Assembly: GCF_022095675.1 (NCBI RefSeq)
Contig: NZ_JAHYSG010000019.1
Span: 62,001 to 126,000 of the forward strand
Reading direction: 5' to 3'
DNA from: Dactylosporangium sp. AC04546
GTDB taxonomy: Bacteria > Actinomycetota > Actinomycetes > Mycobacteriales > Micromonosporaceae
DNA: 64,000 nt
Shown: piece after piece, positions 1 to 64,000 of the stretch
How the letters are laid out: the number at the start of each line of letters is the position of its first letter
Numbering within the stretch: position 1 is the stretch's first letter
Notes under the pieces: generated by a model
Told to the model about the DNA's origin: nothing
The model's input: only the letters and a program-made list of their open reading frames with translations
The model's database searches: none
Made by a program: the position numbers and the translations under genes

Positions 1-866
1 AGACGGCCGGCCCGTACGGCGCGAAGAAGGCCAACATCACCCTCCCGACGGCGACACTCAACGTCGGCGTGCAGGTGAGCGGCTTCGCGCTCGGCGACAA
101 CAACTACCCGATCAACCCGGAGCTGCGGCTCGTCAACAACACGGGCGCGCCGATCCCGGCCGGGGCGCAGCTGGAGTTCGACTACGCGACCACGACGCCC
201 GGCACGCTCGGCCAGCAGTCCGGCTGGGCATTGACCGTCGTCTCCACCGGCCACACCGGCAGCAACGTCGGCGGCCTCAAGGGCGACTTCCACCGGGTCC
301 GGCTGACGATCCCGTCGGCGATCGCGGCCGGCTCGTACGCCGAGGTCACGCTCAACTACCAGCTGCCGATCTCCGGCCCGTCGAACTTCACGCTCGCGTT
401 CGGCGGCCAGACCTACGCGCTCGCGGCGGACTACGCCCGCGGGGGCACCGCGCCGACGGCCTCCCCGACCACGTCCACCAGCCCGTCGGGCGGGACCGGC
501 ACCTGCACGGCGCCGGCCTGGTCGTCGACCGCGGTCTACACGGGCGGCAACCTGGTGTCGTACAACGGCCACACGTGGAAGGCCCAGTGGTGGACGCAGG
601 GCGACACGCCCGGCACCAACGCGGTGTGGGTCGACCAGGGTGCCTGCTCGGGCACCTCGCCGTCGGCCTCGGCGTCTGCTTCTCCCAGCGGATCCAGTGG
701 TACCGGATGCGCCGCCCTGCCGGTCTGGAACTCCACGACCGCCTACTCCGGCAACACGGTCGTGCAGTACAACAACCGCAAGTACCGCGCCAAGTGGTGG
801 ACGCAGGGCGAGAACCCGTCGACGTCCGGCCAGTGGGGCGCCTGGGAGGACCAGGGCGCCTGCTAG
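1..866 (+). CDS. Secreted chitin-binding enzyme, C-terminal part (5' end outside window)
   Basis: The reading frame is open from the first bases, so the catalytic N-terminus lies to the left of the window. What remains starts with a beta-rich module of about 140 residues, followed by two copies of a roughly 45-residue domain (near residues 147-192 and 217-265 counted from the GTG at 69). Each copy has the aromatic pattern W..Y..G..V.Y.G..W.A.WWTQG..P, ending W.D.G.C. That is the signature of CBM5/12 chitin- or cellulose-binding modules. Pro/Ser/Thr-rich linkers separate the modules, as in extracellular actinobacterial hydrolases. A GH18-type chitinase is the most likely parent, but the catalytic domain is not visible, so substrate and family are inferred. 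Confidence 0.8.
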   Translation, partial: TAGPYGAKKANITLPTATLNVGVQVSGFALGDNNYPINPELRLVNNTGAPIPAGAQLEFDYATTTPGTLGQQSGWALTVVSTGHTGSNVGGLKGDFHRVRLTIPSAIAAGSYAEVTLNYQLPISGPSNFTLAFGGQTYALAADYARGGTAPTASPTTSTSPSGGTGTCTAPAWSSTAVYTGGNLVSYNGHTWKAQWWTQGDTPGTNAVWVDQGACSGTSPSASASASPSGSSGTGCAALPVWNSTTAYSGNTVVQYNNRKYRAKWWTQGENPSTSGQWGAWEDQGAC

Positions 867-876
867 TCGAGTGACC

Positions 877-913
877 CCTCAGGCGGTGCCGTGGGCACCG
901 GCGCCGCCTGAGG
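877..913. terminator. Bidirectional hairpin terminator
   Basis: A perfect 10-bp stem (CCTCAGGCGG at 877-886 with its complement at 904-913) encloses a second stem-loop (GGTGCC/GGCACC). It lies between the convergent chitin-binding gene and the STAS gene and overlaps the STAS stop codon. There is no U-tract, which is usual for actinobacterial terminators. Confidence 0.65.
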
Positions 914-1226
914 TTCCAACTGGTCGCAGGTCGTCAGCCAGGCCGCGGGCGCGCAGCTCGTCGCGGACCGCGGGGCTGGCGGCCTGCAGGGCCAGCCGGC
1001 AGCGCAGCTGGTCGGCGGCGCGGCGCACGGCCAGCAGCACCCCGAGGCCGCCGGCGCCGACCGCCGTTATCATGCTCAGGTCGAGCAGCAGGTCGCTGGG
1101 GAACGCCGCCAGCGCCGTGGCCAGCGCCTGGTGGAACGTGCCGGCGTTCTCCTGGTCCAGCTCGCCGCGCAGCAGCAGGATGATCTGCCCCGCGGCCCGC
1201 CGGTGCACCTCGAATGAGAGCCCCAT
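879..1226 (-). CDS. STAS-domain protein (anti-sigma-factor-antagonist-like), degenerate phosphosite
   Basis: A 115-residue single STAS domain of SpoIIAA/RsbV type. Family members bind anti-sigma kinases and are switched off by Ser phosphorylation in a D-S-S-G-L loop. Here the equivalent loop reads A-V-G-A-G-G-L-G (around residues 65-72), so both serines and the Asp are gone while the following G-L and hydrophobic strand are kept. The start at 1226 was chosen over longer upstream frames because it begins right at the first beta strand (MGLSFEV). It is monocistronic and convergent with the chitinase-like gene. It may be a constitutively unphosphorylated antagonist or a non-sigma STAS scaffold; neither can be decided from sequence. 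Confidence 0.75.
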   Translation of the reverse strand: MGLSFEVHRRAAGQIILLLRGELDQENAGTFHQALATALAAFPSDLLLDLSMITAVGAGGLGVLLAVRRAADQLRCRLALQAASPAVRDELRARGLADDLRPVGTSGGAGAHGTA

Positions 1227-1409
1227 GGCCCTGAGCTTCGCACGCCGCGGGGACCGCCAGGATAGGCGGATCGGTTTCATGTGGGAGCCGATCAGGTGCC
1301 GGCCGGATGCGCCGCGACCTGCGCGCTGCACTGCCCGACGCCCGAAAGTCCTGGACTCGGCGTCCTGCGCGCCGGATCAGGGCCTCCCTTATGGCGAAGA
1401 TTCTGATGA

Positions 1410-1439
1410 TTGTCGATCACGCCCGACCGTGCGTACATT
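1410..1439 (+). promoter_or_regulatory. Candidate promoter for the 1482 gene
   Basis: TTGTCG at 1410-1415 and TACATT at 1434-1439 are 18 bp apart. They resemble a housekeeping actinobacterial -35/-10 pair about 43 bp before the ATG, which has its own GGGAGGG ribosome-binding site. Confidence 0.4.
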
Positions 1440-1481
1440 CTGTACACGAGGTGCTACCGAACGTAACCCGGGAGGGTCGGG

Positions 1482-2027
1482 ATGAAGATCGACATTCGCA
1501 CGGATCTCGTCGGAGAGCAGCTCGAACAGGCCTGGACCCTGTACGACACCGCATTCCGCCACCTCAATGCACTCACCGTCCAGCGCCATCTCATGTACCG
1601 CACCGAGTTCGACGACGTCATGACCGACACCCGCGTCGAGAAGTGGCTGGCATACTCGGACGACGGCGTCCTGCTCGGCCTGGCGACGTACACGAACCAG
1701 CTCAGCGCCTGGCCCCTGATCTCCCCCGAGTACTTCGCCCGCCGCTGGCCGGCCCAATACGCGGACAACCGGATCTGGTACTGCGGCTTCGTCGCCGTTC
1801 CCGGCCACGAGCAGGGCGTCTTCGTGAAGCTGATCGAGGCGATGTACCGTCACGCCGAGGAGCGCGCAGGCGTCATCTCCCTCGACATCTGCCGCCACAA
1901 CATCGAGACGTACCGCCTGGACCGCGCGATCGCCGTGTGGCTGCGCCGCATCTCGGGTGGCCGGGTCCGCAGCGAGGCGGCCGACAGCCAGACCTTCATG
2001 ACCTACGAGACGGCCCCGGCGGCCTGA
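1482..2027 (+). CDS. Putative acyltransferase-like protein (GNAT-fold suspected)
   Basis: 181 residues with a strong GGGAGGG Shine-Dalgarno just before the ATG. The central and C-terminal parts (a strand with W-Y-C-G-F-V-A-V-P, then a helix, then I-S-L-D-I-C and R-R-I-S-G-G) have the strand-helix-strand rhythm of GNAT or N-acyl amino acid synthase folds. However, no clear R/Q-x-x-G-x-G/A acetyl-CoA loop is present. It is followed 44 bp later by a phosphatase gene on the same strand. I cannot name a substrate, and the GNAT-like assignment is tentative. Confidence 0.55.
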   Translation: MKIDIRTDLVGEQLEQAWTLYDTAFRHLNALTVQRHLMYRTEFDDVMTDTRVEKWLAYSDDGVLLGLATYTNQLSAWPLISPEYFARRWPAQYADNRIWYCGFVAVPGHEQGVFVKLIEAMYRHAEERAGVISLDICRHNIETYRLDRAIAVWLRRISGGRVRSEAADSQTFMTYETAPAA

Positions 2028-2071
2028 TCCCCGCCGAGCCGGCCACCGACCCTGCGAGGCTCCTGCCACTG

Positions 2072-2575
2072 ATGCGCCCGACACTGTTCACTGTGGACAT
2101 GACCGGCCCGGGCCGGCTCAGCACGATGGCCAAGCCCAGGGCCGGCGACTGGCTCACGGACGAGCTGACCGCCCTGCGGGCCGCCGGCGTCGACGTCCTC
2201 GTCTGCGCCCTCACCCAGGCCGAGCTGCACGAGGTCGGTCTCGCCGACGAGCCGCACGCGGTACGCGCGGCCGGCCTGGAGTACGTCTCGATCCCGATCC
2301 CCGACCGCGAGGTGCCGGACCCGGCGGCGGTCCTGCCGGTCCTCCGCCGCCTCGCCGGCCGCGTCCGCGAGGGCGCGCACGTCGTCACGCACTGCCGGAT
2401 CGGCATCGGCCGCGCCTCACTGCTCGCCGCCGGCATCCTGACCCTGTGCGGCGTCCCGCCCGAGGAGGCATGGGCACGCATCGAGCGGGCGCGCGGTCTC
2501 GCGGTCCCCGACACCGCGGCGCAACGGGCATGGCCCACGGAGTTGGTAGAAGCACTGCGCCGCATGGCTGGGTAG
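2072..2575 (+). CDS. Dual-specificity / tyrosine phosphatase-like protein
   Basis: 167 residues with the cysteine-phosphatase signature H-C-x5-R (HCRIGIGRAS, Cys108 and Arg114). An upstream P-D-R-E loop near residue 78 could supply the general-acid Asp. The fold order (beta-rich N-terminus, acid loop, P-loop, C-terminal helices) matches small bacterial DSP/PTP enzymes that act on phosphotyrosine or phospho-Ser/Thr. The start at 2072 gives the conserved N-terminus; a much longer in-frame extension upstream overlaps the preceding gene and is not protein-like. It is likely co-transcribed with the gene before it. The target is unknown. Confidence 0.75.
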   Translation: MRPTLFTVDMTGPGRLSTMAKPRAGDWLTDELTALRAAGVDVLVCALTQAELHEVGLADEPHAVRAAGLEYVSIPIPDREVPDPAAVLPVLRRLAGRVREGAHVVTHCRIGIGRASLLAAGILTLCGVPPEEAWARIERARGLAVPDTAAQRAWPTELVEALRRMAG

Positions 2576-2661
2576 GACATCCATTGTCGTGGAAGCGTTC
2601 CTCGTCGATGATGAGTTCGGCGCCGCGATCTTCTTCCCCAGGTTCGTGTGGAGGTTGTACC

Positions 2662-2985
2662 GTGCTTCGTCGTCTCGTGACCCTCGCCGCCGGCGCCGCG
2701 CTGGCCCTCGCCGGCACGCTCACGTTCGCCTCGCCCGCGCAGGCGGCCGTCGTCGACGTGCCCTTCGGGCCCCTGTCGATCGGCGACTACTGCCACTCGA
2801 AGTACCCCTCGGCCTGGATCGGCTTCTATGAGAGCTCCGGTCTGCGCTGCTACACCGGGTCGAGCCCGCTGACCTACGTCGGCTCCGGCGACCCGTACCT
2901 CGCCTGCAAGTACCTCACCGCGGACGTGGTCATGAGCGCCATCCGGGGCACCAGCGACGCCCTGGTGTGCCGCGTCATCCGCTGA
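2662..2985 (+). CDS. Small secreted protein of unknown function
   Basis: A GTG start preceded by GGAGG gives 107 residues. The N-terminus is a textbook signal peptide: Arg-Arg, an Ala/Leu-rich core, and an A-Q-A cleavage site near residue 28. The mature part is about 79 residues with four cysteines (around 44, 63, 82 and 102), suggesting two disulfides, and many Tyr/Ser/Gly residues. No enzymatic motif is recognised. Small cysteine-paired secreted proteins of this kind are common orphans in actinomycetes. Confidence 0.65.
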   Translation: MLRRLVTLAAGAALALAGTLTFASPAQAAVVDVPFGPLSIGDYCHSKYPSAWIGFYESSGLRCYTGSSPLTYVGSGDPYLACKYLTADVVMSAIRGTSDALVCRVIR

Positions 2986-3062
2986 CGCCCGAGCGTGGCT
3001 CGCGCCACGTCCGCCGCCCGGCGAGCGGTGACCCGTCCGCCGGGCGGTTATCCTCGATCGTC

Positions 3063-3371
3063 ATGCAGCCGTACCGCCTGTTCCGCATCACCGCGATCGC
3101 CGAGGCCTTCTCCTGGACCGGCCTGCTCGTCGGCATGTACCTCAAGCACGTCGCCGAGGCGACCGACGCAGGCGTGTGGCTGTTCGGGCGGCTGCACGGT
3201 GCGCTGTTCATCGCCTACCTGGTGGCGACCCTGTGGGTGGCGCGGGCCGAGCGGTGGTCGATCGTGCGCACCGTCGTCGCGCTGGCCGCCTCGGTACCGC
3301 CGCTGACCACGCTCCTCGTCGAGCGGTGGCTGTCGCGTCGCCGGCCCGCGCCGGTCTCCGAAGCGGTCTAG
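3063..3371 (+). CDS. DUF3817-family small integral membrane protein
   Basis: 102 residues with three predicted membrane helices and the features of DUF3817 proteins: an N-terminal R-x-x-A-x-x-E-A-x-S motif, a K-H pair after helix 1, and a G-x-x-H-G-x-x-F motif before helix 2. The longer upstream frame was discarded because family members start at this Met. Its stop overlaps by 4 bp the stop of the oxidoreductase on the other strand. Biochemical function is unknown for the family. Confidence 0.75.
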   Translation: MQPYRLFRITAIAEAFSWTGLLVGMYLKHVAEATDAGVWLFGRLHGALFIAYLVATLWVARAERWSIVRTVVALAASVPPLTTLLVERWLSRRRPAPVSEAV

Positions 3372-4300
3372 TCGGCGACGGTCAGGACGATCTTGCCGCG
3401 GGTCCGGCCGGCCTGACCCAGCTCGTGCGCCTTGGCGGCCTCCTCCAGCGGGAGGACCGCGTCCAGGGCCACGCGCAGCTGCCCGGCGGCGACCAGGTCA
3501 CTCAGCGCCCGCAGCCCGGCCTGGTCCGGCTCGACGAGCATGAACCGGGCCCGCTTGCCTTCGGCGGCCGCCGGCTCGGCCAGGGCCGCCTCGGCCGGCG
3601 ACGCCAGCGACACGACGATGCCGCCCTCGCGGAGGGTGCGCAGGGAGCGCGGGCCGTACTCGCCGCCGATCGTGTCGACGACGATGTCCACATCGGACAG
3701 TTCGGCGGCGAAGTCGGCCGTCGTGTGGTCGACCAGTTCGTCGGCGCCCAGCCCGCGGAGGAACTCGTGGTTGGCCGGGCGGGCGGTGCCGATGACGTAT
3801 GCGCCCTTCGCCTTGGCCAGCTGTACCGCCAGATGACCCACGCCTCCGGCGGCGGCGTGCACCAGGACGCGCTGGCCGGGCTGGACGTCGGCGACGTCGA
3901 CCAGCGCCTGCCATGCGGTGAGGCCGGCCAGGCCCAGGCCCGCGGCCTCCGCGTGGGACAGCTCAGCCGGCTTGGGCGCGAGGTGGCGGGCGGGCGCGGT
4001 GAGATACTCGGCGTAGCTCCCGGCCTCGTGGGGCAGGCGGGGCATGCCGAAGACCGCGTCGCCGGGCCGGTGCAGGGCGACGCCGACGCCGGTGGCTTCG
4101 ACGACGCCGGAGACGTCCCAGCCGAGCCGCACCGGCCGGCCGAGCAGCCCGCCGGTGGCGCGGTGCCAGTAGTCGGTCGGGTTCACGCCGGCCGCGTGGA
4201 CGCGGACGAGGACCTCGCCTGGGCCGGGCTCGGGCCTGTCGGCCTCGACCAGGTGGAGTACCTCGGGACCGCCGAACGTGACCTGCTCGATTGCGCGCAT
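3368..4300 (-). CDS. Zinc-free MDR-type NAD(P)H:quinone oxidoreductase
   Basis: 310 residues of the medium-chain dehydrogenase/reductase superfamily, quinone-reductase branch. An N-terminal GroES-like barrel (V-H-A-A-G-V-N-P-T-D) is followed by a Rossmann NADP site (AAAGGVGHLAVQLAK, about residues 145-160). The structural zinc cysteines of alcohol dehydrogenases are absent. It likely reduces quinones or enals with NADPH. The start at 4300 (MRAIEQ) follows an AAAGG-like site; the 19-residue upstream extension was rejected. It is divergent from the GlxA-type regulator at 4396 with under 100 bp between, so that regulator may control it. Confidence 0.85.
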   Translation of the reverse strand: MRAIEQVTFGGPEVLHLVEADRPEPGPGEVLVRVHAAGVNPTDYWHRATGGLLGRPVRLGWDVSGVVEATGVGVALHRPGDAVFGMPRLPHEAGSYAEYLTAPARHLAPKPAELSHAEAAGLGLAGLTAWQALVDVADVQPGQRVLVHAAAGGVGHLAVQLAKAKGAYVIGTARPANHEFLRGLGADELVDHTTADFAAELSDVDIVVDTIGGEYGPRSLRTLREGGIVVSLASPAEAALAEPAAAEGKRARFMLVEPDQAGLRALSDLVAAGQLRVALDAVLPLEEAAKAHELGQAGRTRGKIVLTVAD

Positions 4301-4395
4301 GTCGGTGTGCCTTTCGGGTTGGTGTGCCTCAACCCTGCCGATCGGGTTCCCGATCATCGAGTGGCCGGATCGCCAAGATGTGCAAGGATCTGGCC

Positions 4396-5361
4396 ATGCC
4401 TCATCGCGTGGTCGTCCTGGCGCTCGACGGCGTGTATCCGTTCGAGCTGAGCATCCCGGCCCGCATCTTCGGCACCGCCGCCGATCCGGACGGCGTCCCG
4501 CTGTACGAGGTCGTGACGTGCAGCCTCGACGGCCGCCCGGTGCCGACGAGCGCCGACTTCGCGGTGGCCGTCCAGCACGACGTCGAGGCGATCGACACCG
4601 CCGACACGCTGGTGCTGCCGCCGTTCGTGTGCGGGCCGCAGGGCCCGCGCGACTGGATGCCCGACGGGGTCGCGGCGGCGCTGGGCCGCGTGCGGCCGGG
4701 CGCGCGGATCGTCTCGATCTGCTCGGCGGCGTACGTGCTCGCCTCGGCCGGCCTGCTCGACGGCCGCCGCGCGACGACCCACTGGAACGACGCCGAGCAC
4801 TTCCAGCGGACGTTCCCGGACGTTGTCGTCGATGCCGGCGTGCTGTTCGTCGACGACGGCGAGCTGCTCACCTCGGCCGGGGTCGCGTCGGGCGTCGACC
4901 TGTGCCTCCACCTGGTCCGCCGCGACCACGGCAGCGCCGCCGCGAACCGCGTCGCCCGCCTGTGCGTCGTGCCACCGTGGCGGGAGGGCGGCCAGGCGCA
5001 GTACATCGAACGCCCGGTTCCCGAAACGTCCGCCACGACGACGTCGGCGACCCGCGAGTGGGCGCTGGCCCGCCTGGGCCGCCCGATCAGCCTGGCCGAG
5101 CTGGCCACGCACGCCCGGATGAGCGTGCGCACGTTCTCCCGCCGCTTCCGCGACGAGGTGGGCCTGACCCCGGGCCAGTGGCTGATCCGCCAGCGCGTCG
5201 AGCACGCCCGCCGCCTCCTGGAGACGACGGACCTCCCGGTGGACCGGGTGGCGGCGGAGTCCGGCTTCGGCACGGCCGCGTCGCTGCGCCTCCACATGGC
5301 CGAGACGATCGGCGTCTCCCCGACCACGTACCGCAACACGTTCCGCACCACGGCGGCCTGA
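4396..5361 (+). CDS. GlxA-type AraC transcriptional regulator with DJ-1/PfpI domain
   Basis: 321 residues. The N-terminal half is a DJ-1/PfpI (class I glutamine amidotransferase-like) sensor domain with the elbow cysteine in S-I-C-S-A-A-Y near residue 115. The C-terminal 100 residues are a double helix-turn-helix AraC domain (A-R-M-S-V-R-T-F-S-R-R-F, then P-x-x-W-L-I-x-Q-R and a second HTH ending G-x-S-P-T-T-Y-R). Such regulators usually activate neighbouring genes; here the divergent quinone reductase is the obvious target. The start at 4396 has an AAGGA site 6-7 bases upstream. Confidence 0.87.
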   Translation: MPHRVVVLALDGVYPFELSIPARIFGTAADPDGVPLYEVVTCSLDGRPVPTSADFAVAVQHDVEAIDTADTLVLPPFVCGPQGPRDWMPDGVAAALGRVRPGARIVSICSAAYVLASAGLLDGRRATTHWNDAEHFQRTFPDVVVDAGVLFVDDGELLTSAGVASGVDLCLHLVRRDHGSAAANRVARLCVVPPWREGGQAQYIERPVPETSATTTSATREWALARLGRPISLAELATHARMSVRTFSRRFRDEVGLTPGQWLIRQRVEHARRLLETTDLPVDRVAAESGFGTAASLRLHMAETIGVSPTTYRNTFRTTAA

Positions 5362-5514
5362 TAGCATCGCTTTGCGATCCGCGCATCAGGCGCGCGATCC
5401 CCGAGTGCTCGAAAGAGTGAAGCCTGTGATCCCGGCGGTCCCCAGCGGCCTCTGCCGCTGACATCTGCCCTCGCTTCGCCTTTTCTTCCGAGCCCTCGAA
5501 AGGGTCATCTCACC

Positions 5515-6261
5515 ATGGATCTGCGCATTCAGCGCGCCGTTGTCGCCAACCTGTGCACCCGCCCGAACGCCGTCGAGTCCGGCCCGTTCGTGCTCGGGCT
5601 GGACCACGGGACCGACAGTCCGCACATCAACTACGCGACGCCGGTTCCCGGCGCCGAGATCACCGCGGCCGACGTCGTCGACCTGGTCACGGCCTTCGCC
5701 GGTCGGCCGCCGCGGCTGGAGTACGTCACCAGATGCGCTCCGGAGCTCGAGCAACTGCTGCTCGACGCCGGATTCGCCGTGGAGGCCCGCAACGAGTACC
5801 TCACCTGCACGCCGGCAACGCTCGTCGCGCAGTCCGTTCCGGCGGGCTTCGAGCTGTTCGTCCCGGAGACCGACGGCGAGATCGCCGGCGTGATCGCGGT
5901 CCAGAACGAGGCGTTCGGTTCGCCCGGCGACGCCGGCCCCGCGGACATCGACCGGCAGCGCCGCGTCGGTCAGCGCGGCGGAGTGTTCGTGGCCGCCCGC
6001 ACCACCGACGGCCGGTACGCCGGTGGTGGCGGCACGGTCGTGCCCAGCGACGGGATCTGCGAGGTCGGCGGCATCGCGGTCGGCGCGGACCACCGCCGCC
6101 GGGGTCTGGCCGGGGCGATCACCGCCGAGATCGCCGGGCGGCTGTTCGAAACCGGCGTCGAGGTGGCCTGGCTGGAGGCCGGCGGCGACGACTCGTGGCG
6201 GGTGTACGAGCGGGCCGGCTTCCGGCCGGCCGGGCAGCGCCTCTACATCGCCAGATACTGA
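5515..6261 (+). CDS. GNAT-family N-acetyltransferase
   Basis: 248 residues. The C-terminal 100 residues contain the GNAT core: E-V-G-G-I-A-V strand, then the acetyl-CoA pyrophosphate loop D-H-R-R-R-G-L-A-G, and a final V-Y-E-R-A-G-F strand-helix. The N-terminal half is a divergent second GNAT-like lobe, typical of longer actinobacterial members. It transfers an acetyl group from acetyl-CoA to an unknown amine. AAAGGG lies just before the ATG. A perfect 22-bp hairpin immediately follows the stop. Confidence 0.85.
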   Translation: MDLRIQRAVVANLCTRPNAVESGPFVLGLDHGTDSPHINYATPVPGAEITAADVVDLVTAFAGRPPRLEYVTRCAPELEQLLLDAGFAVEARNEYLTCTPATLVAQSVPAGFELFVPETDGEIAGVIAVQNEAFGSPGDAGPADIDRQRRVGQRGGVFVAARTTDGRYAGGGGTVVPSDGICEVGGIAVGADHRRRGLAGAITAEIAGRLFETGVEVAWLEAGGDDSWRVYERAGFRPAGQRLYIARY

Positions 6262-6262
6262 C

Positions 6263-6308
6263 CGGTGCCGTCCCCGCCGACGCCCCGGCGTCGGCGGGGA
6301 CGGCACCG
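6263..6308. terminator. Perfect 22-bp hairpin terminator between convergent genes
   Basis: Arms at 6263-6284 and 6287-6308 are exactly complementary over 22 bp, with only two bases between them. The stem starts 2 bases after the acetyltransferase stop and lies 35 bp from the end of the convergent SDR. There is no T-tract; this I-shaped form is typical of high-GC actinobacteria and should stop transcription from both sides. Confidence 0.85.
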
Positions 6309-6342
6309 CCCGATCCGACCCGTCGTCCTCGCACTCTGCCGT

Positions 6343-7125
6343 TCAGGCGCCGGCGCCGCCGTCGACCGGCACGATCGCGCCGGTCACCATCGAGGCACGG
6401 TCGCTGAGCAGCCACGCGGCCACCTCGGCCACCTCTCGGGGCTCGGCCATACGGCCGAGTGGGGTCGCCGCGGTAATGCGCTCGATGATGCCCGGCGACA
6501 CCGCCTCCCACGCGTCGATCATCTCCGTGGCAGTGCCCCCGGGGGTGATGCCGTTCACTCGTATGCCCTGACGGCCCCAGGTCACGGCCGCGGTCTCGGT
6601 GATGCTGTTGAGGGCGCGCTTCATGGCGCCGTACGCGGGGAGGGCGGGGTTCGCGCGGCGGCTGCCGATGCTCGAGGTGTTGACGATAGCCCCGCCACCG
6701 TTCCGCCGCATGAGTGCGGCTTCGGAGGTCATGGCGGTCCAGTGCGAGCGGAAGTTCACGGCGAACTGCTCGTCGAGGTCCTCGTCGCTCGTGGTGTCGA
6801 GCGGGCCGGGCTCCTGAATCGCCGCGCCGTTGTTGAAGGCGCCGTCGAGCCGTCCGTGCAGCTCCTCGACGCGGTCGACCGCCGCGCGGATGCTCGCACG
6901 GTCGGCGAGATCCAGGGTGACGGCGTCGGCGACGCCGCCGCCGTCCCGGATCTCGGTAACGATGCGGTCGAGGGCGTCCGTGCTGCGGGCGGCGAGTACG
7001 ACGGCGGCGCCCTCGGCGGCGAAGAGCCGGGCCGCGGCCGCCCCGATGCCGCGGCTGGCGCCGGTGATGAACACCACCTTGCCGGTGAGCAGGCCGATGG
7101 GTGCGACGTCAATGCTGTTCGTCAT
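6343..7125 (-). CDS. Short-chain dehydrogenase/reductase (classical SDR)
   Basis: 260 residues. The cofactor motif T-G-A-S-R-G-I-G sits near residues 21-28. The usual N-N-A-G is N-N-G-A, followed by catalytic Ser (N-T-S-S-I-G) and Y-G-A-M-K (YxxxK) near residue 165. The PGG and C-terminal G-A-I-V-P-V-D-G-G motifs are present. It is an NAD(P)-dependent oxidoreductase with unknown substrate. It is divergent from the XRE-type regulator at 7212, with an inverted repeat between them; SDR/MmyB-like regulator pairs of this layout are usually repressor-target pairs. Confidence 0.87.
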   Translation of the reverse strand: MTNSIDVAPIGLLTGKVVFITGASRGIGAAAARLFAAEGAAVVLAARSTDALDRIVTEIRDGGGVADAVTLDLADRASIRAAVDRVEELHGRLDGAFNNGAAIQEPGPLDTTSDEDLDEQFAVNFRSHWTAMTSEAALMRRNGGGAIVNTSSIGSRRANPALPAYGAMKRALNSITETAAVTWGRQGIRVNGITPGGTATEMIDAWEAVSPGIIERITAATPLGRMAEPREVAEVAAWLLSDRASMVTGAIVPVDGGAGA

Positions 7126-7140
7126 GACGACAGTGTCAGG

Positions 7141-7156
7141 CCGGCCTCAAGGCCGG
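7141..7156. promoter_or_regulatory. Candidate operator in SDR/XRE divergent promoter
   Basis: CCGGCCT-CA-AGGCCGG, a perfect 7-bp inverted repeat, lies in the 86-bp gap between the divergent SDR and XRE genes. A short CAGTGT sequence occurs twice in the same gap. The site is inferred from symmetry and position only. Confidence 0.35.
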
Positions 7157-7211
7157 ATGCAGGCACAAGCGGTACCAGGATCGGTCGCCGCACAGTGTGG
7201 AGACTTGGGGT

Positions 7212-8063
7212 ATGAACAAGCAGGAGCTCGGGGCGTTCCTCCGTAGCCGTCGCGAACGGCTCCGGCCGGAGGACGTCGGCCTGCCCTCCGGGCCGCGACG
7301 CCGGACACCGGGTCTGCGCCGCGAGGAGGCCGCGGTCCTCGCGCACATCTCCACGGAGTACTACGTTCGGCTCGAGCAGGGCAGGGCGCCGCGACCGTCG
7401 GGCGAGGTGCTCGCCGGGATCGCAGGCGCGCTGCGGCTCACCGACGCCGAGTCCGACCACCTCCACGTCCTCGCGGGCACCGCGCCGACCCGTGCCCGGC
7501 TGCACCGGCGCGACGTCCGCCCGAGCATCCTCGCGCTGCTCGAACGGCTGCCGCAGACCGCCGCATTGGTCATGTCTGCCGCGTTCGAGGTGCTCGCGTG
7601 GAACGACCTCGCGGCCGCGCTCATGGAGGACTTTGCCGGGCTCGCTCCGGAGGACCGCAATCTCGCGCGCCGGGCATTCCTCGGGCCGGCGCGGCCTGAC
7701 ACGGCGCTGTACAGCATCTCCGACGCCACCGAGTTCCGGCACCACGTCGTCACGGAGCTCCGGGCTACCGTCGCCCGCTACCCGACGGATCCCGCGGTGA
7801 CCGGCCTCGTCGACGAACTCCGCAGCGGCAGCCCCGACTTCGCCCGGCTCTGGGAGCGGCACGACGTGCAGGCCGCGCCGATGCTCACGAAGACCTTCCG
7901 CCACCCGGTCGTCGGGGAGATCACCGTCGACTGCGACGCGCTCACGCTCACGGACCGCGACCAGCACCTCGTGCTCTACACGGCGCCGCCAGGATCCCCT
8001 GGCGCCGGCGCTCTGGCTCTGCTGAACGTGCTTGGGGCCGAGGCTGGTGATTATCTGCGATAG
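7212..8063 (+). CDS. XRE-family regulator with MmyB-like ligand domain
   Basis: 283 residues. An N-terminal Cro/CI helix-turn-helix (L-R-S-R-R-E-R-L, then G-L-R-R-E-E-A-A-V-L-A-H-I-S and Y-Y-V-R-L-E-Q-G-R) covers residues 5-75. It is followed by an MmyB-like PAS-related domain of about 180 residues (W-N-D-L-A-A-A-L, then R-H-D-V and the closing D-Q-H-L-V-L-Y-T-A-P-P-G-S). MmyB-like proteins bind small hydrophobic ligands and regulate adjacent oxidoreductases. The ATG at 7212 precedes a canonical start; the frame 15 bases upstream has no extra homology. The neighbour is a divergent SDR, its likely target. Confidence 0.87.
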   Translation: MNKQELGAFLRSRRERLRPEDVGLPSGPRRRTPGLRREEAAVLAHISTEYYVRLEQGRAPRPSGEVLAGIAGALRLTDAESDHLHVLAGTAPTRARLHRRDVRPSILALLERLPQTAALVMSAAFEVLAWNDLAAALMEDFAGLAPEDRNLARRAFLGPARPDTALYSISDATEFRHHVVTELRATVARYPTDPAVTGLVDELRSGSPDFARLWERHDVQAAPMLTKTFRHPVVGEITVDCDALTLTDRDQHLVLYTAPPGSPGAGALALLNVLGAEAGDYLR

Positions 8064-8195
8064 CGCCGATGCCGAGCGCCTGCAGCTTGCCGGTCGCGCT
8101 GAGTATGCCTACTCAGGGCAGTCGGGTATGCGAGCCCATCCATCGACCGCTGGTCGCCGGCAGGATGGTGGCATGCGAAGGACAGTGACAGCGGC

Positions 8196-8230
8196 GTGGG
8201 CCGGTCCGTCGAGGGGGCGGACCGGCCCAC
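8196..8230. terminator. 13-bp stem hairpin terminator
   Basis: GTGGGCCGGTCCG at 8196-8208 pairs perfectly with 8218-8230 around a 9-base loop. It lies 13 bp beyond the stop codon of the NlpC/P60 gene on the minus strand and about 130 bp after the XRE gene on the plus strand. Confidence 0.8.
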
Positions 8231-8243
8231 GAGGCAGCGTCGA

Positions 8244-9230
8244 TCAGCCTGGGCGGCCGTAGCCGTACAGGGGGTCGACGTCGATCGGGGCCACCTTGAC
8301 CACCGTGCGGCTGTTCGGGGCGTGGATGATCTGGTTGTTGCCGATGTAGATGCCCACGTGGCCCAGGCCGTTGTAGAAGACCAGGTCGCCGGGGGCCAGT
8401 TGGCTGCGGCTGATGTGCTTGACCTTGCCCCACTGCTGGGCCGCGTTGTGCGGCAGCGTGACTCCGGCGGCCTTCCAGGCCATCATCGTCAGGCCCGAGC
8501 AGTCGAACGTGTTCGGGCCGGCGGCGCCCCAGACGTACTTCTTGCCCAGTTGCGCCCAGGCGTAGGACACCGCCTTGCCCGCCTGGCCGGACACCGCGGG
8601 GGGCGGGCCGGGGTTCGTGGCGGGCGGATTGCTGGCGGCCTTCTTCTTCGCGGCCTCCTCCGCGTTCACCTTGTCCTGCAGCGCGTCGAGCCGGGCGATG
8701 TCCGCCTCGATCTGCTTGCGCCGCGTGTCCAGCTCGCCCTTCTGGGTCTGCTGGGTGGCGAGGAGGGTGTTGAGCCGCTGCTGCTCGGCGTCGTAGGCCT
8801 TCTTCGCGGCCGTGAACGTGTCGAGCTCGATCTGCTGGTTGTGTGAGATCTGCTGGAGGGTGCCGAGCTGGTCGACGAAGCCCTCCGACGACCCGGCGCC
8901 GAGCACCACCGACAGCGTGCGCAGGTGGCTGCCCGTCTTGTACGCCGACACCGCCACCTGCTCGACGTTGACCTGGGCCGCCGCCATCTGCGCCTGGATC
9001 GGCCGCAGCTTGGCGTCGAGGTCGGTCAGCGCCGCCTGGGTCGCGGCGAGGTCGCCGTTGACCTTGTTGTACTCCTCGACGATCAGCTCCACCTTGCGGT
9101 TGCCGTCGTCGATCTGCACCTGGATCTCGGCCGCGGTCGGGTCGGCGTGCGCGGCGCACGCGGGCGCCACGACCGCCGCCACGGTCATCCCGACGAGCAG
9201 AGAACGCAGGAGCGTTCGTCCGTTTGACAC
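8244..9230 (-). CDS. NlpC/P60 peptidoglycan endopeptidase (RipA-like)
   Basis: 328 residues, secreted. A signal peptide (1-30) is followed by a long coiled coil (about 33-195, rich in Gln/Glu/Lys/Ala heptads), a Pro-rich linker (201-213) and an NlpC/P60 domain (215-328). The catalytic Cys244 is in F-D-C-S-G-L, with His291 in G-H-V-G-I-Y-I and a third polar residue at His303. Such enzymes cut the D-Glu/meso-DAP bond of stem peptides during cell separation or spore germination; the coiled coil usually holds the enzyme inactive or anchors it. A c-di-AMP riboswitch precedes the gene, tying expression to this second messenger. Confidence 0.93.
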   Translation of the reverse strand: MSNGRTLLRSLLVGMTVAAVVAPACAAHADPTAAEIQVQIDDGNRKVELIVEEYNKVNGDLAATQAALTDLDAKLRPIQAQMAAAQVNVEQVAVSAYKTGSHLRTLSVVLGAGSSEGFVDQLGTLQQISHNQQIELDTFTAAKKAYDAEQQRLNTLLATQQTQKGELDTRRKQIEADIARLDALQDKVNAEEAAKKKAASNPPATNPGPPPAVSGQAGKAVSYAWAQLGKKYVWGAAGPNTFDCSGLTMMAWKAAGVTLPHNAAQQWGKVKHISRSQLAPGDLVFYNGLGHVGIYIGNNQIIHAPNSRTVVKVAPIDVDPLYGYGRPG

Positions 9231-9247
9231 GGCGGATTCCTTCTTCC

Positions 9248-9410
9248 GGACCGCCTACCGGGTGAGCTGACGGGTTCGGGCGAGAAGAAGGCGCCCTACC
9301 GCGGCCAGTCGCGCCACGGATTCACCCCGCGGGCGATCGCTCGCCCAGGTGGGTCCCCGGCTCGGCCGCCAGCGCCCGGGGGACGGGCGCCGGACCGCCG
9401 ACTCGGCGGC
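9248..9410 (-). ncRNA. c-di-AMP riboswitch (ydaO-yuaA class)
   Basis: Reading the minus strand 5' to 3', the ydaO landmarks occur in order: CGCCGAGTC (P1 5' side), AGCCGGGGACCCA, GGGGTGAATCC, GGTAGGG, and CCCGAACCCGTCAGCTCACC, closing with GTAGGCG, which re-pairs with the 5' strand. They correspond to the Bacillus elements CGCTTAATC, GCGGGGGACCCA, GGGTGAATCC, GGTAGGG and CCCGAATCCGTCAGCTAACC. The aptamer ends about 18 bases before the NlpC/P60 start codon. In actinobacteria this class typically precedes wall-hydrolase genes and lowers their expression when c-di-AMP is high. Boundaries are approximate. Confidence 0.9.
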
Positions 9411-9496
9411 GCCCGTCCGGGCTGCCTCGGGCGAGGCGGCGACGTCCGGTCGGGCCAGCCAAACGTAACGGGAACATATCGGCGAACGGTACTGCC

Positions 9497-10687
9497 CTAA
9501 GAGACTCTTAATGTGGAGCACAGGACCAGCGCCGAGGCCGCGGCGACGAGCGCGGCCGCGACGAGGACGAGCCCCGGCAGCGGTACCGCCAAACTCCAGG
9601 CGAACAGCGCGGTCGCCACCGCCGGCACACCGGCCTCGGCCAGTGCCGCGATGCCGGTCAGCGCGCCCTGCACGCTGCCGTGCTCGGTTTCGTCCGTGGC
9701 CGACGTGATCCACGTCTGGATCGCGTTGGCGCCCAGCGCCGCCACCGCGCCGAGCCCCATCATTGGCACGATCCACGACGGCCCGGCCAGCCCGAAGCCG
9801 GCGAGACTGACAGCCCCGGCCCATGCCGAGACGATGGCCGCCCGGCGTACCCCGAGACGCCGCACGTACGGCCCGGACAGCGTGGCCGAGCAGATGGCGC
9901 CGAGCAGCGCGCTCGCCGCCAGAACCGCGCCCACCCTGGCGGTGTCCCAGCCGAACCGCGCGATCATGACGAACGTCCAGGTGACCTGGTTCGCCATCCG
10001 GGCGACGTCGGAGAGCAGGCGGGCGGCGGTGAGGCGGCCGAGCCCGGGCCGGCGCGCCAGCGCGGCGATCGCCCCGACGGGGTTGGCCACGGTCCAGGCG
10101 AGGCTGGTGGTCCGGTCGCCGGGCCGCGACTCGGGCAGCACGAACGCGCCGTACAGGGCGTTGGCCCCGGCCAGCCCGGCCGCGACGAGGAACGGCAGCC
10201 GCGGGTCGACGGCGCCGAGCAGGCCGCCGAGCACCGGCCCCGCGACGAACCCGACGGAGAAGGCCGCGCCGACGTACCCGAACGCCCGCGGCCGCTGCGA
10301 CGGCGGGGTGATGTCGGCGATGTAGGCGTTGACGACGGTCGTGGTACCGGCGAGGGCTCCCGCGGCGGCATGTGCGACGAGCATCGGGCCGGGCGTGCCG
10401 GCCAGGGCATGGGCGAGGTAGTCCACGCCCAGCAGGGTGAGCGCGCCGATCAGCACGGGGCGGCGGCCGTAGCGGTCGGCGAGCCGGCCGAGCAGCGGCG
10501 CGGCCAGGAACTGGGTCACGCCGAAGCTCGCGTCGATCCACCCCGACCAGTGGGCGGCGGCGACCGGGTCGCCGGTGACGGCGTTCATCAGGCTCGGGAC
10601 GACGGGCACGACGATGCCGAGACCGAGCATGTCGATCACGACGGTGACCAGCAGGAACGCCAGCGCGGGCGGGCGGCGCAGGGACAC
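9497..10687 (-). CDS. TetA-type MFS drug efflux transporter
   Basis: 396 residues, 12 predicted membrane helices. Motif A (G-R-L-A-D-R-Y-G-R-R-P) follows helix 2, and the helix-1 sequence D-M-L-G-L-G-I-V-V-P-V-V-P is characteristic of class TetA/Bmr-like drug:H+ antiporters (DHA1). The GTG at 10687 was chosen because GGAGG lies 6 bases upstream; the ATG 30 bases earlier has no such site. The gene stands alone, between a riboswitch-controlled hydrolase downstream and a divergent HPF-like gene. Tetracycline itself is only one possible substrate. Confidence 0.87.
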   Translation of the reverse strand: MSLRRPPALAFLLVTVVIDMLGLGIVVPVVPSLMNAVTGDPVAAAHWSGWIDASFGVTQFLAAPLLGRLADRYGRRPVLIGALTLLGVDYLAHALAGTPGPMLVAHAAAGALAGTTTVVNAYIADITPPSQRPRAFGYVGAAFSVGFVAGPVLGGLLGAVDPRLPFLVAAGLAGANALYGAFVLPESRPGDRTTSLAWTVANPVGAIAALARRPGLGRLTAARLLSDVARMANQVTWTFVMIARFGWDTARVGAVLAASALLGAICSATLSGPYVRRLGVRRAAIVSAWAGAVSLAGFGLAGPSWIVPMMGLGAVAALGANAIQTWITSATDETEHGSVQGALTGIAALAEAGVPAVATALFAWSLAVPLPGLVLVAAALVAAASALVLCSTLRVS

Positions 10688-10797
10688 GTGGTCCTCCAGA
10701 AGAGTGGGTGACCCCACCCGTCCGGAAGCACGGAGGATTACCGTATCGCGGCCGTCAAATGGTTTTTTCCGGGCGCTCTGCGGGGTACACGATCAAC

Positions 10798-11133
10798 ATG
10801 AGTAGCGCAGCGAACCCCGCCACCGTCGAGCAGTGCCTGCGCGTGGGCGCCGGATTCACCCAGGGTGACCGGAACTGGATCACCGAGCAGTTCGGCCCGC
10901 TGGACGCGCGGCTCGCGTCGTTCGACGCCGACGCGACCGAGCTGGAGATCTCCGTGAAGGACCGCCAGTCCCCCGGGCAGAAGGTCACCCTGGAGTGCTG
11001 GACGCGCGGCCTGGACAAGATCGTCACTGTGTCGACCGAGGACGACCTGCACGCCGCGATCATGGACGTGCGTGACGACCTGCGCCGCCGCCTGACCGAC
11101 GCCAAGACGCGCCGGGAACCCCGGAAGGGCTGA
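10798..11133 (+). CDS. Ribosome-hibernation-factor-like (S30AE/HPF) protein
   Basis: 111 residues that resemble the N-terminal S30AE/HPF beta-alpha-beta domain: E-L-E-I-S-V-K-D-R, then G-Q-K-V-T-L-E-C and a final helix T-E-D-D-L-H-A-A-I-M-D-V-R-D-D-L-R-R-R. HPF/RaiA proteins bind the 30S decoding region and inactivate ribosomes in stationary phase. It lacks the dimerising C-terminal tail of long HPFs, so it would be a short form or a paralogue. A TACACG element ends 6 bp before the ATG, with no Shine-Dalgarno, suggesting a leaderless transcript. Confidence 0.7.
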   Translation: MSSAANPATVEQCLRVGAGFTQGDRNWITEQFGPLDARLASFDADATELEISVKDRQSPGQKVTLECWTRGLDKIVTVSTEDDLHAAIMDVRDDLRRRLTDAKTRREPRKG

Positions 11134-11178
11134 CGCCCAGAACGTCCACGCCCGCGCGCCCAGGCGTGATGCGGCATC

Positions 11179-11892
11179 ATGATCGGCGTGTCCGACACCA
11201 TCACGCTCTGGCGGCCTACCGGGCAGGCGGAGCTCGACCTCGTGGCGGCCTCGGGGTGGCGTGCGTGGCCGCCGCGGCTGGCGGATCAGCCGATCTTCTA
11301 CCCCGTGCTGAACCGGTGGTACGCGACCAGGATCGCGCGGGAGTGGAACGTGCCCGCCGGTGGGGTCGGGTTCGTGACCCGGTTCGAGGTCGAGCGCTCC
11401 CACCTCGAGCAGTACGACGTGCAGCAGGTCGGTGGGCGGGACGTGCTGGAGTACTGGATCCCGGCCGAGCGGCTCGACGAGTTCAACGCGCACATCGTCG
11501 GGGCGATCGTCGAGGAGGCCGACTACCGCGGGCCCGTCCCCGACGACGAGTTCACCGTCGCGTTGCCGGGTGAGTGGCGGAGGTATCTGCAGGGCCCGTC
11601 GTGGTACCGGCGAGGATGGATCGCTGAGGAGACCTTCGTGTCGCTGCATCGGCCACGCGAGATGCTCGCCGTCCAGGAGGCGTGGGGCGACAGCACGGCC
11701 GCGCATCCGGGTGTTGCCGTCATCGGCAGTGATGGATCGCGGGCGCAGCTGGTGCTGGACCTGCGGCGTGATCCCGCGCCCGTGCTGCTGGTGGACGTCG
11801 CCAGCACCGGATGGGACACGGCGGTCCCCCAGGCGCGCGACGTCACCGAGCTCATCGAGCGCATCGAGGACGGCACGTTCGCGTGGCGATGA
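11179..11892 (+). CDS. SUKH (SMI1/KNR4)-type protein with N-terminal effector-associated domain
   Basis: 237 residues in two parts. Residues 8-115 match a domain often seen with ADP-ribosylation or crystallin-like proteins in actinomycetes (T-I-T-L-W-R-P-T-G at the start; V-G-G-R-x-V-L-E-Y-W-I-P-A-E-R-L-x-E-F-N at the end). The rest (about 120-237) ends in L-V-D-V-A-S-T-G-W-D-T-A-V-P-Q-A-R and D-V-T-E-L-I-E-R-I-E-D-G, the closing strands and helix of SUKH domains. SUKH proteins often act as immunity proteins against polymorphic toxins. No toxin gene is adjacent, so the role is inferred. Its stop overlaps the start of the following acetyltransferase remnant (ATGA). Confidence 0.65.
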   Translation: MIGVSDTITLWRPTGQAELDLVAASGWRAWPPRLADQPIFYPVLNRWYATRIAREWNVPAGGVGFVTRFEVERSHLEQYDVQQVGGRDVLEYWIPAERLDEFNAHIVGAIVEEADYRGPVPDDEFTVALPGEWRRYLQGPSWYRRGWIAEETFVSLHRPREMLAVQEAWGDSTAAHPGVAVIGSDGSRAQLVLDLRRDPAPVLLVDVASTGWDTAVPQARDVTELIERIEDGTFAWR

Positions 11893-12271
11893 GGGAGCTT
11901 GAGCTGGCCCGGTTCGACCCGTCGGAGCTGTGGCGGCGCTTCGGTGAGCGCTTGTCGGCGCCGGCCCGGCGGCGACGGCCTGGGGCGATGACCAGCTCGC
12001 CACCTACGTCACCCGCCTGGCCGTCCGGCGGGGCCTCGCCGGGCGCGGACTCGGCGCCCGAATGCTGGACTGGGCGCATTTCCAGGCGTGCCGCCAGGGT
12101 AGCCGCTGGCTCCGGGTGTCCGCCTGGCCGGGCAATCCGCGCCTGCACGAGTATCTTCGCCGGCACGGGTTCCATCCACTGTGGACCGTCGCCGGGCCGC
12201 CCGCCGAGTCCCGCACGCTGTTGGTCGGCCGCGTGGTGTCGGCGGGCGCCGGCCCTGAACCGGTCAGGTGA
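11889..12271 (+). pseudogene. GNAT acetyltransferase remnant (frameshifted, N-terminally deleted)
   Basis: The C-terminal GNAT core is intact in one frame from about 11970 to 12271. It has the strand T-Y-V-T-R-L-A-V, acetyl-CoA loop R-R-G-L-A-G-R-G-L-G, W-L-R-V-S-A-W-P-G-N and G-F-H-P-L-W-T-V-A-G. That frame has stops at about 11900 and 11945, while a short ATG-initiated stretch (M-R-E-L-E-L-A-R-F) overlapping the previous stop is in another frame. The usual N-terminal 60-80 residues are missing. It is most easily read as a gene broken by a deletion plus frameshift. Confidence 0.55.
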
Positions 12272-12983
12272 GCGGCTCACCGCCGTCGATGTGCAGGGTG
12301 GTACCCGTCAGGAAGGGGCTCGTCATCGCGAAGAGGACGCCGTCGGCGATCTCGGCGGCGGTACCGATGCGGCGGGCCGGGTTGCGGGCGCTGATCATGT
12401 CGAAGTAGGCCGACTTGCCCTGGCCGCCGAACTCGTCCCACGCGCCGCTGTCCACCACGCCGGGTGAGATGGCGTTGACCCGGATCGGGGCGAGCTCCAG
12501 GGCGAGCGAGCGGGCGAGAATGTCGGCCGCGCCGTTGGTGATGGCGACCGCCATCGTGCCGACCGCGATCTTGGCCGCGGCGACGCCGGAGAAGAGGGTG
12601 ATCGAGCCCTCCTCGGGCATCCGCGGGGCCAGGTGCTTGGCGAGCATGAGCGGGCCGATCACCTTGGTGTCGAACGAGCGCCGCACGGCGTCGCGGTCCA
12701 GGTCGGCGAGCCGCCCGCGGGCCCGCGCGGAGGCGGTGGTGACCACGTGGTCGACGGTCCCGAGCCGCTCACCCAGCGTCTCGATCGAACGCTCGTCGGT
12801 GAGGTCGACGGTGTCGGCGACGACCCCGGGCTCATCCTGGTACGCGGCGTCGAGCCCGGCCCGGTGCCGGCCCGCGGCCACGACGGTCGCCCCGGCGTCA
12901 CGCGCGGCGACCGTGACGGCCCGCGCGATCCCGCTGCCCCGCCCGACGACGAGCACGGTCCGGTCCTTGAGCGTTGCGGTCAT
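12264..12983 (-). CDS. Atypical SDR-fold protein lacking the catalytic Tyr-Lys
   Basis: 239 residues with overall SDR architecture, including R-V-N-A-I-S-P-G-V-V-D-S-G and the C-terminal T-T-L-H-I-D-G-G. The cofactor loop is G-R-G-S-G-I-A instead of T-G-x-x-x-G-I-G. At the position of YxxxK the sequence reads V-A-I-T-N-G-A-A-D, so Tyr and Lys are Val and Asn. The catalytic Ser region (F-S-G-V-A-A) is also altered. Such divergent SDRs may be non-enzymatic binders or use another mechanism. It overlaps the tail of the GNAT remnant on the other strand by 8 bp. Confidence 0.8.
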   Translation of the reverse strand: MTATLKDRTVLVVGRGSGIARAVTVAARDAGATVVAAGRHRAGLDAAYQDEPGVVADTVDLTDERSIETLGERLGTVDHVVTTASARARGRLADLDRDAVRRSFDTKVIGPLMLAKHLAPRMPEEGSITLFSGVAAAKIAVGTMAVAITNGAADILARSLALELAPIRVNAISPGVVDSGAWDEFGGQGKSAYFDMISARNPARRIGTAAEIADGVLFAMTSPFLTGTTLHIDGGEPLT

Positions 12984-13095
12984 GGGTCGACGCTTCCCCG
13001 TGTACCGCGTCTTACCCGCCGAAGTCCGCTACGGCTCCCGGCCCACCGGCAGCAGCGCGAACACGACCACGCCGGCAACCGGTCCCCGGACCGGA

Positions 13096-13752
13096 TCACA
13101 GGCCCAGGATCGGCGGTTGCCGGTTGGCCTCGACGGTCCGCAGGTCCGCCGCCCGGCCGCGCAGCTCCGCCGCGTGCCCGGTCTCACCGCGGGCCGCGTA
13201 GATCCGGGCCGCGTAGTCCATCGCCCACGGGTCGCCGCGGCCGATCGCCGCGTGGAACAGCCGCAGCGCCGTCGCCTCGTCGTCGTGATCACGGAACGCG
13301 ACCCCCAGCGCGGTCACCGGGTACACGTCTTCCCGGTCGAGCACCGGCTCGATCCAGCGGGCCGCGGCCGCGTGGTCGCCGCGCCGGAGCGCCAGCCTCG
13401 CCAGCTCGAGCATCGCGTCCGCGCTGCCGCGCCCGTCGAGCGCGGCCACCGCGAGCCAGTAGAACTCGGCGCGGTCGAGGTCGCCCCGCAGCGACGCGAA
13501 CGTCCCGAGGTTGAAGCCGGCGTCCAGATCGCCCGCCTGCCAGGCCCGTTCCAGCCACGGCGTCCCCTCGGCGTGCCGGCCCGCCTGGCACAGCGCCGCG
13601 CCGAAGATCCCCACCGCCCCGACGTGCCCGGCCTTGGCGGCCTTGCGCACTGCCGCGAGCGATGCGGCCGTCAACCGGCCGTCCGCGTCGAACTCCAGCC
13701 ACGGATCCGGCACGACCCGGCCGCGGCGCCTGAACCAACCCACAGGCGACAT
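13096..13752 (-). CDS. Sel1/TPR-like repeat protein
   Basis: 218 residues, almost entirely built of Sel1/TPR-like helical pairs: A-x-x-G-x-x-x-A-x-x-x-L-G spacings recur about every 35 residues (for example G-A-V-G-I-F-G-A-A-L, then A-G-F-N-L-G-T-F, A-M-L-E-L-A-R-L-A, T-A-L-G-V-A-F, A-M-D-Y-A-A-R-I-Y-A). No signal peptide is seen. Such solenoids mediate protein-protein contacts. It sits alone between an SDR and a TetR gene with no obvious partner. Confidence 0.7.
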   Translation of the reverse strand: MSPVGWFRRRGRVVPDPWLEFDADGRLTAASLAAVRKAAKAGHVGAVGIFGAALCQAGRHAEGTPWLERAWQAGDLDAGFNLGTFASLRGDLDRAEFYWLAVAALDGRGSADAMLELARLALRRGDHAAAARWIEPVLDREDVYPVTALGVAFRDHDDEATALRLFHAAIGRGDPWAMDYAARIYAARGETGHAAELRGRAADLRTVEANRQPPILGL

Positions 13753-13810
13753 GATCAGCCATCGGCGCCGGGGAAAGCCAGGGGGCGATAGGCGCGGCTC
13801 GCAGGGGCGG

Positions 13811-14353
13811 TCAAGCGTCGGCGCGCCGCAGCGCGCGGCAGGCCAGCTCGACCCAGCGCTCGCGCTCCGGCCGCGGGGCCTGGGCGTCCGGGGCCGAGCG
13901 CAGCAGGAGCGCGACGTCGCCGACCGTCACATCGGGGGCCAGGCTGCCGTCGGCGTGGCCCGCGGCGACGATCTCGGTCAGCGCCTCCATGGCCTGGCGC
14001 TGGATCGCCTCGAGCGCCTCGCGGCTGGCCAGGGCCTCGCGCAGCAGGCGCTCCTGGCCCATCTCGACGACCACGCGGTGGAACAGCGCGGCGAGCTCGC
14101 CGTGCGCGGTTCGGCGGCCGGCGCGCACCTCCGCCAGGCCGGCGTCGAGCACCTCGCCCACGGTCGCCGCCAGGTCGGCGACGATCGCGCGGACCAGGTC
14201 CTCCTTCGCCGGAAAGTGCCGGTACAGCGTGCCGACCGCGACCCCGGCCGCCGCGGCGAGCTCATCCATGCCCACGCCGGGGCCCCGGGCGGCGATGAGC
14301 TGCCGGGCCGCCGCCAGGATCGCGGACCGGTTGCGGGCGGCGTCCGCGCGCAT
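13811..14353 (-). CDS. TetR-family repressor
   Basis: 180 residues. The N-terminal HTH (A-I-L-A-A-A-R-Q-L-I, G-M-D-E-L-A-A-A-A-G-V-A-V-G-T-L-Y-R-H-F-P-A-K-E-D-L) is canonical TetR; the rest is a helical ligand domain. It is divergent from the SDR at 14442, and the 88-bp gap contains two dyads with the same GAAC/GTTC half-sites. The architecture indicates autorepression and repression of the SDR until a small ligand binds. Confidence 0.9.
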   Translation of the reverse strand: MRADAARNRSAILAAARQLIAARGPGVGMDELAAAAGVAVGTLYRHFPAKEDLVRAIVADLAATVGEVLDAGLAEVRAGRRTAHGELAALFHRVVVEMGQERLLREALASREALEAIQRQAMEALTEIVAAGHADGSLAPDVTVGDVALLLRSAPDAQAPRPERERWVELACRALRRADA

Positions 14354-14376
14354 GCACTCCCCCTGCTTGCCAAAAG

Positions 14377-14423
14377 GTGAACCAGGCGTTCACCATACAA
14401 CATGAACCGCCCGTTCATGTTGT
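14377..14423. promoter_or_regulatory. Twin TetR operators in TetR/SDR divergent promoter
   Basis: Site 1 (14377-14393) is GTGAAC-CAGGC-GTTCAC. Site 2 (14397-14423) is an 11-bp perfect inverted repeat, ACAACATGAAC and its complement around CGCCC. Both share TGAAC-N5-GTTCA and their centres are exactly 25 bp apart. They occupy the divergent promoter region, so they are very probably the operators of the TetR protein encoded at 13811-14353. Confidence 0.8.
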
Positions 14424-14441
14424 TCGTCGTCAGGAGGAGCC

Positions 14442-15323
14442 TTGCCCAGATGGACTGAGACCGATGTCCCCGACCAGCGCGGCCAGGTGGCCGTGGTCAC
14501 CGGCGCGAACACCGGGATCGGGTTCGAGACGGCCCGCGTGCTGGCGCGGCGCGGCGCCACCGTCGTGCTCGCCTGCCGTGATCCGGCACGTGGCGGTACC
14601 GCTGCGGAGAAGATCGGCGCCGCGGACACCGTGCGGCTGGACCTCGCCTCGCTCGCTTCGGTCCGCGACGCCGCCGAGACGATCCGGCGGCGCTACGACC
14701 GGATCGACCTGCTGGTCAACAACGCCGGCGTCACGGGCATGCGGGGCCGCACCGAGGACGGCTTCGAGCTCCAGTTCGGCGTGAACCACCTCGGCCACTT
14801 CGCCCTCACCGGCCTGCTGCTGGACCGGCTGCACGACGCGCGAATCGTCACCGTCAGCAGCATCGGGCACCGGCTCGCGCGGCTCGACCTCACCGGCGAC
14901 ACCGCCGACCCGCAGCGCGGCAGGGGCGACGCCTACAGCCGCTCCAAGCTGGCCAACCTGCTGTTCACTCACGAGCTCCACCGCCGCCTGCGCGCGGCCG
15001 GGCACGCCACCCAGGCGCTCGCCGCCCACCCCGGCGGCGCGACGACGGAGATCTTCCGGTACTCGTCGCCGTGGTTCCGCGTGCCCAACCTGCTCATCGC
15101 CCGGCTGCTGGGCCGGACCCCGGCGATGGGCGCCCTGCCGACCCTGCGCGCCGCCACGGACCCGACCGCGACCAGCGGCGAGTACTACGGCCCGGACGGC
15201 CTGCTGGAGATCCGCGGCTACCCGCGCCGCGTCGAGGCGAGCCGCCGCGCCCACGACCCCGACGCCCAGCGGCGCCTGTGGGAGGCCTCGGAGCGCCTCA
15301 CCGGCGTCAAATATGCGATCTAG
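14442..15323 (+). CDS. SDR of the retinol-dehydrogenase/protochlorophyllide-reductase-like type
   Basis: 293 residues. T-G-A-N-T-G-I-G-F-E-T-A (near residues 19-30), N-N-A-G-V, a Ser in V-S-S-I-G, and Y-S-R-S-K (YxxxK). The N-H-L-G-H-F-A-L-T motif and the long C-terminal extension place it with RDH/WWOX-like SDRs that use NADP(H). The TTG at 14442 is supported by AGGAGGAG a few bases upstream. It is divergent from its likely TetR repressor, behind twin operators. Substrate unknown; possibly an aldehyde or lipophilic xenobiotic. Confidence 0.87.
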   Translation: MPRWTETDVPDQRGQVAVVTGANTGIGFETARVLARRGATVVLACRDPARGGTAAEKIGAADTVRLDLASLASVRDAAETIRRRYDRIDLLVNNAGVTGMRGRTEDGFELQFGVNHLGHFALTGLLLDRLHDARIVTVSSIGHRLARLDLTGDTADPQRGRGDAYSRSKLANLLFTHELHRRLRAAGHATQALAAHPGGATTEIFRYSSPWFRVPNLLIARLLGRTPAMGALPTLRAATDPTATSGEYYGPDGLLEIRGYPRRVEASRRAHDPDAQRRLWEASERLTGVKYAI

Positions 15324-15435
15324 GTGGCTGGCGGGAATCCGTCGGTTTCTGGCATCGGTGGACGGTGTCGTACCTCTGGCGCCCGGTTAGCTTCGGGGCA
15401 CCCGACGACGATCGGGTGATGCGAGGAGGACTGCG

Positions 15436-15819
15436 ATGCTGGGGTACGTCGTGCCGGTGGCGATCGGGGCGCTGTACGTGGCCCTCAACTCGTTCGTGCC
15501 CGAACCGCACCGGCGGCGGTTCAACGCCGTCATGGTCGGTGGGGCCGGCGGGGTCTACATCAGCGGCGGCGGGTTCGGGCTGTGGGAGCTCGCGTTCGCC
15601 GCGGTCATGGCGGCCGTCGCGTTCGCCGGGCTGCGGTCGTACGCGTTCATCGGGCTCGGCTGGCTGCTGCACACGGCGTGGGACGTCGCCCACCACCACC
15701 GGGGCGCGCCGATCATCCCGTCGCTGCACGACTCGTCGTTCGGCTGCGCGCTGTGCGACCCGGTGATCGCCGTGTGGTGCTTCTGGCTCGCGTTCAGACC
15801 GTCAGCAGCGGACCGGTGA
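15436..15819 (+). CDS. DUF6010-family membrane protein
   Basis: 127 residues with four predicted membrane helices. It carries the polar signature L-H-x-x-W-D-x-x-H-H-H-R-G-x-P-I-I-P in the last third and a C-A-x-C-D-P-x-I-A-x-W motif near the end, both typical of DUF6010. The clustered histidines and cysteines suggest a metal site, but no function is known. Translation starts at the ATG at 15436 after GGAGGA. Confidence 0.75.
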   Translation: MLGYVVPVAIGALYVALNSFVPEPHRRRFNAVMVGGAGGVYISGGGFGLWELAFAAVMAAVAFAGLRSYAFIGLGWLLHTAWDVAHHHRGAPIIPSLHDSSFGCALCDPVIAVWCFWLAFRPSAADR

Positions 15820-15843
15820 GCGGGTCGTGGTGGAGACCCTCGG

Positions 15844-16398
15844 CTATCGCGGCGCGAGGCCGTCGAAGATGACCGCCAGGGCGCGAGCCTTCGTGTCGTC
15901 GTCGAGGCCGGGCTGCGCGGCGGCGCGGGACATGGCGACCAGCAGGGCATAGACCTCGGGCAGCTCCACGTCGTCGCGGACGGCGCCCGCGCGCTGGGCC
16001 CGGTCGAGCAGGGCGCCGACCGCGCGGCGCAGGCCGAGGGACGCCTCGGCGGCCTCGCCGCCGTCGTCGCCGCCCGCGTCGAGCAGGGCGTCGCCGATCG
16101 CGATCTTCGTGGGCGCGTCGGTGACGAGGTGGCGGAAGAAGCCGAAGAACGCGGTGCCGGGGTCGTCGTCGAGCAGGGCCTCGGCCTGGCCGCGCAGACG
16201 GTCGAACCGCCGGACGAGCACGGCCTGGAGCAGGGCCGCCTTGGTCGGGAAGTGGCGGAAGACCGTGGCGATGCCGACGCCCGCGAGGCGCGCCACCTCC
16301 TCGGTCGACGCGGACTCGCCACCCCGGCCGAAGACGTCCTCGGCGACGTCCAGGATGCGGCCCCGGTTGGCTTGCGCGTCGACGCGTCGGCTCCGCAT
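15844..16398 (-). CDS. TetR-family repressor
   Basis: 184 residues. An N-terminal TetR HTH (R-I-L-D-V-A-E-D-V-F, S-T-E-E-V-A-R-L-A-G-V-G-I-A-T-V-F-R-H-F-P-T-K-A-A-L-L) is followed by an all-helical ligand domain. It is divergent from the SnoaL-like gene at 16480, with a nested dyad in between, so it probably represses that gene and itself. Confidence 0.9.
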   Translation of the reverse strand: MRSRRVDAQANRGRILDVAEDVFGRGGESASTEEVARLAGVGIATVFRHFPTKAALLQAVLVRRFDRLRGQAEALLDDDPGTAFFGFFRHLVTDAPTKIAIGDALLDAGGDDGGEAAEASLGLRRAVGALLDRAQRAGAVRDDVELPEVYALLVAMSRAAAQPGLDDDTKARALAVIFDGLAPR

Positions 16399-16420
16399 GC
16401 TTCCTCGCCCGGTTTGTTAA

Positions 16421-16460
16421 CCGAAGTCATGACTCCGTACAATCGGAGTACCTACTTCGG
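16421..16460. promoter_or_regulatory. Nested dyad operator between TetR and SnoaL-like gene
   Basis: Two concentric inverted repeats share one centre. The inner one is ACTCCG-N6-CGGAGT (16432-16449) and the outer arms are CCGAAGT (16421-16427) and ACTTCGG (16454-16460). The 40-bp structure fills the divergent promoter region and is a strong candidate TetR operator, possibly for two dimers. Confidence 0.75.
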
Positions 16461-16479
16461 ATACTACCGGAGGTGCCCC

Positions 16480-16908
16480 ATGGCCCGCAGCCCGCGCGAG
16501 GTCTTCCTCGCCCTCGTGAACGGCGTCGCCGAGGAGCGCTGGGAGGAGCTTCCCGGCCTCTACGCCGAACAGACCGACGTGGTGCACCCGTTCGACCCGC
16601 TCCGCGCCCCGGCGCTGCGCACCCGCGACGAGCTGCGCGAGCACTTCCGGCCGACCGGCGACGTCCCGCGGCTGCTGCGCCACGCGGCGAACATCACCGT
16701 CCACGAGACGGCCGACCCGGAGGTCATCGTGGCCGAGTTCGAGTACCGCGGCACGGTCGAGGACACCGGGGAGCCGTTCGCGATCCCGGGCATCTTCGTG
16801 ATGCGCGTCCGCGACGGCGAGATCGTGAGCTCCCGCGACTACTTCGACCACCTGACGGCCGCCCGGGTCCGCGGCCGCCTCGACGCCCTGGTCGCCGCGC
16901 TTTCCTGA
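16480..16908 (+). CDS. SnoaL-like / NTF2-fold protein
   Basis: 142 residues with a typical NTF2-like cone fold pattern: an N-terminal helix pair (V-F-L-A-L-V-N-G-V-A), R-T-R-D-E-L-R-E-H-F, then alternating strands ending I-F-V-M-R-V-R-D-G-E-I-V-S-S-R-D-Y-F-D. The last motif is characteristic of SnoaL-like polyketide-cyclase/isomerase relatives. The start has CCGGAGG upstream. It lies divergent from a TetR gene and probably acts on or binds the small molecule sensed by it. Confidence 0.8.
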   Translation: MARSPREVFLALVNGVAEERWEELPGLYAEQTDVVHPFDPLRAPALRTRDELREHFRPTGDVPRLLRHAANITVHETADPEVIVAEFEYRGTVEDTGEPFAIPGIFVMRVRDGEIVSSRDYFDHLTAARVRGRLDALVAALS

Positions 16909-16945
16909 TCAGCGCACCCGGGAATCGGGCGGTACGCTCGTTGCG

Positions 16946-17863
16946 GTGCGGACGAAGCTGGAGTTGACCGAGGCCATCCGACGGGGCCGGCGGGCCGTCC
17001 TGGTCGTCAACACACGGGCGCGGCGGGGGCGCCAGCTGTACGGCGAGGCACGGTCGCGGCTCGTCGCGGCCGGCTTCTCGATCGAGACGGCAGACGGCGG
17101 CAACCTGGAGGAGCGGCTGCGTGCCGCGGTCGACGGCGGGGCGGACCTCGTCGTCGCCGGTGGCGGTGACGGCACGATCAGCACCGCGGCGCGGGTGCTC
17201 GCCCATCGGGACGTGGCGCTCGGCCTGCTCCCGCTCGGCACGACCAACAACTTCGCGCGTACCGTGGGCATCCCCCTCGACCTCGACACCGCCGTCCGCA
17301 CGCTGGCCGACGGCACGGTGATCGACGTCGATCTCGGCCTCGCCGGGGACGTGCCGTTCACCAACCACATCGGCGTCGGTTTGTCGGCCCAGGTCATGCT
17401 GTCCGCACCCCGGCGACTGAAGCGGGTGGTCGGCCGGCTCGCCTACCCGGTCACCGCCGCGGGCCTACTCGCCCGGCACCGGCCGCTGCGGGTGGTGGCG
17501 CGCACCGACGGGCGGCGGCACGAGTTCCACACGCATCAGGTGTACGTCGCGAACGGCGGCTTCCACGCCGGCCGCCCGATCACCGCGGACGCGCACGCCG
17601 ACGACCGCCTGCTGATCGCGTACCCGGTCGGCGGCCCCAGCCGCTGGCAGCTCGTGCGCGAGACGACCCGCAACGCGGCCACGGGCCACCGGCGCACGCT
17701 CGACGACGAGCCGTTCGTGGCGACGGACGAGCTCTGGCTGGAGACGGACCGCCCGGCGCCCGTCGAGGTGGACGGCGAGCCCCGGGGCCAGACCCCGCTG
17801 CGCATCGGCCTGGCCCCGAACGCCCTGCGCATCATGGCCCCGCTCGGCACCCCGGATCACTGA
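16946..17863 (+). CDS. Diacylglycerol-kinase-family lipid kinase
   Basis: 305 residues. It has the DAGK catalytic signature V-A-G-G-G-D-G-T-I-S near residue 74, a preceding V-V-N-T-R-A-R-R-G nucleotide-binding start, and G-L-L-P-L-G-T-T-N-N-F-A-R. The C-terminal domain ends with the family's D-G-E-P-R-G-x-T-P motif. These enzymes phosphorylate diacylglycerol or related lipids with ATP at the membrane face. The GTG start has no ribosome-binding site but TACGCT lies 7 bp upstream, so the mRNA is probably leaderless. Confidence 0.88.
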   Translation: MRTKLELTEAIRRGRRAVLVVNTRARRGRQLYGEARSRLVAAGFSIETADGGNLEERLRAAVDGGADLVVAGGGDGTISTAARVLAHRDVALGLLPLGTTNNFARTVGIPLDLDTAVRTLADGTVIDVDLGLAGDVPFTNHIGVGLSAQVMLSAPRRLKRVVGRLAYPVTAAGLLARHRPLRVVARTDGRRHEFHTHQVYVANGGFHAGRPITADAHADDRLLIAYPVGGPSRWQLVRETTRNAATGHRRTLDDEPFVATDELWLETDRPAPVEVDGEPRGQTPLRIGLAPNALRIMAPLGTPDH

Positions 17864-17905
17864 AGCGGCGACCGGTCCCCGACGAGCCATCGGTGGCCCG
17901 GCGGC

Positions 17906-18181
17906 CTAACGGTCGCCGCCGAGGAGGGTGCCGAGGTAGATCAGCGCGCCCGCCGCGGCGACGACGGAGCCGGCCAGTACGAGGGCCCCGTAGGCCGCAT
18001 CGCGCCGGTCGGGGGCGACGGCGAGCGTGCCCGCGACGGCCAGGAACGCGATGGCGCTGGCGAGCACGCCACCGGCCAGGATGAGGCGGCCGGCGTGGTA
18101 GATCACCCGGCCGACGGCCCGCGCGCTCACCCGCTCCCCCGGGGTCCGCTGCAGCAGCACGTTCGCAGCGTACCCACGCAA
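17906..18181 (-). CDS. Small two-helix membrane protein
   Basis: 91 residues with an Arg-rich N-terminal third and two predicted membrane helices (about 33-53 and 64-86) separated by a short charged turn D-R-R-D-A. No family is recognised. It is convergent with the lipid kinase (43 bp between stops). Confidence 0.5.
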   Translation of the reverse strand: MRGYAANVLLQRTPGERVSARAVGRVIYHAGRLILAGGVLASAIAFLAVAGTLAVAPDRRDAAYGALVLAGSVVAAAGALIYLGTLLGGDR

Positions 18182-18222
18182 AGGGTGTCAGCGCAGGGCG
18201 ATCGCCATCGCGCCGGCGATCG

Positions 18223-18393
18223 TCAGCAGGTGCGGCTGAACCGGCCGTGGCCGCCGGTGGCGTGGTACAGGCGGGGAACGCGGCCCAGTTGGGCGGCGAG
18301 TGGCCTGAGGTCGGCACAGGCGTCGGCCTGGACGGTGGCGTCGCGGGTGTCGAGGTAGACGGTGGCGGCGAACAGCAGTCCCAGTCCGCCCAC
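18223..18393 (-). other. Short ORF or gene fragment in an otherwise empty gap
   Basis: The 260 bp between 18182 and 18441 hold a 56-codon frame with a GTG start. It has a membrane-helix-like start followed by an amphipathic stretch with Y-L-D-T-R-D and P-L-A-A-Q-L-G-R-V-P-R-L-Y-H-A-T-G-G. It looks coding in composition but no family is recognised, and it may be the tail of a lost gene. Nothing else was seen in the gap. Confidence 0.25.
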
Positions 18394-18441
18394 CGACGAT
18401 CTATGACCGTCGGCCGGATTCCGGGGTCCCGCCGGCGGTTG

Positions 18442-19101
18442 CTAGTGGTAGTAGCCGAGGAGGATGCCGCCGCCGTAGACCACGGCGGTCAGGCTGGCCA
18501 GCCAGAACAGGCCCGACCACAGTGACGCCGGCAGGAAGGTCAGCTGCCGCAGCACGTAGGCGTCCGAGGACTTGTCCGGGCCCGCGCGGCGCAGGCTCTG
18601 GAACGCCAGGACGTGGATGAAGCCGCCGAAGAGCAGGAACCAGATCCAGGTGTACGCGAAGAACGCCTCCTGACCGTCCGACGCCTTGCGGATGACCATG
18701 ACGATCACCGCGCCGATGGCGATGATCGCGAAGCGGGTGTAGTAGCTGCCGGCCGCGAACAGGGCCATCAGCAGCAGCACGACGCTGATCCACAGCACCG
18801 TCCGGACCTGGCCGCGGGACAGCAGGTATGCGCCGCCGAGGCCGAAGGCGGACGGGCCCACGTAGCCGGCCAGCGCGGTCACGAAGCGGCCGAGCGGGCC
18901 GAGGCCGGTGAAGGTCGTCACGCCGCCCCGCGGGCGCAGGGCATTGAGCGATTTCACCGAGCCGCCCATCAGCGACACCGCCATGGCGTGGCCGCCCTCG
19001 TGGGCGAGCGTGATGAGGACGTGCACGACCGGCCACACGACGACCGAGACCGCGAAGGCGGTCAGGCCGGCGCCGATCACGACGAGCTGTGAGGGCTGCA
19101 C
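18442..19101 (-). CDS. M50B-type membrane metalloprotease
   Basis: About 219 residues with six or so membrane helices. Helix 1-2 carries H-E-G-G-H (HExxH zinc motif) followed by A-M-A, as in Peptidase_M50B proteins. A glycine-rich G-P-L-G-R-F-V-T-A-L-A-G-Y segment follows. It would cleave or hold transmembrane substrates; bacterial site-2-protease relatives act in signalling. I chose the GTG at 19101 because TAACGT lies 7 bp upstream (leaderless) and the first helix begins right after it; ATGs at 19137 and 19152 are alternatives. Confidence 0.75.
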   Translation of the reverse strand: MQPSQLVVIGAGLTAFAVSVVVWPVVHVLITLAHEGGHAMAVSLMGGSVKSLNALRPRGGVTTFTGLGPLGRFVTALAGYVGPSAFGLGGAYLLSRGQVRTVLWISVVLLLMALFAAGSYYTRFAIIAIGAVIVMVIRKASDGQEAFFAYTWIWFLLFGGFIHVLAFQSLRRAGPDKSSDAYVLRQLTFLPASLWSGLFWLASLTAVVYGGGILLGYYH

Positions 19102-19250
19102 GCGCCGGACGTTATGCCGACGCAAGCCGGATTCCATCGGATGATTCGGCACATGTTGACGTCAGTCGATTCTTGAGGTTTCCTTACCGCACGACCAGTC
19201 GGCGAATCGGATGGCGGCCCTCCGTCGACGGACCATCCTCCGGAGGGGCC

Positions 19251-20687
19251 ATGTCCATCGTCCTTCGGCTCGCCGTCCTCGCCGCCGCCGTGACGGGCGC
19301 CGTCCTCGTTCCGACGCCCACGCCGGCGTATGCGGCCGCCGACATCTGCAACCGGTACTGCGACGGCCGCGACCCGGGCCTCGCCCCCGCCGACCGCACC
19401 GCCGTCGCCGCGACGCTGTACGGGCGGCGGTTCACGCTGCACCTCGACGACACCGACGCCATGGCCTGGGGTGTGGTCGAGAACGGCAGTCCGGGCGACG
19501 AGGTCTGGCTCGACCGCTCGTTCGACGGCGGCCGCACCTGGGTCGACAGCCGCCTCGGCGCCACGACCGTCCCCGCCGGCGCCCGCAGCAGGCGCACCCT
19601 GATGTACAACGTCGACGACTGGACCAACCGCGGCGTCGGCGCGCTGCGGGCCTGCGGCAAGGCCGGCGACCGGCCCGAGCTGGTGTGCACGGCGTGGGCG
19701 CGCAGCACCTGGAACGCCTGGGACCGGCGGACCGCGGCGGCGACCGCGCTCATGATGCGGTACGACAGAGGCACCGGGCTCTTCGACGGCAACGCCTGGT
19801 GGACCAGCGCCAACGCGCTCACGGCGGTGATCGACAACATCCGGCGCAGCGGGATGCGCAGCTACGACTACGCGATCGCGACGACCTACGACAAGCAGCT
19901 GAACGCCCGGCTCGGCCAGTTCCGCAACGAGTACCTCGACGACACCGGCTGGTGGGGCCTGGCCTGGGTCGCCGCCTACGACGTCACCGGGAACAGCCGC
20001 TACCTGAACACGGCCCGGGCCGGCGCCGACCACATGTTCGCCTACTGGGACACGCGGTGCGGCGGCGGCGTGTACTGGCGCACCGACCGCACCGTCAAGA
20101 ACGCCATCGCCAACAGCCTCTACATCCAGCTCAACGCGGCCCTCGCCCAGCGGATCCCGGGCGACACGGTGTACCGCGGGCGAGCCCAGGCCGGCTGGGC
20201 ATGGTTCCAGGGCACCGGCATGCTCAACGCGTCGAACCTCGTCAACGACGGCGTGAACCTGAGCACCTGCCGCAACAACGGCGACGTCACGTGGACGTAC
20301 AACCAGGGCGCGCTCATCAACGCGCTCGTGCAGCTCAACCGCCTGACCGGCGACGCCGCCGCGCTCGCCACCGCCCGGCGCATCGGCGACGCACTGGTCT
20401 CCAGCACGTACCTCAGCCCGAACGGCATCCTGCGCGAGCCCAACGAGAGCAGCACGTGCGCCGGCGACGGCGTCTCGTTCAAGGGCGCGGCGGTGCGGGG
20501 CCTGGGCGCGCTGAACGCGGCGACGGGCGGCGCCTACGACGCCTACCTGAGGCGCAACGCCGACACCGCCTACGCCAACGACCGCGACCCGCTCGACTCG
20601 TACGGCAGCCACTGGGCCGGCCCGAACGTCCCGACCAACCACAGCTGCCAGCACAGCGCCGTCGACCTGCTCAACGCCGCGCCGTGA
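19251..20687 (+). CDS. Secreted GH76 alpha-1,6-mannanase
   Basis: 478 residues. A signal peptide (1-29, A-Y-A-A) is followed by an accessory region of about 100 residues (C-N-R-Y-C-D-G-R-D start) and then a GH76 catalytic (alpha/alpha)6 domain. The adjacent catalytic aspartates sit in E-Y-L-D-D-T-G-W-W-G-L-A-W near residue 227. Further conserved aromatic and Asn motifs (W-T-Y-N-Q-G-A-L-I, F-K-G) and a closing C-Q-H-S-A-V-D match the family. GH76 enzymes hydrolyse alpha-1,6-mannan backbones such as yeast cell wall. GGAGGGG precedes the ATG. Confidence 0.9.
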   Translation: MSIVLRLAVLAAAVTGAVLVPTPTPAYAAADICNRYCDGRDPGLAPADRTAVAATLYGRRFTLHLDDTDAMAWGVVENGSPGDEVWLDRSFDGGRTWVDSRLGATTVPAGARSRRTLMYNVDDWTNRGVGALRACGKAGDRPELVCTAWARSTWNAWDRRTAAATALMMRYDRGTGLFDGNAWWTSANALTAVIDNIRRSGMRSYDYAIATTYDKQLNARLGQFRNEYLDDTGWWGLAWVAAYDVTGNSRYLNTARAGADHMFAYWDTRCGGGVYWRTDRTVKNAIANSLYIQLNAALAQRIPGDTVYRGRAQAGWAWFQGTGMLNASNLVNDGVNLSTCRNNGDVTWTYNQGALINALVQLNRLTGDAAALATARRIGDALVSSTYLSPNGILREPNESSTCAGDGVSFKGAAVRGLGALNAATGGAYDAYLRRNADTAYANDRDPLDSYGSHWAGPNVPTNHSCQHSAVDLLNAAP

Positions 20688-20691
20688 AGGC

Positions 20692-21000
20692 CTACGGGAA
20701 CAGCGTCAGCTCCGGCCGGACGGCGAGTTCCCGCAGGGCCGGCCGCTCGACGCCGACCGCCGGCCGGGTGATCCGCTCGCCGCTGAAGTTGTCCACGTCC
20801 ACGAGCACGTGCGTGCCGTCCGCGCGCCAGGCGCGCACGCCGTAGCCGGCCCTCGGCGTCGTACACGTCGAAGTTGGCGGCGTAGCCGACAGCACGTCGT
20901 CCGCCTGGTGCCAGTCGCCGCTGAGCAGGTAGGCGACCCGGCGCAGGGCCGGCAGGCGGGCGGTGACGTACTCGCGGAAGCTCTCGACGTCGGTTGCCAT
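20692..21000 (-). pseudogene. Decayed SigE-family ECF sigma factor locus
   Basis: The first 38 residues (F-R-E-Y-V-T-A-R-L-P-A-L-R-R-V-A-Y-L-L-S-G-D-W-H-Q-A-D-D-V-L) are the start of an ECF sigma region 2. The sequence then switches abruptly to the end of a different protein (V-D-V-D-N-F-S-G-E-R-I-T-R-P-A-V-G to E-L-T-L-F-P). A neighbouring frame supplies N-F-D-V-Y-D-A-E-G, implying a further frameshift at the join. It looks like a sigma gene and its downstream partner collapsed by deletion. Confidence 0.6.
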
Positions 21001-21040
21001 ACCCTGCAAGACACGCGCACCGGGCCGCCGGGTTGCCCGG

Positions 21041-21451
21041 CTAGTGCTTGGGCTTCTGGTTGAACCGCAGCATGTTTCCCGCGGGGTCGCGGAAGGCGCA
21101 GTCGCGCAGGCCGTAGGGCTGGTCCATCGGCTCCTGCAGCACCTCGGCCCCGCTGATGACGAGCCGGTCGAACAGCGCGTCGACGTCGTCGGTCTGGAAG
21201 ACCAGGCCGTTCATCGAGCCCTTGGCGAGCAGCGCCCTGATCGACTCGGCGTCCTCCGGCGAGCGGGCGACGCCAGCCGACTGCAGGACGATGCCGAGCT
21301 CGGGCTGCGCCGTCGGGCCGACGGTCAGCCAGCGCGCGCCCTCCATCGCGACGTCCTGCCGGACCTCGAAGCCGAGCGCGTCGCGGTAGAACGCGAGGGC
21401 GGCCTCGTGGTCGTCGACCTCCAGGAAGGTGTGTGTCAGTGACAGCTCCAT
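21041..21451 (-). CDS. VOC/glyoxalase superfamily protein
   Basis: 136 residues with two beta-alpha-beta-beta-beta modules of the vicinal oxygen chelate fold. They are T-H-T-F-L-E-V-D-D-H-E-A-A-L-A-F-Y-R-D-A-L-G-F at the start and R-D-C-A-F-R-D-P-A-G-N-M-L-R-F at the end. The metal-ligand positions are only partly kept, so dioxygenase, lyase or antibiotic-binding roles are all possible. It is translated 11 bp after the AraC-type regulator upstream and is probably co-transcribed with it. Confidence 0.85.
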   Translation of the reverse strand: MELSLTHTFLEVDDHEAALAFYRDALGFEVRQDVAMEGARWLTVGPTAQPELGIVLQSAGVARSPEDAESIRALLAKGSMNGLVFQTDDVDALFDRLVISGAEVLQEPMDQPYGLRDCAFRDPAGNMLRFNQKPKH

Positions 21452-21462
21452 GTCACCGAACG

Positions 21463-21882
21463 CTACCGGGACGGGTTGACCTGCGCTTCTCTGTTCCTGC
21501 TCGGGCGGGTGACGAGCTTGGCCCAGCACGCCGGGATCGGGGCGAGGTCGCTGTGGTTGCGGGCCCGGTAGGCGCTCGGGCTCTCCCCCACCAGCTCGGT
21601 GAACCGGGTGCTGAACGAGCCGAGCGAGGTGGCGCCGACCGCCATGCAGACCTCGGTCACCGACAGGTCGCCCCGGCGCAGGAGGGCCTTGGCGCGCTCG
21701 ATGCGGCGGGTCATGAGATACGAGTAGGGGGTCTCGCCGTAGACGGCCCGGAACTGGCGGGCGAAGTGGGCCGGGGACATGAGCGCGGTGCGGGCCATCG
21801 CGGGCACGTCGAGCGGCTGCGCGTAGTCGCGGTCGATCAGGTCGCGGGCGCGGCGCAGGTGCTTGAGGTCCTCCGGCGTCAC
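21463..21882 (-). CDS. AraC-family regulator (DNA-binding domain only)
   Basis: 139 residues, essentially a stand-alone AraC double HTH. First HTH: V-P-A-M-A-R-T-A-L-M-S-P-A-H-F-A-R-Q-F-R. Linker helix: Y-L-M-T-R-R-I-E-R-A-K. Second HTH: V-T-E-V-C-M-A-V-G-A-T-S-L-G-S-F-S-T-R-F, ending G-E-S-P-S-A-Y-R. No sensor domain is present. The GTG at 21882 has a GGCGGG site. It precedes the glyoxalase gene in an operon, a common pairing. Confidence 0.87.
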   Translation of the reverse strand: MTPEDLKHLRRARDLIDRDYAQPLDVPAMARTALMSPAHFARQFRAVYGETPYSYLMTRRIERAKALLRRGDLSVTEVCMAVGATSLGSFSTRFTELVGESPSAYRARNHSDLAPIPACWAKLVTRPSRNREAQVNPSR

Positions 21883-21919
21883 CCCGCCAGCATTGCACAA
21901 CCCCCTCCCACCTGCGAAG

Positions 21920-21954
21920 GAACGGGCCGCCCACGGGTGAGGGGCGGCCCGTTC
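21920..21954. terminator. 13-bp stem hairpin in a divergent gap
   Basis: GAACGGGCCGCCC (21920-21932) pairs perfectly with 21942-21954 around a 9-base loop. It lies between the divergent AraC and ABC-transporter genes, where a terminator is not expected. It may be left from a lost gene or insulate the two promoters. Confidence 0.55.
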
Positions 21955-22007
21955 GGTTACGGAGGGTTCAGCGTCGAGTGCGGAAGGTGGTGGCCGCGGA
22001 CTACCTA

Positions 22008-22035
22008 TTAAGTCAGTCGGGTTTATATGTAATAT
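22008..22035 (+). promoter_or_regulatory. AT-rich promoter of the ABC operon, leaderless start
   Basis: TAATAT at 22030-22035 (with overlapping TATATG) is a strong -10-like element 8 bp before the GTG at 22044. TTAAGT at 22008 is a weak -35 at 16 bp. The local A/T richness stands out sharply, and the spacing implies transcription starts at or next to the start codon. Confidence 0.5.
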
Positions 22036-22043
22036 CTGCGCTC

Positions 22044-22835
22044 GTGACCGTCGCACCCCTCGTGACGACCGCGGTCCCGGTGGGGCTGCGCGGCGTCGGC
22101 AAGGCCTGGGCCGGCCACGTCGTGCTCCGCGACGTGGACCTGGACCTCGCCGCCGGGCAGGTCGTGGCCATCCTCGGCGCGTCCGGCAGCGGCAAGTCGA
22201 CGCTGCTGCGGCTGGTCGCCGGGCTCGACGAGCCGACCACCGGGTCCGTCACCGTCGACGGGCGGCCGGTGCGGGGCATCGAGGCGCGCTGTGCGGTGAT
22301 GTTCCAGGAGCCCCGGCTGCTGCCCTGGCGGACGCTCGCCGGGAACGTCGCCTACGGGCTGCCGCGCGGTACCACCGGATCCCAGGCCACCACCGAGGTC
22401 GCCGGGCTGCTCGACGTGGTCGGCCTGACCGACTTCGCCCGGCACCGGCCGCGGCAGGTGTCCGGCGGCATGGCCCAGCGCACCGCCCTGGCCCGCGCGC
22501 TCGCCCGGCACCCCGGCGTGCTGCTGCTCGACGAGCCCCTCGCCGCCCTCGACGCGCTGACCCGGCTGCGCATGCAGGACCTCGTGGACCGCGTGCAGCG
22601 CCGGGCGGGCACCACCGTGCTGCTGGTGACCCACGACGTGGACGAGGCGCTGCGCCTGGCCGACCGGGTGGTCCTGCTGGGCAGCGAGCCAGGCCGGCCC
22701 GGCGCCACGATCGTCCACGCCGTCGACGTGCCCGGCGCCCGGCCGCGCGACCGGGGTGACGCCGTCCTCGCCGCGATGCGCGCCGATCTGCTCGGTCGGC
22801 TCGGAGTACCACCGAATCTGGAGGAGTCTCGATGA
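22044..22835 (+). CDS. ssuB: ABC transporter ATPase, SsuB/TauB/NrtD type
   Basis: 263 residues. Walker A G-A-S-G-S-G-K-S-T near residue 44, Q-loop with M-F-Q-E-P-R-L-L-P-W (the L-L-P-W form is diagnostic of the nitrate/sulfonate/taurine group), signature V-S-G-G-M-A-Q-R, Walker B L-L-L-L-D-E-P-L and H-loop V-T-H-D-V. It powers import with the lipoprotein and permease that follow with 4-bp overlaps. The GTG at 22044 follows a promoter-like -10 directly. Substrate could be sulfonates, nitrate or another small anion; the symbol is by best family match. Confidence 0.85.
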   Translation: MTVAPLVTTAVPVGLRGVGKAWAGHVVLRDVDLDLAAGQVVAILGASGSGKSTLLRLVAGLDEPTTGSVTVDGRPVRGIEARCAVMFQEPRLLPWRTLAGNVAYGLPRGTTGSQATTEVAGLLDVVGLTDFARHRPRQVSGGMAQRTALARALARHPGVLLLDEPLAALDALTRLRMQDLVDRVQRRAGTTVLLVTHDVDEALRLADRVVLLGSEPGRPGATIVHAVDVPGARPRDRGDAVLAAMRADLLGRLGVPPNLEESR

Positions 22836-23836
22836 AGCGTGTCCTGCTCGGGATCGCCCTGGCAGCCGCGGCGCTGCTGACCACCGGCTGCGTCGAGGGC
22901 GAGAACAGCGGCCCCGCACCGGCGAGCGGCGAGTTTCCCGCCGAGCTCCGCCTCGACTACGCGTACTACAACCCGGCGAGCCTCGTGCTGCGCGAGCAGC
23001 AGTGGCTGGAGCAGGAGCTCGGCGCGAAGGGCACCAAGGTGACCTGGGTGCTCTCGGCCGGCAGCAACAAGGCGAACGAGTCGCTGCGGGCCAACGCCGT
23101 CGACCTCGGCTCGACCGCGGGCGCCGCCGCGCTGCTGGCCCGGGCCAACGCCACGCCGATCAAGGTGGTCACCCTCTACAGCCAGCCGGAGTGGGCCGCG
23201 ATCGTCGTCGGCAAGACCTCCACGATCACCTCTGTCGCGCAGCTCAAGGGCAGGAAGGTGGCCGCGACGAAGGGCACCGACCCGTACTTCTTCCTGCTCC
23301 AGTCGCTCAAGGAGGTGGGCCTGACGTCGAAGGACGTCGAGGTGGTCAACCTGCAGCACGCCGACGGCAAGGCGGCGCTGGAGCGCGGTGACGTCGACGC
23401 GTGGGCCGGCCTCGACCCGATCATGGCGCAGACCCAGGTCGACAGCGGCTCGAAGCTGATCTACCGCAACAAGGCGTTCAACTCCTACGGCACGCTCAAC
23501 GCCCGCGAGGACTTCCTGGCGAAGTACCCGGCCGTCGCCCAGCTCGTCGTCAACGCCTACGAGAAGGCCAAGGCGTGGATCGCGGCCAACCCCGACCAGG
23601 CCGTGGAGCTGCTCGCGCGCGAGTCGAAGGTGTCCCCCGCCGTGGCCCGGCTGGTGCTCACCGAGCGCACCACGCTCGACCTCGACCCGGTGCCGGGCGA
23701 CGCCCAGCGGGCGGTGCTCCAGACGATCCTGCCGGTGCTCGTCGCCGACGGGAACATCAAGTCGGCGCAGGACGGCCAGGCCGCGCTGGACTCCCTGTTC
23801 GAGCCGAGGTTCGCCCAGGCCCGGACCAAGCCGTGA
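22832..23836 (+). CDS. ssuA: SsuA-type substrate-binding lipoprotein
   Basis: 334 residues. A lipoprotein signal with lipobox L-T-T-G-C (Cys near residue 20) anchors it outside the membrane. The mature part has the NMT1/SsuA periplasmic-binding fold: Y-N-P-A-S-L-V near the N-terminus, G-S-N-K-A-N-E-S-L-R-A-N-A-V-D-L-G in the first lobe, A-T-K-G-T-D-P-Y-F-F-L at the domain crossover and G-D-V-D-A-W-A-G-L-D-P in the second lobe. It delivers the solute to the permease. Start overlaps the ATPase stop (ATGA). Confidence 0.87.
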   Translation: MKRVLLGIALAAAALLTTGCVEGENSGPAPASGEFPAELRLDYAYYNPASLVLREQQWLEQELGAKGTKVTWVLSAGSNKANESLRANAVDLGSTAGAAALLARANATPIKVVTLYSQPEWAAIVVGKTSTITSVAQLKGRKVAATKGTDPYFFLLQSLKEVGLTSKDVEVVNLQHADGKAALERGDVDAWAGLDPIMAQTQVDSGSKLIYRNKAFNSYGTLNAREDFLAKYPAVAQLVVNAYEKAKAWIAANPDQAVELLARESKVSPAVARLVLTERTTLDLDPVPGDAQRAVLQTILPVLVADGNIKSAQDGQAALDSLFEPRFAQARTKP

Positions 23837-24576
23837 CGACGACCGTCCGGCGGCTGCTGGCCGGCGCGGTCGTCCCGGTGCTGCTGGTGGCGGCCTGGCA
23901 GGCCGCCACCGCGAGCGGGGTCTGGTCGGCGAGCCAGCTCCCGCCGCCGGCCGACGTGCTCGCCGCCCTGCGGGAGCTGGCGACGCGCGGCGAGCTGGGC
24001 CACCACGTCGCGATCAGCGTGCAGCGGGTGCTCATCGGCTTCGCCTTCGGCTCGGCCGCCGGTCTCGCCCTCGGCGGCCTGGTCGGCCTGTCGCGGCCGG
24101 CGCGGGCACTGCTGAGCCCGACCGTCCAGGCGCTGCGGGCGGTGCCGTCGCTCGCCTGGGTACCGCTGTTGCTGCTCTGGCTCGGCATCGACGAGACGCC
24201 GAAGATCGTGCTGGTCGCGATCGGCGCGTTCTTCCCGGTGTACACCACGGTCGCCGCGGCGCTGTCCCAGGTCGACCCGCACCTGGTGGAGGTCGGCCGC
24301 GCCTACGGCCGCTCGGGCGTGGCCCTGCTGACCACGGTGCTGTTCCCGGCGGCGATCCCCGCGGTGGTCTCGGGCCTGCGCCTCGGCCTGGCCCAGAGCT
24401 GGCTGTTCCTGGTGGCGGCGGAGCTGATCGCGTCGTCGATGGGCCTGGGCTTCCTGCTCATCGACAGCCAGAACACGGGCCGCACCGACGTGATGCTGCT
24501 CGCGATCCTGCTGCTGGCGCTGATCGGCAAGCTCACCGACTCCCTGCTGGCCGTCGCCGAACGTGCCATCCGCTAA
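23833..24576 (+). CDS. ssuC: SsuC-type ABC permease
   Basis: 247 residues with six predicted membrane helices. The BPD-transport inner-membrane motif E-V-G-R-A-Y-G-R-S-G (the EAA loop contacting the ATPase) lies near residue 158. The preceding helix G-L-S-R-P-A-R-A-L-L-S-P-T-V-Q-A-L-R-A-V-P-S matches the nitrate/taurine permease group. The GTG start overlaps the lipoprotein stop (GTGA). It ends 5 bp before the convergent map gene. Confidence 0.87.
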   Translation: MTTTVRRLLAGAVVPVLLVAAWQAATASGVWSASQLPPPADVLAALRELATRGELGHHVAISVQRVLIGFAFGSAAGLALGGLVGLSRPARALLSPTVQALRAVPSLAWVPLLLLWLGIDETPKIVLVAIGAFFPVYTTVAAALSQVDPHLVEVGRAYGRSGVALLTTVLFPAAIPAVVSGLRLGLAQSWLFLVAAELIASSMGLGFLLIDSQNTGRTDVMLLAILLLALIGKLTDSLLAVAERAIR

Positions 24577-24581
24577 CCCGG

Positions 24582-25400
24582 TCAGGAGGCTGTCGCGGGC
24601 TTCTTCGCGGGGTCGGCCGGGGTGGCGCCGTGAGTGGGACGGCGGGTCAGGACCTGGGGACCGGCCGGGGTGACGGCGACCGTGTGCTCGGAGTGGGCGG
24701 TGCGGGAGCCGTCGGCGGAGCGGATCGTCCAGCCGTCGCTGTCGTACCTGATCTTGTCGGTGGAGCGGCAGAACCAGGGCTCGATGGCGATGGTGAGGCC
24801 GGGTTCGAGTCTCATGCCGCGGCGGGCGCGGCCGTTGTTGGCGACGTGCGGGGCCTCGTGCATGGTGCGGCCGATGCCGTGACCGCCGAACTCGCCGTTG
24901 ACGCTGTAGCCGTAGGAGTGGGCGACCTCGCCGATCGCGGCGGAGATGTCGCCGAGGCGGCCGCCGGGCTGGGCGGCGGCGATGCCGGCCTCCAGTGCGA
25001 CCTCGGTGGCCTCGATCAGCTGCAGGTCGGCCGGGTCGGGGGTGCCGACGACGACCGAGAGCGCGGAGTCGGCGACCCAGCCGTCGATGCCGGTCGCCAT
25101 GTCGATGCTGAGCAGGTCGCCGTCCTGCAGGACGTAGTCGTGCGGCAGGCCGTGCAGCACCGCGTCGTTGACCGACAGGCACAGCACGTTGCGGAACGGG
25201 CCGCGGCCGAACGAAGGGGCGTAGTCCCAGTAGCAGGACTCGGCGCCGCGCTCTTTGATCCGGCGGCGGGCGTGGTGTTCGAGGTCCATCAGGTTGACGC
25301 CGACGGCGGCGGCACCGCTCAGCTCGGCGAGCAGCTCGCCGACGAACTGGCCGGTCACCGCCATCCGGCCGATCTCCTCGGCGGACTTGAGCTCGATCAC
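24582..25400 (-). CDS. map: Type I methionine aminopeptidase
   Basis: 272 residues. All five metal ligands of the pita-bread fold are visible: Asp in L-S-I-D-M-A, Asp in V-A-D-S-A-L, His in G-H-G-I-G-R, Glu in A-I-E-P-W and Glu in A-H-S-E-H-T-V. It removes N-terminal Met from nascent proteins. It is probably a paralogue rather than the housekeeping copy, since it stands apart from ribosomal genes, carries a 20-residue tail rich in Lys/Ala/Pro, and lies behind two tandem palindromes. An A/G-rich GGAAGGGAAGG site lies upstream of the ATG. Confidence 0.92.
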   Translation of the reverse strand: MIELKSAEEIGRMAVTGQFVGELLAELSGAAAVGVNLMDLEHHARRRIKERGAESCYWDYAPSFGRGPFRNVLCLSVNDAVLHGLPHDYVLQDGDLLSIDMATGIDGWVADSALSVVVGTPDPADLQLIEATEVALEAGIAAAQPGGRLGDISAAIGEVAHSYGYSVNGEFGGHGIGRTMHEAPHVANNGRARRGMRLEPGLTIAIEPWFCRSTDKIRYDSDGWTIRSADGSRTAHSEHTVAVTPAGPQVLTRRPTHGATPADPAKKPATAS

Positions 25401-25422
25401 GACAGCCTTCCCTTCCGCACGC

Positions 25423-25461
25423 GGTATTTCTATACCACTCCCCGTGCGGTATTTTTATACC
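25423..25461. promoter_or_regulatory. Twin palindromic operators upstream of map
   Basis: GGTATTTCTATACC (25423-25436) and GGTATTTTTATACC (25448-25461) are perfect dyads 25 bp apart, in identical GCGGTAT...TATACCAC contexts. On the minus strand they contain TATAGA and TATAAA, so they overlap the likely -10 of map. A dimeric repressor or activator probably binds here; no candidate gene is adjacent. Confidence 0.7.
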
Positions 25462-25468
25462 ACGCCGT

Positions 25469-26242
25469 CTAGGCCGGCACGATGATCGGGGTGCCCGCCA
25501 CCGGGTCGGGGATGACGACGCAGCTCAGGCCGAAGACCTTCTCGATCAGCTCCGCCGTCACCACGTCCGCCGGGGCGCCCTCGGCCACGATGCTGCCGTC
25601 GGCCATCGCGATGATGTGGTCGCAGTACCGGCAGGCGAGGTTCAGGTCGTGCATCACGATCACGATCGTCTTGCCCGACCCGGCGTTGAGGTCGCGGAGC
25701 AGGCGCAGCAGCTCGACCTGGTGGTTGATGTCGAGGTACGTCGTCGGCTCGTCGAGCAGCAGCAGGTCGGTGTCCTGGGCCAGCGCCATCGCCACCCAGA
25801 CCCGCTGGCGCTGGCCGCCGGACAGCTGCCGCAGCGGGCGGTCGATGAGCTCGGCCGTGCCGGTCGCGTCCAGCGCCCGGGCGACCGCGTCGTCGTCGGC
25901 GTCGGTCCAGCGGCGGAACCAGCCCTGGTGCGGGTACCGCCCCCGCGACACCAGGTCGGCCACGGTGATGCCGTCGGGCGCCACCGGGGTCTGGGGCAGC
26001 AGCCCGAGCACCTTCGCGACCTCGAGTGTGCTCAGCGACGCCATCTGCCGGCCGTCGAGGTACACCGTGCCCTGACGCGGCCGCAGCAGCCGGGCGAGCC
26101 CGCGCAGGAGCGTGGACTTGCCGCAGGCGTTGGCCCCCACGATGGCGGTGACCTTGCCCTCCAGCACGGTGACGTCGAGGTCCGCGACGACGGTGCGGTC
26201 GTCGTAGCCGAGGGTCAGTCCTTCGGCGCTCAGCCGGGTCAT
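25469..26242 (-). CDS. Iron-siderophore ABC transporter ATPase (FecE/FepC type)
   Basis: 257 residues. Walker A G-A-N-A-C-G-K-S-T, where Asn-Ala-Cys is typical of FecE/FepC proteins. R-G-R-Y-P-H-Q-G-W-F, signature L-S-G-G-Q-R-Q-R-V-W and Walker B L-L-L-L-D-E-P-T-T-Y-L-D also match. It energises ferric-siderophore import. The start at 26242 overlaps the permease stop (ATGA); the upstream 13-residue extension was rejected. It is last in a four-gene operon led by a binding lipoprotein and an iron box. Confidence 0.92.
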   Translation of the reverse strand: MTRLSAEGLTLGYDDRTVVADLDVTVLEGKVTAIVGANACGKSTLLRGLARLLRPRQGTVYLDGRQMASLSTLEVAKVLGLLPQTPVAPDGITVADLVSRGRYPHQGWFRRWTDADDDAVARALDATGTAELIDRPLRQLSGGQRQRVWVAMALAQDTDLLLLDEPTTYLDINHQVELLRLLRDLNAGSGKTIVIVMHDLNLACRYCDHIIAMADGSIVAEGAPADVVTAELIEKVFGLSCVVIPDPVAGTPIIVPA

Positions 26243-27282
26243 CCGCCTGCTCCCTGTCGGTTCGTGGTGGCCAGCAGCCACAGGAGGTACGGCGCGCCGA
26301 CCGCGCCGGTGACCACGCCGGTCGGTAGTGCGGTCGGCAGCAGGTGCACGGCGACGAGGTCGGCGCCGAGCAGCAGGGCCGCGCCGGCCAGGGCGGCCGG
26401 GACGATGCCGCCGGTGGCCGGGCCCAGCAGCCGGTTCGCGATCGGGCCGGCGACGAGCGCGACGAAGATGATCGGCCCGGCCACCGCGACCGCCAGCGCG
26501 ATCAGCGCCACGGCCGTGGCGAGCAGGCCCGCCCGGTTGAGCTCGGTCCGCGAGCCGAGTGCGCGGGCCGAGTCGTCGCCGAGCTCCAGGGCCCGCAGCC
26601 CGCGCTGCAGCACGACCGCCAGCGGCAGCAGCACCAGCAGCGCGATGCTCAGCAGGCGCAGCTCCGGGCCGGAGGCCTGGCCCACCGAGCCGGTCAGCCA
26701 GTGGATCGCCTGCCGGGCCTCGAACAGCTGCGCGCGGGTCAGCACGTAGCCGGTGAGCCCGTCGAAGAAGACGGCCACGCCGATGCCGATGAGGATGAAG
26801 CGGTACCCCGTGACGCCGTCGCGCCAGGCGAGCACGTACATGAGCGTGGCCGCGACGATCGCCCCGCCGAGCGCGAACCCGGTGATCGCCAGCCCGCCGG
26901 CCTGGAGTACCACGATGCCCGTGACGGCCGCGAGACCGGCGCCGGAGGTGATGCCGACGAAGTCGGGCGAGGCGAGCGGGTTGCGCAGCAGCTGCTGGAA
27001 GATGGTGCCGGAGGCGCCGAGGGCGAGCCCGACGGTCAGGCCGGACACCGCGGTCGGCAGCCGCAGCTCGCGGACGACGAAGTCGACGCCCGGGTTGTCG
27101 GCCAGGTGCAGCACCGACGTGATGACCTCACCGGCGGTGAGCCGGAAGCTGCCGACCATCATGGTGACGACGAAGAGCGCGATCACGGCGGCGGCGAGCC
27201 CGCCGGTCACGACCGCGAACCGGGTGCCGCGGCGCCGCCGGTTCGACCGCAGCGCGCGGACGGTCTCGAGTGTGGCGGTCAT
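26239..27282 (-). CDS. FecCD-family siderophore permease (second subunit)
   Basis: 347 residues, about ten membrane helices. BtuC/FecCD hallmarks: L-R-L-P-T-A-V-S-G near residue 71, G-A-S-G-T-I-F-Q-Q-L-L-R-N-P-L-A-S-P-D, and A-V-A-V-A-G-P-I-I-F-V-A-L-V-A-G in the last third. It pairs with the permease encoded just upstream to form the heterodimeric channel. It starts 4 bp after the end of that gene. Confidence 0.92.
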   Translation of the reverse strand: MTATLETVRALRSNRRRRGTRFAVVTGGLAAAVIALFVVTMMVGSFRLTAGEVITSVLHLADNPGVDFVVRELRLPTAVSGLTVGLALGASGTIFQQLLRNPLASPDFVGITSGAGLAAVTGIVVLQAGGLAITGFALGGAIVAATLMYVLAWRDGVTGYRFILIGIGVAVFFDGLTGYVLTRAQLFEARQAIHWLTGSVGQASGPELRLLSIALLVLLPLAVVLQRGLRALELGDDSARALGSRTELNRAGLLATAVALIALAVAVAGPIIFVALVAGPIANRLLGPATGGIVPAALAGAALLLGADLVAVHLLPTALPTGVVTGAVGAPYLLWLLATTNRQGAGG

Positions 27283-27286
27283 CGGC

Positions 27287-28315
27287 TCACACCTCCGACA
27301 GCTTGCCGTAGCGGACGACCGCGACGAAGGCGGGCGCCCCGAGCACCCCGAGCACCACGCCGACCTGGAGCTCGTCGGGCGCGGCGACCACGCGGCCGAC
27401 CACGTCGCACAGCAGCAGCACGATCGGCGCGAGGAGCATGGAGTACGGCAGGATCCACCGGTAGTCGGGGCCGCAGATGAAGCGGGCGAGGTGCGGCACG
27501 ACAAGGCCCACGAAGACGATCGGCCCGCAGGCGGCGGTGGCCGCCCCGGCGAGGATCGCCACGACGACGAACGCGGCCGCGCGGGTGCGGCCGACCCGCT
27601 GGCCGAGCCCGCGGGCGACATCCTCGCCGAGCGCGAGCCCGTTGAGGGCGCGGCCGAAGCCGAGCGACGCGAGCAGCGCGACGACGAGGAACGGGGCGAC
27701 GCCGGTGAGCACCGGCGCGTACCGGCCGGCGAGCGAGCCGACCTGCCAGAACCGCAGCTCGTTGAGCGCGTTGATGTTGGTCATCACGATGCCGGTGGTG
27801 ACCGAGGTCAGCCCGGCGGTGACGGCGGCGCCCGCGAGCGCCAGCTTGACCGGCGTGGCCCCCTCACGGCCCAGCGACGCGATCGCGTAGACGAGCACCG
27901 TCGCCAGGATGGCGCCGGTGAACGCGAACCAGATCGACACGCCGACGCCGTGCACGCCGAGGACGGTGACGGCGAACACGACCAGGACGGCCGCGCCGGC
28001 GTTGATGCCCATGATGCCCGTGTCGGCGAGCGGGTTGCGCGTGACGCCCTGCAGGATGGCGCCCGCGACGCCGAGGGCGGCGCCGACCAGGATGCCGAGC
28101 AGGGTGCGCGGGACGCGCAGCTCCAGCGTGACGGTGCTGTTGATGGAGCCGTCGTCGTCCATGCCGGTCAGGGCGTGCATGACCTCGGACAGGCTGATGT
28201 CGCGGGAGCCCTGGGTGACGCTGAGGAACGCGACGACGGCGAGCACGGCACACAGCACGGCGAGGCCCGGCCCGAGGGTCGCGCCTCGCCGCACCGATTG
28301 GGCGGTCCGGTTCAT
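27287..28315 (-). CDS. FecCD-family siderophore permease (first subunit)
   Basis: 342 residues with ten predicted membrane helices. E-L-R-V-P-R-T-L-L-G-I-L-V-G, then G-A-I-L-Q-G-V-T-R-N-P-L-A-D-T-G-I-M-G, and G-P-I-V-F-V-G-L-V-V-P-H-L-A-R are standard FecC/FepD signatures. The ATG shares a base with the lipoprotein stop (TGATG), so the two are translationally coupled. Confidence 0.92.
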   Translation of the reverse strand: MNRTAQSVRRGATLGPGLAVLCAVLAVVAFLSVTQGSRDISLSEVMHALTGMDDDGSINSTVTLELRVPRTLLGILVGAALGVAGAILQGVTRNPLADTGIMGINAGAAVLVVFAVTVLGVHGVGVSIWFAFTGAILATVLVYAIASLGREGATPVKLALAGAAVTAGLTSVTTGIVMTNINALNELRFWQVGSLAGRYAPVLTGVAPFLVVALLASLGFGRALNGLALGEDVARGLGQRVGRTRAAAFVVVAILAGAATAACGPIVFVGLVVPHLARFICGPDYRWILPYSMLLAPIVLLLCDVVGRVVAAPDELQVGVVLGVLGAPAFVAVVRYGKLSEV

Positions 28316-29319
28316 CAGTTCCCGATGTTGGGGTCGGCGCTCTTCACGGCCTCGGTGAGCTTGTCCAGCTCGGTCGCGAAGTGGCCGTAGGTGTGCAGCC
28401 AGTACGCCGGCCAGGCGACGACCGCGCCGGCCTTGGCCGCCTTGATCTTGAACCAGGTGGGCTGCTTCTGGCCCCACTCGGCGTTGGCCGAGGCGGTGTA
28501 GGAGCGGCCGTCCCACAGGATCAGGTCGGGCTGGTACTTGTCGGCGTTCTCCCAGCTGAGGTTCTCCCAGTACGGGAACGCGGGGTCCGGGCTGTCCGGG
28601 TTGATCACTTTGAGGCCCCAGCGCTGGAAGTCGAGCAGCTCCGGCGCGTACTCCGGGTTGGCGAAGTACACCTTGTCGTCGGCCGGCGACATCGCGCCGA
28701 CGGTGAGGCCGGGCTTGGCCGCGACGGCCTCCTTGAACTTGGCGAGGGACTGTTCGAAGCGCTGCTTGTTGGCCGCGATCTTCGGGTCGTCGACCTTGGC
28801 GCCGAGGCTCTCGGCGAGGTCCTCGTAACCCTCGGCGAGCTCGAGGATCGACTTGCCCTGGCTGATGCCGACGATCGGGGCCAGGTCCTTGAGCTTCTTG
28901 CTCTTCTCGTCGACGCCCTCCTCGAGGCCGCTGTTGGCCTTCTCGGCCGGCCACCAGTCGGCGACGATGAGGTCGGGCCGCAGCGAGGCGGCCTTCTCGA
29001 CGTCGATCTTGCCCCACTCCTCACCGAGGATCTCGATGCCGCTGAGGTCGAGGTCCTTGAGGTTGGAGTCGGTCTTGACCGACTCGTCGGCGTAGATGCC
29101 GACCGGCTTGATCCCGAAGGACATCAGGGCGGCCGCCTCGCCGGCGTGGGCGATGATCCGGGTGGGGACCTTGTCGGCGGTGACGACCTTGCCCGACCCG
29201 TCGGTGAACTTCCAGGGGCCGGACGCGCTCGGGCCGGACGAGGGCGAATCCTCGGAACCACATCCGGCGAGGACGGCACTGAGGGCCGCAACGGCGACGA
29301 TCGAACGCCAGGCACGCAT
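28315..29319 (-). CDS. Iron-siderophore binding lipoprotein (FecB type)
   Basis: 334 residues. The lipobox L-A-G-C-G is at residues 17-21. The body is a class III periplasmic-binding fold: V-P-T-R-I-I-A-H-A-G-E-A-A-A-L, W-G-K-I-D-V-E-K-A-A-S-L-R-P-D-L-I-V-A-D, a long inter-domain helix, and Y-Q-P-D-L-I-L-W-D-G-R. It captures the ferric chelate outside the cell and hands it to the FecCD permeases. First gene of the operon, with a DtxR/IdeR-type box 36-54 bp upstream, so expression should rise in iron starvation. Confidence 0.92.
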   Translation of the reverse strand: MRAWRSIVAVAALSAVLAGCGSEDSPSSGPSASGPWKFTDGSGKVVTADKVPTRIIAHAGEAAALMSFGIKPVGIYADESVKTDSNLKDLDLSGIEILGEEWGKIDVEKAASLRPDLIVADWWPAEKANSGLEEGVDEKSKKLKDLAPIVGISQGKSILELAEGYEDLAESLGAKVDDPKIAANKQRFEQSLAKFKEAVAAKPGLTVGAMSPADDKVYFANPEYAPELLDFQRWGLKVINPDSPDPAFPYWENLSWENADKYQPDLILWDGRSYTASANAEWGQKQPTWFKIKAAKAGAVVAWPAYWLHTYGHFATELDKLTEAVKSADPNIGN

Positions 29320-29354
29320 ATGCAGCGACTTCCATTTCAGTCAGCGGTCAGGAG

Positions 29355-29373
29355 TTAGGTTAGGCTAAGCTGA
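29355..29373. promoter_or_regulatory. DtxR/IdeR-type iron box
   Basis: TTAGGTTAGGCTAAGCTGA matches the 19-bp iron-box consensus TTAGGTTAGCCTAACCTAA at 16 positions by my count. It lies between the siderophore operon start (29319) and the divergent ankyrin gene and probably overlaps the operon promoter. Confidence 0.85.
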
Positions 29374-29562
29374 CACCTCCCCGGTTGGTCAACATTCGAG
29401 ACCAAACGGTGACCTGACGGGCGGTACAGTGCGGATGGCTGTCCGGGCAGCCTCCGGTCCGCGGAAATGGGCACAGCCCACCCAGTGCGTGACGAACCTG
29501 AGGCCTCACCCTCCTTTCGGCCTGACCCAGCGGACAGCAGGCGCGAACGAGAGGAGGCCCCT

Positions 29563-31035
29563 GTGCCTGACTTCCGGAGAGCCGCCCGAGCCCTGCAGCG
29601 CGCGGTGCGCGCCGGCGATCCCGACGCGATCGCCCGGGTCGCCACCCGCCACCCCGCCGGCGCGCCGGCCGACCCGGCCGGGTTCGCGCTCACGGCCGCG
29701 CAGCTCGTCGTGGCCCGCGAGCAGGGCTTCGCGAGCTGGCCGCGGCTGCGGCGATACCTCGACACGGTCGCCTCGCACGGCTGGGACAGCCGGACCGCGG
29801 CGTCGCCCGCCGCCCATCCCGCGGACGAGTTCTGCCGGCTGGCCTGCCTGACGTACACCCGCGACGACGGTCCCGACCGCTGGAGCGCCGCCGGCGGCAT
29901 GGTGACCGCCGAGCACATCTGGGCGGCGTCGGCCGCCGGCCGTCCGGACGACGTCTGGCGGCTGCTCGCCCGCGACCCCGGCCTGGCGGGGGCACGCGGC
30001 GGGCCGTTCGGGTGGCGGCCGCTGCTGTACCTCACGTACTCGCGCGTCGACCCGGCCCCGGCCGAGGCGGACGCGCTCGCCGTCGCCCGGCAGCTCCTCG
30101 CCGCCGGCGCCGACCCGAACGAGGGCCACCTCTTCGACGGGCTGACGTACCCGTTCACCGCCCTGACCGGCGTGCTCGGCAACGGCGAGCTGGGCGCGGC
30201 GCGCCAGCCCCGGCACCCGTACTGGCACTCGCTGGCCGGCCTGCTGCTGCGCGCGGGCGCCGACCCGAACGACGCGCAGGGCCTCTACAACACCATGTTC
30301 CTGCCCACGACCGACCACCTGGAGCTGCTCTTCGCCCACGGCCTGGGCACGGCTGGCCGCGGCCCCTGGCGCTCCCGGGTCGGCGAGGCGATCCCCCCGC
30401 CGGACGAGCTGCTGCGCACCCAGCTCCGCTGGGCGGTCGAGCACGACCAGCACGCGAAGGTGCGCCTCCTAGCCTCGCACGGCGTCGACGTCCGGTCGCC
30501 GTTCACGGCCGCCGGCCCGGCCTGGGCACCCGGCGACGGCCGGACCCCGCTCGAGCTGGCCCGGCTGTACGGCCACACGGAGATCGCGGAGCTCCTGGTC
30601 GAGCACGGCGCGCCCGCTCCACCACCGGACCCGGTCCAGAACCTGATCGCGGCCGCCTTCCGCGCGGACCGCCCGGCGGTGCAGGCGCTGCGCGCCGAGC
30701 ACCCGGACGTCGTCACCCGCGCCCACGCGGCCCGCCCGGGCCTGGTCGTCTGGGCCGCGGCCCACTCGTCGGTATCCACTGTGGACCTCCTGGTCGAGCT
30801 GGGCTTCGACGTCAACGCCCTGGGCCGCGCGGACGCCCCGGTCGAGGAGCCTTGGGAGACGGCCCTGCACCACGCCGCGGGCGCGGGCGACGTCTCGCTG
30901 ACCCGCCACCTGCTGGCGCTGGGCGCCGACCCGCAGGCCCGCGACCGCCGCTTCGCCGCCACGCCGCTGGACTGGGCCCGCCACCTGGGCCGCCCCGCGA
31001 CCGCCGCCGTCCTGGAGGAGGCAACGCAGCGGTGA
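29563..31035 (+). CDS. Ankyrin-repeat protein
   Basis: 490 residues. At least five ankyrin repeats are recognisable by L-L-x-A-G-A-D-P-N type turns: L-L-A-A-G-A-D-P-N-E, L-L-R-A-G-A-D-P-N-D, L-A-S-H-G-V-D-V-R, then R-T-P-L-E-L-A-R-L-Y-G-H and A-L-H-H-A-A-G-A-G-D. The GTG at 29563 has GAGGAGG upstream. No signal peptide or membrane helix is seen, so it is a cytosolic protein-binding scaffold. Partner unknown; it is divergent from the siderophore operon. Confidence 0.85.
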   Translation: MPDFRRAARALQRAVRAGDPDAIARVATRHPAGAPADPAGFALTAAQLVVAREQGFASWPRLRRYLDTVASHGWDSRTAASPAAHPADEFCRLACLTYTRDDGPDRWSAAGGMVTAEHIWAASAAGRPDDVWRLLARDPGLAGARGGPFGWRPLLYLTYSRVDPAPAEADALAVARQLLAAGADPNEGHLFDGLTYPFTALTGVLGNGELGAARQPRHPYWHSLAGLLLRAGADPNDAQGLYNTMFLPTTDHLELLFAHGLGTAGRGPWRSRVGEAIPPPDELLRTQLRWAVEHDQHAKVRLLASHGVDVRSPFTAAGPAWAPGDGRTPLELARLYGHTEIAELLVEHGAPAPPPDPVQNLIAAAFRADRPAVQALRAEHPDVVTRAHAARPGLVVWAAAHSSVSTVDLLVELGFDVNALGRADAPVEEPWETALHHAAGAGDVSLTRHLLALGADPQARDRRFAATPLDWARHLGRPATAAVLEEATQR

Positions 31036-31295
31036 TCCACCGCAGCGCGGCGGCCGCGCCGTGTGTTCCCGGGGCGACCTCGTCCCGCAGCTCGTCGACG
31101 CGGCCGTGCCGGGCCAGGAGGTCGACCAGCCGGCGCCTCGGTGGCGCGACCCCGCCCGACCAGCCGGTCGGCCAGGGCCGCGGCCATCTCGGTGCTGTCG
31201 TTCGAGGAGGTGCGGGAGCGGCGGCGGGACGCCTCCAGCGCCTCGTCCAGGACGTTCGGCCACTGCTGGTCCCGGCCCGCGTGCCACAGGGCCAT
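31036..31295 (-). pseudogene. TPR-like protein remnant with frameshift
   Basis: On the minus strand two frames together give one protein-like sequence. One frame (31295 to about 31138) has M-A-L-W-H-A-G-R-D-Q-Q-W-P-N-V-L-D-E-A-L and M-A-A-A-L-A-D-R-L-V-G-R-G-R-A-T-E. The second continues with L-V-D-L-L-A-R-H-G-R-V-D-E-L-R-D-E-V-A-P-G. The last motif is the same repeat type as in the gene at 45496. No intact frame exists, and the 3' end runs into the ankyrin gene. The remaining 31296-31540 gap holds only a candidate promoter (TTGCCC 31485, TACCCG 31509) for the next gene. Confidence 0.45.
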
Positions 31296-31540
31296 ACCCT
31301 CGTCGGGCCGGGCCCTCGGCGATCACCCTCATGTCCACCGGCGGAACTGCTCACCCATCACCGGGCGAAACGCTCGAAGGCCTCGATCCGCCTCGGGTCG
31401 ATGGTGCGGTGGACGACGCAGGTGATCACGCTCCCACCCTGGGACCCCGGACTGTCGGCAGGCGGTCACTGTCCACATTGGGTATTGCCCGGCGATCTCC
31501 CGGTGTGCTACCCGTATGGCACACAAATCGGGGGATGGAA

Positions 31541-33046
31541 ATGGATCTTGGTGAGCTCACACCGGAGCTGACCGGCACAGCCGTGTGGTCCGACGGCATG
31601 GTGGCCGCGGCCGGCATTCCGGTGCACGACGTGCCGTTCGTGACCGTCGGCGGCGGGATCGGCTCGTTCGTGACCGTCGACTACCTGCGGATCGCGGGCG
31701 TGCCGCCCGAACAGATCCGGGTCTTGTCCAACATCGACCATCCGTGGCAGACGTACCAGTACCTCACCCGGGTCTCGCAGATCCCCGAGCCGGAGCGGAT
31801 CCGCTCGGACTCGTCGTCGCGGCCCGACAACATCTGGGGCTTCCCGTCCTACGCGCTGGCCGAGGCCTGGCGGGACCGCACCCTGCGGCCGCTGGTGCAC
31901 GTGCTCGGCGAGCCGGTCTTCGCCGACTACTGGACCCCGCGGGCCGGTGACGTCTTCGCCGGGCTGCGGCGGGAGTCCGAGCGGATCGGGTACGACGCGA
32001 TGGTCGCCAAGGGCGTCGTGCGCATGGTGCGCAAGCGCGACCAGGGCGGGTACTTCACGGTGCTCACCCCGCCGGACGGCGCCACGAAGCGGGTCGCCTA
32101 CCGGTCACGGTTCGTGCACCTCGCCGTCGGCTACCCGGGGCTCAGGTTCCTCCCCGACCTCCAGAAGTTCCGCGAGGAGCACGGCGACTTCGAGCACGTG
32201 GTGAACGCCTACGAGCCGCACGAGCACGTCTACGAGTTCCTCAAGACGCGGCCGGGCACGGTGCTGGTGCGCGGCGGCGGGATCGTCGCCTCCCGGGTAC
32301 TGCAGCGGCTCATGGACGACCGCGCGAAACACGGGCTGCAGACGCAGATCGAGCACCTGTTCCGCACGTACGTCACCGGCGCGCACGGCCCGCACTGGTG
32401 GGCCCGGCGCAAGGGCGGCGACGGCTTCGCCTACCAGGGCTTCAACTACCCGAAGTCGGTGTGGGGCGGGCAGCTCAAGGCCCGCATGCGCCGCCTGGAG
32501 GGCGAGGAGCGGGCCGCCGCCTACAAGGGCATGGGCGGCACCAACACGCCGAAGCGCCGGCGCTGGCAGCGGCAGATGCGGGAGGGCCGGACCGCCGGCT
32601 GGTACCGCGCAGCGCAGGGCACCGTCGAGAAGGTCTGGCCCGACACCGACGGCACGCTGGTCAGCGTCGTCGCCGGCGAGCAGGGCTTCCGGGAGATCCG
32701 GGCCGACTACATCATCGACTGCACCGGCCTGGAGGCCGACATCGCCGAGCACCGCGTGCTCGCCGACCTCCTGGCGCACGGCGGCGCCGGGCGCAACCCG
32801 CTGGGCCGGCTCGACGTCGAGCGGCACTTCGAGGTGCGCGGCACCGCCAGCGGCGACGGCGCGCTCTACGCCTCCGGCACGACCACGCTCGGCGGCTACT
32901 TCCCCGGTGTCGACACGTTCCTGGGCCTGCAGATCGCCGCCCAGGAGATCGCCGACGACCTCGCCCGGCGCGGCTGGTGCCCGCGCCTCGGGCCGATCCG
33001 CTCCACGGTGCAGTGGTGGCGCTGGGCGCTCGGCCGCTCGATCTGA
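31541..33046 (+). CDS. FAD/NAD(P)-binding oxidoreductase, first gene of the kinase/antiporter operon
   Basis: 501 residues. A Rossmann dinucleotide loop V-T-V-G-G-G-I-G-S-F near residues 32-41 is followed by I-W-G-F-P-S-Y-A-L, a second glycine loop T-V-L-V-R-G-G-G-I-V-A-S near residue 245, and near the end Y-I-I-D-C-T-G-L-E plus L-Y-A-S-G-T-T-T-L-G-G-Y-F, as in two-dinucleotide flavoproteins. No known substrate signature is recognised. Start chosen at 31541, six bases after GGGGATGG; the ATG at 31535 is an alternative. It is 16 bp upstream of a membrane-protein gene and heads a six-gene run with kinases and an antiporter, suggesting redox input or output in that system. Confidence 0.8.
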   Translation: MDLGELTPELTGTAVWSDGMVAAAGIPVHDVPFVTVGGGIGSFVTVDYLRIAGVPPEQIRVLSNIDHPWQTYQYLTRVSQIPEPERIRSDSSSRPDNIWGFPSYALAEAWRDRTLRPLVHVLGEPVFADYWTPRAGDVFAGLRRESERIGYDAMVAKGVVRMVRKRDQGGYFTVLTPPDGATKRVAYRSRFVHLAVGYPGLRFLPDLQKFREEHGDFEHVVNAYEPHEHVYEFLKTRPGTVLVRGGGIVASRVLQRLMDDRAKHGLQTQIEHLFRTYVTGAHGPHWWARRKGGDGFAYQGFNYPKSVWGGQLKARMRRLEGEERAAAYKGMGGTNTPKRRRWQRQMREGRTAGWYRAAQGTVEKVWPDTDGTLVSVVAGEQGFREIRADYIIDCTGLEADIAEHRVLADLLAHGGAGRNPLGRLDVERHFEVRGTASGDGALYASGTTTLGGYFPGVDTFLGLQIAAQEIADDLARRGWCPRLGPIRSTVQWWRWALGRSI

Positions 33047-33062
33047 GACGGAGAACTCAACA

Positions 33063-33500
33063 ATGGTGCCCATCCTGTCGGGTCGCCTCCAGACCCGCAT
33101 CTTCCTGCTCGCCGTCGTCGGCTCGGCCGTCACGGCGCTCATCGTCCCCCTGCTGCCGGGCGGCGGGCCGCTGTCCGAGCGGTACCGCACGGCGTTCCTC
33201 GTGCTCGCCGCCGTCGCCGTGCTCGGCATCGGCTGGGAGCTGCTCTACCACTTCCTCATGCAGTTCCGCTGGGAGAAGGACTGGCCGTCGCTGTTCGGCC
33301 TGCTGACCGGCGTGCCGGAGGCCGTGGTGCTGTGGCTGCTGCTGCGCGCCGGCGCTGTGCCGGGGGTCGCCGCCGTGCCGCCGCTGACGGCGTTCGTCAT
33401 CCAGTTCGCGGCGGTGTGGCTCGCCGTCTGGCTGGTCGCCAACGGTCCGATGCGGGTGCCGTTCCTGCGGTGGCGGTTCCGGGGCGGGCGGTTGACGTGA
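33063..33500 (+). CDS. Four-helix membrane protein of the kinase/antiporter operon
   Basis: 145 residues with four predicted membrane helices and a conserved-looking central loop (E-L-L-Y-H-F-L-M-Q-F-R-W-E-K-D-W-P-S). The C-terminus is basic. No family is recognised. GGAG precedes the ATG, and its stop overlaps the FHA gene start (GTGA), so it is tightly coupled to the signalling genes. It might be a membrane anchor or channel regulator; this is inference from context. Confidence 0.7.
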   Translation: MVPILSGRLQTRIFLLAVVGSAVTALIVPLLPGGGPLSERYRTAFLVLAAVAVLGIGWELLYHFLMQFRWEKDWPSLFGLLTGVPEAVVLWLLLRAGAVPGVAAVPPLTAFVIQFAAVWLAVWLVANGPMRVPFLRWRFRGGRLT

Positions 33501-34513
33501 CGGATCCGACGGTACTGCCGATGCCCGGTGCCGGACTGGTCACCCGGGCAGGCGCCCTGCTCGCGGTCGCCGAGCCGGCCGGCGCCGAGGAGCTGCTGAC
33601 CCTCGTGCGGCGGATCGCGGCCGACGGCGGCGACGGGCCCGACCTGGTCCGCCGGGTCGCCGAGCTGTTCCCAGCCGGCGAGCTCAGCTGCGCGGTGGCC
33701 GGCCCGACCGCCGACGGCGACCTCGCGGTCCTCGTCTGCGGTCACGCCACCGCGGAGGTCGACGGCCGCCACGAGCAGGTCCGCCTCACCGGCCCGGGTC
33801 CCGCCACGCGCGTGGTCGCCGGACCCGTCGCGGCGGTACGGCTGACGCTGCCCGGGGCCGGCGCGCCCCATCCGCTCGCCCGGCTCGACGGCGGGGTCGT
33901 CGGCGGCGCCGGGCTGAGCGCGCGCTTCCACACCGAACCGGCGCCGCCGCCGAAGGAGCCGGCCCCTCCGTTCGAGGCGGTGCTGCTCGTGCCGGGCTAC
34001 GCGCCGCCGCTGGCGCCGGTCGAGCCGGTCGCCGACACGGAGGTGCTCGTCGAGGGGGTCGACTGCAAGAACGGCCACTTCAACGACCCGGCCCTGCGGT
34101 ACTGCCAACGCTGCGGCATCGCCATGCACCAGCTGACGCTCGTGAGCCGGCTCGGGCCCCGCCCGCCGCTCGGCGTGCTGCTGCTCGACAACGGCATGAC
34201 GCTGCGGGCCGACGCCGACTACGTCGTCGGCCGGGACCCGGCCCGCGACCCCGACGTGGCCGCCGGCCGGGCCCGCCCGCTGCGCATCGCCGACTCCTAC
34301 GGCGGCATCTCCCGCCGGCACCTGCGCGTCAAGCTGTCCGGCTGGACCGTGCGCGTCGTCGACCTCGGCTCGGCCAACGGCACCTACGTCCAGGGCCCCG
34401 GTGCCGACGAGGCGCCGCGCGTCCCGGCCGGCGGGGCCGTCGAGGTCCGGCCCGGCGCAAAGATCATCTTCGGCCGCCGGTGGCTGCGCTACGAGTCGCA
34501 CCGCAATCCGTGA
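33497..34513 (+). CDS. Zinc-ribbon/FHA phosphopeptide-binding protein
   Basis: 338 residues in three parts. The N-terminal 150 residues have a PP2C-like alternation of strands, though without a full set of metal-binding aspartates. Then comes a zinc-ribbon-like C-K-N-G-H-F-N-D-P and Y-C-Q-R-C-G near residues 190-210. The C-terminal FHA domain has Y-V-V-G-R-D-P near residue 240, G-G-I-S-R-R-H-L-R-V and V-V-D-L-G-S-A-N-G-T-Y-V. FHA domains bind phosphothreonine, so this protein is the expected reader of the two Ser/Thr kinases encoded next. Both its ends overlap neighbouring genes by 4 bp. Confidence 0.85.
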   Translation: MTDPTVLPMPGAGLVTRAGALLAVAEPAGAEELLTLVRRIAADGGDGPDLVRRVAELFPAGELSCAVAGPTADGDLAVLVCGHATAEVDGRHEQVRLTGPGPATRVVAGPVAAVRLTLPGAGAPHPLARLDGGVVGGAGLSARFHTEPAPPPKEPAPPFEAVLLVPGYAPPLAPVEPVADTEVLVEGVDCKNGHFNDPALRYCQRCGIAMHQLTLVSRLGPRPPLGVLLLDNGMTLRADADYVVGRDPARDPDVAAGRARPLRIADSYGGISRRHLRVKLSGWTVRVVDLGSANGTYVQGPGADEAPRVPAGGAVEVRPGAKIIFGRRWLRYESHRNP

Positions 34514-35325
34514 GCGAAAGAGGTCAGTCCGCCGTGCAGGGAATCGCCGACTACGAGTTCATCCGGCCGCTGGGCGCCGGCAACCACGGCCAGTTCTACC
34601 TCGCCCGCCGCCCGGCCCGGCTGCCGGTCGACGTGGAGCTCGTCGCCGTCAAGGTGCTGTCCGCCGAGTCGAGCGACGCCGCGTTCCGCCGGGCCGTGCG
34701 GGAGCTGACCGCGTTCAGCGCGGTGGCGTCGCCGTACCTCGTCAGCCCGTTCGACGCCGGCCAGCAGGACGGCACGTTCTACTACTCGATGGAGTACCTG
34801 CCGGACGGCTCGCTCGCGAACCCGGCCGCGCCGCTCTCCCCCGCCGCCGCGCTGCGGGCCGTGGCCGACGCCGCCCGCGCGGTCGCCGACCTGCACGCCG
34901 CCGGCATCGTCCACCGCGACGTCAAGCCGGGCAACGTGCTGCTGCACCCGGGCGGCGGGAAGTTGTCCGACCTCGGCCTGGCCCAGGTCTTCACCGAGGG
35001 CGTGACGATCACCGGCATGGGCCCGCTCGACACGGTCGAGTACGTCGACCCGGCGGTGCTCATGGGCGGCCGGCCGGTGCCCGCCGCCGACGTGTGGTCG
35101 CTCGGCGTGCTGCTGCACCGGGTGGCCGGCGGCAGCAGCGTGTACGGCGACCTGCCGGACGGCGACGGCCTGCTCGCGCTGCGCCGGGTCCTCGCGGCCA
35201 CGCCACAGGTCAGCGGCGCGCTACCCGAACCGGTGGCCGGCATCGTCCGCGCCTGCCTCGGCCCGGCCGGCGAACGGCCGTCCGCCGCGGCGGTCGCCGC
35301 GCTGCTGTCTGAGACCGCTCGATGA
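34510..35325 (+). CDS. Soluble Ser/Thr protein kinase with DLG motif
   Basis: 271 residues, one kinase domain and little else. Glycine loop G-A-G-N-H-G-Q-F-Y-L-A, Lys in V-A-V-K-V-L, catalytic loop H-R-D-V-K-P-G-N-V-L, D-L-G in place of DFG, and an activation segment ending Y-V-D-P-A-V-L in place of the usual A-P-E. The peptide-binding lobe keeps D-V-W-S-L-G. It lacks a transmembrane helix, so unlike the second kinase it is cytosolic. Start and stop overlap the FHA and antiporter genes by 4 bp each, implying stoichiometric production. Confidence 0.87.
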   Translation: MSERGQSAVQGIADYEFIRPLGAGNHGQFYLARRPARLPVDVELVAVKVLSAESSDAAFRRAVRELTAFSAVASPYLVSPFDAGQQDGTFYYSMEYLPDGSLANPAAPLSPAAALRAVADAARAVADLHAAGIVHRDVKPGNVLLHPGGGKLSDLGLAQVFTEGVTITGMGPLDTVEYVDPAVLMGGRPVPAADVWSLGVLLHRVAGGSSVYGDLPDGDGLLALRRVLAATPQVSGALPEPVAGIVRACLGPAGERPSAAAVAALLSETAR

Positions 35326-37262
35326 GCGCGCACGCCGTCGGGCAGCTGATGCTCGGCCTCGCCAGCATCATCGTGCTGGCCCGGGTGCTCGGCCTGGCCG
35401 CCCGCAAGCTCGGCCAGCCGCCGGTCATCGGCGAGATCCTGGCCGGCATCCTGATGGGCCCCACGCTGTTCGGCGCCGCGGTCAGCGGCTGGCTGTTCCC
35501 CACCGAGGTGCGCACGGCCCTGGCCGGCCTGGCCAACGTCGGTCTGGTGCTGTTCATGTTCATCGTCGGCTACGAGGTGGACCTGGCCGCCGTGCGCGGC
35601 CGGCGCCGGGCCGCGGTGTCGGTCTCGGTCGGCTCCGTCGTGCTGCCGCTCGGCCTGGGCACCGGGCTCGCCTTCTGGCTGGCCGGCCACCACGACGTCA
35701 CCGACGTGGCGCCGTTCGCGCTGTTCATGGGCGCGGCGATGTCCGTGACCGCGTTCCCGGTGCTGGCCCGCATCCTCGCCGACCGGGGCATGCTGCGCAC
35801 CGAGGTCGGCGGGCTCGCGCTGGCCAGCGGCGCCGTCGACGACGTCGTCGCGTGGACCCTGCTCGCGGGCGTCGTCGCACTCGGCGCCGGCGGTGGGGAG
35901 GTGCCCTGGCAGGTGCTGCTCGCCCTGCCGTACGTGCTGGTGATGTTCCTGGTCGTCCGCCCGCTGCTGCGGCGGCTCGTCGCCGCCCGCGAGCGGGCCG
36001 GCCGGCTCACCCCCGACATCCTCGCCGTGATCCTCATCGGGCTGCTGCTGTCGTGCTGGTTCACCGAGGCCATCGGCGTCCACGCCATCTTCGGCGCATT
36101 CCTGTTCGGCGCCGTCATGCCCCGGCTCGGCGGCGAGGCGCTGCGCCACGAGACCCTCGAACGGCTGGAGCAGCTCAGCGTCCTCGTCCTGCTCCCGGTG
36201 TTCTTCGTCATCGCCGGCCTGCGCGTCGACCTGTCCACAGTGGATGGCCGTGGGCTGATCGACCTCGCGCTCATCCTGGCCGTCGCGATCACCGGCAAGT
36301 TCCTCGGCGCCTACGCCGGCGCGCGGCTCAACCGGATCGACGCCCGCCGCTCCGGCGCCCTCGCGACGCTGATGAACACGCGGGGCCTGACCGAGATCGT
36401 GATCCTCACCGTCGGCCTGCAACTGGGCATCCTGCCCGCCGACCTGTTCTCGCTGATGGTGGTGATGGCGCTGGTCACCACGGCGATGGCCGGCCCGCTG
36501 CTCGCGGTCGTCTATCCGCGGCGGATGGTCGAGCAGGATGCCGCCGACCTGCGGAAGGCGGCGCTCGGTGTACCGGAGGCATACCGCGTCCTCGTCGTCG
36601 TCCCGCCCGGGGCGGCGGCGGCACCCGTCGTCGAGCTGGCCACCGACCTCGCCGTGCGGCGCGAGCCGGCCGAGGTGCTGCTGAGCCGCGTCGTGCCCTA
36701 CGAGCAGTCGCGCATCGAGGTCGGCTCCGGCCTGTCCGGCGACCTGCTCGCGATGACCGCATCGATGGCCGAGCTGCACCGGCTGGCCGGGCCGGTCCGC
36801 GAGCGGGGGCCGGCGGCGCCGGTGTTCGCCCGGTTCAGCGCCGACCCGGCGGCCGAGGTCCGGGCCCAGATCGACGTCGCCCGCCCCGACACGGTCGTGC
36901 TCGGCGGCGACCACCCCGAGCTGGCCGGCGCCGGTCCCCGGCTGGTGACGGTGATCGCGCCGCCGCCGGCCGGCTGGGACACGGTCGTGGTCCGGGCCGG
37001 CGACGACGCCGACGGCGAGGCCGCGGTGCGGGTCGGCGCCGACCTGGCGGCCGCCCGCGACGCGGTCCTGGTGGTCGACGCCGGCCCGCGCCCGCCGCGC
37101 CGTATTGTCACGGTGCTCGACGAGCTCGGCTGGGCCGGCGCCGCCGGCCGGGCCGCTCCGCCGTCGGCGCTCGTCGTCGCCACCGGCCCGGCGGCGGGCG
37201 CGCATCTGCTCGTGCGGGCCCGGACCGAGGCACCGGCCGCGCCTGTACCGGCCCCGGCGTGA
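35322..37262 (+). CDS. CPA2/Kef-type cation:proton antiporter with cytosolic USP-like tail
   Basis: 646 residues. The first about 410 form a Na+/H+-exchanger domain of 12 helices with G-Q-P-P-V-I-G-E-I-L-A-G-I, M-S-V-T-A-F-P-V-L-A-R-I-L and D-D-V-V-A-W (the ion-binding aspartates of CPA2). N-T-R-G-L-T-E-I-V-I-L follows near the end. The last 220 residues resemble two degraded universal-stress-protein-like lobes (R-V-L-V-V-V-P-P-G, V-V-L-G-G-D-H-P-E) that could bind nucleotides or be phosphorylated. It exchanges K+ or Na+ for protons. Its kinase neighbours suggest phosphorylation-controlled gating, which is inference. Confidence 0.9.
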   Translation: MSAHAVGQLMLGLASIIVLARVLGLAARKLGQPPVIGEILAGILMGPTLFGAAVSGWLFPTEVRTALAGLANVGLVLFMFIVGYEVDLAAVRGRRRAAVSVSVGSVVLPLGLGTGLAFWLAGHHDVTDVAPFALFMGAAMSVTAFPVLARILADRGMLRTEVGGLALASGAVDDVVAWTLLAGVVALGAGGGEVPWQVLLALPYVLVMFLVVRPLLRRLVAARERAGRLTPDILAVILIGLLLSCWFTEAIGVHAIFGAFLFGAVMPRLGGEALRHETLERLEQLSVLVLLPVFFVIAGLRVDLSTVDGRGLIDLALILAVAITGKFLGAYAGARLNRIDARRSGALATLMNTRGLTEIVILTVGLQLGILPADLFSLMVVMALVTTAMAGPLLAVVYPRRMVEQDAADLRKAALGVPEAYRVLVVVPPGAAAAPVVELATDLAVRREPAEVLLSRVVPYEQSRIEVGSGLSGDLLAMTASMAELHRLAGPVRERGPAAPVFARFSADPAAEVRAQIDVARPDTVVLGGDHPELAGAGPRLVTVIAPPPAGWDTVVVRAGDDADGEAAVRVGADLAAARDAVLVVDAGPRPPRRIVTVLDELGWAGAAGRAAPPSALVVATGPAAGAHLLVRARTEAPAAPVPAPA

Positions 37263-37278
37263 CCTGGAAAGGACGACG

Positions 37279-39108
37279 ATGACCGGCAACCACGCGCCGT
37301 TGCGCGACGGGGATCCGCGGCGGCTCGGCCGGTACACCGTGGTCGGGCGCCTCGGCGAGGGCGGCATGGGCACCGTGTACCTCGCCACCGCCCCCGACGG
37401 CGTGCCGGTCGCCGTCAAGGTGGTGCGCACCGACCTGGCACACGACGAGCAGTTCCGCCGCCGGTTCCGCAGCGAGGTCAACCGGGCCCGGCAGGTGCCG
37501 CCGTTCTGCACCGCGGAGGTGCTCGACGCCGCCCCCGACGACGAGCGGCCCTACCTCGTCGTCGAGTACGTCGACGGGCCGAGCCTGGCCGCCGTGGTCC
37601 GCGACCGGGGGCCGCTGTCCCAGGCGAACCTGCACGGGCTGGCGATCGGCGTCGCGACCGCGCTCACCGCGATCCACGGCGCCGGCGTGGTCCACCGCGA
37701 CCTGAAGCCCAACAACGTGCTGCTCGCCGCGGGCAGCCCGAAGGTCATCGACTTCGGCATCGCGCACTCGCCGCAGGCCACCACCGGGCACACCCGGACC
37801 GACCAGGTGGTCGGCACGGTGGCCTACATGGCTCCGGAGCGGTTCGGGCCGGAGTCGAGCGGCAGCACCACGCCGGCCGCGGACATCTTCTCGTGGGGTG
37901 CGGTCATCGCGTACGCCGGCACCGGGCGCAACCCGTTCGGCTCCGACGCGGCGCCGGTGGTCGCGGCGCGGATCCTGACCCAGCCGCCGGACCTGTCCGG
38001 GCTGTCCGGGCCGCTGCGGGAGCTTGTGGCGCAGGCGCTCGCCAAGGATCCTGCCGAGCGGCCGACGGCTCGGGAGCTCGTCGATCGGCTCCTGACGGCC
38101 GGGCCCGCGCAGTCGGCGCTCGCGCGGCAGCCCGATCTGCTGGCGGCGGTCGAGGAGGTCCAGGCGACGGACGTGGCTCCGGCGCTGGACCCGGTTGCCG
38201 CGCCGGGCGTTGGTGCGGCTGGACTTTCGGCGGACGCGGGCGCCGCGGCTGGGCTCGCCCCCGATGCCACGACCCGGCTGGACGACTCGGCATTGCCGCA
38301 CGTGCTGGCGGCCTCCGCTCCCGTGCCCGCTCCCATACCCGTCTCGGCCGCGACGGTCGCCGCGCCGCTTCCCCCGTCGTCGGGGCGGTTCGGGCGGATC
38401 ACGCTCGCCGTCGTCGCGGTCGTCGCGCTGCTGACGTCGCTGGCGGTGGCGGGCCTGATGTACGGCATCATCCCCCTGCCGGATCGTGGCCCCCAGGCCC
38501 AGGCCTCCAGCGCGCCCGCCACGTCCGGCGCCGCGTCACCGTCGGGCGCCGCCGACCGGGTGCTGTTCACCGACCGGCTGACGAGCGAGCAGCTCTGGCA
38601 GCCCCGCGACGACAAGGAGAACGACGCGACCTGCGCGTTCCAGAACGCGCTCGTCGTCACCCGGCAGAGTGTCGGCTCGTACCGCTGCCCGGGCCCGCGC
38701 AACGAGGTGGCCGACTTCGCCATGACCGTCGACGTGCGGCTGCAGACCGCCGCCAGCTGCGCCGCGATCTGGTTCCGCTTCGACACCGGCGGCTACGTGC
38801 TGCGGGTCTGCGCCGACGGCTACCACGTGGCCACCCACGGCGTCGGCGGCCCGGCGGCGGTCACGACGGTGGAGGACTATCCGTTCGCCGCCCCGCTCGC
38901 GGTCCAGGCGGTCGCGAAGGTCGGCATCGAGGCGCGGGGCGCCGACATGACCTTCACCCGCGACGGGCAGCCGCTGGGCACCTATCACGACCCGACGTTC
39001 GACCGCGGCCGGGTCGTCATCGGCATCTTCCCCGACCCGAAGACGACGGCCGCCCCGCCGTTCTCGGTGGCGTTCACGAACATCGAGGTCCGCGTCCCCT
39101 CGGCATGA
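37279..39108 (+). CDS. Receptor-type Ser/Thr protein kinase with extracellular sensor domain
   Basis: 609 residues. Cytosolic PknB-type kinase (16-275): L-G-E-G-G-M-G-T-V-Y-L, V-A-V-K-V-V, H-R-D-L-K-P-N-N-V-L, D-F-G-I-A, G-T-V-A-Y-M-A-P-E. A 100-residue Ala/Pro-rich linker leads to one membrane helix near residues 375-398, then a Ser/Ala linker and an extracellular beta-sandwich-like domain (about 430-609). That domain has four cysteines (A-T-C-A-F, Y-R-C-P-G, A-S-C-A-A, R-V-C-A-D-G) and a lectin/DUF1080-like pattern. It would sense a ligand outside and phosphorylate Thr residues inside, with the FHA protein as reader. 16 bp after the antiporter, with GGAAAGGA upstream. Confidence 0.92.
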   Translation: MTGNHAPLRDGDPRRLGRYTVVGRLGEGGMGTVYLATAPDGVPVAVKVVRTDLAHDEQFRRRFRSEVNRARQVPPFCTAEVLDAAPDDERPYLVVEYVDGPSLAAVVRDRGPLSQANLHGLAIGVATALTAIHGAGVVHRDLKPNNVLLAAGSPKVIDFGIAHSPQATTGHTRTDQVVGTVAYMAPERFGPESSGSTTPAADIFSWGAVIAYAGTGRNPFGSDAAPVVAARILTQPPDLSGLSGPLRELVAQALAKDPAERPTARELVDRLLTAGPAQSALARQPDLLAAVEEVQATDVAPALDPVAAPGVGAAGLSADAGAAAGLAPDATTRLDDSALPHVLAASAPVPAPIPVSAATVAAPLPPSSGRFGRITLAVVAVVALLTSLAVAGLMYGIIPLPDRGPQAQASSAPATSGAASPSGAADRVLFTDRLTSEQLWQPRDDKENDATCAFQNALVVTRQSVGSYRCPGPRNEVADFAMTVDVRLQTAASCAAIWFRFDTGGYVLRVCADGYHVATHGVGGPAAVTTVEDYPFAAPLAVQAVAKVGIEARGADMTFTRDGQPLGTYHDPTFDRGRVVIGIFPDPKTTAAPPFSVAFTNIEVRVPSA

Positions 39109-39122
39109 GGGGACGCGGCCTC
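39085..39122. terminator. Strong terminator closing the kinase/antiporter operon
   Basis: A 12-bp perfect stem (39090-39101 with 39107-39118, 5-base loop GGCAT) is extended by GAGG/CCTC with one bulged base. It overlaps the last codons and the stop of the kinase and lies 6 bp before the end of the convergent DUF1269 gene, so it may serve both. Confidence 0.8.
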
Positions 39123-39128
39123 GTGCCG

Positions 39129-39635
39129 TCACGCGTGGGCCATGTGCTGGGCCTCGATCGCGGCGCGCAGCCGCTGCTCCGCGTCCATGTTCAGCGAGCT
39201 GTGCAGGAGCCGCCCGCCGAAGTTGTGCGGCGCCATCTCCGCCATCACCTTGTCGACCGTCACCTGGTCGACGAGCAGGAACATGGCCGCCGTCCCGGGC
39301 TCGAGCGACTGGGCGAGGTCCTTCATGAACTTGTCGTCGACCCCGACGTCCGTGGCCTTCCCGGCGAGCGCGCCGGCTCCCGCGCCGATCGCCATGCCGA
39401 GGAACGGGGCGAAGAACAGCAACCCGATGAGTCCACCCCAGAGCGCCCCACCGGCCGCACCCATGCCCGCCATGGAGCTGGACTGGTGCAGCTTGATCTT
39501 GCCGTCGGTGCCGACGTCGACGACCGCGGCATCCCGCACCGAGATGAGGCCCTGCCGCTGCAGGTCCATAATCTTGTCCCGCGCCGCGTTGGCGGTGGAC
39601 AGGTCGCGGTAGCCGATCGCAACGAGCTCAGTCAT
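39129..39635 (-). CDS. DUF1269 membrane-associated stress protein
   Basis: 168 residues. It has the DUF1269 pattern: an N-terminal M-x-E-L-V-A-I-G-Y, A-A-V-V-D-V-G-T-D-G-K-I-K-L-H-Q, and a Gly/Ala-rich membrane hairpin (G-A-A-G-G-A-L-W-G-G-L-I-G-L-L-F, A-I-G-A-G-A-G-A-L-A-G). The end is L-R-A-A-I-E-A. The glycine zipper probably inserts into or lies on the membrane. Family function is unknown; such genes are often stress-induced. The 209 bp upstream (39636-39844) hold no gene. Confidence 0.8.
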   Translation of the reverse strand: MTELVAIGYRDLSTANAARDKIMDLQRQGLISVRDAAVVDVGTDGKIKLHQSSSMAGMGAAGGALWGGLIGLLFFAPFLGMAIGAGAGALAGKATDVGVDDKFMKDLAQSLEPGTAAMFLLVDQVTVDKVMAEMAPHNFGGRLLHSSLNMDAEQRLRAAIEAQHMAHA

Positions 39636-39844
39636 GGATCCTTCCCTTTCTCCACACCGGCCGCGGCGGCCCGGTCGGACGCCGCACGAGGCAAGCGTCG
39701 CGGCGGATGCCCGAACCGAACCCACCCGAGCCGGGCTAGGTCCGTTCCGCCCACCCGGATGGGCGATCCCGCTTTGGGTGTTGTAGTTCGCCGAAGGGCT
39801 CCCCATCGGCCACCGCCACGCCCTCTCCCAGATCACTATGAGCG

Positions 39845-40447
39845 TCACGGCTCCGTGGCACGCCGTGCGCGGAGCGCCCGGACCTTGTGGCGGTTGCCGC
39901 AGCGCTCCATCGCGCACCAGCGGCGGGCGCCGGGGCGGGACGAGTCGACGAACACCAGCGGGCAGTTGTCGCCGGCGCACTCACGGATGCGTCCGGACAG
40001 CGGCCCGGACAGCAGCTCGACCATCTCCCGCGCCAGCGTCGAGAGCGCCTGCGTGGCCCGCACCGGCGGCGCCCATCTCGCGGTCGTGCCGCTGTCGGCG
40101 AGCTCGGGGACCAGCGACGGCGCTGCCGCGGCGCGGTTGATGATCGCGATGGCGCCGGCGTCGAGGGGCTGCCCCGCCGCCCGGGCGTGCGCCGTTTCCC
40201 AGATCGCCTGGCGAAGTGCCTTCGCGGCGGCCAGCTCTTGGGCCGTCACGGGGATCGGTATGACGGCGGCCAGCGGCGGTGCGGCCAGCCAGTCGCCGAG
40301 GTCGCCGGGCTCGTGGAGGGTTTCGAACACCGCGTACTGACCCTCGCCGCCCGTGTGGGCGAAGTCCAGGCAGACGGCGCCGGCGTCGAACCAGAACGAC
40401 CCTCCCTTGGGGTCGTGCAGCACCCGCCCGGTTGCGTAGGTCCGCAT
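39845..40447 (-). CDS. CGNR zinc-finger transcriptional regulator
   Basis: 200 residues. The C-terminal CGNR zinc finger has C-x4-C (E-C-A-G-D-N-C-P), then R-R-W-C-A-M-E-R-C-G-N-R-H-K, which binds DNA. The N-terminal 130 residues (ABATE-type domain, starting F-x-F-x-A-G-A-V-C-L-D-F-A-H-T) would bind a stress ligand. The start at 40447 is directly preceded by a palindromic repeat containing TATAGT 8 bases upstream, so the gene is probably leaderless and autoregulated. It is divergent from RidA, its likely target. Confidence 0.87.
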   Translation of the reverse strand: MRTYATGRVLHDPKGGSFWFDAGAVCLDFAHTGGEGQYAVFETLHEPGDLGDWLAAPPLAAVIPIPVTAQELAAAKALRQAIWETAHARAAGQPLDAGAIAIINRAAAAPSLVPELADSGTTARWAPPVRATQALSTLAREMVELLSGPLSGRIRECAGDNCPLVFVDSSRPGARRWCAMERCGNRHKVRALRARRATEP

Positions 40448-40492
40448 GTAACCACTATAACTGGTGTCAGCAGTAACCCCTATTACCGGTTT
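40448..40492. promoter_or_regulatory. Tandem operator repeats between CGNR regulator and RidA
   Basis: GTAACCACTATAACTGGT (40448-40465) and GTAACCCCTATTACCGGT (40473-40490) are 15/18 identical, roughly palindromic (AACC...GGTT) and offset by exactly 25 bp. Each contains a -10-like TATAAC/TATTAC, one for each divergent gene. Probable binding sites of the CGNR protein. Confidence 0.7.
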
Positions 40493-40513
40493 CATGGTCG
40501 AGGAGGTCACCAC

Positions 40514-40903
40514 ATGAGCACGCGCCACATCAACCCGGAAGGGCTGCACCGCAGCCCCGCCTTCAGTCAGGCCGTCGTGGTGGAGCAGCCGACGAAGACG
40601 ATCTACATCGGCGGGCAGAACGGCGTCGACTCCGACGGAAAGGTCGTCGGTCCCACCGTCGGAGAACAGGCCCTGCAGGCGTTGCGCAACCTCGCGACGA
40701 TCCTGGAGAGCGAGGGAGCGAGCCTGGCGAACATCGTGCACTGGACCATCGCCGCGGCCGACGGCCACGCCTTCGACGAGGGCGTGGCGGCCTTCCAGCA
40801 GGTGTGGAATCCCGCCGACCCGCCGCCGGCCATCACGGTCCACGTGGTCGCCGGCCTGGGCCCCGGCTTCCTCGTCGAGATCGACGCCATCGCGGTCATT
40901 TGA
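40514..40903 (+). CDS. RidA/YjgF-family enamine/imine deaminase
   Basis: 129 residues with the Rid fold: a long strand T-I-Y-I-G-G-Q-N-G-V-D, D-G-K-V-V-G-P-T-V-G-E-Q-A-L-Q-A-L-R-N-L, and A-I-T-V-H-V-V-A-G-L-G near the end. The Arg of canonical RidA that binds the carboxylate (V-R-A/T-V) is not obvious; this position reads I-T-V-H-V, so it may be a Rid subgroup without deaminase activity. GAGGAGG precedes the ATG. Probably controlled by the divergent CGNR regulator. Confidence 0.82.
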   Translation: MSTRHINPEGLHRSPAFSQAVVVEQPTKTIYIGGQNGVDSDGKVVGPTVGEQALQALRNLATILESEGASLANIVHWTIAAADGHAFDEGVAAFQQVWNPADPPPAITVHVVAGLGPGFLVEIDAIAVI

Positions 40904-40906
40904 CGA

Positions 40907-40953
40907 CGCTGCTCGATGAGCAGCGCCGGCGAGATGCCCGGACCGGCTCCGGC
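40907..40953. terminator. Hairpin(s) between convergent RidA and PfkB genes
   Basis: CGCTGCTC-GAT-GAGCAGCG (40907-40925) is a perfect 8-bp stem just after the RidA stop. A second weaker stem (GATGCC/GGCATC) follows before the PfkB stop. Together they likely terminate both genes. Confidence 0.6.
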
Positions 40954-40954
40954 A

Positions 40955-41842
40955 TCACGACCGGAGTGACTCCTCGGTGAGGTACAGCGGGGCCAGGTCG
41001 CTCGTGCTGACGGCCAGGGCGCCCGCGCGGGAGGCCTGGCGTAGGCACTCCTCCAAGGGGGCGCCGCGGAGGTGGGCCGCCAGGAATCCCGCGAAGAAGG
41101 CGTCGCCCGCGCCGTTCGTGTCCACCACCTCCTCCACTCGCGTCGCCTCCACGTGGATCGGGGTGCCGACCCGGGCCAGCGCCGTCGCGCCCCTGGCGCC
41201 GTGGGTGCAGACCGCCAGGCTCGCGCCGGCCGCCACCCGCTCGCGCAGGAACGACGACGGGTCCCGCAGGCGTTCGTCGCTGACGAAGACGTAGTCCGCC
41301 GCCTCGGCGAACTCGCGGTGGAAGTCGCTCTCGCCGTCGTAGTCGTGCAGGTCGCACCAGATCGGCTTGCCGGCCGCCCGGGCCGCGCGGAGGAACAGGC
41401 GGCTGTGGTCGGCCAGGTCGGCGACGACCGCGTCCGCCGCCTCCAGCACCGCGGAGGGCACCGTGGCGGGCTCGGAAGGGACCGGGAGGGTCAGGTACAC
41501 CGACAGCCGTGAACCGTGGCGGTCCATGAGGTTGACGTGGCGCTCCGAGCCGTTCGCGCTCGGCGTGGCCAGCAGCTCGATGCCGGGGCCGGCCAGCGCC
41601 GCCCTGATGCGTGACGCCGACTCGTCGTCGCCCAGCAGCGTCGCCAGCGTCACGTCGATGCCCAGGCGGCTGAGGTTGAGGGCCTTGCCGGCCGACGTGC
41701 CGCCCAGGGTCTCGTGGTGGCGGGCGGCGAAGACCGTGTGCGGCTCGGGGCGGGGAAGCTCGTCCACGTAGACCAGCAGGTTCCAGGCCACCGGGCCGGC
41801 GATGAGGACGTTCGGCACGTCAGTCTGCAACCTCTGCCTCAT
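40955..41842 (-). CDS. PfkB-family sugar/nucleoside kinase
   Basis: 295 residues. The ribokinase fold is shown by the N-terminal G-G-T-S-A-G-K-A-L-N-L-S-R-L-G (substrate site) and the C-terminal D-T-N-G-A-G-D-A-F-F-A-G-F anion-hole motif with catalytic Asp near residue 248. It transfers phosphate from ATP to a sugar, nucleoside or related alcohol; the exact substrate is not predictable. The start at 41842 follows no long homologous extension upstream. It is divergent from the SDR/XRE operon. Confidence 0.87.
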   Translation of the reverse strand: MRQRLQTDVPNVLIAGPVAWNLLVYVDELPRPEPHTVFAARHHETLGGTSAGKALNLSRLGIDVTLATLLGDDESASRIRAALAGPGIELLATPSANGSERHVNLMDRHGSRLSVYLTLPVPSEPATVPSAVLEAADAVVADLADHSRLFLRAARAAGKPIWCDLHDYDGESDFHREFAEAADYVFVSDERLRDPSSFLRERVAAGASLAVCTHGARGATALARVGTPIHVEATRVEEVVDTNGAGDAFFAGFLAAHLRGAPLEECLRQASRAGALAVSTSDLAPLYLTEESLRS

Positions 41843-41897
41843 GGCACACGATCTTGCCGTCATCGCAGGGCCGAACGGAAGTCCCGGCTGTGAGCCT

Positions 41898-41912
41898 TGT
41901 ACTCGCGGTACA
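41898..41912. promoter_or_regulatory. Candidate operator upstream of SDR/XRE operon
   Basis: TGTAC-TCGCG-GTACA, a perfect 5-bp dyad, lies 36 bp before the SDR start and 55 bp from the divergent PfkB start. It may bind the XRE protein of the operon (autoregulation). Confidence 0.35.
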
Positions 41913-41947
41913 TGGATCACCCGGGGAAACGGGGCGACGGTGGACGC

Positions 41948-42850
41948 ATGAGTGAACACACCGGACGCTTCGCCGTCGTCACGGGCGCGAGCGGCGGGCT
42001 GGGGCTGACGCTGGCCACCCGGCTGGCCGCCGACGGCGCCGAGGTCCTGCTGGCCGCCCGCAGTCCCGGCAGGGCGGCCGAGCGCATCCGCGCCGAGGTA
42101 CCGGATGCGCGCATCGAAGAGCGGATCCTCGACCTCGCGTCGCTGGCGTCCGTCGCCGCCTTCGCCGGCGCCCTCGACCGGCCGATCGACCTGCTGGTCA
42201 ACAACGCCGGGGTGATGGCGCCGGCCACCCGGCACACCACCGCCGACGGGCTGGAGCTGCAGTTCGGCACCAACCACATCGGGCATTTCGCCCTCACGGC
42301 GCGGCTCCTGCCGCAACTGCGCGCCGGGCGCGCCCGGGTCACGACCGTGACGAGCAGCGCCGCCCGCCACGCGAAGATGCAGTGGACCGATCCGCAGTTC
42401 ACGCAGCGGTACTCCCCGGTGCGCGCCTACAACCAGTCCAAGCTGGCGAACCTGCTGTTCGCGCTGGAGCTCGACCGGCGGTCCCGCGCGGGCGGCTGGG
42501 GGATCGCCAGCAACGCCGCCCACCCGGGCACGACGCTCACCGGGCTCTACGCCGCCGGGCCGAACCTGGGCCGGGCCAAGCCGGCCCCGCACGAGGCGAT
42601 CATGACCCGGCTCGCCCGCTGGGGCCTGCTGGTCCAGGGCGTCGACCGGGGCGTGCTGCCGATCCTGCACGCGGCGACCAGCCCGGTGGCGCTCGGCGGC
42701 CGCCTGTACGGGCCGGACGGCTTCGGCCAGTTCACCGGCGATCCGACGGAGCTTCAGGTGTACCGCCCGGCGCGCGACGAGGCCGCCGCCGCCCGGCTGT
42801 GGGACCTCTCACTGCGCCTCGCCGGGGTCGAGTTCGCGTTGGCGAGATAG
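41948..42850 (+). CDS. SDR of the retinol-dehydrogenase-like type
   Basis: 300 residues. T-G-A-S-G-G-L-G-L near residues 12-20, [18 protein letters not shown], catalytic T-S-S-A and Y-N-Q-S-K (YxxxK). It is closely similar in plan to the SDR at 14442. NADP(H)-dependent oxidation or reduction of an unknown carbonyl. Followed 10 bp later by an XRE/MmyB-like regulator on the same strand, so the regulator is co-transcribed rather than divergent here. Confidence 0.87.
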
Positions 42851-42860
42851 GCAGGTGGGT

Positions 42861-43688
42861 GTGGACCGCGCGCGACTGGCCGAGTACCTGCGCACCCGGC
42901 GGGAGGCCCTCCAGCCGGAGGACGTGGGCCTGCCCCGCGGGCAGCGCCGGCGCACGCACGGGCTGCGCCGCGAGGAGGTCGCGGTGCTGTGCGACATGTC
43001 GATCGACTACTACAGCCGGCTCGAGCAGCCGCGCGGTCCGCACCCGTCCGAGCAGATGCTGGGCGCCCTGGCGCGCGGGCTGCGGCTGTCCCTGGAGGAG
43101 CGCGACCACCTGTTCCAGCTCGCCGGGTACGCCACACCGCGGCGCACCGCCGACTCAGAGGCCGGCTCAGCGCACGTCAACCCCGGCATGATGCGCATCT
43201 TCGACGGCCTCCAGGACGCCGCCGCGCAGGTCGTCAGCCACCTCGGCGAAACGCTGCTGCAGACCCCGCTGTCGGTCGCGCTGCTCGGCGACGAGCGGGC
43301 GCATGCCGGGCTGGCCCGCAGCATGCACTACCGCTGGTTCACCGACCCGGCGACGCGGTCGCGGCATCCGCAGGAGGCCCGCCTCATCGTGGCGGACCTG
43401 CACGCCGCTTTCGTCCGCGACGGGGCCGGCTCCCGCGCGGGCTCGATCGTCGAAGCGCTCCTTTCCAGCGGTACCGAATTCGCCGCACTCTGGCGGGAAC
43501 ACCCCGTGGCCGCCCGCTACTGCGGGCCCACGCGGATCGTGCACCCCTCGGTGGGCGTGCTCGACCTGCACTGCCAGCGGCTGGTCGACCCGGACCAGTC
43601 ACAGCAGCTCGTGGTGTACACGGCGGCGCCGGGCACCGAGAGCGCCGAGAAGCTCCGGCTGCTGTCGGTGCTGGGCGCGTCAGCCTGA
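42861..43688 (+). CDS. XRE-family regulator with MmyB-like ligand domain
   Basis: 275 residues. The N-terminal HTH (Y-L-R-T-R-R-E-A-L, G-L-R-R-E-E-V-A-V-L-C-D-M-S, Y-Y-S-R-L-E-Q-P-R-G) and MmyB-like domain end with Q-Q-L-V-V-Y-T-A-A-P-G-T. It is a paralogue of the protein at 7212, which also neighbours an SDR. I prefer the GTG at 42861 (AGGTGG upstream); the GTG at 42855 is possible. The last 9 bp overlap the end of the convergent cupin gene. Confidence 0.87.
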   Translation: MDRARLAEYLRTRREALQPEDVGLPRGQRRRTHGLRREEVAVLCDMSIDYYSRLEQPRGPHPSEQMLGALARGLRLSLEERDHLFQLAGYATPRRTADSEAGSAHVNPGMMRIFDGLQDAAAQVVSHLGETLLQTPLSVALLGDERAHAGLARSMHYRWFTDPATRSRHPQEARLIVADLHAAFVRDGAGSRAGSIVEALLSSGTEFAALWREHPVAARYCGPTRIVHPSVGVLDLHCQRLVDPDQSQQLVVYTAAPGTESAEKLRLLSVLGASA

Positions 43689-44087
43689 GTGTCGCCGGCC
43701 GGCGCGCTTGGCCAGTTCCTGGGCCGGCACGGGCGTGAGCATCGGCTTACCCTCTTCGCAGAACATGGTGACGGTGAACTTCAGCCGCCGGTCGCTGCGG
43801 TGGTTGCCGTCCTGGTAGTGGATGACGTCGCCGCCGGGCTCCCAGAACGCCTCGCCGGCCTTGAGCACGCGCGGCGGCTCGCCCTCGAGCTCGAACACCA
43901 TCTCACCCTCGACGACGTACCCGAACGCCGGCCCGGGGTGCCAGTGCGGCGGCGCGCCCGGGTCGCCGGGCGGGTATTCGACGGCGACGGTCATCACGTG
44001 GCCGCCGGGCGGGAAGAAGGGCGGGTGGGCTTCCTGCAGTACCGTGACCGCCGTCTTCCAGACGTCGGACTTCGTGGCGTGCGTCAT
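43680..44087 (-). CDS. Cupin-domain protein
   Basis: 135 residues. The two cupin motifs are clear: [16 protein letters not shown] (motif 1, metal-binding His/Glu) and [13 protein letters not shown] (motif 2). It probably binds a metal and a small molecule. The start overlaps the stop of the arsenate-reductase remnant upstream (ATGA), so it was once part of that operon. Confidence 0.85.
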
Positions 44088-44293
44088 GCGGCCCCCGCTA
44101 CCCCCGCGATCCCGAACCAACCGCGACCCGTGACGGCGATGCCGACCTCGCGCATGGCCTCGACGGCGACCGGGTTGACCCGGTCGGCGGGCTCGCTGCC
44201 GGCGGAGCGCACCTCGACCGCGTCGCCGGCGAGGTCGCGCAGCCGGCCGGCGTTGTGGGCGCAGACGAACAGGACGGCGGGCTTGGTGCTCAT
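44084..44293 (-). pseudogene. Arsenate reductase (LMW-PTP type) remnant, internally deleted and truncated
   Basis: 69 residues starting [11 protein letters not shown], which keeps the C-x5-R P-loop. The S-Q-M-A-A-G-like segment that should follow is missing before [16 protein letters not shown]. The frame ends soon after [11 protein letters not shown], about half the normal length (around 135), without the catalytic Asp region. It is therefore unlikely to be active. Confidence 0.7.
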
Positions 44294-44439
44294 CGGTCGG
44301 TTCCTTCGTGGGTCAGGGCGGCCGGGTGGGCGACGACGACGTCATCCGCGGTGCGGCCGGCCGTCGGGTACAGGGTGAGGACCAGGGCGACGCCGACGGC
44401 CAGGCCGGCGAGCTGGGCGGCGATGAAGCCGGGCAGGGC
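44290..44439 (-). pseudogene. C-terminal remnant of a membrane channel (aquaporin-like, ars operon type)
   Basis: Between an in-frame stop at 44440 and the ArsC start there are 49 residues: F-I-A-A-Q-L-A-G-L-A-V-G-V-A-L-V-L-T-L-Y-P, then [11 protein letters not shown]. This matches the last helix and tail of aquaporin-like proteins found before arsC in actinobacterial arsenic operons. The stop overlaps the arsC ATG, as in an intact operon. The rest of the gene has been lost. Confidence 0.5.
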
Positions 44440-44527
44440 TCAGCCGGTCACCGAACCGGCTTTGCTCACGCACCGTGATGAGCGCTCCCGACGCGGCGTA
44501 CGTTGTCTGCGGCAGATCAGGATGCTG

Positions 44528-44656
44528 TCGGACCGGAGGGGATTGAACCCCCGGTGGGGCACGGCACGCCAGCGGCCCCACACACCTTCGAGCCGCCCGT
44601 GCGTGCCCGGCCTTCGACGCTGAGTGCTGCAATAACCCGGCTCTGTCACCGGTCCA
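44528..44656 (-). other. tRNA 3'-half-like sequence (possible attachment-site remnant)
   Basis: On the minus strand, 44552-44536 forms a tRNA T-arm (GGGGG-TTCAATC-CCCTC), followed by a 7-base acceptor strand CGGTCCG and discriminator A. A matching acceptor 5' strand (TGGACCG) exists only at 44656, giving a total of 129 bases. That is too long for a tRNA, and I could not fold D or anticodon arms. A separate 7-bp hairpin lies at 44554-44581. I read it as the 3' end of a tRNA split or left by an integration event. Confidence 0.3.
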
Positions 44657-44802
44657 GACGCAGTACGGTTCGATCTCGCCAACCAATTACGCGGGTTTCT
44701 CGACGGCATTGCACGCTGTCGGCGGCTACCCGATCAAGCGGTAGGTTTGTCGAAACGCTCTTGCCCCAGTGCCCACCTCGGCCGAGACATACGATCTTGC
44801 GC

Positions 44803-45258
44803 GTGGGGCTTCTCCATACATACTTCGCAGCAGCATCCGACGAGCGGGCAGCTGCCACCGCCGAACACGGTCCGAACCGGTCCCGGCCCGACGTCGTGGA
44901 CCTGCCCGACCTGGACCCGACGATCGTCCTCGCAACAGTCGAGGCCCTGCTCCTCGGAATCGACGAAGACCAGGTCAACGCCCGACCACGATTCGCCGAG
45001 ACCGTCGGTGACGCCGGCGAGCCGTGGGTCTTCACTGTCACCGATGAACTGCAGTATGCCATCGCCTCGGCCACCCCTCAACGCCTGGCCGAGGTTGCTG
45101 CGGAGATTATCCATGGCGCCGAGCCCGATGACCCTACGTACGAAGCCGACCCCGAGTTCGCGCTCAACGCACTTACCGGCCTTCTCATCGACCTCGGCGG
45201 GCTCGCCCGTCGTGCCCTCGCCGACGGCAACCGCGTCTACGCCTGGGTTTGCCTGTAA
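44803..45258 (+). CDS. Small protein of unknown function at island start
   Basis: 151 residues, acidic, starting M-G-L-L-H-T-Y-F-A-A-A-S-D, which resembles a widespread actinobacterial hypothetical family. Most residues fall in helices (V-L-A-T-V-E-A-L-L-L-G-I, A-L-N-A-L-T-G-L-L-I-D-L-G-G). The GTG has no ribosome-binding site, but TACGAT ends 7 bp upstream, suggesting a leaderless transcript. Size, acidity and island setting would fit an immunity protein, but there is no direct evidence. The 237 bp after it contain no clear gene. Confidence 0.55.
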   Translation: MGLLHTYFAAASDERAAATAEHGPNRSRPDVVDLPDLDPTIVLATVEALLLGIDEDQVNARPRFAETVGDAGEPWVFTVTDELQYAIASATPQRLAEVAAEIIHGAEPDDPTYEADPEFALNALTGLLIDLGGLARRALADGNRVYAWVCL

Positions 45259-45495
45259 CAGGAGATCGACATCGCCTATGCATCCACTCATCGGCCATGT
45301 GAGGACACTGGCTGGGCAACTCCGCGTCACGGTGGGTAGCGAGCGGATCGCGGCATGTGCGGATGCCATGATCGAGCGCCTCGCGGAGGCTCGCCTTGTC
45401 CACGCGCAGGCGGTGAGCCGCTGCGGCACGGTCCCCGTTCCCGGCCACAGCACCGCTGCATCCTTGACGGAAGGCGCGAGGTTAGGGTGCCTCTC

Positions 45496-46830
45496 ATGGA
45501 CGCTGCCAGGTCCCCACGGGATGGACTGCCGCGAATGGTCGTGCAGTTGCTCGCGGAGCACGGACACCTGGACCTGCTGCGCCGCGAGGCCGACGACGGC
45601 GACTACGAATGCGCCGAAACGCTGGCACGGCTGCTGCGGGCCCGCGGCGAGCCGCCGGCGACAGCCCTGACGTTGCTGCGGCCCTTCGTCGGTACGGACT
45701 GGGCAGTGCGGGTCGTGGACGACTACACCGGGTACCTTGCGGAGTCCGGCGACGTCGACGCGGCGATGGTGATGCTGCGCCCGTACGCCGACGAGGGCCA
45801 GCCCGAGGCCGTGGAACGTCTCGGGACGCTGCTGATCCAACAGGGCTGTGCCGACGACGTGCTCACCATGCTGCGGCAGGGCCTCGATGACTACATGTAC
45901 CCGATCGACGTGCCGGTCGAACTGACCCGCGGCCTGGGCCGCGACGACGAGGTGATCGAGCTGCTGCGGTCGCGGATCGACGCCGGGCGGCTCGGCCTGG
46001 AGAGCCTGCTGGCCTCCGTGCTGGAACGGGGCGGCCGGCTGGAGGAGGCGATTGCCGCGCTGTCCGACGGCCTTCGCGAAGGGCCGTACAACGTCGCGGA
46101 CGCCCAACAGCTGGCCGATCTGCTCGCCCGTCACGACCCCGCGGCGCTCGCTCGGTTCGCCGCCGGCGATGACCGCAGCGGACGCAGGTACGGCGCGCAT
46201 CGACTCGCTCGCTGGTACGAGGAACAGGGCCGCATCGACGACGCGGTGGCGGTGCTGGCGCCCCGCGCGGCACGGGTATACCGCATTCATGAGCAGCACG
46301 GCCTGCCCCACTACGCCGCGGCGGCGGAACTGGGGCGGGTTGTCCGCCAGGACGAGCCGTGCCTTCTTGCCGACCTGCTGGCCCGGCACGGTCGGGTCGA
46401 CGAGGCGGTCACCGTGCTGCGGACGGCGGCCGTCGCGAAGCCGGCCCTGCTGCGCCCGCTGTGCGTGCTGCTGATCGAGCACGACCGCCTGGACGAGGCA
46501 CAGGCCGCTGTGGCCGAGGTCGTCGCCGAGGTCTGGCCGGACCCGGTCAGACTGCGCCTGGAATGGATCGAGGCGTTGGTCGAATGCGGCCGCTACGAGC
46601 AGGCGATCGCCGAGCTGCGAGCGGATCCCGAGGCGGGCAGCGGGTACGCCCGCGAACGCCTGGCCGCCCTGCTGACCGACCACGGTCCACCGGACGAGGC
46701 CATCGCCATGCTCAGCCCGGCCGCCGAAGGATGGTCCCGCATGCTGTTCGCGAAGGCGTTGATCCGCGCGGGCCGAGCCGAGGAGGCGATTGCGGCGATC
46801 CGCGCCAGACCGGCGACAGAGCAGCTCTGA
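45496..46830 (+). CDS. TPR-like solenoid protein
   Basis: 444 residues consisting of about twelve helical-pair repeats with the consensus A-x-x-L-A-x-L-L-x-x-x-G-R-x-D-E-A-I (for example A-D-L-L-A-R-H-G-R-V-D-E-A-V-T-V-L, L-L-I-E-H-D-R-L-D-E-A-Q, L-L-T-D-H-G-P-P-D-E-A-I). No catalytic domain, signal peptide or membrane helix. The same repeat type occurs in the remnant at 31036-31295. It probably works as a protein-binding scaffold, with unknown partner. Confidence 0.75.
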   Translation: MDAARSPRDGLPRMVVQLLAEHGHLDLLRREADDGDYECAETLARLLRARGEPPATALTLLRPFVGTDWAVRVVDDYTGYLAESGDVDAAMVMLRPYADEGQPEAVERLGTLLIQQGCADDVLTMLRQGLDDYMYPIDVPVELTRGLGRDDEVIELLRSRIDAGRLGLESLLASVLERGGRLEEAIAALSDGLREGPYNVADAQQLADLLARHDPAALARFAAGDDRSGRRYGAHRLARWYEEQGRIDDAVAVLAPRAARVYRIHEQHGLPHYAAAAELGRVVRQDEPCLLADLLARHGRVDEAVTVLRTAAVAKPALLRPLCVLLIEHDRLDEAQAAVAEVVAEVWPDPVRLRLEWIEALVECGRYEQAIAELRADPEAGSGYARERLAALLTDHGPPDEAIAMLSPAAEGWSRMLFAKALIRAGRAEEAIAAIRARPATEQL

Positions 46831-46908
46831 GCGCGACTGGGTCGGTGCGGCCTGCGGCGAGCGACTGCTGTTCCGGCCGCTGACGTGTTGGTCGACGGCA
46901 CAGCGCGG

Positions 46909-46920
46909 AACGTGATCAAG
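46909..46920. repeat. ACGTGATCA-type intergenic motif, copy 1
   Basis: AACGTGATCAAG in the gap after the TPR-like gene. The same core recurs at 49072, 51249 and 53968, always between genes of this region. Apart from this motif and the short ORF at 46965, the 350-bp gap 46831-47180 shows nothing recognisable. Confidence 0.4.
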
Positions 46921-46964
46921 CATTTCGCCATCTTTGCGTGCGCGGCGGGTGGGTGCGTGGGCGA

Positions 46965-47120
46965 TCAGATCGGTTTCGGGAGTTGGGCTCGTTCGTGGCG
47001 GAGTTCTTCGAGGGTGGCGGTGTCGTCAGCGAGCCGCCGCGCGAGATCTGCGGCAGATCCGCGGACGTGGCCATGGGCTTGCCACGTCAACCTCCCGGAA
47101 GAACGGTGCGGAATTCGCAC
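46965..47120 (-). other. Possible small ORF downstream of mazF
   Basis: 51 codons from a GTG with no ribosome-binding site. The second half reads like real protein (S-A-A-D-L-A-R-R-L-A-D-D-T-A-T-L-E-E-L-R-H-E-R), an amphipathic helix. It could be the end of a lost gene on the same strand as the MazF-like gene. No family recognised. Confidence 0.3.
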
Positions 47121-47180
47121 CACCGGCGGTGGGCCGTCGGGTGATCGAGGACGGCTGCGCAGCCCCAGGCTGAGGCGTAA

Positions 47181-47600
47181 TCACTCCCGGCCGGCGAGCG
47201 ATAGGGCGATGTCCAGCTCGTGCTGCTTGGCCGGGGATAGGACGCTAATCTTCTCGATCAGGAACTCCACGCTGACAGTCGTCTCCCAGGTGCAGAAGAT
47301 TTTGCCGTCCTTGGGCAGCGCCACGCGAACCACGCCGCTCTCCCCCAGGCCCTCCTCGGCTCCGAAAAAGACCTCGATGCCGATGGCGCGTGCGTCCGGC
47401 CCGGCCTCCTCTACGATCCGGCGTCGCTCGTCGACATCGACCGCCTGCTCGCCAGACATCAGGACGAAACCGAGCTTCTGCAACGGGGTGGCGGGTTCGA
47501 CGATCTGCATCGCCAGGAATTCCGGCCCCGCGCCCCCCGAGAGCAGCACGACGGGCCGCTGTTCGTCGATCTGAGCCCACCAAAGCTCGCCGCGCTCCAC
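47181..47600 (-). CDS. MazF/PemK-type endoribonuclease toxin-like protein, no adjacent antitoxin
   Basis: 139 residues. The N-terminus R-G-E-L-W-W-A-Q-I-D-E-Q-R-P-V-V-L-L-S matches the MazF/PemK barrel start. The later I-E-V-F-F-G-A-E-E-G-L-G-E-S-G-V-V-R-V-A and the C-terminal helix K-I-S-V-L-S-P-A-K-Q-H-E-L-D-I-A-L match the family core. MazF toxins cut mRNA at short sequences. The GTG at 47600 has GGGGAGGG just upstream. No antitoxin-like ORF lies before it; the sequence upstream is the antisense of the gene at 47601. It may be an orphan or domesticated member. Confidence 0.75.
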   Translation of the reverse strand: MERGELWWAQIDEQRPVVLLSGGAGPEFLAMQIVEPATPLQKLGFVLMSGEQAVDVDERRRIVEEAGPDARAIGIEVFFGAEEGLGESGVVRVALPKDGKIFCTWETTVSVEFLIEKISVLSPAKQHELDIALSLAGRE

Positions 47601-47930
47601 ATGCCCTCCCCGCATTCGGTCCTTATCAGCATCGCCCTGCTGGCCGGGCTCGTCGTCGCCTTTGCCGTCCTCTGGTTCGTCAATCGCAACGAGCCGGTGA
47701 AGGCCGATGCCGGCGACTGCCTGAAGGGCACCACGGCGGACGAGATGGAGATCGTCGACTGCACTTCCCCCGACGCGGTCTACACGGTGCTCGGCAGGGT
47801 CGAGGACCGCAGCGAGACAGACGCGGAGTCGATCGAGAGCGTCTGCAGCCAGTGGCCGGAGGCGACGCATGACTACTGGCGCAGCCAGAAGGACAGCAAG
47901 GGCATCGTGATCTGCCTCAAGCAGCGATAG
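47601..47930 (+). CDS. Membrane-anchored LppU-like small protein
   Basis: 109 residues. One N-terminal membrane helix (I-S-I-A-L-L-A-G-L-V-V-A-F-A-V-L-W-F) is followed by an extracellular domain starting A-G-D-C-L. Its paired cysteines (V-D-C-T, V-C-S-Q-W, I-V-I-C-L-K-Q) are typical of actinobacterial LppU/SCO3897-like proteins, which have no known function. The ATG abuts the GTG of the MazF-like gene on the opposite strand, leaving no intergenic DNA, so one of the two starts may be misplaced or both transcripts overlap. Confidence 0.6.
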   Translation: MPSPHSVLISIALLAGLVVAFAVLWFVNRNEPVKADAGDCLKGTTADEMEIVDCTSPDAVYTVLGRVEDRSETDAESIESVCSQWPEATHDYWRSQKDSKGIVICLKQR

Positions 47931-48088
47931 GCCGCTGTTCGGCGCGACCGAAGGTGACGTTCGTCGCCTCGACCAGGTGGTACCACACGCTCGAGCACCC
48001 GCATGTAGCCATGTAGTAGCTGCGGCGACCAACGGCTCCGCGACCGGGCACAGCGGCGACACAGCTCTCGTTGGGACGGTGATCGACA

Positions 48089-48235
48089 ATGGCGACCGCT
48101 TCCTCGGCGTTGACGACGCTGCTCGTGCAGTCGCCGCTGTGGCGATTGTTTCGGCAGAACTGGCTGGAGCTTCGCAAGGAGGTCGGGGCGCCCGACCTGG
48201 TCGGCCTCGATGGTGAGACCACACCGCGACAGTGA
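48089..48235 (+). other. Possible small ORF or fragment
   Basis: 48 codons from ATG with a Trp/Arg-rich centre (P-L-W-R-L-F-R-Q-N-W-L-E-L-R-K-E-V-G-A-P-D). It reads like coding sequence but has no ribosome-binding site and no recognised family. It is the only candidate in the 525-bp gap 47931-48455. Confidence 0.25.
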
Positions 48236-48455
48236 CCATCAACGCGAGTGCTGCCGCCGTCCCATCGTCCGACCCGGGCGTCTCCAGCGGAACTGCCCAC
48301 AAGCGCGGATCGCGGCTACGTATTGACTGGCGGTACGACCGCAGCCCGGCCAGATGCGGACAATGAGTAGACGGTATTGACGCGTGCACCGGGACCGGTC
48401 CGCGGTGGCCGCTCATGCCGATCGCTGCACTTCCTCTGCTGCACGTTCCAGTGCA

Positions 48456-48787
48456 TTAGGGCGTCGTGAGGTACCGCTGCAGGACGTCGAGCCGGTTGTC
48501 CCAGTCGTGGGCGAGCGCGGCGAGGAACTGCTGGGCGATCCGCACTGGCGCGGGCTCAGCCGGAAGCGCACTCGACGGCGCTCGCCTGGCTCGGGCACGA
48601 CCAGTCCCGCCTCGGTCAGGAGTGTCAGGTGCTTGGCGATGGCCTGGCGGGTGATCGGCAGCCGACCGGCGAGATCGGTCACGGTCGAGGGCCCGTCGGT
48701 GGCCAGGGCGGCCAGGATAGCTCGGCGGGTCGGGTCGGCCAGCGCAACGAAGACCTGCTCAGCGACAGCCTCGATGTCAGCCGCCAT
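48456..48787 (-). pseudogene. ArsR-family regulator with C-terminal frameshift
   Basis: The first 80 residues are an intact ArsR winged helix (F-V-A-L-A-D-P-T-R-R-A-I-L-A-A-L, V-T-D-L-A-G-R-L-P-I-T-R-Q-A-I-A-K-H-L). Near 48550 the homologous sequence moves to another frame: V-R-I-A-Q-Q-F-L-A-A-L-A-H-D-W-D-N-R-L, ending in TAA at 48456. One inserted or deleted base explains this. In the unshifted frame the protein would run on to 48413 with an unrelated tail but still keep its DNA-binding domain. Confidence 0.7.
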
Positions 48788-49020
48788 CGAGGTGTTCCAC
48801 CAACTCGGCCAGCTCGCGCATCCAACCCTCGCTGTGGGAGTCGTAGGTCGCGCGGCGCGTGTCGGGCGGAAGCTGCGCGAAGCCGGTCTCGACGACACGT
48901 AGCACGGTGCCGTCGCCGTCGGGATCCAGCGTGAACTCCACGTAGGTGCGCCGGGGGGTCATCCTCTGGTAGATCGGGCAGCCGCCAGGTGTAGGCGAAC
49001 ACCGTCGATTCACTGGCTGT
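48777..49020 (-). pseudogene. AHSA1/SRPBCC-domain remnant
   Basis: The C-terminal half of an AHSA1-like domain is clear: Y-V-E-F-T-L-D-P-D-G-D-G-T-V-L-R-V-V-E-T-G-F, then R-A-T-Y-D-S-H-S-E-G-W. The preceding strand V-F-A-Y-T-W-R lies in another frame near 48965, and the N-terminal half of the gene is missing. It overlaps the ArsR start by 11 bp; such ArsR/SRPBCC pairs are common operons. Both members here are damaged. Confidence 0.65.
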
Positions 49021-49071
49021 AACGGCGCCCCAGCCGGCCGCTGCGCGCACGGTCGGCGGCTAGATGTGCGC

Positions 49072-49082
49072 ACGTGATCAAG
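49072..49082. repeat. ACGTGATCA-type intergenic motif, copy 2
   Basis: ACGTGATCAAG between the SRPBCC remnant and the HEAT-like gene. On the minus strand it contains the TGA stop of the small ORF 49078-49227. Confidence 0.4.
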
Positions 49083-49227
49083 GCAGTGTCATGGACGTCG
49101 GGAACTTCAGGCAGTCGCTGACAAGGCACACAGGCACGATCGTGTAGTAGTCGCGTTCGGCGTCGCACGTCGTTGTGTTGCGAAACGTCGTCTTGCTGGA
49201 TTGCGGCGATGGGTGGGTACTGGCCAT
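49078..49227 (-). other. Candidate small Cys/Thr-rich peptide gene
   Basis: 49 codons from an ATG, divergent from and almost abutting the HEAT-like gene. The N-terminal half is Ser/Thr-rich (S-S-K-T-T-F-R-N-T-T-T-C-D), the C-terminal half hydrophobic with two further Cys (I-V-P-V-C-L-V-S-D-C-L-K-F-P). Size and composition recall a ribosomally made peptide precursor, but there are no modification enzymes nearby and no ribosome-binding site. Confidence 0.25.
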
Positions 49228-49236
49228 GATCGACGT

Positions 49237-51042
49237 GTGGTTCCGGTGGAGGTTGACGTCGTTCGGGTCGTGGCGCTGGCGCGTGCGGTGTGCGCGGCGG
49301 CGCATGTCGAAGGGTGGCTGACGTCGCCCGTTGCGGCATCGTCAGCGCTGCAGCGGGCGGTTCGGCAACTCGCTGACGTGCTCAACACGTCGGATGGTCA
49401 GCATGGTGTACCGACCATAGACGATCTGCTGTCGTTCGCATCCACGATCGACGACGACGGCTACCGGGCGTCGGCGCTTGCCGACCTTGTGCCCTACGTC
49501 GACGAGGCCCAGCGGTCGCGGCTGCTCGCCGCCGGGCACGCAATCCACGACGAGTACCAGCGCTGCCGGGTGTTCGCAGCGGTCGCGCTGCGGGCCTCTG
49601 CACCCCAATTGGCTGACATCCTCGCCGCCGTACACGGATTCGAATTCTCCAGGAACCGCATGTTCGGGCTGCGGGTCCTGCTGCCGTATGTTGCCGGCGC
49701 CGACCGGAACGTGGTCATCAATGCGGCCGTGGACGCGATCGAGGAGAATGGCGAGTTCTACTTCGCGTCGGCGACGCTCGAACAGCTCGCGCCGCACCTG
49801 ACCCCGGCCCAGATCGACCGGGCCCTCGCCGCGGTGGGCCGGTCGGTGACCAGCGAGACCGACCAATCGAATCTCCTGACCGGGTTCGCATCGCTGCGGC
49901 CGCACGCGTGGTGGGGTGAGGCCGTGGCCGCGGCGGCGGCCATCGAGCAGCAGAACCTGCGCGCGGTCACGCTGATCGGCCTCGCGCAGCAGGCGCCCGC
50001 CGAGCACCTCGACGCGGTGCTCGCCGCGGCCCATGCCATCGGCGACGCCAGCACCCGGGCCCGCGCGCTGGCCGGGGTCATACCGCACCTGCACGAACAT
50101 CAACGTGCCGCAGCGATCGACGCCGCCATCGATATCCTGCTCACCGCGCCGGTCGATGATTCGTTGCGCGGCATAGCGCTCAGCATGCTGCTGCCGCTGC
50201 TCGACCAGGACCAGATTGCCGCCATCCTCGATCATGATGCCCGCGGCCCGCGCTCGACTGGCTGGTCGTTGGTATTGGCGGCGCCGTACGCCGGCCCGCA
50301 GCACCTGGCCACGGCTCTGGCCGCCACGATCGCACCGGATCGACTTGGTGACCCACTGACCAATGTCCCGATGACGTTGCGCTACGAGTTCGGCAAGCTC
50401 CTCGAGCACCTGCCGGTCGACCAGCAGAACGCGGGAGCGGTGAGCGCCATCTCGCTTCGCGGTCAGCTCGGCGACTTCGCCTGGAGCGACCGCCTGCGGG
50501 GGTTGGCCGCGTACCTCACACCGCCACAGCTGGACCAGCTCCTGACCTCGATGGACGCGCTCGAGGCCTCCGCAGCCGGCACCGCGATCGCGAACCTCGC
50601 CGCTCACCTCACCCCCGGCCAGCTCGACACCGCGCTGACCATGATCCCCGCCATCGACATCGAGTACAGCCGCGGTATCGCCCTTGCCGGCATCGCCCCA
50701 TTTCTGACCGACGACGCTCACCTCGAGCGGCTCGTCGCCGCCGTGCTCGATCTGCACGACCCGGAGACCCTCGTCGACACCGTCACCGCGGTCCTGCCGC
50801 ACACCTCCGCCGCGCAGCAGGCACTGCTCGCCCAGACCGCGCTGCATGCGGCCACCGCCATCGACGACCCCGACAGCCGCGCCGGCGCATTGCTCACGCT
50901 CGCCGCGGCGGACCCGAGCCGCCGCGACGCCGCACTGGCTCGCGCCTTCGCCGCGATGACCACCATGACCGACGCGAACGCCCAGGTCCGCATGCTCAAC
51001 CGCATCGTCCCACTCGCCACCGCAGCACCTCAACCACACTGA
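49237..51042 (+). CDS. HEAT-like helical repeat protein
   Basis: About 601 residues made of roughly 13 repeats of some 40 residues with the pattern I-x-D-x-x-x-R-A-x-A-L-A-x-L-x-P-x-L-x-x-x-Q-x-x-A-A-L-x-A-A (for example A-I-G-D-A-S-T-R-A-R-A-L-A-G-V-I-P-H-L). Similar repeats form the C-terminal sensor halves of STAND/NB-ARC ATPases, but no ATPase domain is attached or adjacent. The start is uncertain: several GTGs (49237, 49246) and a TTG at 49201 are in frame and none has a ribosome-binding site. The role may be ligand or protein sensing. Confidence 0.65.
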   Translation: MVPVEVDVVRVVALARAVCAAAHVEGWLTSPVAASSALQRAVRQLADVLNTSDGQHGVPTIDDLLSFASTIDDDGYRASALADLVPYVDEAQRSRLLAAGHAIHDEYQRCRVFAAVALRASAPQLADILAAVHGFEFSRNRMFGLRVLLPYVAGADRNVVINAAVDAIEENGEFYFASATLEQLAPHLTPAQIDRALAAVGRSVTSETDQSNLLTGFASLRPHAWWGEAVAAAAAIEQQNLRAVTLIGLAQQAPAEHLDAVLAAAHAIGDASTRARALAGVIPHLHEHQRAAAIDAAIDILLTAPVDDSLRGIALSMLLPLLDQDQIAAILDHDARGPRSTGWSLVLAAPYAGPQHLATALAATIAPDRLGDPLTNVPMTLRYEFGKLLEHLPVDQQNAGAVSAISLRGQLGDFAWSDRLRGLAAYLTPPQLDQLLTSMDALEASAAGTAIANLAAHLTPGQLDTALTMIPAIDIEYSRGIALAGIAPFLTDDAHLERLVAAVLDLHDPETLVDTVTAVLPHTSAAQQALLAQTALHAATAIDDPDSRAGALLTLAAADPSRRDAALARAFAAMTTMTDANAQVRMLNRIVPLATAAPQPH

Positions 51043-51230
51043 GCGGCACAGAGCTCAGCCAACGACGCCCCGTGGCCGCCTCGTCGATGCTCGACGCCAC
51101 CAGCTGATATCAGAGGTCTGCAAAACCGTCCACGGCCAGCGACCACACGCTTGCTCATCGGCACGATCGGAAGCTCCGGCTCGCCGCGTCATTCACCGTC
51201 GGTAACGCTTGTGACCGGCCTCGATCGCCC

Positions 51231-51259
51231 GCAGCGGCAGATCCGTGCACGTGATCAAG
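51231..51259. repeat. ACGTGATCA-type intergenic motif, copy 3 (extended)
   Basis: The segment CAGCGGCAGATCCGT plus ACGTGATCA (51231-51257) matches 53950-53976 at 23 of 27 positions, the longest pair in the set. It lies in the 396-bp gap between the HEAT-like and propeller-like genes, which otherwise shows no convincing gene. Confidence 0.45.
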
Positions 51260-51438
51260 CTGCGACCGTTCGTCGACTGACACAGGCAGCGAGCAGGACA
51301 TGAACGGGCACCGGCTCACGCACAGGTGACGCAGGTGCGAGCAGACGGGCGGGCTGCGAGGCGACCAGCGGGGATCTGGCGGCACAGCCGCGACCTTGCC
51401 GATGCTCAATGCAACAGTGCCGGTACGGTGTCGCAACT

Positions 51439-52323
51439 ATGGAGCCCGACGGCATGATCTTCTATGCGGTGACCGCGCTGTCGGCGAACGCAGCGGCCGT
51501 CGTGGCGATGCCCGAGGGCGCGGGCGACGGTTGCGACGGGGACGAGTCGAGCTGTGTGTTGGTGTCGACATCCGGCGGCTGGGTGGCCGCTCCGCCCGTT
51601 CCCTGGCCCACCGTTGCGTGCCTGGATACCGAGGACGCGTTGGTCAACGTCGGACTCTATGGCCACCTTCAGCATCTGCCCTGGGCGGGAGGGGAGATCC
51701 GCGAGACGCAGCTGCCCACCTCACCGGCGTTGCCGCTGCGGGTGCAGGGAGCGCGTAGGGTCGGCGACCTGCTCTACGTGTGTGGAATGCAGCGCCAGGT
51801 TCTCGTTTCGCCGGACGGCAGCTCGTGGGCGACGATGAACGATGGACTGGAGCCCGGCCCCGACGAGCCGGTGACGTCTCTGTCGAATCTCGCGGGAAAC
51901 GGCACGAGCCTGGTCGCGGTGGGGCTTCACGGATCCGTCTACCGCAGTGACGGCGGGCCGTGGCAGCCGCTGGTGTCCGGAGTCCGGTCGTGGCTGAAGG
52001 ATGTGGCCTGGCATGAGGGCGCCTTCTGGATCTGCGGGAAGAACGGACTGCTGCTAACCGGCGACGTCCGGTCCCCCCAGAAGCTCACCCGAATTCACTC
52101 GGGTACCACTGGGACGCTGCATGCCCTGAAGACCTTCCAGGGGAGGCTGTACGCTCTCGGCGATAACGGCCTGTTCCGGATCGACGGGACGTCCACGATT
52201 CCCGTGACCACGCCGGGAACTCCGCGCGCTATTGATGTCTGCGATGACGCGTTGTGGGTCGTGACGGAGCAGCGCGACCTGTTCGTCTCGGACGACGGCG
52301 AACACTTCGCCAGGCGTGGTTGA
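51439..52323 (+). CDS. Beta-propeller-like protein
   Basis: 294 residues with about six four-stranded blade repeats of the form L-V-A-V-G-L-H-G-S-V-Y-R-S-D-G-G-x-W, L-Y-V-C-G-M-Q-R-Q-V-L-V-S-P-D-G-S-S-W and L-F-V-S-D-D-G-E-H-F. These resemble photosystem-assembly-factor or sialidase-like propellers. No signal peptide, so it is cytosolic. Start at 51439; TACGGT ends 9 bp upstream, suggesting a leaderless transcript. Unknown ligand; it may act with other island proteins. Confidence 0.65.
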   Translation: MEPDGMIFYAVTALSANAAAVVAMPEGAGDGCDGDESSCVLVSTSGGWVAAPPVPWPTVACLDTEDALVNVGLYGHLQHLPWAGGEIRETQLPTSPALPLRVQGARRVGDLLYVCGMQRQVLVSPDGSSWATMNDGLEPGPDEPVTSLSNLAGNGTSLVAVGLHGSVYRSDGGPWQPLVSGVRSWLKDVAWHEGAFWICGKNGLLLTGDVRSPQKLTRIHSGTTGTLHALKTFQGRLYALGDNGLFRIDGTSTIPVTTPGTPRAIDVCDDALWVVTEQRDLFVSDDGEHFARRG

Positions 52324-52337
52324 TCGCGCGAGCCGTG

Positions 52338-52683
52338 TTCGGCTGGGGTGCCGGGATGGCGGACGAACAGGTGTTGATGGAAGTGCGGGACAGCCATGCC
52401 GACGATCGCGGAGAACACGAAGTCGGCACCCAGTTCGGTGCGGAGCCCGACCGCGGCGCGCCGCACCGATCGTTTCAGCCACACCGTCGGTGAGGTCGGC
52501 GAGATATGGCACGTGCCGACGGGTCTCCACATACAGGTAGCCGAGCACGGCTGTGCCGTCTTCACCAACGGGCCGGTGAGAGATCAGCACGTGCTCGTCC
52601 TCCCAGACTATCGGCCCGACCAGCGGCCCCTGGCCGCGATGCTTGGCGCAGATCAAGCAGTCTGGCTTTGGTTGCTCGGTCAT
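52338..52683 (-). pseudogene. HIT-domain protein, frameshifted and truncated
   Basis: N-terminal part in one frame: C-L-I-C-A-K-H, V-W-E-D-E-H-V-L-I-S-H, G-Y-L-Y-V-E-T-R-R-H-V-P-Y-L-A-D-L. After a switch near 52465 the other frame gives L-G-A-D-F-V-F-S-A-I-V-G and the HIT motif P-H-F-H-Q-H-L-F-V. Homology ends at G-T-P-A-E, where the sequence meets the propeller gene. HIT proteins hydrolyse nucleotide conjugates; this copy is broken. Confidence 0.7.
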
Positions 52684-52884
52684 GACCATGACCGCACCGT
52701 AGCCCACCAGCTCAGCAACCCGCTGAACTGGCGGAGTCGGCCAAAGCCGTTCGTTGATGGCTCTCCGCGCGGTTTACGGGCGGCCTGGCGACGCGGTGTG
52801 GTGGTACATCATCGGGCCAGGTGCCAGGTGGACGGCGCGCAGTATCCTCGGCGCCCAGAGCCTCGCGTCCCAGGAGAAGCATGC

Positions 52885-53730
52885 ATGCCGCGACGACGAT
52901 CTGGTGGCGGAACGGCGCCTCGACCACGCAAGCCACCGGCGACGCCGGCCACGGAATCCCCGGCACCAAAGCAGCCCGCTCGAGAACTGCCGCAACCCCG
53001 AGCATCGACCACAGCCCTGCACAGCAGACCCACCACGGAGCAAGGTGCACGTCAACGGGGCCTTGACCAGGCTTCCGTCACGTTCGTCGTCGCGCTGCTC
53101 GGGATCGTCGCCGCCGGCTTGCTGATCAACGAAGGAAGCGCTGATCTCGTGCGAGCGGGGCGCATCTGGGTCGAGGGGCGTTCAGCCTCGGCCGAACCGC
53201 TGTGGGGCAAGACCGTGCTTTGGTGGGCCAGGGCCGGAAAGATCCTGCAGTTCGCGGCCGGGCTGGTGGTGATCCTCGACCTGATCGGGCCGGAACGCCT
53301 GCGAGGCGTCGGGCGGCGAACGGGCGAGCAGGCCGCAGCAGTCCGGGCCCAGTTGATCCGTATGCGTGCGATGCCGGAACAGACACCCAACGGCGCCGTG
53401 CACATGGCGTTCGGGGTTTTCCTCTTCGGTATCAACGCCTTCCTGCTGGTCCTGCTCGCCATCGACTGGTCACGGGTCACTCAAACCCCTACGGCGATCG
53501 GCCCGTACGTGGTAGCGCCGATCGTGCTGCTGGTCTTTCTCGCCGTCGGCCAGCCCGAGCGGACCGCTGGCGCCCGACTCCCGCTACTCGGACTGAGCTG
53601 GCTGGTGGCGTGGCTCCTGCTCGGGCTCCCTGCAGCGGTGCTGGACAAGGCCAACCCGGGCCACATCCTGCGCTGGCTAGGTCTGCTTGTCTTCATCGTC
53701 GGGTTCGGCCTCGACCTCCTGGGATCCTGA
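52885..53730 (+). CDS. Multi-helix membrane protein with basic N-terminus
   Basis: 281 residues. A 70-residue Arg/Pro/Thr-rich cytosolic tail is followed by about six membrane helices (F-V-V-A-L-L-G-I-V-A-A-G-L-L-I, F-A-A-G-L-V-V-I-L-D-L-I-G, F-G-V-F-L-F-G-I-N-A-F-L-L-V-L-L, and others). AGGAGA lies just before the ATG at 52885. No transporter signature is seen. The upstream in-frame extension overlaps the HIT remnant and was rejected. Confidence 0.65.
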   Translation: MPRRRSGGGTAPRPRKPPATPATESPAPKQPARELPQPRASTTALHSRPTTEQGARQRGLDQASVTFVVALLGIVAAGLLINEGSADLVRAGRIWVEGRSASAEPLWGKTVLWWARAGKILQFAAGLVVILDLIGPERLRGVGRRTGEQAAAVRAQLIRMRAMPEQTPNGAVHMAFGVFLFGINAFLLVLLAIDWSRVTQTPTAIGPYVVAPIVLLVFLAVGQPERTAGARLPLLGLSWLVAWLLLGLPAAVLDKANPGHILRWLGLLVFIVGFGLDLLGS

Positions 53731-53783
53731 GCGCCGCGTCACGTCCGCTCAGCCGTGCTCAGGGTCGCTTCGTCGGTGACTTC

Positions 53784-53814
53784 GGGACCCCATTTTCTGG
53801 CGAGTCTGGGTCCC
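53784..53814. repeat. Inverted repeat resembling an IS end
   Basis: GGGACCC (53784-53790) and GGGTCCC (53808-53814) flank a T-rich spacer containing CATTTTCTGGCGAG, a pattern reminiscent of subterminal repeats of IS21-like elements. No transposase gene is present, so at best it is an element remnant. Part of the 856-bp gap 53731-54586. Confidence 0.25.
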
Positions 53815-53949
53815 ACCAGCCGACGGCCGGTTCTTGTGTTCGTGAGTTTGGGCCCAGTCACGGGGCGGGCAAGGACAAGACAGCGGGCCGACGCAGTGCG
53901 TGTCGCTTGCGTGCGGCACGTGGCGCTTAGGGCGCGCCGCAGCGCTCGA

Positions 53950-53977
53950 CCAGCGGCAAATCCGTAAACGTGATCAT
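53950..53977. repeat. ACGTGATCA-type intergenic motif, copy 4 (extended)
   Basis: CAGCGGCAAATCCGT plus ACGTGATCA; see the copy at 51231. Here the core is followed by TGG rather than AG. Confidence 0.45.
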
Positions 53978-54365
53978 GGTGGCGTGGACCCGATGACGCC
54001 GTCAATCGGCGACCGCAATCCAGCTCCGCGACGTCGTCGGTCGGGCGCGCCGAGACAGCAGCGAACCGGCGCCAGATTCGCCCAGGCGGGACGTCCGACG
54101 GGCGGGGTTCGGTGCGCCTGCCAGCGAACTACGCCGACAGGCTGCGCTACGACAGGGGTCATCACCATGCTGTCGGCGCTGAACCCGACCCAGACCGTGT
54201 CGTGCGGTGACGGCAGGAGGTCGGTCAGCCCGGACTGTGGCATCCACGGGCACAGATACGGGGCGTCGTCCCCGTTCATCGGCAGGATGTCGGTCTGCCG
54301 GACCTTGGGGATCCAGGGCTCTGGTGACCTCGGACCACGACGATTCCGAGGTCGTTCATGCGGTT
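53974..54365 (-). pseudogene. Unidentified gene remnant in the 53.7-54.6 kb gap
   Basis: A minus-strand frame open from a TAA near 54370 to 53974 reads protein-like: E-P-W-I-P-K-V-R-Q-T-D-I-L-P-M-N-G-D-D-A, then P-Y-L-C-P-W-M-P-Q-S-G and H-D-T-V-W-V-G-F-S-A-D-S. The first ATG is at 54279, inside the protein-like stretch, so the 5' end appears lost. The distal part loses this character. No family recognised. Confidence 0.35.
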
Positions 54366-54586
54366 CTTAGGCTAGATATGATTTTCGCTATCGACGAATT
54401 CTTATCTCGCCTGTCCGAGGGTGTGGCCCGCTCCTGGCTGGCGGCCTCATCTTCACCGGTACGCCGGCGGCATCGGCAATCTCGGCGTTTTCCCGAGCCC
54501 GGCCAGACACCGTTTAGCCGGTTGGAAGGCGTCGGTGAGAGCCGGCGACCTTACCGTCTGATCGATCCGTACGGTTAAGGAGAGCC

Positions 54587-56104
54587 ATGTCCGTGATAGT
54601 GCAGACCCGAGCGGGTGGGGTACGAGGCGTGACGGAGGACGGGATCTCGGTCTTCCGCGGCATCCCGTTCGCCGCCCCACCGGTGGGACCGCGCCGATTT
54701 CAGGCGCCCGAGTCGGCGCAGCCCTGGGACGGGGTACGCGAGGCCGACGTCTTCGGACCGCCGCCGCCCCAGTCGCGGATGGGTCTGCCGCCCAACGCCG
54801 TGCCGGCGGGGCCTATCCGGCACGACCCGACCGACTGGCTGACCCTCAACGTCTGGACGCCCGATCTGGGCGCCACGAACCTCCCCGTCCTGGTCTGGAT
54901 CTACGGCGGCGCCTACCGGTTCGGGTCAGGTGGTGACTACAACGGCCGCCCGCTCGCGGGCTCTGGCGTGGTGATCGTGACCGGCAACCACCGCGTCGGC
55001 GTCGAAGGTTATGCCCAACTCGACGGCGCGCCCGCGAACCGTGGCCTGCTCGACCAAATGGCGATCCTGCGCTGGGTCCAGGCCGAGATCGCGGCCTTCG
55101 GTGGGGACCCGTCGCGAGTCACCATCTTCGGCGAGTCGTCCGGGGCCGGCGCGGTCGCGGCGCTGTCGGTGATGCCCTCCGCTGTTGGACTCTTCGCCGG
55201 CGCCGTCGCGCAGAGCGTTCCCGGCACCTTCTTCACCACGGCACTCGCCCGTGATATCAGCGCCGAACTGGTCGCGCCGCTGGGGCTCGAACCGTCGGCG
55301 GCCGCGCTCGCCGACGTCGAGCCAGACCGCCTGCTGGCCGTGCTGAGGCAGCTCGACGCCCGGATGCCCACGATCGGGCGCTGGGGAAGGATCGCGCACT
55401 CGTCCACGCCGTTCTCCCCGCTCATCGACGGTACGGTCCTGCCCGTCGATCCGTGGCGGGGTCTCGCGTCCGGCGCCGGACGCGACGTGCCCCTGATGGT
55501 CGGGCATAACCGAGACGAGTGGCAGCTCTTCCACGTCATGGACGGCCAGCTGGGCAAGGTCACCGACGAGATGGCGACGGCGACGATGGAGGCATTCGGC
55601 CCCGGCCCCGACGCCCCGGCGCGCCTCCGCGCCGCCTATGCAGGGGCGAGCCCGGAGGAGCTGTCCGTCATCGTGCTGTCCGACCGCCTGTTCCGTGTGC
55701 CGAGCCAGCGCCTCGCCGCCGCGCAGACCGCCGGTGGCGGGCGGGCCTACCTCTACGAGCTGACCTGGCCGAGCCCGGCCGCCGGTGGCGCCCTGCGCGC
55801 CTGCCACGGACTCGACGTACCGCTCGTCTTCGGCGCGCTCACCGATGGCCTGGCCGAGTTCCTCGTCGGCAGCCCGCCCGACCCCGGCGCGATCGAGATC
55901 TCGGCCCAGATGCGCGGGGCCTGGGTCGCGTTCGCCCGCGACGGGGACCCCGGCTGGCCAACCTACGACGAGCGGCAACGGTTGACCCGCGTCTTCGACC
56001 GCGACCCGAACGGTGGCGTGCGCGCCTATCCAGAGGAGGTCAGCCGTGAGCTCTGGGCCGCGTACGAGATCGAGGTCGCCGATCTGTCATCCACAAAGGA
56101 CTAG
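54587..56104 (+). CDS. Type-B carboxylesterase
   Basis: 505 residues of the carboxylesterase/lipase (CE10-like) alpha/beta-hydrolase family. F-R-G-I-P-F-A-A-P-P-V-G near residue 23 is the type-B signature 2 region. V-W-I-Y-G-G-A-Y-R-F-G-S-G forms the oxyanion hole, F-G-E-S-S-G-A-G carries the nucleophile Ser (about residue 183), and C-H-G-L-D-V-P-L-V-F-G carries the His. It hydrolyses carboxylic esters; no signal peptide is present. GGAGAG precedes the ATG. Confidence 0.9.
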   Translation: MSVIVQTRAGGVRGVTEDGISVFRGIPFAAPPVGPRRFQAPESAQPWDGVREADVFGPPPPQSRMGLPPNAVPAGPIRHDPTDWLTLNVWTPDLGATNLPVLVWIYGGAYRFGSGGDYNGRPLAGSGVVIVTGNHRVGVEGYAQLDGAPANRGLLDQMAILRWVQAEIAAFGGDPSRVTIFGESSGAGAVAALSVMPSAVGLFAGAVAQSVPGTFFTTALARDISAELVAPLGLEPSAAALADVEPDRLLAVLRQLDARMPTIGRWGRIAHSSTPFSPLIDGTVLPVDPWRGLASGAGRDVPLMVGHNRDEWQLFHVMDGQLGKVTDEMATATMEAFGPGPDAPARLRAAYAGASPEELSVIVLSDRLFRVPSQRLAAAQTAGGGRAYLYELTWPSPAAGGALRACHGLDVPLVFGALTDGLAEFLVGSPPDPGAIEISAQMRGAWVAFARDGDPGWPTYDERQRLTRVFDRDPNGGVRAYPEEVSRELWAAYEIEVADLSSTKD

Positions 56105-56348
56105 CGGCTACCGCGGGTGCCACGGCCAGTCGACAATGAAGCCGCTGCGGTCGAAGCCCGCCCTCGGGAAGGCAGCGAAACGCCGACGCCGCACCGCCTG
56201 GCGTGCGACCCTGCGTAACGGACACGGCGACCCGGCGACCGCACCGGGTGCGGCAAATGAGGATACGACCGGGGGCGTCCGCGGTGAACAACGCCATGTC
56301 CGCAGCCGTTGTCAGCGGTCAGCCAGTTGGAAGTGCCAGCTGACTGCG

Positions 56349-56675
56349 TCAGTAGGGTCGCCCGGACAGCGCGGTCGCGAGCGCGGCGGCGAGGGTACGG
56401 GCGGTCGAGCCGTCCGGCTCGCCGCGGTCGGGGTTGAACTCCGTGACGGTCAGGCCGGCGCCGCCCGGATGGCCGACCAGGACGGCGAGCGCCGCCGTGG
56501 CGTCGGCCAGCGTGAGCCCTTTGTTGTATTCGGGCCAATTCGCGGCCGGAAGGTCGTAAAAGTCGATCACGTCGACGTCGAAGTGAAGAAGGAACCGGTC
56601 AGCCGTGGCCGTGAGGGCAGTGGCCGCCTCGCGGGCCGCAGCGACCGGGTCGGCGGCCACGGCTCGGTCATGGTC
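56349..56675 (-). pseudogene. Arginase-family C-terminal remnant
   Basis: About 105 residues matching the end of arginase/agmatinase/formiminoglutamase proteins: H-F-D-V-D-V-I-D-F (metal-binding D-x-D), a substrate loop, and V-T-E-F-N-P-D-R-G near the end. The first two thirds of the normal roughly 300-residue enzyme, including the G-G-D-H-S and D-A-H-x-D motifs, are absent and no start codon fits. Non-functional. Confidence 0.65.
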
Positions 56676-56735
56676 GCCATCGGCGTCGCATGCCTCATCG
56701 CGGCCGGCGGCATTCTGGCCCGTGCGGGCACAGCG

Positions 56736-56765
56736 CCGCCCGGCGCCCCGAGGGACGCCGGGCGG
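56736..56765 (-). terminator. Terminator of the metX-metY-CoA-binding operon
   Basis: CCGCCCGGCG (56736-56745) pairs perfectly with 56756-56765 around a 10-base loop. It lies directly after the stop codon of the last operon gene (56771). Confidence 0.8.
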
Positions 56766-56770
56766 TGTCG

Positions 56771-57253
56771 CTACTGCAGGCCGCCCCGCACGGCCGTGAT
56801 GCGCTGGGTGTTGAAGCCCAGCCAGTGCATCCGGCCCACGTAGCGCGCGTGTTCCACCTTCAGGCAGCGGTCCATGATGACCGTCAGGCCGCCCTCCTCG
56901 GCGATCTGGGCGCCCTCCTCGTTGATGACGCCGAACTGGCACCACAGCGCGGACGCGCCGATGGCCACCGAGGAACGGGCGATCTCCGGCAGCGCGTCCG
57001 GGGCGCGGAACACGTTCACCACGTCCACCGGGACCGGGACGTCCTCCAGGCGGGCGTAGCTCGGCTCGCCCAGAATTGCCGTCGCCCTCGGGTTCACCGG
57101 GATCACGCGGTAGTTGTGGCGCTTCAGGTAGTAGCCCACGAAGTAGCTCGCCCGGAGCTCGTTGTTCGACAAGCCTACGATCGCGATCGTGCGGGTGCCG
57201 TGCAGGACCCGCTGGATCGTCAGCGGGTCCTGGTAGCGGGCCAGGTCGGTCAT
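56771..57253 (-). CDS. CoA-binding protein (YccU type)
   Basis: 160 residues with a Rossmann CoA-binding domain: I-A-I-V-G-L-S-N-N-E-L-R-A-S-Y-F-V-G-Y-Y-L near residues 24-44, Y-R-V-I-P-V-N-P-R-A, V-D-V-V-N-V-F-R-A, W-C-Q-F-G-V and V-M-D-R-C-L. This stand-alone domain is related to succinyl-CoA ligase subunits and often sits downstream of methionine genes in actinobacteria. Its ATG overlaps the metY stop, so it is made together with MetX and MetY. Confidence 0.87.
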   Translation of the reverse strand: MTDLARYQDPLTIQRVLHGTRTIAIVGLSNNELRASYFVGYYLKRHNYRVIPVNPRATAILGEPSYARLEDVPVPVDVVNVFRAPDALPEIARSSVAIGASALWCQFGVINEEGAQIAEEGGLTVIMDRCLKVEHARYVGRMHWLGFNTQRITAVRGGLQ

Positions 57254-58560
57254 TCCGCACCTCCGGACGAAGCCACCAGCTTGAAAGCCTGTTCCAGGTC
57301 CCAGATCAGATCGTCCACCGACTCGGTGCCCACCGACAGGCGGACCGTGCCGGGGCCTACGCCCGCCGACTGGAGCTCGGCGTCGCTCAGCTGGCGGTGC
57401 GTGGTGCTTGCCGGGTGGATGATCAGGCTCTTCGCGTCGCCGACGTTCGCCAGGTGGGACCACAGGGAGACGCCGCGGATCAGGTTCTGGCCGCCCTCCC
57501 GGCCGCCGGCCACGTCGAAGGAGAACACCGCGCCCGCGCCGCGTGGGAGGTACTTCTCGACCAAGGCCTCATAACGACCAGGCAGGCCCGGATAGGTCAC
57601 GTTCGACGCCAGCGGGTGCGACGACAGGAACGACGCCACCGCGGCCGCGTTCGCCACGTGGCGCTCCATCCGCAGCGACAGCGTCTCCAGGCCCTGCAGG
57701 AACAGGAACGCGTTGAACGGCGAGAGTGCGCCGCCCAGGTCGCGCAGTGTCTCGGCGCGCAGCTTCATGAGGTAGCCGTACGTGCCGAACGTCTCGTGGA
57801 ACTGCAGGCCGTGGTACGCGGGGCTGGGGTCCGCGATCACCGGGTAGCGGCCGTTCGACCAGTTGAACGTGCCGGCCTCGACCACGACGCCGCCGATCGA
57901 TGTGCCGTGGCCGCCGATGAACTTCGTCGCCGAGTGGATGACGATGTCGGCGCCCCACTCGATCGGGCGGCAGAGGTACGGCGTGGCGAAGGTGTTGTCG
58001 ACGATCAGCGGGATGTCGTGCTCGTGCGCGACCGCCGCGACGGACGCGATGTCCAGGACGTTGCCGGCGGGGTTGCCGATCGTCTCGGCGAAGAAGGCCT
58101 TGGTCTCCGGCCGCACCGACGAACGCCACGCGGCGGGGTCGTCCGGGTCGACCCAGCTCAACGAGACGTTCATCTTGCGCAGCAGGTGCTTGAGCTGGTT
58201 GACCGTGCCGCCGTACAGCGCCGAGGAGGACACGACGTGGTCGCCCGGCTGGAGCAGCGTGAACAGCGCGGCGGCCTGGGCGGCGATGCCGCTGGCGAAG
58301 GCCACGCCGCCGGCGCCGCCCTCCAGGTTGGCCACGCGCTCCTCGAAGACCGCGACGGTCGGGTTCATGATGCGGGAGTACGTGTTGCCGTACTCCTGGA
58401 GGTTGAAGTACGCCGCCGCCGACTCCGGGTCCTCGAACACGTAGCTCGTCGTCTGGAAGATCGGCACGGCCCGGGCGCCCGTGTTCGGGTCGGGCCGCTG
58501 CCCGGCGTGCAACTGCCGGGTCTCGAACCCGAAGTCGCGAGGCTGATCCAGAGAAGTCAC
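57250..58560 (-). CDS. metY: O-acetylhomoserine aminocarboxypropyltransferase (sulfhydrylase)
   Basis: 436 residues, PLP-dependent Cys/Met-metabolism family. The PLP lysine is in S-A-T-K-F-I-G-G-H-G near residue 215; other family marks are I-F-Q-T-T-S-Y-V-F, Y-S-R-I-M-N-P-T and N-T-F-A-T-P-Y-L. The length (around 430) and the insert after the PLP region favour MetY over MetB/MetZ. It makes homocysteine from O-acetylhomoserine and sulfide. The GTG at 58560 overlaps the metX stop. Confidence 0.92.
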   Translation of the reverse strand: MTSLDQPRDFGFETRQLHAGQRPDPNTGARAVPIFQTTSYVFEDPESAAAYFNLQEYGNTYSRIMNPTVAVFEERVANLEGGAGGVAFASGIAAQAAALFTLLQPGDHVVSSSALYGGTVNQLKHLLRKMNVSLSWVDPDDPAAWRSSVRPETKAFFAETIGNPAGNVLDIASVAAVAHEHDIPLIVDNTFATPYLCRPIEWGADIVIHSATKFIGGHGTSIGGVVVEAGTFNWSNGRYPVIADPSPAYHGLQFHETFGTYGYLMKLRAETLRDLGGALSPFNAFLFLQGLETLSLRMERHVANAAAVASFLSSHPLASNVTYPGLPGRYEALVEKYLPRGAGAVFSFDVAGGREGGQNLIRGVSLWSHLANVGDAKSLIIHPASTTHRQLSDAELQSAGVGPGTVRLSVGTESVDDLIWDLEQAFKLVASSGGAE

Positions 58561-59744
58561 GAAGCCCCCAAGAGGAAACGGCGGATGATCGGCGTCTGCC
58601 GCGCCTCTTCCAGCAGGAAGCAGTCGTGGCCGTACGGCGCGTCGATCACGTGGAACTCGACCGGCTTGCCCAGCCCCTCCAGCACCGCGGAGATCTCCTG
58701 CGAGGCGGCCGGCGGATAGAGCCAGTCGGAGCTGAAGGCGATCAGCAGCGTCCGCGCCGTGACCCCCTCGAAGGCGCGGTGCAACGACCCGAACGAGCGG
58801 GCCAGGTCGAAGTACGTCAGCGCGCGCGAGGTGTAGAGGTACGTGTTGGCGTCGAAGCGCTTGACGAACGAGGCGGCCTGGTGGCGCAGGTAGCTCTCGA
58901 CCTGGTACTCCGGCTCGGTGATCGTGTACCGGATGTCGTCGGCGAACTGCAGCCGCCGGCCGAACCGGTCGTGCATCGCCGGCGCCGACAGGTACGTGAC
59001 GTGGCCCACCATCCGGGCCACGCCCATGCCGGCGTCGGGCGTGCGGCCCGTGCCGTGGTAGTGGCCGCCCTGCCAGTCGGGGTCGCGCATGATCGCGTCC
59101 CGGGCGATCGAGTTCCAGGCCACGCCCTGCGGGTGCAGCGCGTGGGTGCTGGCGATCACCACGATGGCGTCGACCTGGTCGGGGTACGACACCGCCCATT
59201 GGAGCGCCTGCATGCCCCCGAGGGAGCCGCCCGCGACGGCCGCGAGCCGCTCGATGCCGAGCTCGTCGAGGAACGCGCGCTCGGTGCGCACCATGTCGGC
59301 CACGGTGACGACCGGGAAGTCCGAGCCGTAGGGACGGCCGGTCGCCGGGTCGGTCGAGGACGGTCCGGTCGTACCACGGCAGCCGCCGAGCAGGTTCGTG
59401 GACACCACGTAGTAGCGGTCGGTGTCGAACGCCTTACCCGGGCCGATCATGCCGTCCCACCAGCCGAGGCCCTTGCCCGCGGTACCGTCGCGATCCTCGG
59501 CGCCGAAGCCGTCGCGGGTGCTCTCGCCCGGCGTCGCCGCGACCCCGGCGGCGTGCGCGTCGCCGCTGAGGGCATGACAGACCAGGATCACGTTGTCCCG
59601 TTCGGGCGACAGCGTGCCGTATGTCTCGTAGGCGATCCGGACCTGATGCAGCTCTCGCCCGCAGTCCAGACGGACCGGTTTCGGCAGGTCAAGGAACTGC
59701 GTTTCGACCCGTCCGACCGATCCCGCTTCCATGCGGGCGATCAT
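58557..59744 (-). CDS. metX: Homoserine O-acetyltransferase
   Basis: 395 residues, alpha/beta-hydrolase fold. Nucleophile Ser in A-G-G-S-L-G-G-M-Q (about residue 168), catalytic Asp in A-F-S-S-D-W-L-Y-P-P and His in Y-G-H-D-C-F-L near the end; N-L-L-G-G-C-R-G-T-T-G-P is the MetX family loop. It acetylates homoserine with acetyl-CoA, supplying MetY. The ATG at 59744 or at 59732 may be the start. First gene of a three-gene overlapping operon, divergent from OsmC. Confidence 0.92.
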   Translation of the reverse strand: MIARMEAGSVGRVETQFLDLPKPVRLDCGRELHQVRIAYETYGTLSPERDNVILVCHALSGDAHAAGVAATPGESTRDGFGAEDRDGTAGKGLGWWDGMIGPGKAFDTDRYYVVSTNLLGGCRGTTGPSSTDPATGRPYGSDFPVVTVADMVRTERAFLDELGIERLAAVAGGSLGGMQALQWAVSYPDQVDAIVVIASTHALHPQGVAWNSIARDAIMRDPDWQGGHYHGTGRTPDAGMGVARMVGHVTYLSAPAMHDRFGRRLQFADDIRYTITEPEYQVESYLRHQAASFVKRFDANTYLYTSRALTYFDLARSFGSLHRAFEGVTARTLLIAFSSDWLYPPAASQEISAVLEGLGKPVEFHVIDAPYGHDCFLLEEARQTPIIRRFLLGAS

Positions 59745-59810
59745 AGCCTGGGGCCCGACGGCCGGTGTACTGTCAACCAACCCGATCGGAAATATGGGAG
59801 GTACATCATC

Positions 59811-60359
59811 ATGACAACCGTCGAGAACGGGGTCAACGTCCAGGCGCTGCTGGAGGCGCGCACGGCGCTCCAGGGCGCTCCCGAGGCCGCTCAGTTCACC
59901 TGGCGGGCCTCGTCCAAGTGGCAGAACGGGGTGCACAGCACCACCCGGATCCAGAAGTACTACGGACTCGGCCAGGAGCAGAGCCACAAGAGCGAGTCGG
60001 TGTTCGAGGCCGACCACCCCGAGGTGTTCGCGGCCGAGGACAACGGCGTGACCCCGATCGAGTACCTCCTCGTCGGGCTGGCCGCCTGCCTGACGGCGGG
60101 CGTGGCGTCGGTCGCCCAGAACCGGGGCATCCAGCTGCGCTCGGTCGAGGCGTCCGTCGAGGGCCAGCACGACATCCGCGGCATCCTCGGCGCCGACAGT
60201 GACGTCCGCAACGGCTTCAACGACATCAAGGTGACCTTCAACATCGACGCCGACGCGACGAAGCAGGAGATCGAGGCGCTCGTCGCCCAGTCGCAGAAGC
60301 GCTCGGCCGTCTTCGACGCGCTCACCAACCCGACCGACGTCACCGTCGAAGTCGCGTAA
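59811..60359 (+). CDS. OsmC-family peroxide-stress protein
   Basis: 182 residues with the OsmC/Ohr fold. The long N-terminal extension, E-D-N-G-V-T-P-I-E-Y-L-L-V-G-L-A-A-C-L-T-A-G (Cys near residue 104, the first of the redox pair) and V-E-A-S-V-E-G-Q are visible. The second cysteine typical of Ohr is not evident, so it belongs to the broader OsmC-like group, possibly thiol or sulfane-sulfur related. It is divergent from the methionine operon. GGGAGG precedes the ATG. Confidence 0.8.
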   Translation: MTTVENGVNVQALLEARTALQGAPEAAQFTWRASSKWQNGVHSTTRIQKYYGLGQEQSHKSESVFEADHPEVFAAEDNGVTPIEYLLVGLAACLTAGVASVAQNRGIQLRSVEASVEGQHDIRGILGADSDVRNGFNDIKVTFNIDADATKQEIEALVAQSQKRSAVFDALTNPTDVTVEVA

Positions 60360-60412
60360 GGGCCCGGGTCCAGAACGCATAGGCCCGACCAAACAGCTAA
60401 AGAGGTCCCGTC

Positions 60413-61633
60413 ATCGAAGCCGTCACCACTGTCGTCATCGGCGCCGGCCACGCCGGTCTCGCCGCCAGCCGGTTCCTCGCCGACCGGTCGATCGACCACG
60501 TCGTGCTGGAGCGCGGCGAGGTGGCCAACTCGTGGCGGCGCGAGCGCTGGGACTCCCTGCGGCTGCTGACGCCCAACTGGCAGAGCGGCCTGCCCGGGCT
60601 GCCGTACGACGGGCCGGACCCGGACGGGTACCTGACGATGGGCGAGGTGGTCGACCTCATCGAGCGCTTCGCCGCCGTCACCCGCGCGCCCGTCCGGACC
60701 GGCACGGTGGTCACGTCGGTCCGCCGCACCGACGCGGGCTACCGCGTGACGACCGACCAGGGCGAGCTGACCTGCCGGACCGTGGTCATCGCGAGCGGGG
60801 CCTGCAACCGCCCGACGGTGCCGCCGTTCGCGAGCGCCGTGCCGCCCGAGGTCGAGCAGCTCACCCCGTTCGACTACCGCGGGCCCGCCAAGCTCGCCGA
60901 GGGCGGGGTGCTCGTGGTCGGCGCGTCGGCGACGGGCGTGCAGCTCGCCGCCGAGCTGCAGCGGTCGGGCCGCCCGGTGACGCTTTCGGTCGGCGAGCAT
61001 ACGCGGCTTCCCCGCCTGTACCGTGGGCACGACGTGCTCTGGTGGATGGACGCCTCGGGTGTGTGGAGCCAGCGGTACGACGAGATCGACGACCTGACGC
61101 GGGCCCGGCGGCTCCCGTCACCGCAGCTCGTCGGCGCCCCCGACCGCGCGACCCTCGACCTCAACGCGCTGACCGAGCTGGGCGTGACGCTCGTCGGCCG
61201 CTGGGCCGCGGTGCGCGACGGCAGGGCGCTGTTCTCCGGCGGCCTGCGCAACGTGTTCTCGCTCGCCGACCTGAAGCTGGACCGCCTGCTGGACACGTTC
61301 GACGAGTGGGTGGGCGACGGCACAGGCGAGCGTTTCGAGCCGACCCGCGTCCCGGCGTCGAGCCGGCTGCAGCTCGACCTGCGCAGCGGCGAGGTCCGCA
61401 CGATCGTGTGGGCGACCGGCTTCCGCCCGTCGTACGACTGGCTCGACGTGCCGGTCGTCGACGCGAAGGGCCGCCTGGAGCACGACGGCGGCGTGGTCGC
61501 CAGCCCCGGGATGTACGCGCTGGGCCTGCCGGTGCTGCGCCGCCGCAAGTCGACGTTCATCCACGGCATCGAGGACGACGCCCGCGAGGTGATCGACCAC
61601 CTCGCCGCCCACCTGGCCGCCGATCTGGCCTAA
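60413..61633 (+). CDS. Flavin-containing oxidoreductase with non-canonical start
   Basis: 406 residues if started at ATC 60413. The N-terminus V-V-I-G-A-G-H-A-G-L-A-A-S is an FAD-binding loop, N-S-W-R-R-E-R-W-D-S-L-R-L matches flavin monooxygenase (CzcO-like) proteins, and V-L-V-V-G-A-S-A-T-G-V-Q is the NADPH loop. The frame has an in-frame TAA at 60398 and no ATG, GTG or TTG before the FAD loop. Only an ATC lies 6 bp after GAGGT. The first standard codon (GTG 60503) would delete the FAD site. Confidence 0.8.
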   Translation: MEAVTTVVIGAGHAGLAASRFLADRSIDHVVLERGEVANSWRRERWDSLRLLTPNWQSGLPGLPYDGPDPDGYLTMGEVVDLIERFAAVTRAPVRTGTVVTSVRRTDAGYRVTTDQGELTCRTVVIASGACNRPTVPPFASAVPPEVEQLTPFDYRGPAKLAEGGVLVVGASATGVQLAAELQRSGRPVTLSVGEHTRLPRLYRGHDVLWWMDASGVWSQRYDEIDDLTRARRLPSPQLVGAPDRATLDLNALTELGVTLVGRWAAVRDGRALFSGGLRNVFSLADLKLDRLLDTFDEWVGDGTGERFEPTRVPASSRLQLDLRSGEVRTIVWATGFRPSYDWLDVPVVDAKGRLEHDGGVVASPGMYALGLPVLRRRKSTFIHGIEDDAREVIDHLAAHLAADLA

Positions 61634-61797
61634 GCCTGGACCTTCTGCGGCCGGGCGGTCATCTCGACCAGGGCGTGGCGGGCCACGAACGGCGGCTCGC
61701 CGAAGCGGTGGTACGCGACCCGCCCGGCCCGGCCCAGCCACGACGGCTCGCGGCGGGCGGCGCAGATGGGGCACCACCAGCGGGGAGACTCGGTCAT
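61630..61797 (-). CDS. 55-residue zinc-knuckle protein
   Basis: A short gene starting at the ATG at 61797, with W-W-C-P-I-C-A-A-R-R-E-P near the N-terminus (CxxC) and a basic remainder (Y-H-R-F-G-E-P-P-F). Its stop overlaps that of the flavoprotein on the other strand by 3 bp. Coding character is good and the single CxxC suggests metal binding or dimerisation through a shared zinc. Family unknown. Confidence 0.5.
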   Translation of the reverse strand: MTESPRWWCPICAARREPSWLGRAGRVAYHRFGEPPFVARHALVEMTARPQKVQA

Positions 61798-61853
61798 AGC
61801 CGAACGGTAGGACCCACGCGCACGTCGATCACGCGAAGCACTTCCGCTCGGTT

Positions 61854-61869
61854 CTCTACCTATATAGAG
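61854..61869. promoter_or_regulatory. PadR promoter/operator
   Basis: CTCTA-CCTATA-TAGAG is a perfect 5-bp dyad. It contains TATAGA 8 bp before the GTG of the PadR gene, so a dimer bound here would block a leaderless promoter. Probably the autoregulatory PadR site. Confidence 0.5.
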
Positions 61870-61876
61870 TTATCGC

Positions 61877-62191
61877 GTGACCCGGAACCGGCGGCCGTCG
61901 CCGCAGACCGTCGCGGTGCTCGCCGCGCTCGCCGCGGAGCCGTCCGCGTGGCGGTACGGCTACGAGCTGGGCCAGGAGGTCGGCCTCAAGGCCGGCTCGC
62001 TCTACCCGATCCTCATGCGCCTGTGCGACCGCGGGCTGCTCGACGCCGCCTGGGAGACCGATCCGCCGCCGGGAAGACCGCCCCGGCACCTGTACCGGCT
62101 GACCGACAGCGGCCGGCAGCACGCCGAGGAGACCGCGCTCGCCCCCGAGCCGCCCCGCCCCGCCCCGCTGCGCCCACGGAGCGCCTGGTGA
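61877..62191 (+). CDS. PadR-family transcriptional regulator
   Basis: 104 residues. The winged helix (T-V-A-V-L-A-A-L-A, Y-G-Y-E-L-G-Q-E-V-G-L-K-A-G-S-L-Y-P-I-L-M-R-L, G-R-P-P-R-H-L-Y-R-L-T) is canonical PadR. The GTG start lies directly after a -10-like TATAGA, so it is probably leaderless. Its stop overlaps the start of the following membrane-protein gene (GTGA); this PadR/membrane-protein pairing is common in actinobacteria. Confidence 0.88.
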   Translation: MTRNRRPSPQTVAVLAALAAEPSAWRYGYELGQEVGLKAGSLYPILMRLCDRGLLDAAWETDPPPGRPPRHLYRLTDSGRQHAEETALAPEPPRPAPLRPRSAW

Positions 62192-63114
62192 ACCGGGACG
62201 CACCCGCGTGGGCGCTCACCGCCGCGACCCGGCTCCTGCCGGCGACCCGGCGCGACTGGGGCGCGGCGATGTCGGCCGAGCTGGCCGGGGTCGAGGGCCG
62301 GCCGGACCGCCGGCGGTTCGCCGCCGGCTGCGTGGCCGCGATCGTCACGCGGCCCGCGGTGCTGCTCCGGGCCGGGTACCTGCTGGCCCCGGTCGCCGTG
62401 GTGGCGTACGTCGTGCGGTGGAGCGCGACGATCGGCGAGCCGCCGCGGCGATGGGGCGTGGTCGCGTTGGTCGCCGTGCTGGCGCTCGTCATGGAGCTCG
62501 GCGTGGTCGGCCCGCTGGGCCCGGTGGGCGGCGGCCGAGCCGCGCGGCTCGTGCGCGTCACCGGCTACGCCCTGGTCGGCGTGCTCGCCGTCGAGGCCGT
62601 GCTGTTCCTGGCCGGCCGCACGGGCCCCGACCTGGCGGGCGTGCCCGTCTTCGGCGTCATGTTCGCCGGCTACCTGGCCGCCGGGCAGGCCCTGACGGCA
62701 CACCGCTCGACCGCCACGCCCCGCGCCCTGCTCACGGGCGCTGCGGCCGGCACCGCCGCCGCGGCCGCGTGGACCGCCGCCGCGCTGCTGGCGCCACCGA
62801 TCCCGCCCGGCCCCTGGCTGGCGATCCTGCTGATCGCCGCAGGCATGGCCGCCGCCGGCCGGATCGGCGGACGGGCGGCCGCACTGGGCGCCGGCACCAC
62901 GGCGGCGCTGCTGATCCTCAACCTGGTGACCGCGGCGTCGGTCCTCGCCCCGGCCTGGCTCATCCCCCACCTGGCCCCGCCGGCGCTCGCCCCGGCCACG
63001 CAGCTCGCCGAGAGCCGCATCGAACTGCCGGACCCGTACCTGTGGCTGCTCCTGCTCGGCTGGTTCGTCGCCCTCGCACAATGGGTGGCGGCCACCCCGC
63101 GCCGCGCACGGTGA
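62188..63114 (+). CDS. Membrane protein co-transcribed with PadR
   Basis: 308 residues. A cytosolic N-terminal segment (A-T-R-L-L-P-A-T-R-R-D-W-G-A-A-M-S-A-E-L) resembles the permease-prefix domain seen behind PadR genes. It is followed by about eight predicted membrane helices rich in Ala/Leu/Val. No transport signature is visible. Likely repressed by the PadR protein until an inducer binds. Confidence 0.75.
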   Translation: MNRDAPAWALTAATRLLPATRRDWGAAMSAELAGVEGRPDRRRFAAGCVAAIVTRPAVLLRAGYLLAPVAVVAYVVRWSATIGEPPRRWGVVALVAVLALVMELGVVGPLGPVGGGRAARLVRVTGYALVGVLAVEAVLFLAGRTGPDLAGVPVFGVMFAGYLAAGQALTAHRSTATPRALLTGAAAGTAAAAAWTAAALLAPPIPPGPWLAILLIAAGMAAAGRIGGRAAALGAGTTAALLILNLVTAASVLAPAWLIPHLAPPALAPATQLAESRIELPDPYLWLLLLGWFVALAQWVAATPRRAR

Positions 63115-63120
63115 CCGCCC

Positions 63121-64000
63121 CTATTCGAGGGAACGCAGCGGCGGCGGGATCGGCCCGGTCGTGTGCCGCACCTCACGGACCACCGAGTGGACGAGGCCGT
63201 CGACCCGGTCCGGCGTGAGGTGCACGACCTGGTCGGCGTGGACCTCCTCGCCCAGCATGAGCGCGGCCGGGATGGCGTCGCCGGGGGCGACCAGGACCAC
63301 CGGCACCGCGCCCACCTCCAGCAGCTCGGACACGGTGGCGATCTCGTGCGGGTGCGGCGGGGTGTCGGCGCTGAGCGCCAGGATCGTGTGGGCGGGCAGC
63401 CGCATGCGCAGGCAGGTGATCAGCTGGCCGGCGCCGGACGGCGGGTCCGGTTCGAAGACGACGACGAGCTCGTGCCGGGTCGCCAGCGCCGCCAGGGCCG
63501 AGATGACGTCGCCGAACTGGGAGCGGGTCTGCCGGCCCGACAGTGACACGACGGTCAGGGCGGCGTCGGGCGGGGCGGGCGTGGGCACCGGGAAGTGCAT
63601 CGCGGCGCTGAGCCAGCGCCGGCTGGCGTGCAGCTTGCCGGCGCTGGCGACCGCGCCGCCGGCGAGCAGCATGAGGGCGATGGTGTACGAGCGGTCGATG
63701 CCGTACACGCCGATCACGAGCAGCGCCGGGAGCATGGCGATAGCGGTGCCCATGGCGCTGACCGCGCCGTAGGTGGCGCCCGCGTGGCGGGCCGGTGCCG
63801 CCCGGCCGATGAGGGAGCATGCGGTACCCCAGGCGACCCCGATGCCGACCGCCACCCCGGCGAGGGCGGGCGCGGCGACGCCGGCCAGCGGCGGGTGGAA
63901 CGCGAGCAGCAACAGCAGCGGCGCGACGGCGGCCCAACAGCCGCGCAGCACGGCCATCGGGTCGTGACGCCGGGTCAGCCAGCCGCTGAGCGCGGCCGCG
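63121..64000 (-). CDS. MFS-like transporter fused to a cytosolic alpha/beta domain (5' end outside window)
   Basis: The frame is open to the right edge, so only the C-terminal 292 residues are seen. The first about 150 hold several membrane helices (W-A-A-V-A-P-L-L-L-L-L-A-F, A-L-L-V-I-G-V-Y-G-I) and a G-A-T-Y-G-A-V-S-A-M-G loop, as in the second half of an MFS carrier. The last 140 form a soluble alternating alpha/beta domain (A-A-L-T-V-V-S-L-S-G, H-E-L-V-V-V-F-E-P, V-P-V-V-L-V-A-P-G) of unknown type, resembling a nucleotide- or ligand-binding module. Confidence 0.65.
   Translation of the reverse strand, partial: AAALSGWLTRRHDPMAVLRGCWAAVAPLLLLLAFHPPLAGVAAPALAGVAVGIGVAWGTACSLIGRAAPARHAGATYGAVSAMGTAIAMLPALLVIGVYGIDRSYTIALMLLAGGAVASAGKLHASRRWLSAAMHFPVPTPAPPDAALTVVSLSGRQTRSQFGDVISALAALATRHELVVVFEPDPPSGAGQLITCLRMRLPAHTILALSADTPPHPHEIATVSELLEVGAVPVVLVAPGDAIPAALMLGEEVHADQVVHLTPDRVDGLVHSVVREVRHTTGPIPPPLRSLE

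Follow-up and report, generated by a model that had tools for sequence, protein, structure and literature searches.

A conserved actinobacterial gene neighbourhood that joins a predicted flavoprotein and a small membrane protein to an FHA protein, a Ser/Thr kinase and a cation/proton antiporter

Overview

Six genes, here termed A to F, form an apparent operon in the window, the 64,000-nucleotide stretch of Dactylosporangium sp. AC04546 DNA that was analysed. Judged by gene neighbourhoods in other genomes, the genes of the operon have not come together by chance, and the real unit differs from the six-gene system proposed in a first-pass annotation of the sequence. By the same comparison, genes A and B are the core of the locus, D is a kinase lineage tied exclusively to the A locus within the family sampled, and F is a local, family-specific addition. 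The operon may encode a phospho-threonine relay, complete in itself, through which a membrane-bound flavoenzyme and an ion antiporter are controlled; this reading is tentative and is given somewhat less than an even chance.

Organization of the operon

The genes and two flanking elements are as follows.

A, 31541-33046, + strand, unclassified flavoprotein
B, 33063-33500, + strand, small membrane protein of 145 aa
C, 33497-34513, + strand, protein with N-domain, zinc ribbon and FHA domain
D, 34510-35325, + strand, soluble Ser/Thr kinase
E, 35322-37262, + strand, CPA2-type cation/proton antiporter
F, 37279-39108, + strand, receptor kinase, AfsK/PknB-like
Inverted repeat, 31503..31524, + strand, perfect GTGTGC-N10-GCACAC, 16 nt upstream of the A start
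Hairpin, 39084..39123, + strand, GC-rich, overlapping the last codons of F and preceding a convergent neighbour gene, no T-run

Coordinates and junctions, re-read from the sequence, agree with the initial description of six + strand genes joined by GTGA/ATGA overlaps or short gaps. B-C and C-D overlap by GTGA and D-E by ATGA, and the gaps at A-B and E-F are both 16 bp.

The inverted repeat upstream of A is a candidate operator or promoter element. It occurs once in its own genome when up to three mismatches are allowed and 0 times in 100 shuffles of the window, and its position is kept in the two nearest relatives. At the other end, the strong hairpin said to close the operon is real (-39.4 kcal/mol, z -3.87). 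Its counterpart at locus L075 is no better than shuffles (z -0.46) and that at L076 is weakly better (z -1.66); a scan of 31000-39500 found no T-run (intrinsic) terminator on the + strand. Since the hairpin overlaps F codons and is poorly kept at these two loci, the terminator role is unproved, and a conserved terminator is not supported.

Conservation of the neighbourhood

The neighbourhood is conserved across several actinobacterial families. The locus sample, in which several close relatives and repeated copies from one genome occur, includes 50 loci with 5 kb or more of sequence downstream of A. At these, C lies no more than 9 kb from A in 45 cases, D and E do so in 30 each, and 27 have both D and E. 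B adjoins A in 54 of the 59 loci over which adjacency was counted. The five others comprise L089, where B is fused to a zinc-ribbon/FHA part, L046 and L156, which end at a contig edge, L099, where A was missed by the gene caller and a B-like protein is present, and L091, where B is absent. In family f92 (L141, L143-L145, L147, L149, L157 and the contig-cut L156), neither D nor E turned up in the vicinity of A-B-C, and thus the kinase and antiporter are not obligatory.

Gene F is present at 11 of the 50 loci, all in the window's family plus one in Actinoplanes. In the family, 92 of 150 genomes encode F-like kinases that pass 1e-60, and many homologues lie away from A. The expectation of a conserved six-gene order is therefore borne out for the neighbourhood, but the six genes as a unit are rejected.

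The flavoprotein and its membrane partner

Protein A has two motifs, GGGIGS and GGGIVASR, which we take to be dinucleotide-binding. Its predicted fold is FMO/N-hydroxylase-like, in a model with a pLDDT of 72 in which several flavoprotein families score alike and a conserved segment (residues 276-317) is of low confidence. At the sequence level, A lacks a match in both Pfam (E<=1) and NCBIfam (E<=0.1), so that no enzyme family is assigned; it did not match the sequence family models of N-hydroxylating/FMO monooxygenases, and a single chain among the sequences of solved structures was found up to E 1, at 0.67. Identity to SidA, KtzI and NbtG (N-hydroxylating/class B flavin monooxygenases) and to YpdA/Bdr (bacillithiol disulfide reductase) is 10-18% among the matches listed. 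By motif and predicted fold, A is predicted to be an FAD/NAD(P)H-type flavoprotein, and these two features are the sole grounds for a putative redox link of the operon.

Protein B has about four transmembrane segments by hydropathy and the conserved segments GRxQTR, RWEKDWP, NGPxR and RWRFxGGR. The charged segments would face the cytoplasm, provided that the positive-inside rule holds. Residues G7, R8, W70, D73, P75, G142 and R143 are kept in all 54 A-adjacent B proteins. B matched neither Pfam (E<=1) nor NCBIfam (E<=0.1). A di-haem protein is not favoured, there being one near-invariant His only (H63, 52/54).

The zinc-ribbon/FHA protein

Protein C consists of an N-terminal domain (residues 1-143), a short linker, a zinc ribbon (CX3H...CX2C, C190-C206) and an FHA domain (residues 222-338). 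The last belongs to PF00498 (36.3 bits against a cut-off of 20.7) and shows the FHA fold in structure comparison, where FHA matches dominate; few listed rows extend N-terminally beyond residue 220 and not one beyond 173. The N-domain has no Pfam (E<=1) or NCBIfam (E<=0.1) match, and by eye it is suspected to be PP2C-like. In an alignment of 34 selected C proteins, the zinc ligands and FHA residues R246, S272, H275 and S292 are invariant and N294 is kept in at least 90%. These five are presumably the phospho-threonine pocket residues, and the conserved pocket is predicted to bind phospho-threonine.

The linker count covered 33 C homologues out of 51, namely the ones in which the zinc pattern was recognised. 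Thr preceded by an acidic residue occurs there 67 times against 52.5 in shuffles (sd 5.2), a significance overstated by the partial set, the kinship of the sequences and fixed windows that may reach into the N-domain. The Ser control gave 40 against 44.4. The window's own C linker has one acidic-preceded Thr site, in VADTEVL.

Among the 150 family genomes, C matches above 180 bits are found in 11 besides the window's, all with A; C-like FHA proteins at 58-103 bits occur also in genomes without A. At L105 and L106, C-like FHA proteins (37-38% identity) are part of another cluster, which also encodes a kinase and one very long protein. Thus C belongs to a wider family.

Fusions of B to a zinc-ribbon/FHA-like domain make up 58 of 62 proteins retrieved with a query that was itself such a fusion, a count that speaks for existence and not for frequency. 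Because these fusions exist, a joint function of B and C is probable. Only one of the 62 (P0302), a protein without the B part, carries a precomputed Pfam FHA domain, and phospho-threonine binding may therefore be lost in the fusions.

The two kinases

D and F both match the protein kinase family PF00069 (100.5 and 151.1 bits against a cut-off of 31.7) and carry the Lys of VAVK, the Asp of HRD and the Asp of DxG, as in Hanks-type Ser/Thr kinases. D was described at first as a soluble kinase with DLG and no APE, and KLSDLGLA is indeed present, with DPAV in place of APE. Its catalytic residues are intact. Of 30 D homologues, five have another residue in place of the HRD Asp and eight in place of the Lys that lies two positions after it, so some relatives may be inactive.

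With the 17 best candidates scored per genome, 11 of 150 family genomes have a D-type kinase (E<=1e-50). In every case it shares a contig with A and lies no more than about 4 kb away from it; the 134 genomes without A yielded none. In five of the 16 genomes with A (G009, G019, G041, G081, G113), nothing matched D at 1e-50.

In F, the kinase domain is followed by a transmembrane segment and an extracellular domain. The four extracellular Cys residues noted earlier are kept in 9/9 aligned homologues, and the part of F that includes this domain gave a best E of 0.095 against PDB sequences.

The antiporter

E belongs to the CPA superfamily (Na_H_Exchanger, PF00999, 186.6 bits against a cut-off of 26.2). 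Residues 11-391 match 4bwz, 5bz2 and 5bz3, entries titled Na(+)/H(+) antiporter that we take to be NapA; E thus shares with NapA-type (CPA2) antiporters the core and the AVDD motif, but adds a long, variable C-terminal tail in which no RCK domain was matched. The first-pass annotation had called E a Kef-type CPA2 antiporter with a USP-like tail. The CPA2-type core stands, but the Kef label is loose: no TrkA_N/RCK family, presumably the cytoplasmic (KTN) mark of Kef-type K+ antiporters, was found by Pfam at E<=1. Both labels are rejected on scores below cut-off (TIGR00932, 145.7 against 238.3; PF00582 Usp, 12.3 bits against 24).

Eleven genomes have an E match above 600 bits, and 10 of these matches lie at the A locus. 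In the 11th, G018, the antiporter frame lacks about 125 N-terminal residues and lies beside an F gene, and A, C and D were not found; this is probably a decayed operon.

Comparison with known systems

In mycobacteria, PknB phosphorylates a domain of the membrane protein MviN, which recruits the FHA protein FhaA and regulates a membrane process (PMC12599244, PMC11898655). Both systems have a Ser/Thr kinase, an FHA protein and a membrane protein; unlike the present operon, the mycobacterial one includes no flavoprotein, B-type protein or antiporter in these accounts. Compared with GarA/OdhI of the PknG/PknB systems (PMC8546545, which cites a paper on an intramolecular switch), C has an extra N-domain and zinc ribbon. 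C scores 21.6 with the GarA/OdhI model NF041660 (cut-off 200) and 26.6 with the FhaB/FipA model NF049868 (cut-off 125), and by eye the window's C has no ETTS motif. In keeping with the initial remark that no named system has this composition, no published description of the gene set was found in the mainly open-access literature searched.

Proposed function and alternatives

Genome comparison demonstrates that the genes are co-inherited; all of the chemistry that follows we infer. B would anchor A and C at the membrane. D, plus F where present, would phosphorylate acidic-Thr sites, both in the linker of C and on partner proteins. Once phosphorylated, these sites, be they in C itself or in a partner, would be bound by the FHA domain of C, and in this way the A-B complex would be assembled or released and antiporter activity set. 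The NAD(P)H/redox chemistry of A would thereby be coupled through E to cation/proton balance. Two parts of the earlier proposal do not carry over. An extracellular cue was to drive the system, but with F at 11 of 50 loci, and essentially in one family, F cannot be the general input. Phosphorylation of the antiporter tail is unlikely as a general output, since 32 E homologues range from 420 to 917 aa. Other phosphorylation candidates are the C linker and the N-terminal tails that A has in some relatives.

A rather unlikely alternative places the flavoenzyme at the business end. A-B would be a membrane-bound monooxygenase or reductase acting on a small molecule, C-D(-F) would tune it, and E or another carrier would move substrate, product or counter-ion. 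A-B is the sole near-invariant pair, A has the predicted fold of such enzymes, and where E is absent other transporters accompany A-B-C: TauE/SafE-like proteins, named by eye, lie between B and D in L097 and L098, and a SulP-like carrier, also by eye, is beside A-B-C in L141, with similar-sized genes there in other f92 loci. Three methyltransferase-like genes follow A-B-C in L153, and genes of similar size in L155. However, A is in no Pfam/NCBIfam enzyme family, and E, with its ion antiporter core, is the commonest carrier (30/50 loci).

Perhaps the genes are co-transcribed only, in a general envelope or stress operon whose kinases, antiporter and flavoprotein act independently. The abundance of F-like kinases away from A agrees with this, as do eight loci with E on the opposite strand, where the neighbourhood is still kept, and three in which A-B stands alone (L047, L146, L148). 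The restriction of D to A genomes in the family sampled argues against it, as do the B-FHA fusions, which point to direct interaction; independent action is judged improbable. A defence or conflict system is highly improbable and not favoured: A is patchy (16/150 family genomes) and PADLOC kinase models, including PD-T4-6 and MAD6, match D and F (best 25 of 34 rows each), but the PADLOC models gave nothing for A, B, C and E at E<=0.01 and there is no nuclease or mobile-element gene among the six.

The phospho-threonine relay can be stated more fully. A-B-C would be a signalling module of actinobacteria not described before. Its membrane-anchored flavoenzyme would represent a new family, and a zinc-ribbon FHA adaptor, together with a dedicated kinase, would connect this enzyme with a cation/proton antiporter, one relay setting both NAD(P)H/flavin state and ion homeostasis. 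This fuller version is doubtful, with the balance clearly against it.

Significance

Large actinobacteria have many Ser/Thr kinases, mostly without a known substrate. In the family sampled, the D lineage occurs nowhere but at this one locus, in the company of an adaptor, a flavoenzyme and a transporter, so that guesses at its substrates can be made and put to a direct test. A and B are conserved proteins that match nothing in Pfam (E<=1) or NCBIfam (E<=0.1), and the N-domain of C likewise matches nothing there. As a whole, the locus looks like a built-in switch that would tie cell chemistry to salt and acidity balance in soil actinobacteria.

Layout of the operon and flanking elements

The first-pass annotation proposed an operon of six genes, here termed A to F. 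Its positions match the window sequence exactly, and all six genes are on the plus strand:

31503–31524: perfect inverted repeat GTGTGC-N10-GCACAC, 16 nt 5′ of A
31541–33046, +: A, predicted flavoprotein
33063–33500, +: B, membrane protein of 145 aa
33497–34513, +: C, zinc-ribbon/FHA protein
34510–35325, +: D, soluble Ser/Thr kinase
35322–37262, +: E, CPA2 antiporter
37279–39108, +: F, receptor-type kinase with an extracellular four-Cys domain

Junctions consist of overlaps (GTGA, GTGA and ATGA) and two gaps of 16 bp each. The hairpin 3′ of F, taken earlier as the end of the operon, is stronger than its shuffles, but a T-run was not found; the counterpart region has z values of −0.46 and −1.66 in loci L075 and L076, respectively. 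The inverted repeat 5′ of A occurs once in its own genome with up to three mismatches allowed, its position is kept in two related loci, and it is possibly an operator.

Upstream of the operon, the minus strand encodes what by eye are a siderophore-type ABC binding protein (28315–29319) and, beside it, a FecCD-like permease. The gene immediately 5′ of A, in the same orientation (29467–31035), encodes a protein with ankyrin-like repeats, also assigned by eye; its relative in L044/L075 is on the other strand and several genes away.

Conservation of the gene neighbourhood

The distribution of A is patchy and its sequence is strongly conserved. At E ≤ 1e-30, and with its own genome counted, A is present in 16/150 genomes at family level, 4/7 in the genus, 24/394 in the class and 12/396 in the phylum. 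Of 8000 candidates scored in a protein search, 2227 are relatives at E ≤ 0.001, and the top 120 of these have 71–97% identity. The records nearest to the window's A are from Dactylosporangium (94 and 85%), and mean column identity is 67% in an alignment of 32 sequences chosen from the relatives and three loci.

Neighbours of A were compared in 59 loci: the window, seven from contigs or plasmids and 51 from whole genomes, with L039 and L044 left out as duplicates and near relatives included. A small B-type gene follows A on the same strand in 54 of the 59. L089 has a fusion of B with the zinc-ribbon/FHA part, and in the A-B-C paralogues L153 and L155 a B-like segment appears by eye to lie inside C. 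Three methyltransferase-like genes, whose sequences were inspected, follow A-B-C in L153 and genes of similar size do so in L155; these loci may belong to a biosynthetic cluster.

For the other genes, profiles of C, D, E and F built from these loci were applied within 9 kb of A at 60, 250, 300 and 600 bits to the 50 loci with 5 kb or more of downstream sequence. C is found in 45/50, D and E in 30/50 each (both together in 27/50) and F in 11/50. Ten of the F-bearing loci are of the window's family, Micromonosporaceae, and one is from Actinoplanes of the same family. E remains near A on the opposite strand in eight loci. C is missing from five loci: L047 (A-B only), L091, L099, and L146 and L148, which are additional copies in genomes with another A.

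In two loci from a single genus, the gene directly after the FHA gene is by eye glutamate-dehydrogenase-like (L092:8099-9388 and L096:9634-10923). GarA-type FHA proteins act on glutamate metabolism. C-like zinc-ribbon FHA proteins also occur in a different cluster, alongside a kinase and one very long protein (L105, L106), and by eye L106 has a PP2C-like phosphatase as well.

Across the 150 family genomes, D is matched at E ≤ 1e-50 in 11, every one of which carries A on the same contig; no such match was found in five A genomes. The first look gave 20 to 116 D/F candidates in the genomes listed, of which 17 (D) and 8 (F) were scored. Matches to C that exceed 180 bits are confined to A genomes, 11 besides that of the window, and weaker C-like matches (58–103 bits) are present in some genomes that lack A. 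Eleven genomes have an E match of more than 600 bits, which lies at the A locus in ten of them. The exception, G018 (L158:1933-5442), has an E frame without the first ∼125 residues adjoining an F-type kinase; A, C and D were not found in this genome, and the pair is likely an operon remnant. F-like kinases at 1e-60 are present in 92/150 genomes, some near full-length and away from A. This co-occurrence pattern makes A-B-C-D-E a unit in the family, with F as an add-on.

The encoded proteins

Pfam recognizes FHA in C, kinase in D and F, and Na_H_Exchanger in E. For A and B, neither a Pfam family (E ≤ 1) nor an NCBIfam model (E ≤ 0.1) was matched. The predicted structure of A (pLDDT 72, pTM 0.69) has a two-dinucleotide flavoprotein fold, with N-hydroxylases (SidA) as top matches by Foldseek and YpdA by VIA. 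Since several flavoprotein families score alike, only a superfamily assignment would be safe. In B, the transmembrane segments are bordered by conserved charged segments. A fused-protein query returned 62 proteins, of which 58, the query's own cluster counted, have both B and zinc-ribbon/FHA profiles and three (P0299, P0300 and P0301) join the B domain to a sortase-like domain (PF04203).

C has a high-confidence predicted structure (pLDDT 88.9, pTM 0.48) with an FHA domain at residues 222–338. In 34 sequences selected for alignment, its zinc ligands and the residues presumed to bind phosphate vary little or not at all. Kinase motifs are intact in the window's D. Among 30 homologues, the HRD Asp position is D in 25, E in three, N in one and H in one, and the Lys two residues beyond is retained in 22. 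In 32 homologues of E, 420–917 aa long, the second Asp of the AVDD motif is retained in 28 and the first in 14. The four extracellular Cys of F are kept in 9/9 homologues.

Clues to candidate phosphorylation sites

Stretches ahead of the zinc ribbon were analysed in the 33 of 51 C homologues whose zinc motif matched the search pattern. An acidic residue lies within three positions before 67 of 134 Thr (shuffles 52.5, sd 5.2), a count reached by 12 of 2000 shuffles; because the homologues are related to one another, these statistics are no more than suggestive. At least one such site is present in 28/33 linkers. Ser preceded by acidic residues shows no excess in the 33 homologues (40 vs 44.4 in shuffles). 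Positions +1, +2 and +3 show an excess of hydrophobic residues (45, 48 and 45 vs 32, 31 and 31), and +4 shows none (28 vs 30). Linker repeats include [ED]TVDL in L081 and TQLP/TMLP in the f92 group of loci. By eye, D[RK]T motifs are present in the N-terminal tails of two of the A homologues listed (P0088 and P0101); a tail of this kind is absent from the window's A.

A putative relay

In known bacterial FHA systems, the FHA protein joins a partner that a kinase has phosphorylated: FhaA is recruited to MviN (PMC12599244; PMC11898655) and GarA/OdhI to PknG (PMC8546545). By analogy, D would phosphorylate C or partners of C, the FHA domain of C would then bind the phosphorylated site, and binding might switch B-anchored A and antiporter E. 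We infer all catalytic steps of this relay. The extracellular cue and the antiporter tail, two specific links in the original proposal, are weak.

By eye, L097 and L098 have a TauE/SafE-like carrier instead of E, and L141 has a SulP-like carrier near A-B-C. The near-invariance of A-B, together with these alternative carriers, is compatible with A-B being the core function. A description of this gene set was not found in the literature searched. The association proposed at first pass stands, with the unit redrawn from six genes to A-B-C-D-E plus F as an accessory. The gene set is real and conserved, and is best read as a variant of kinase-FHA signalling and not a separate kind.
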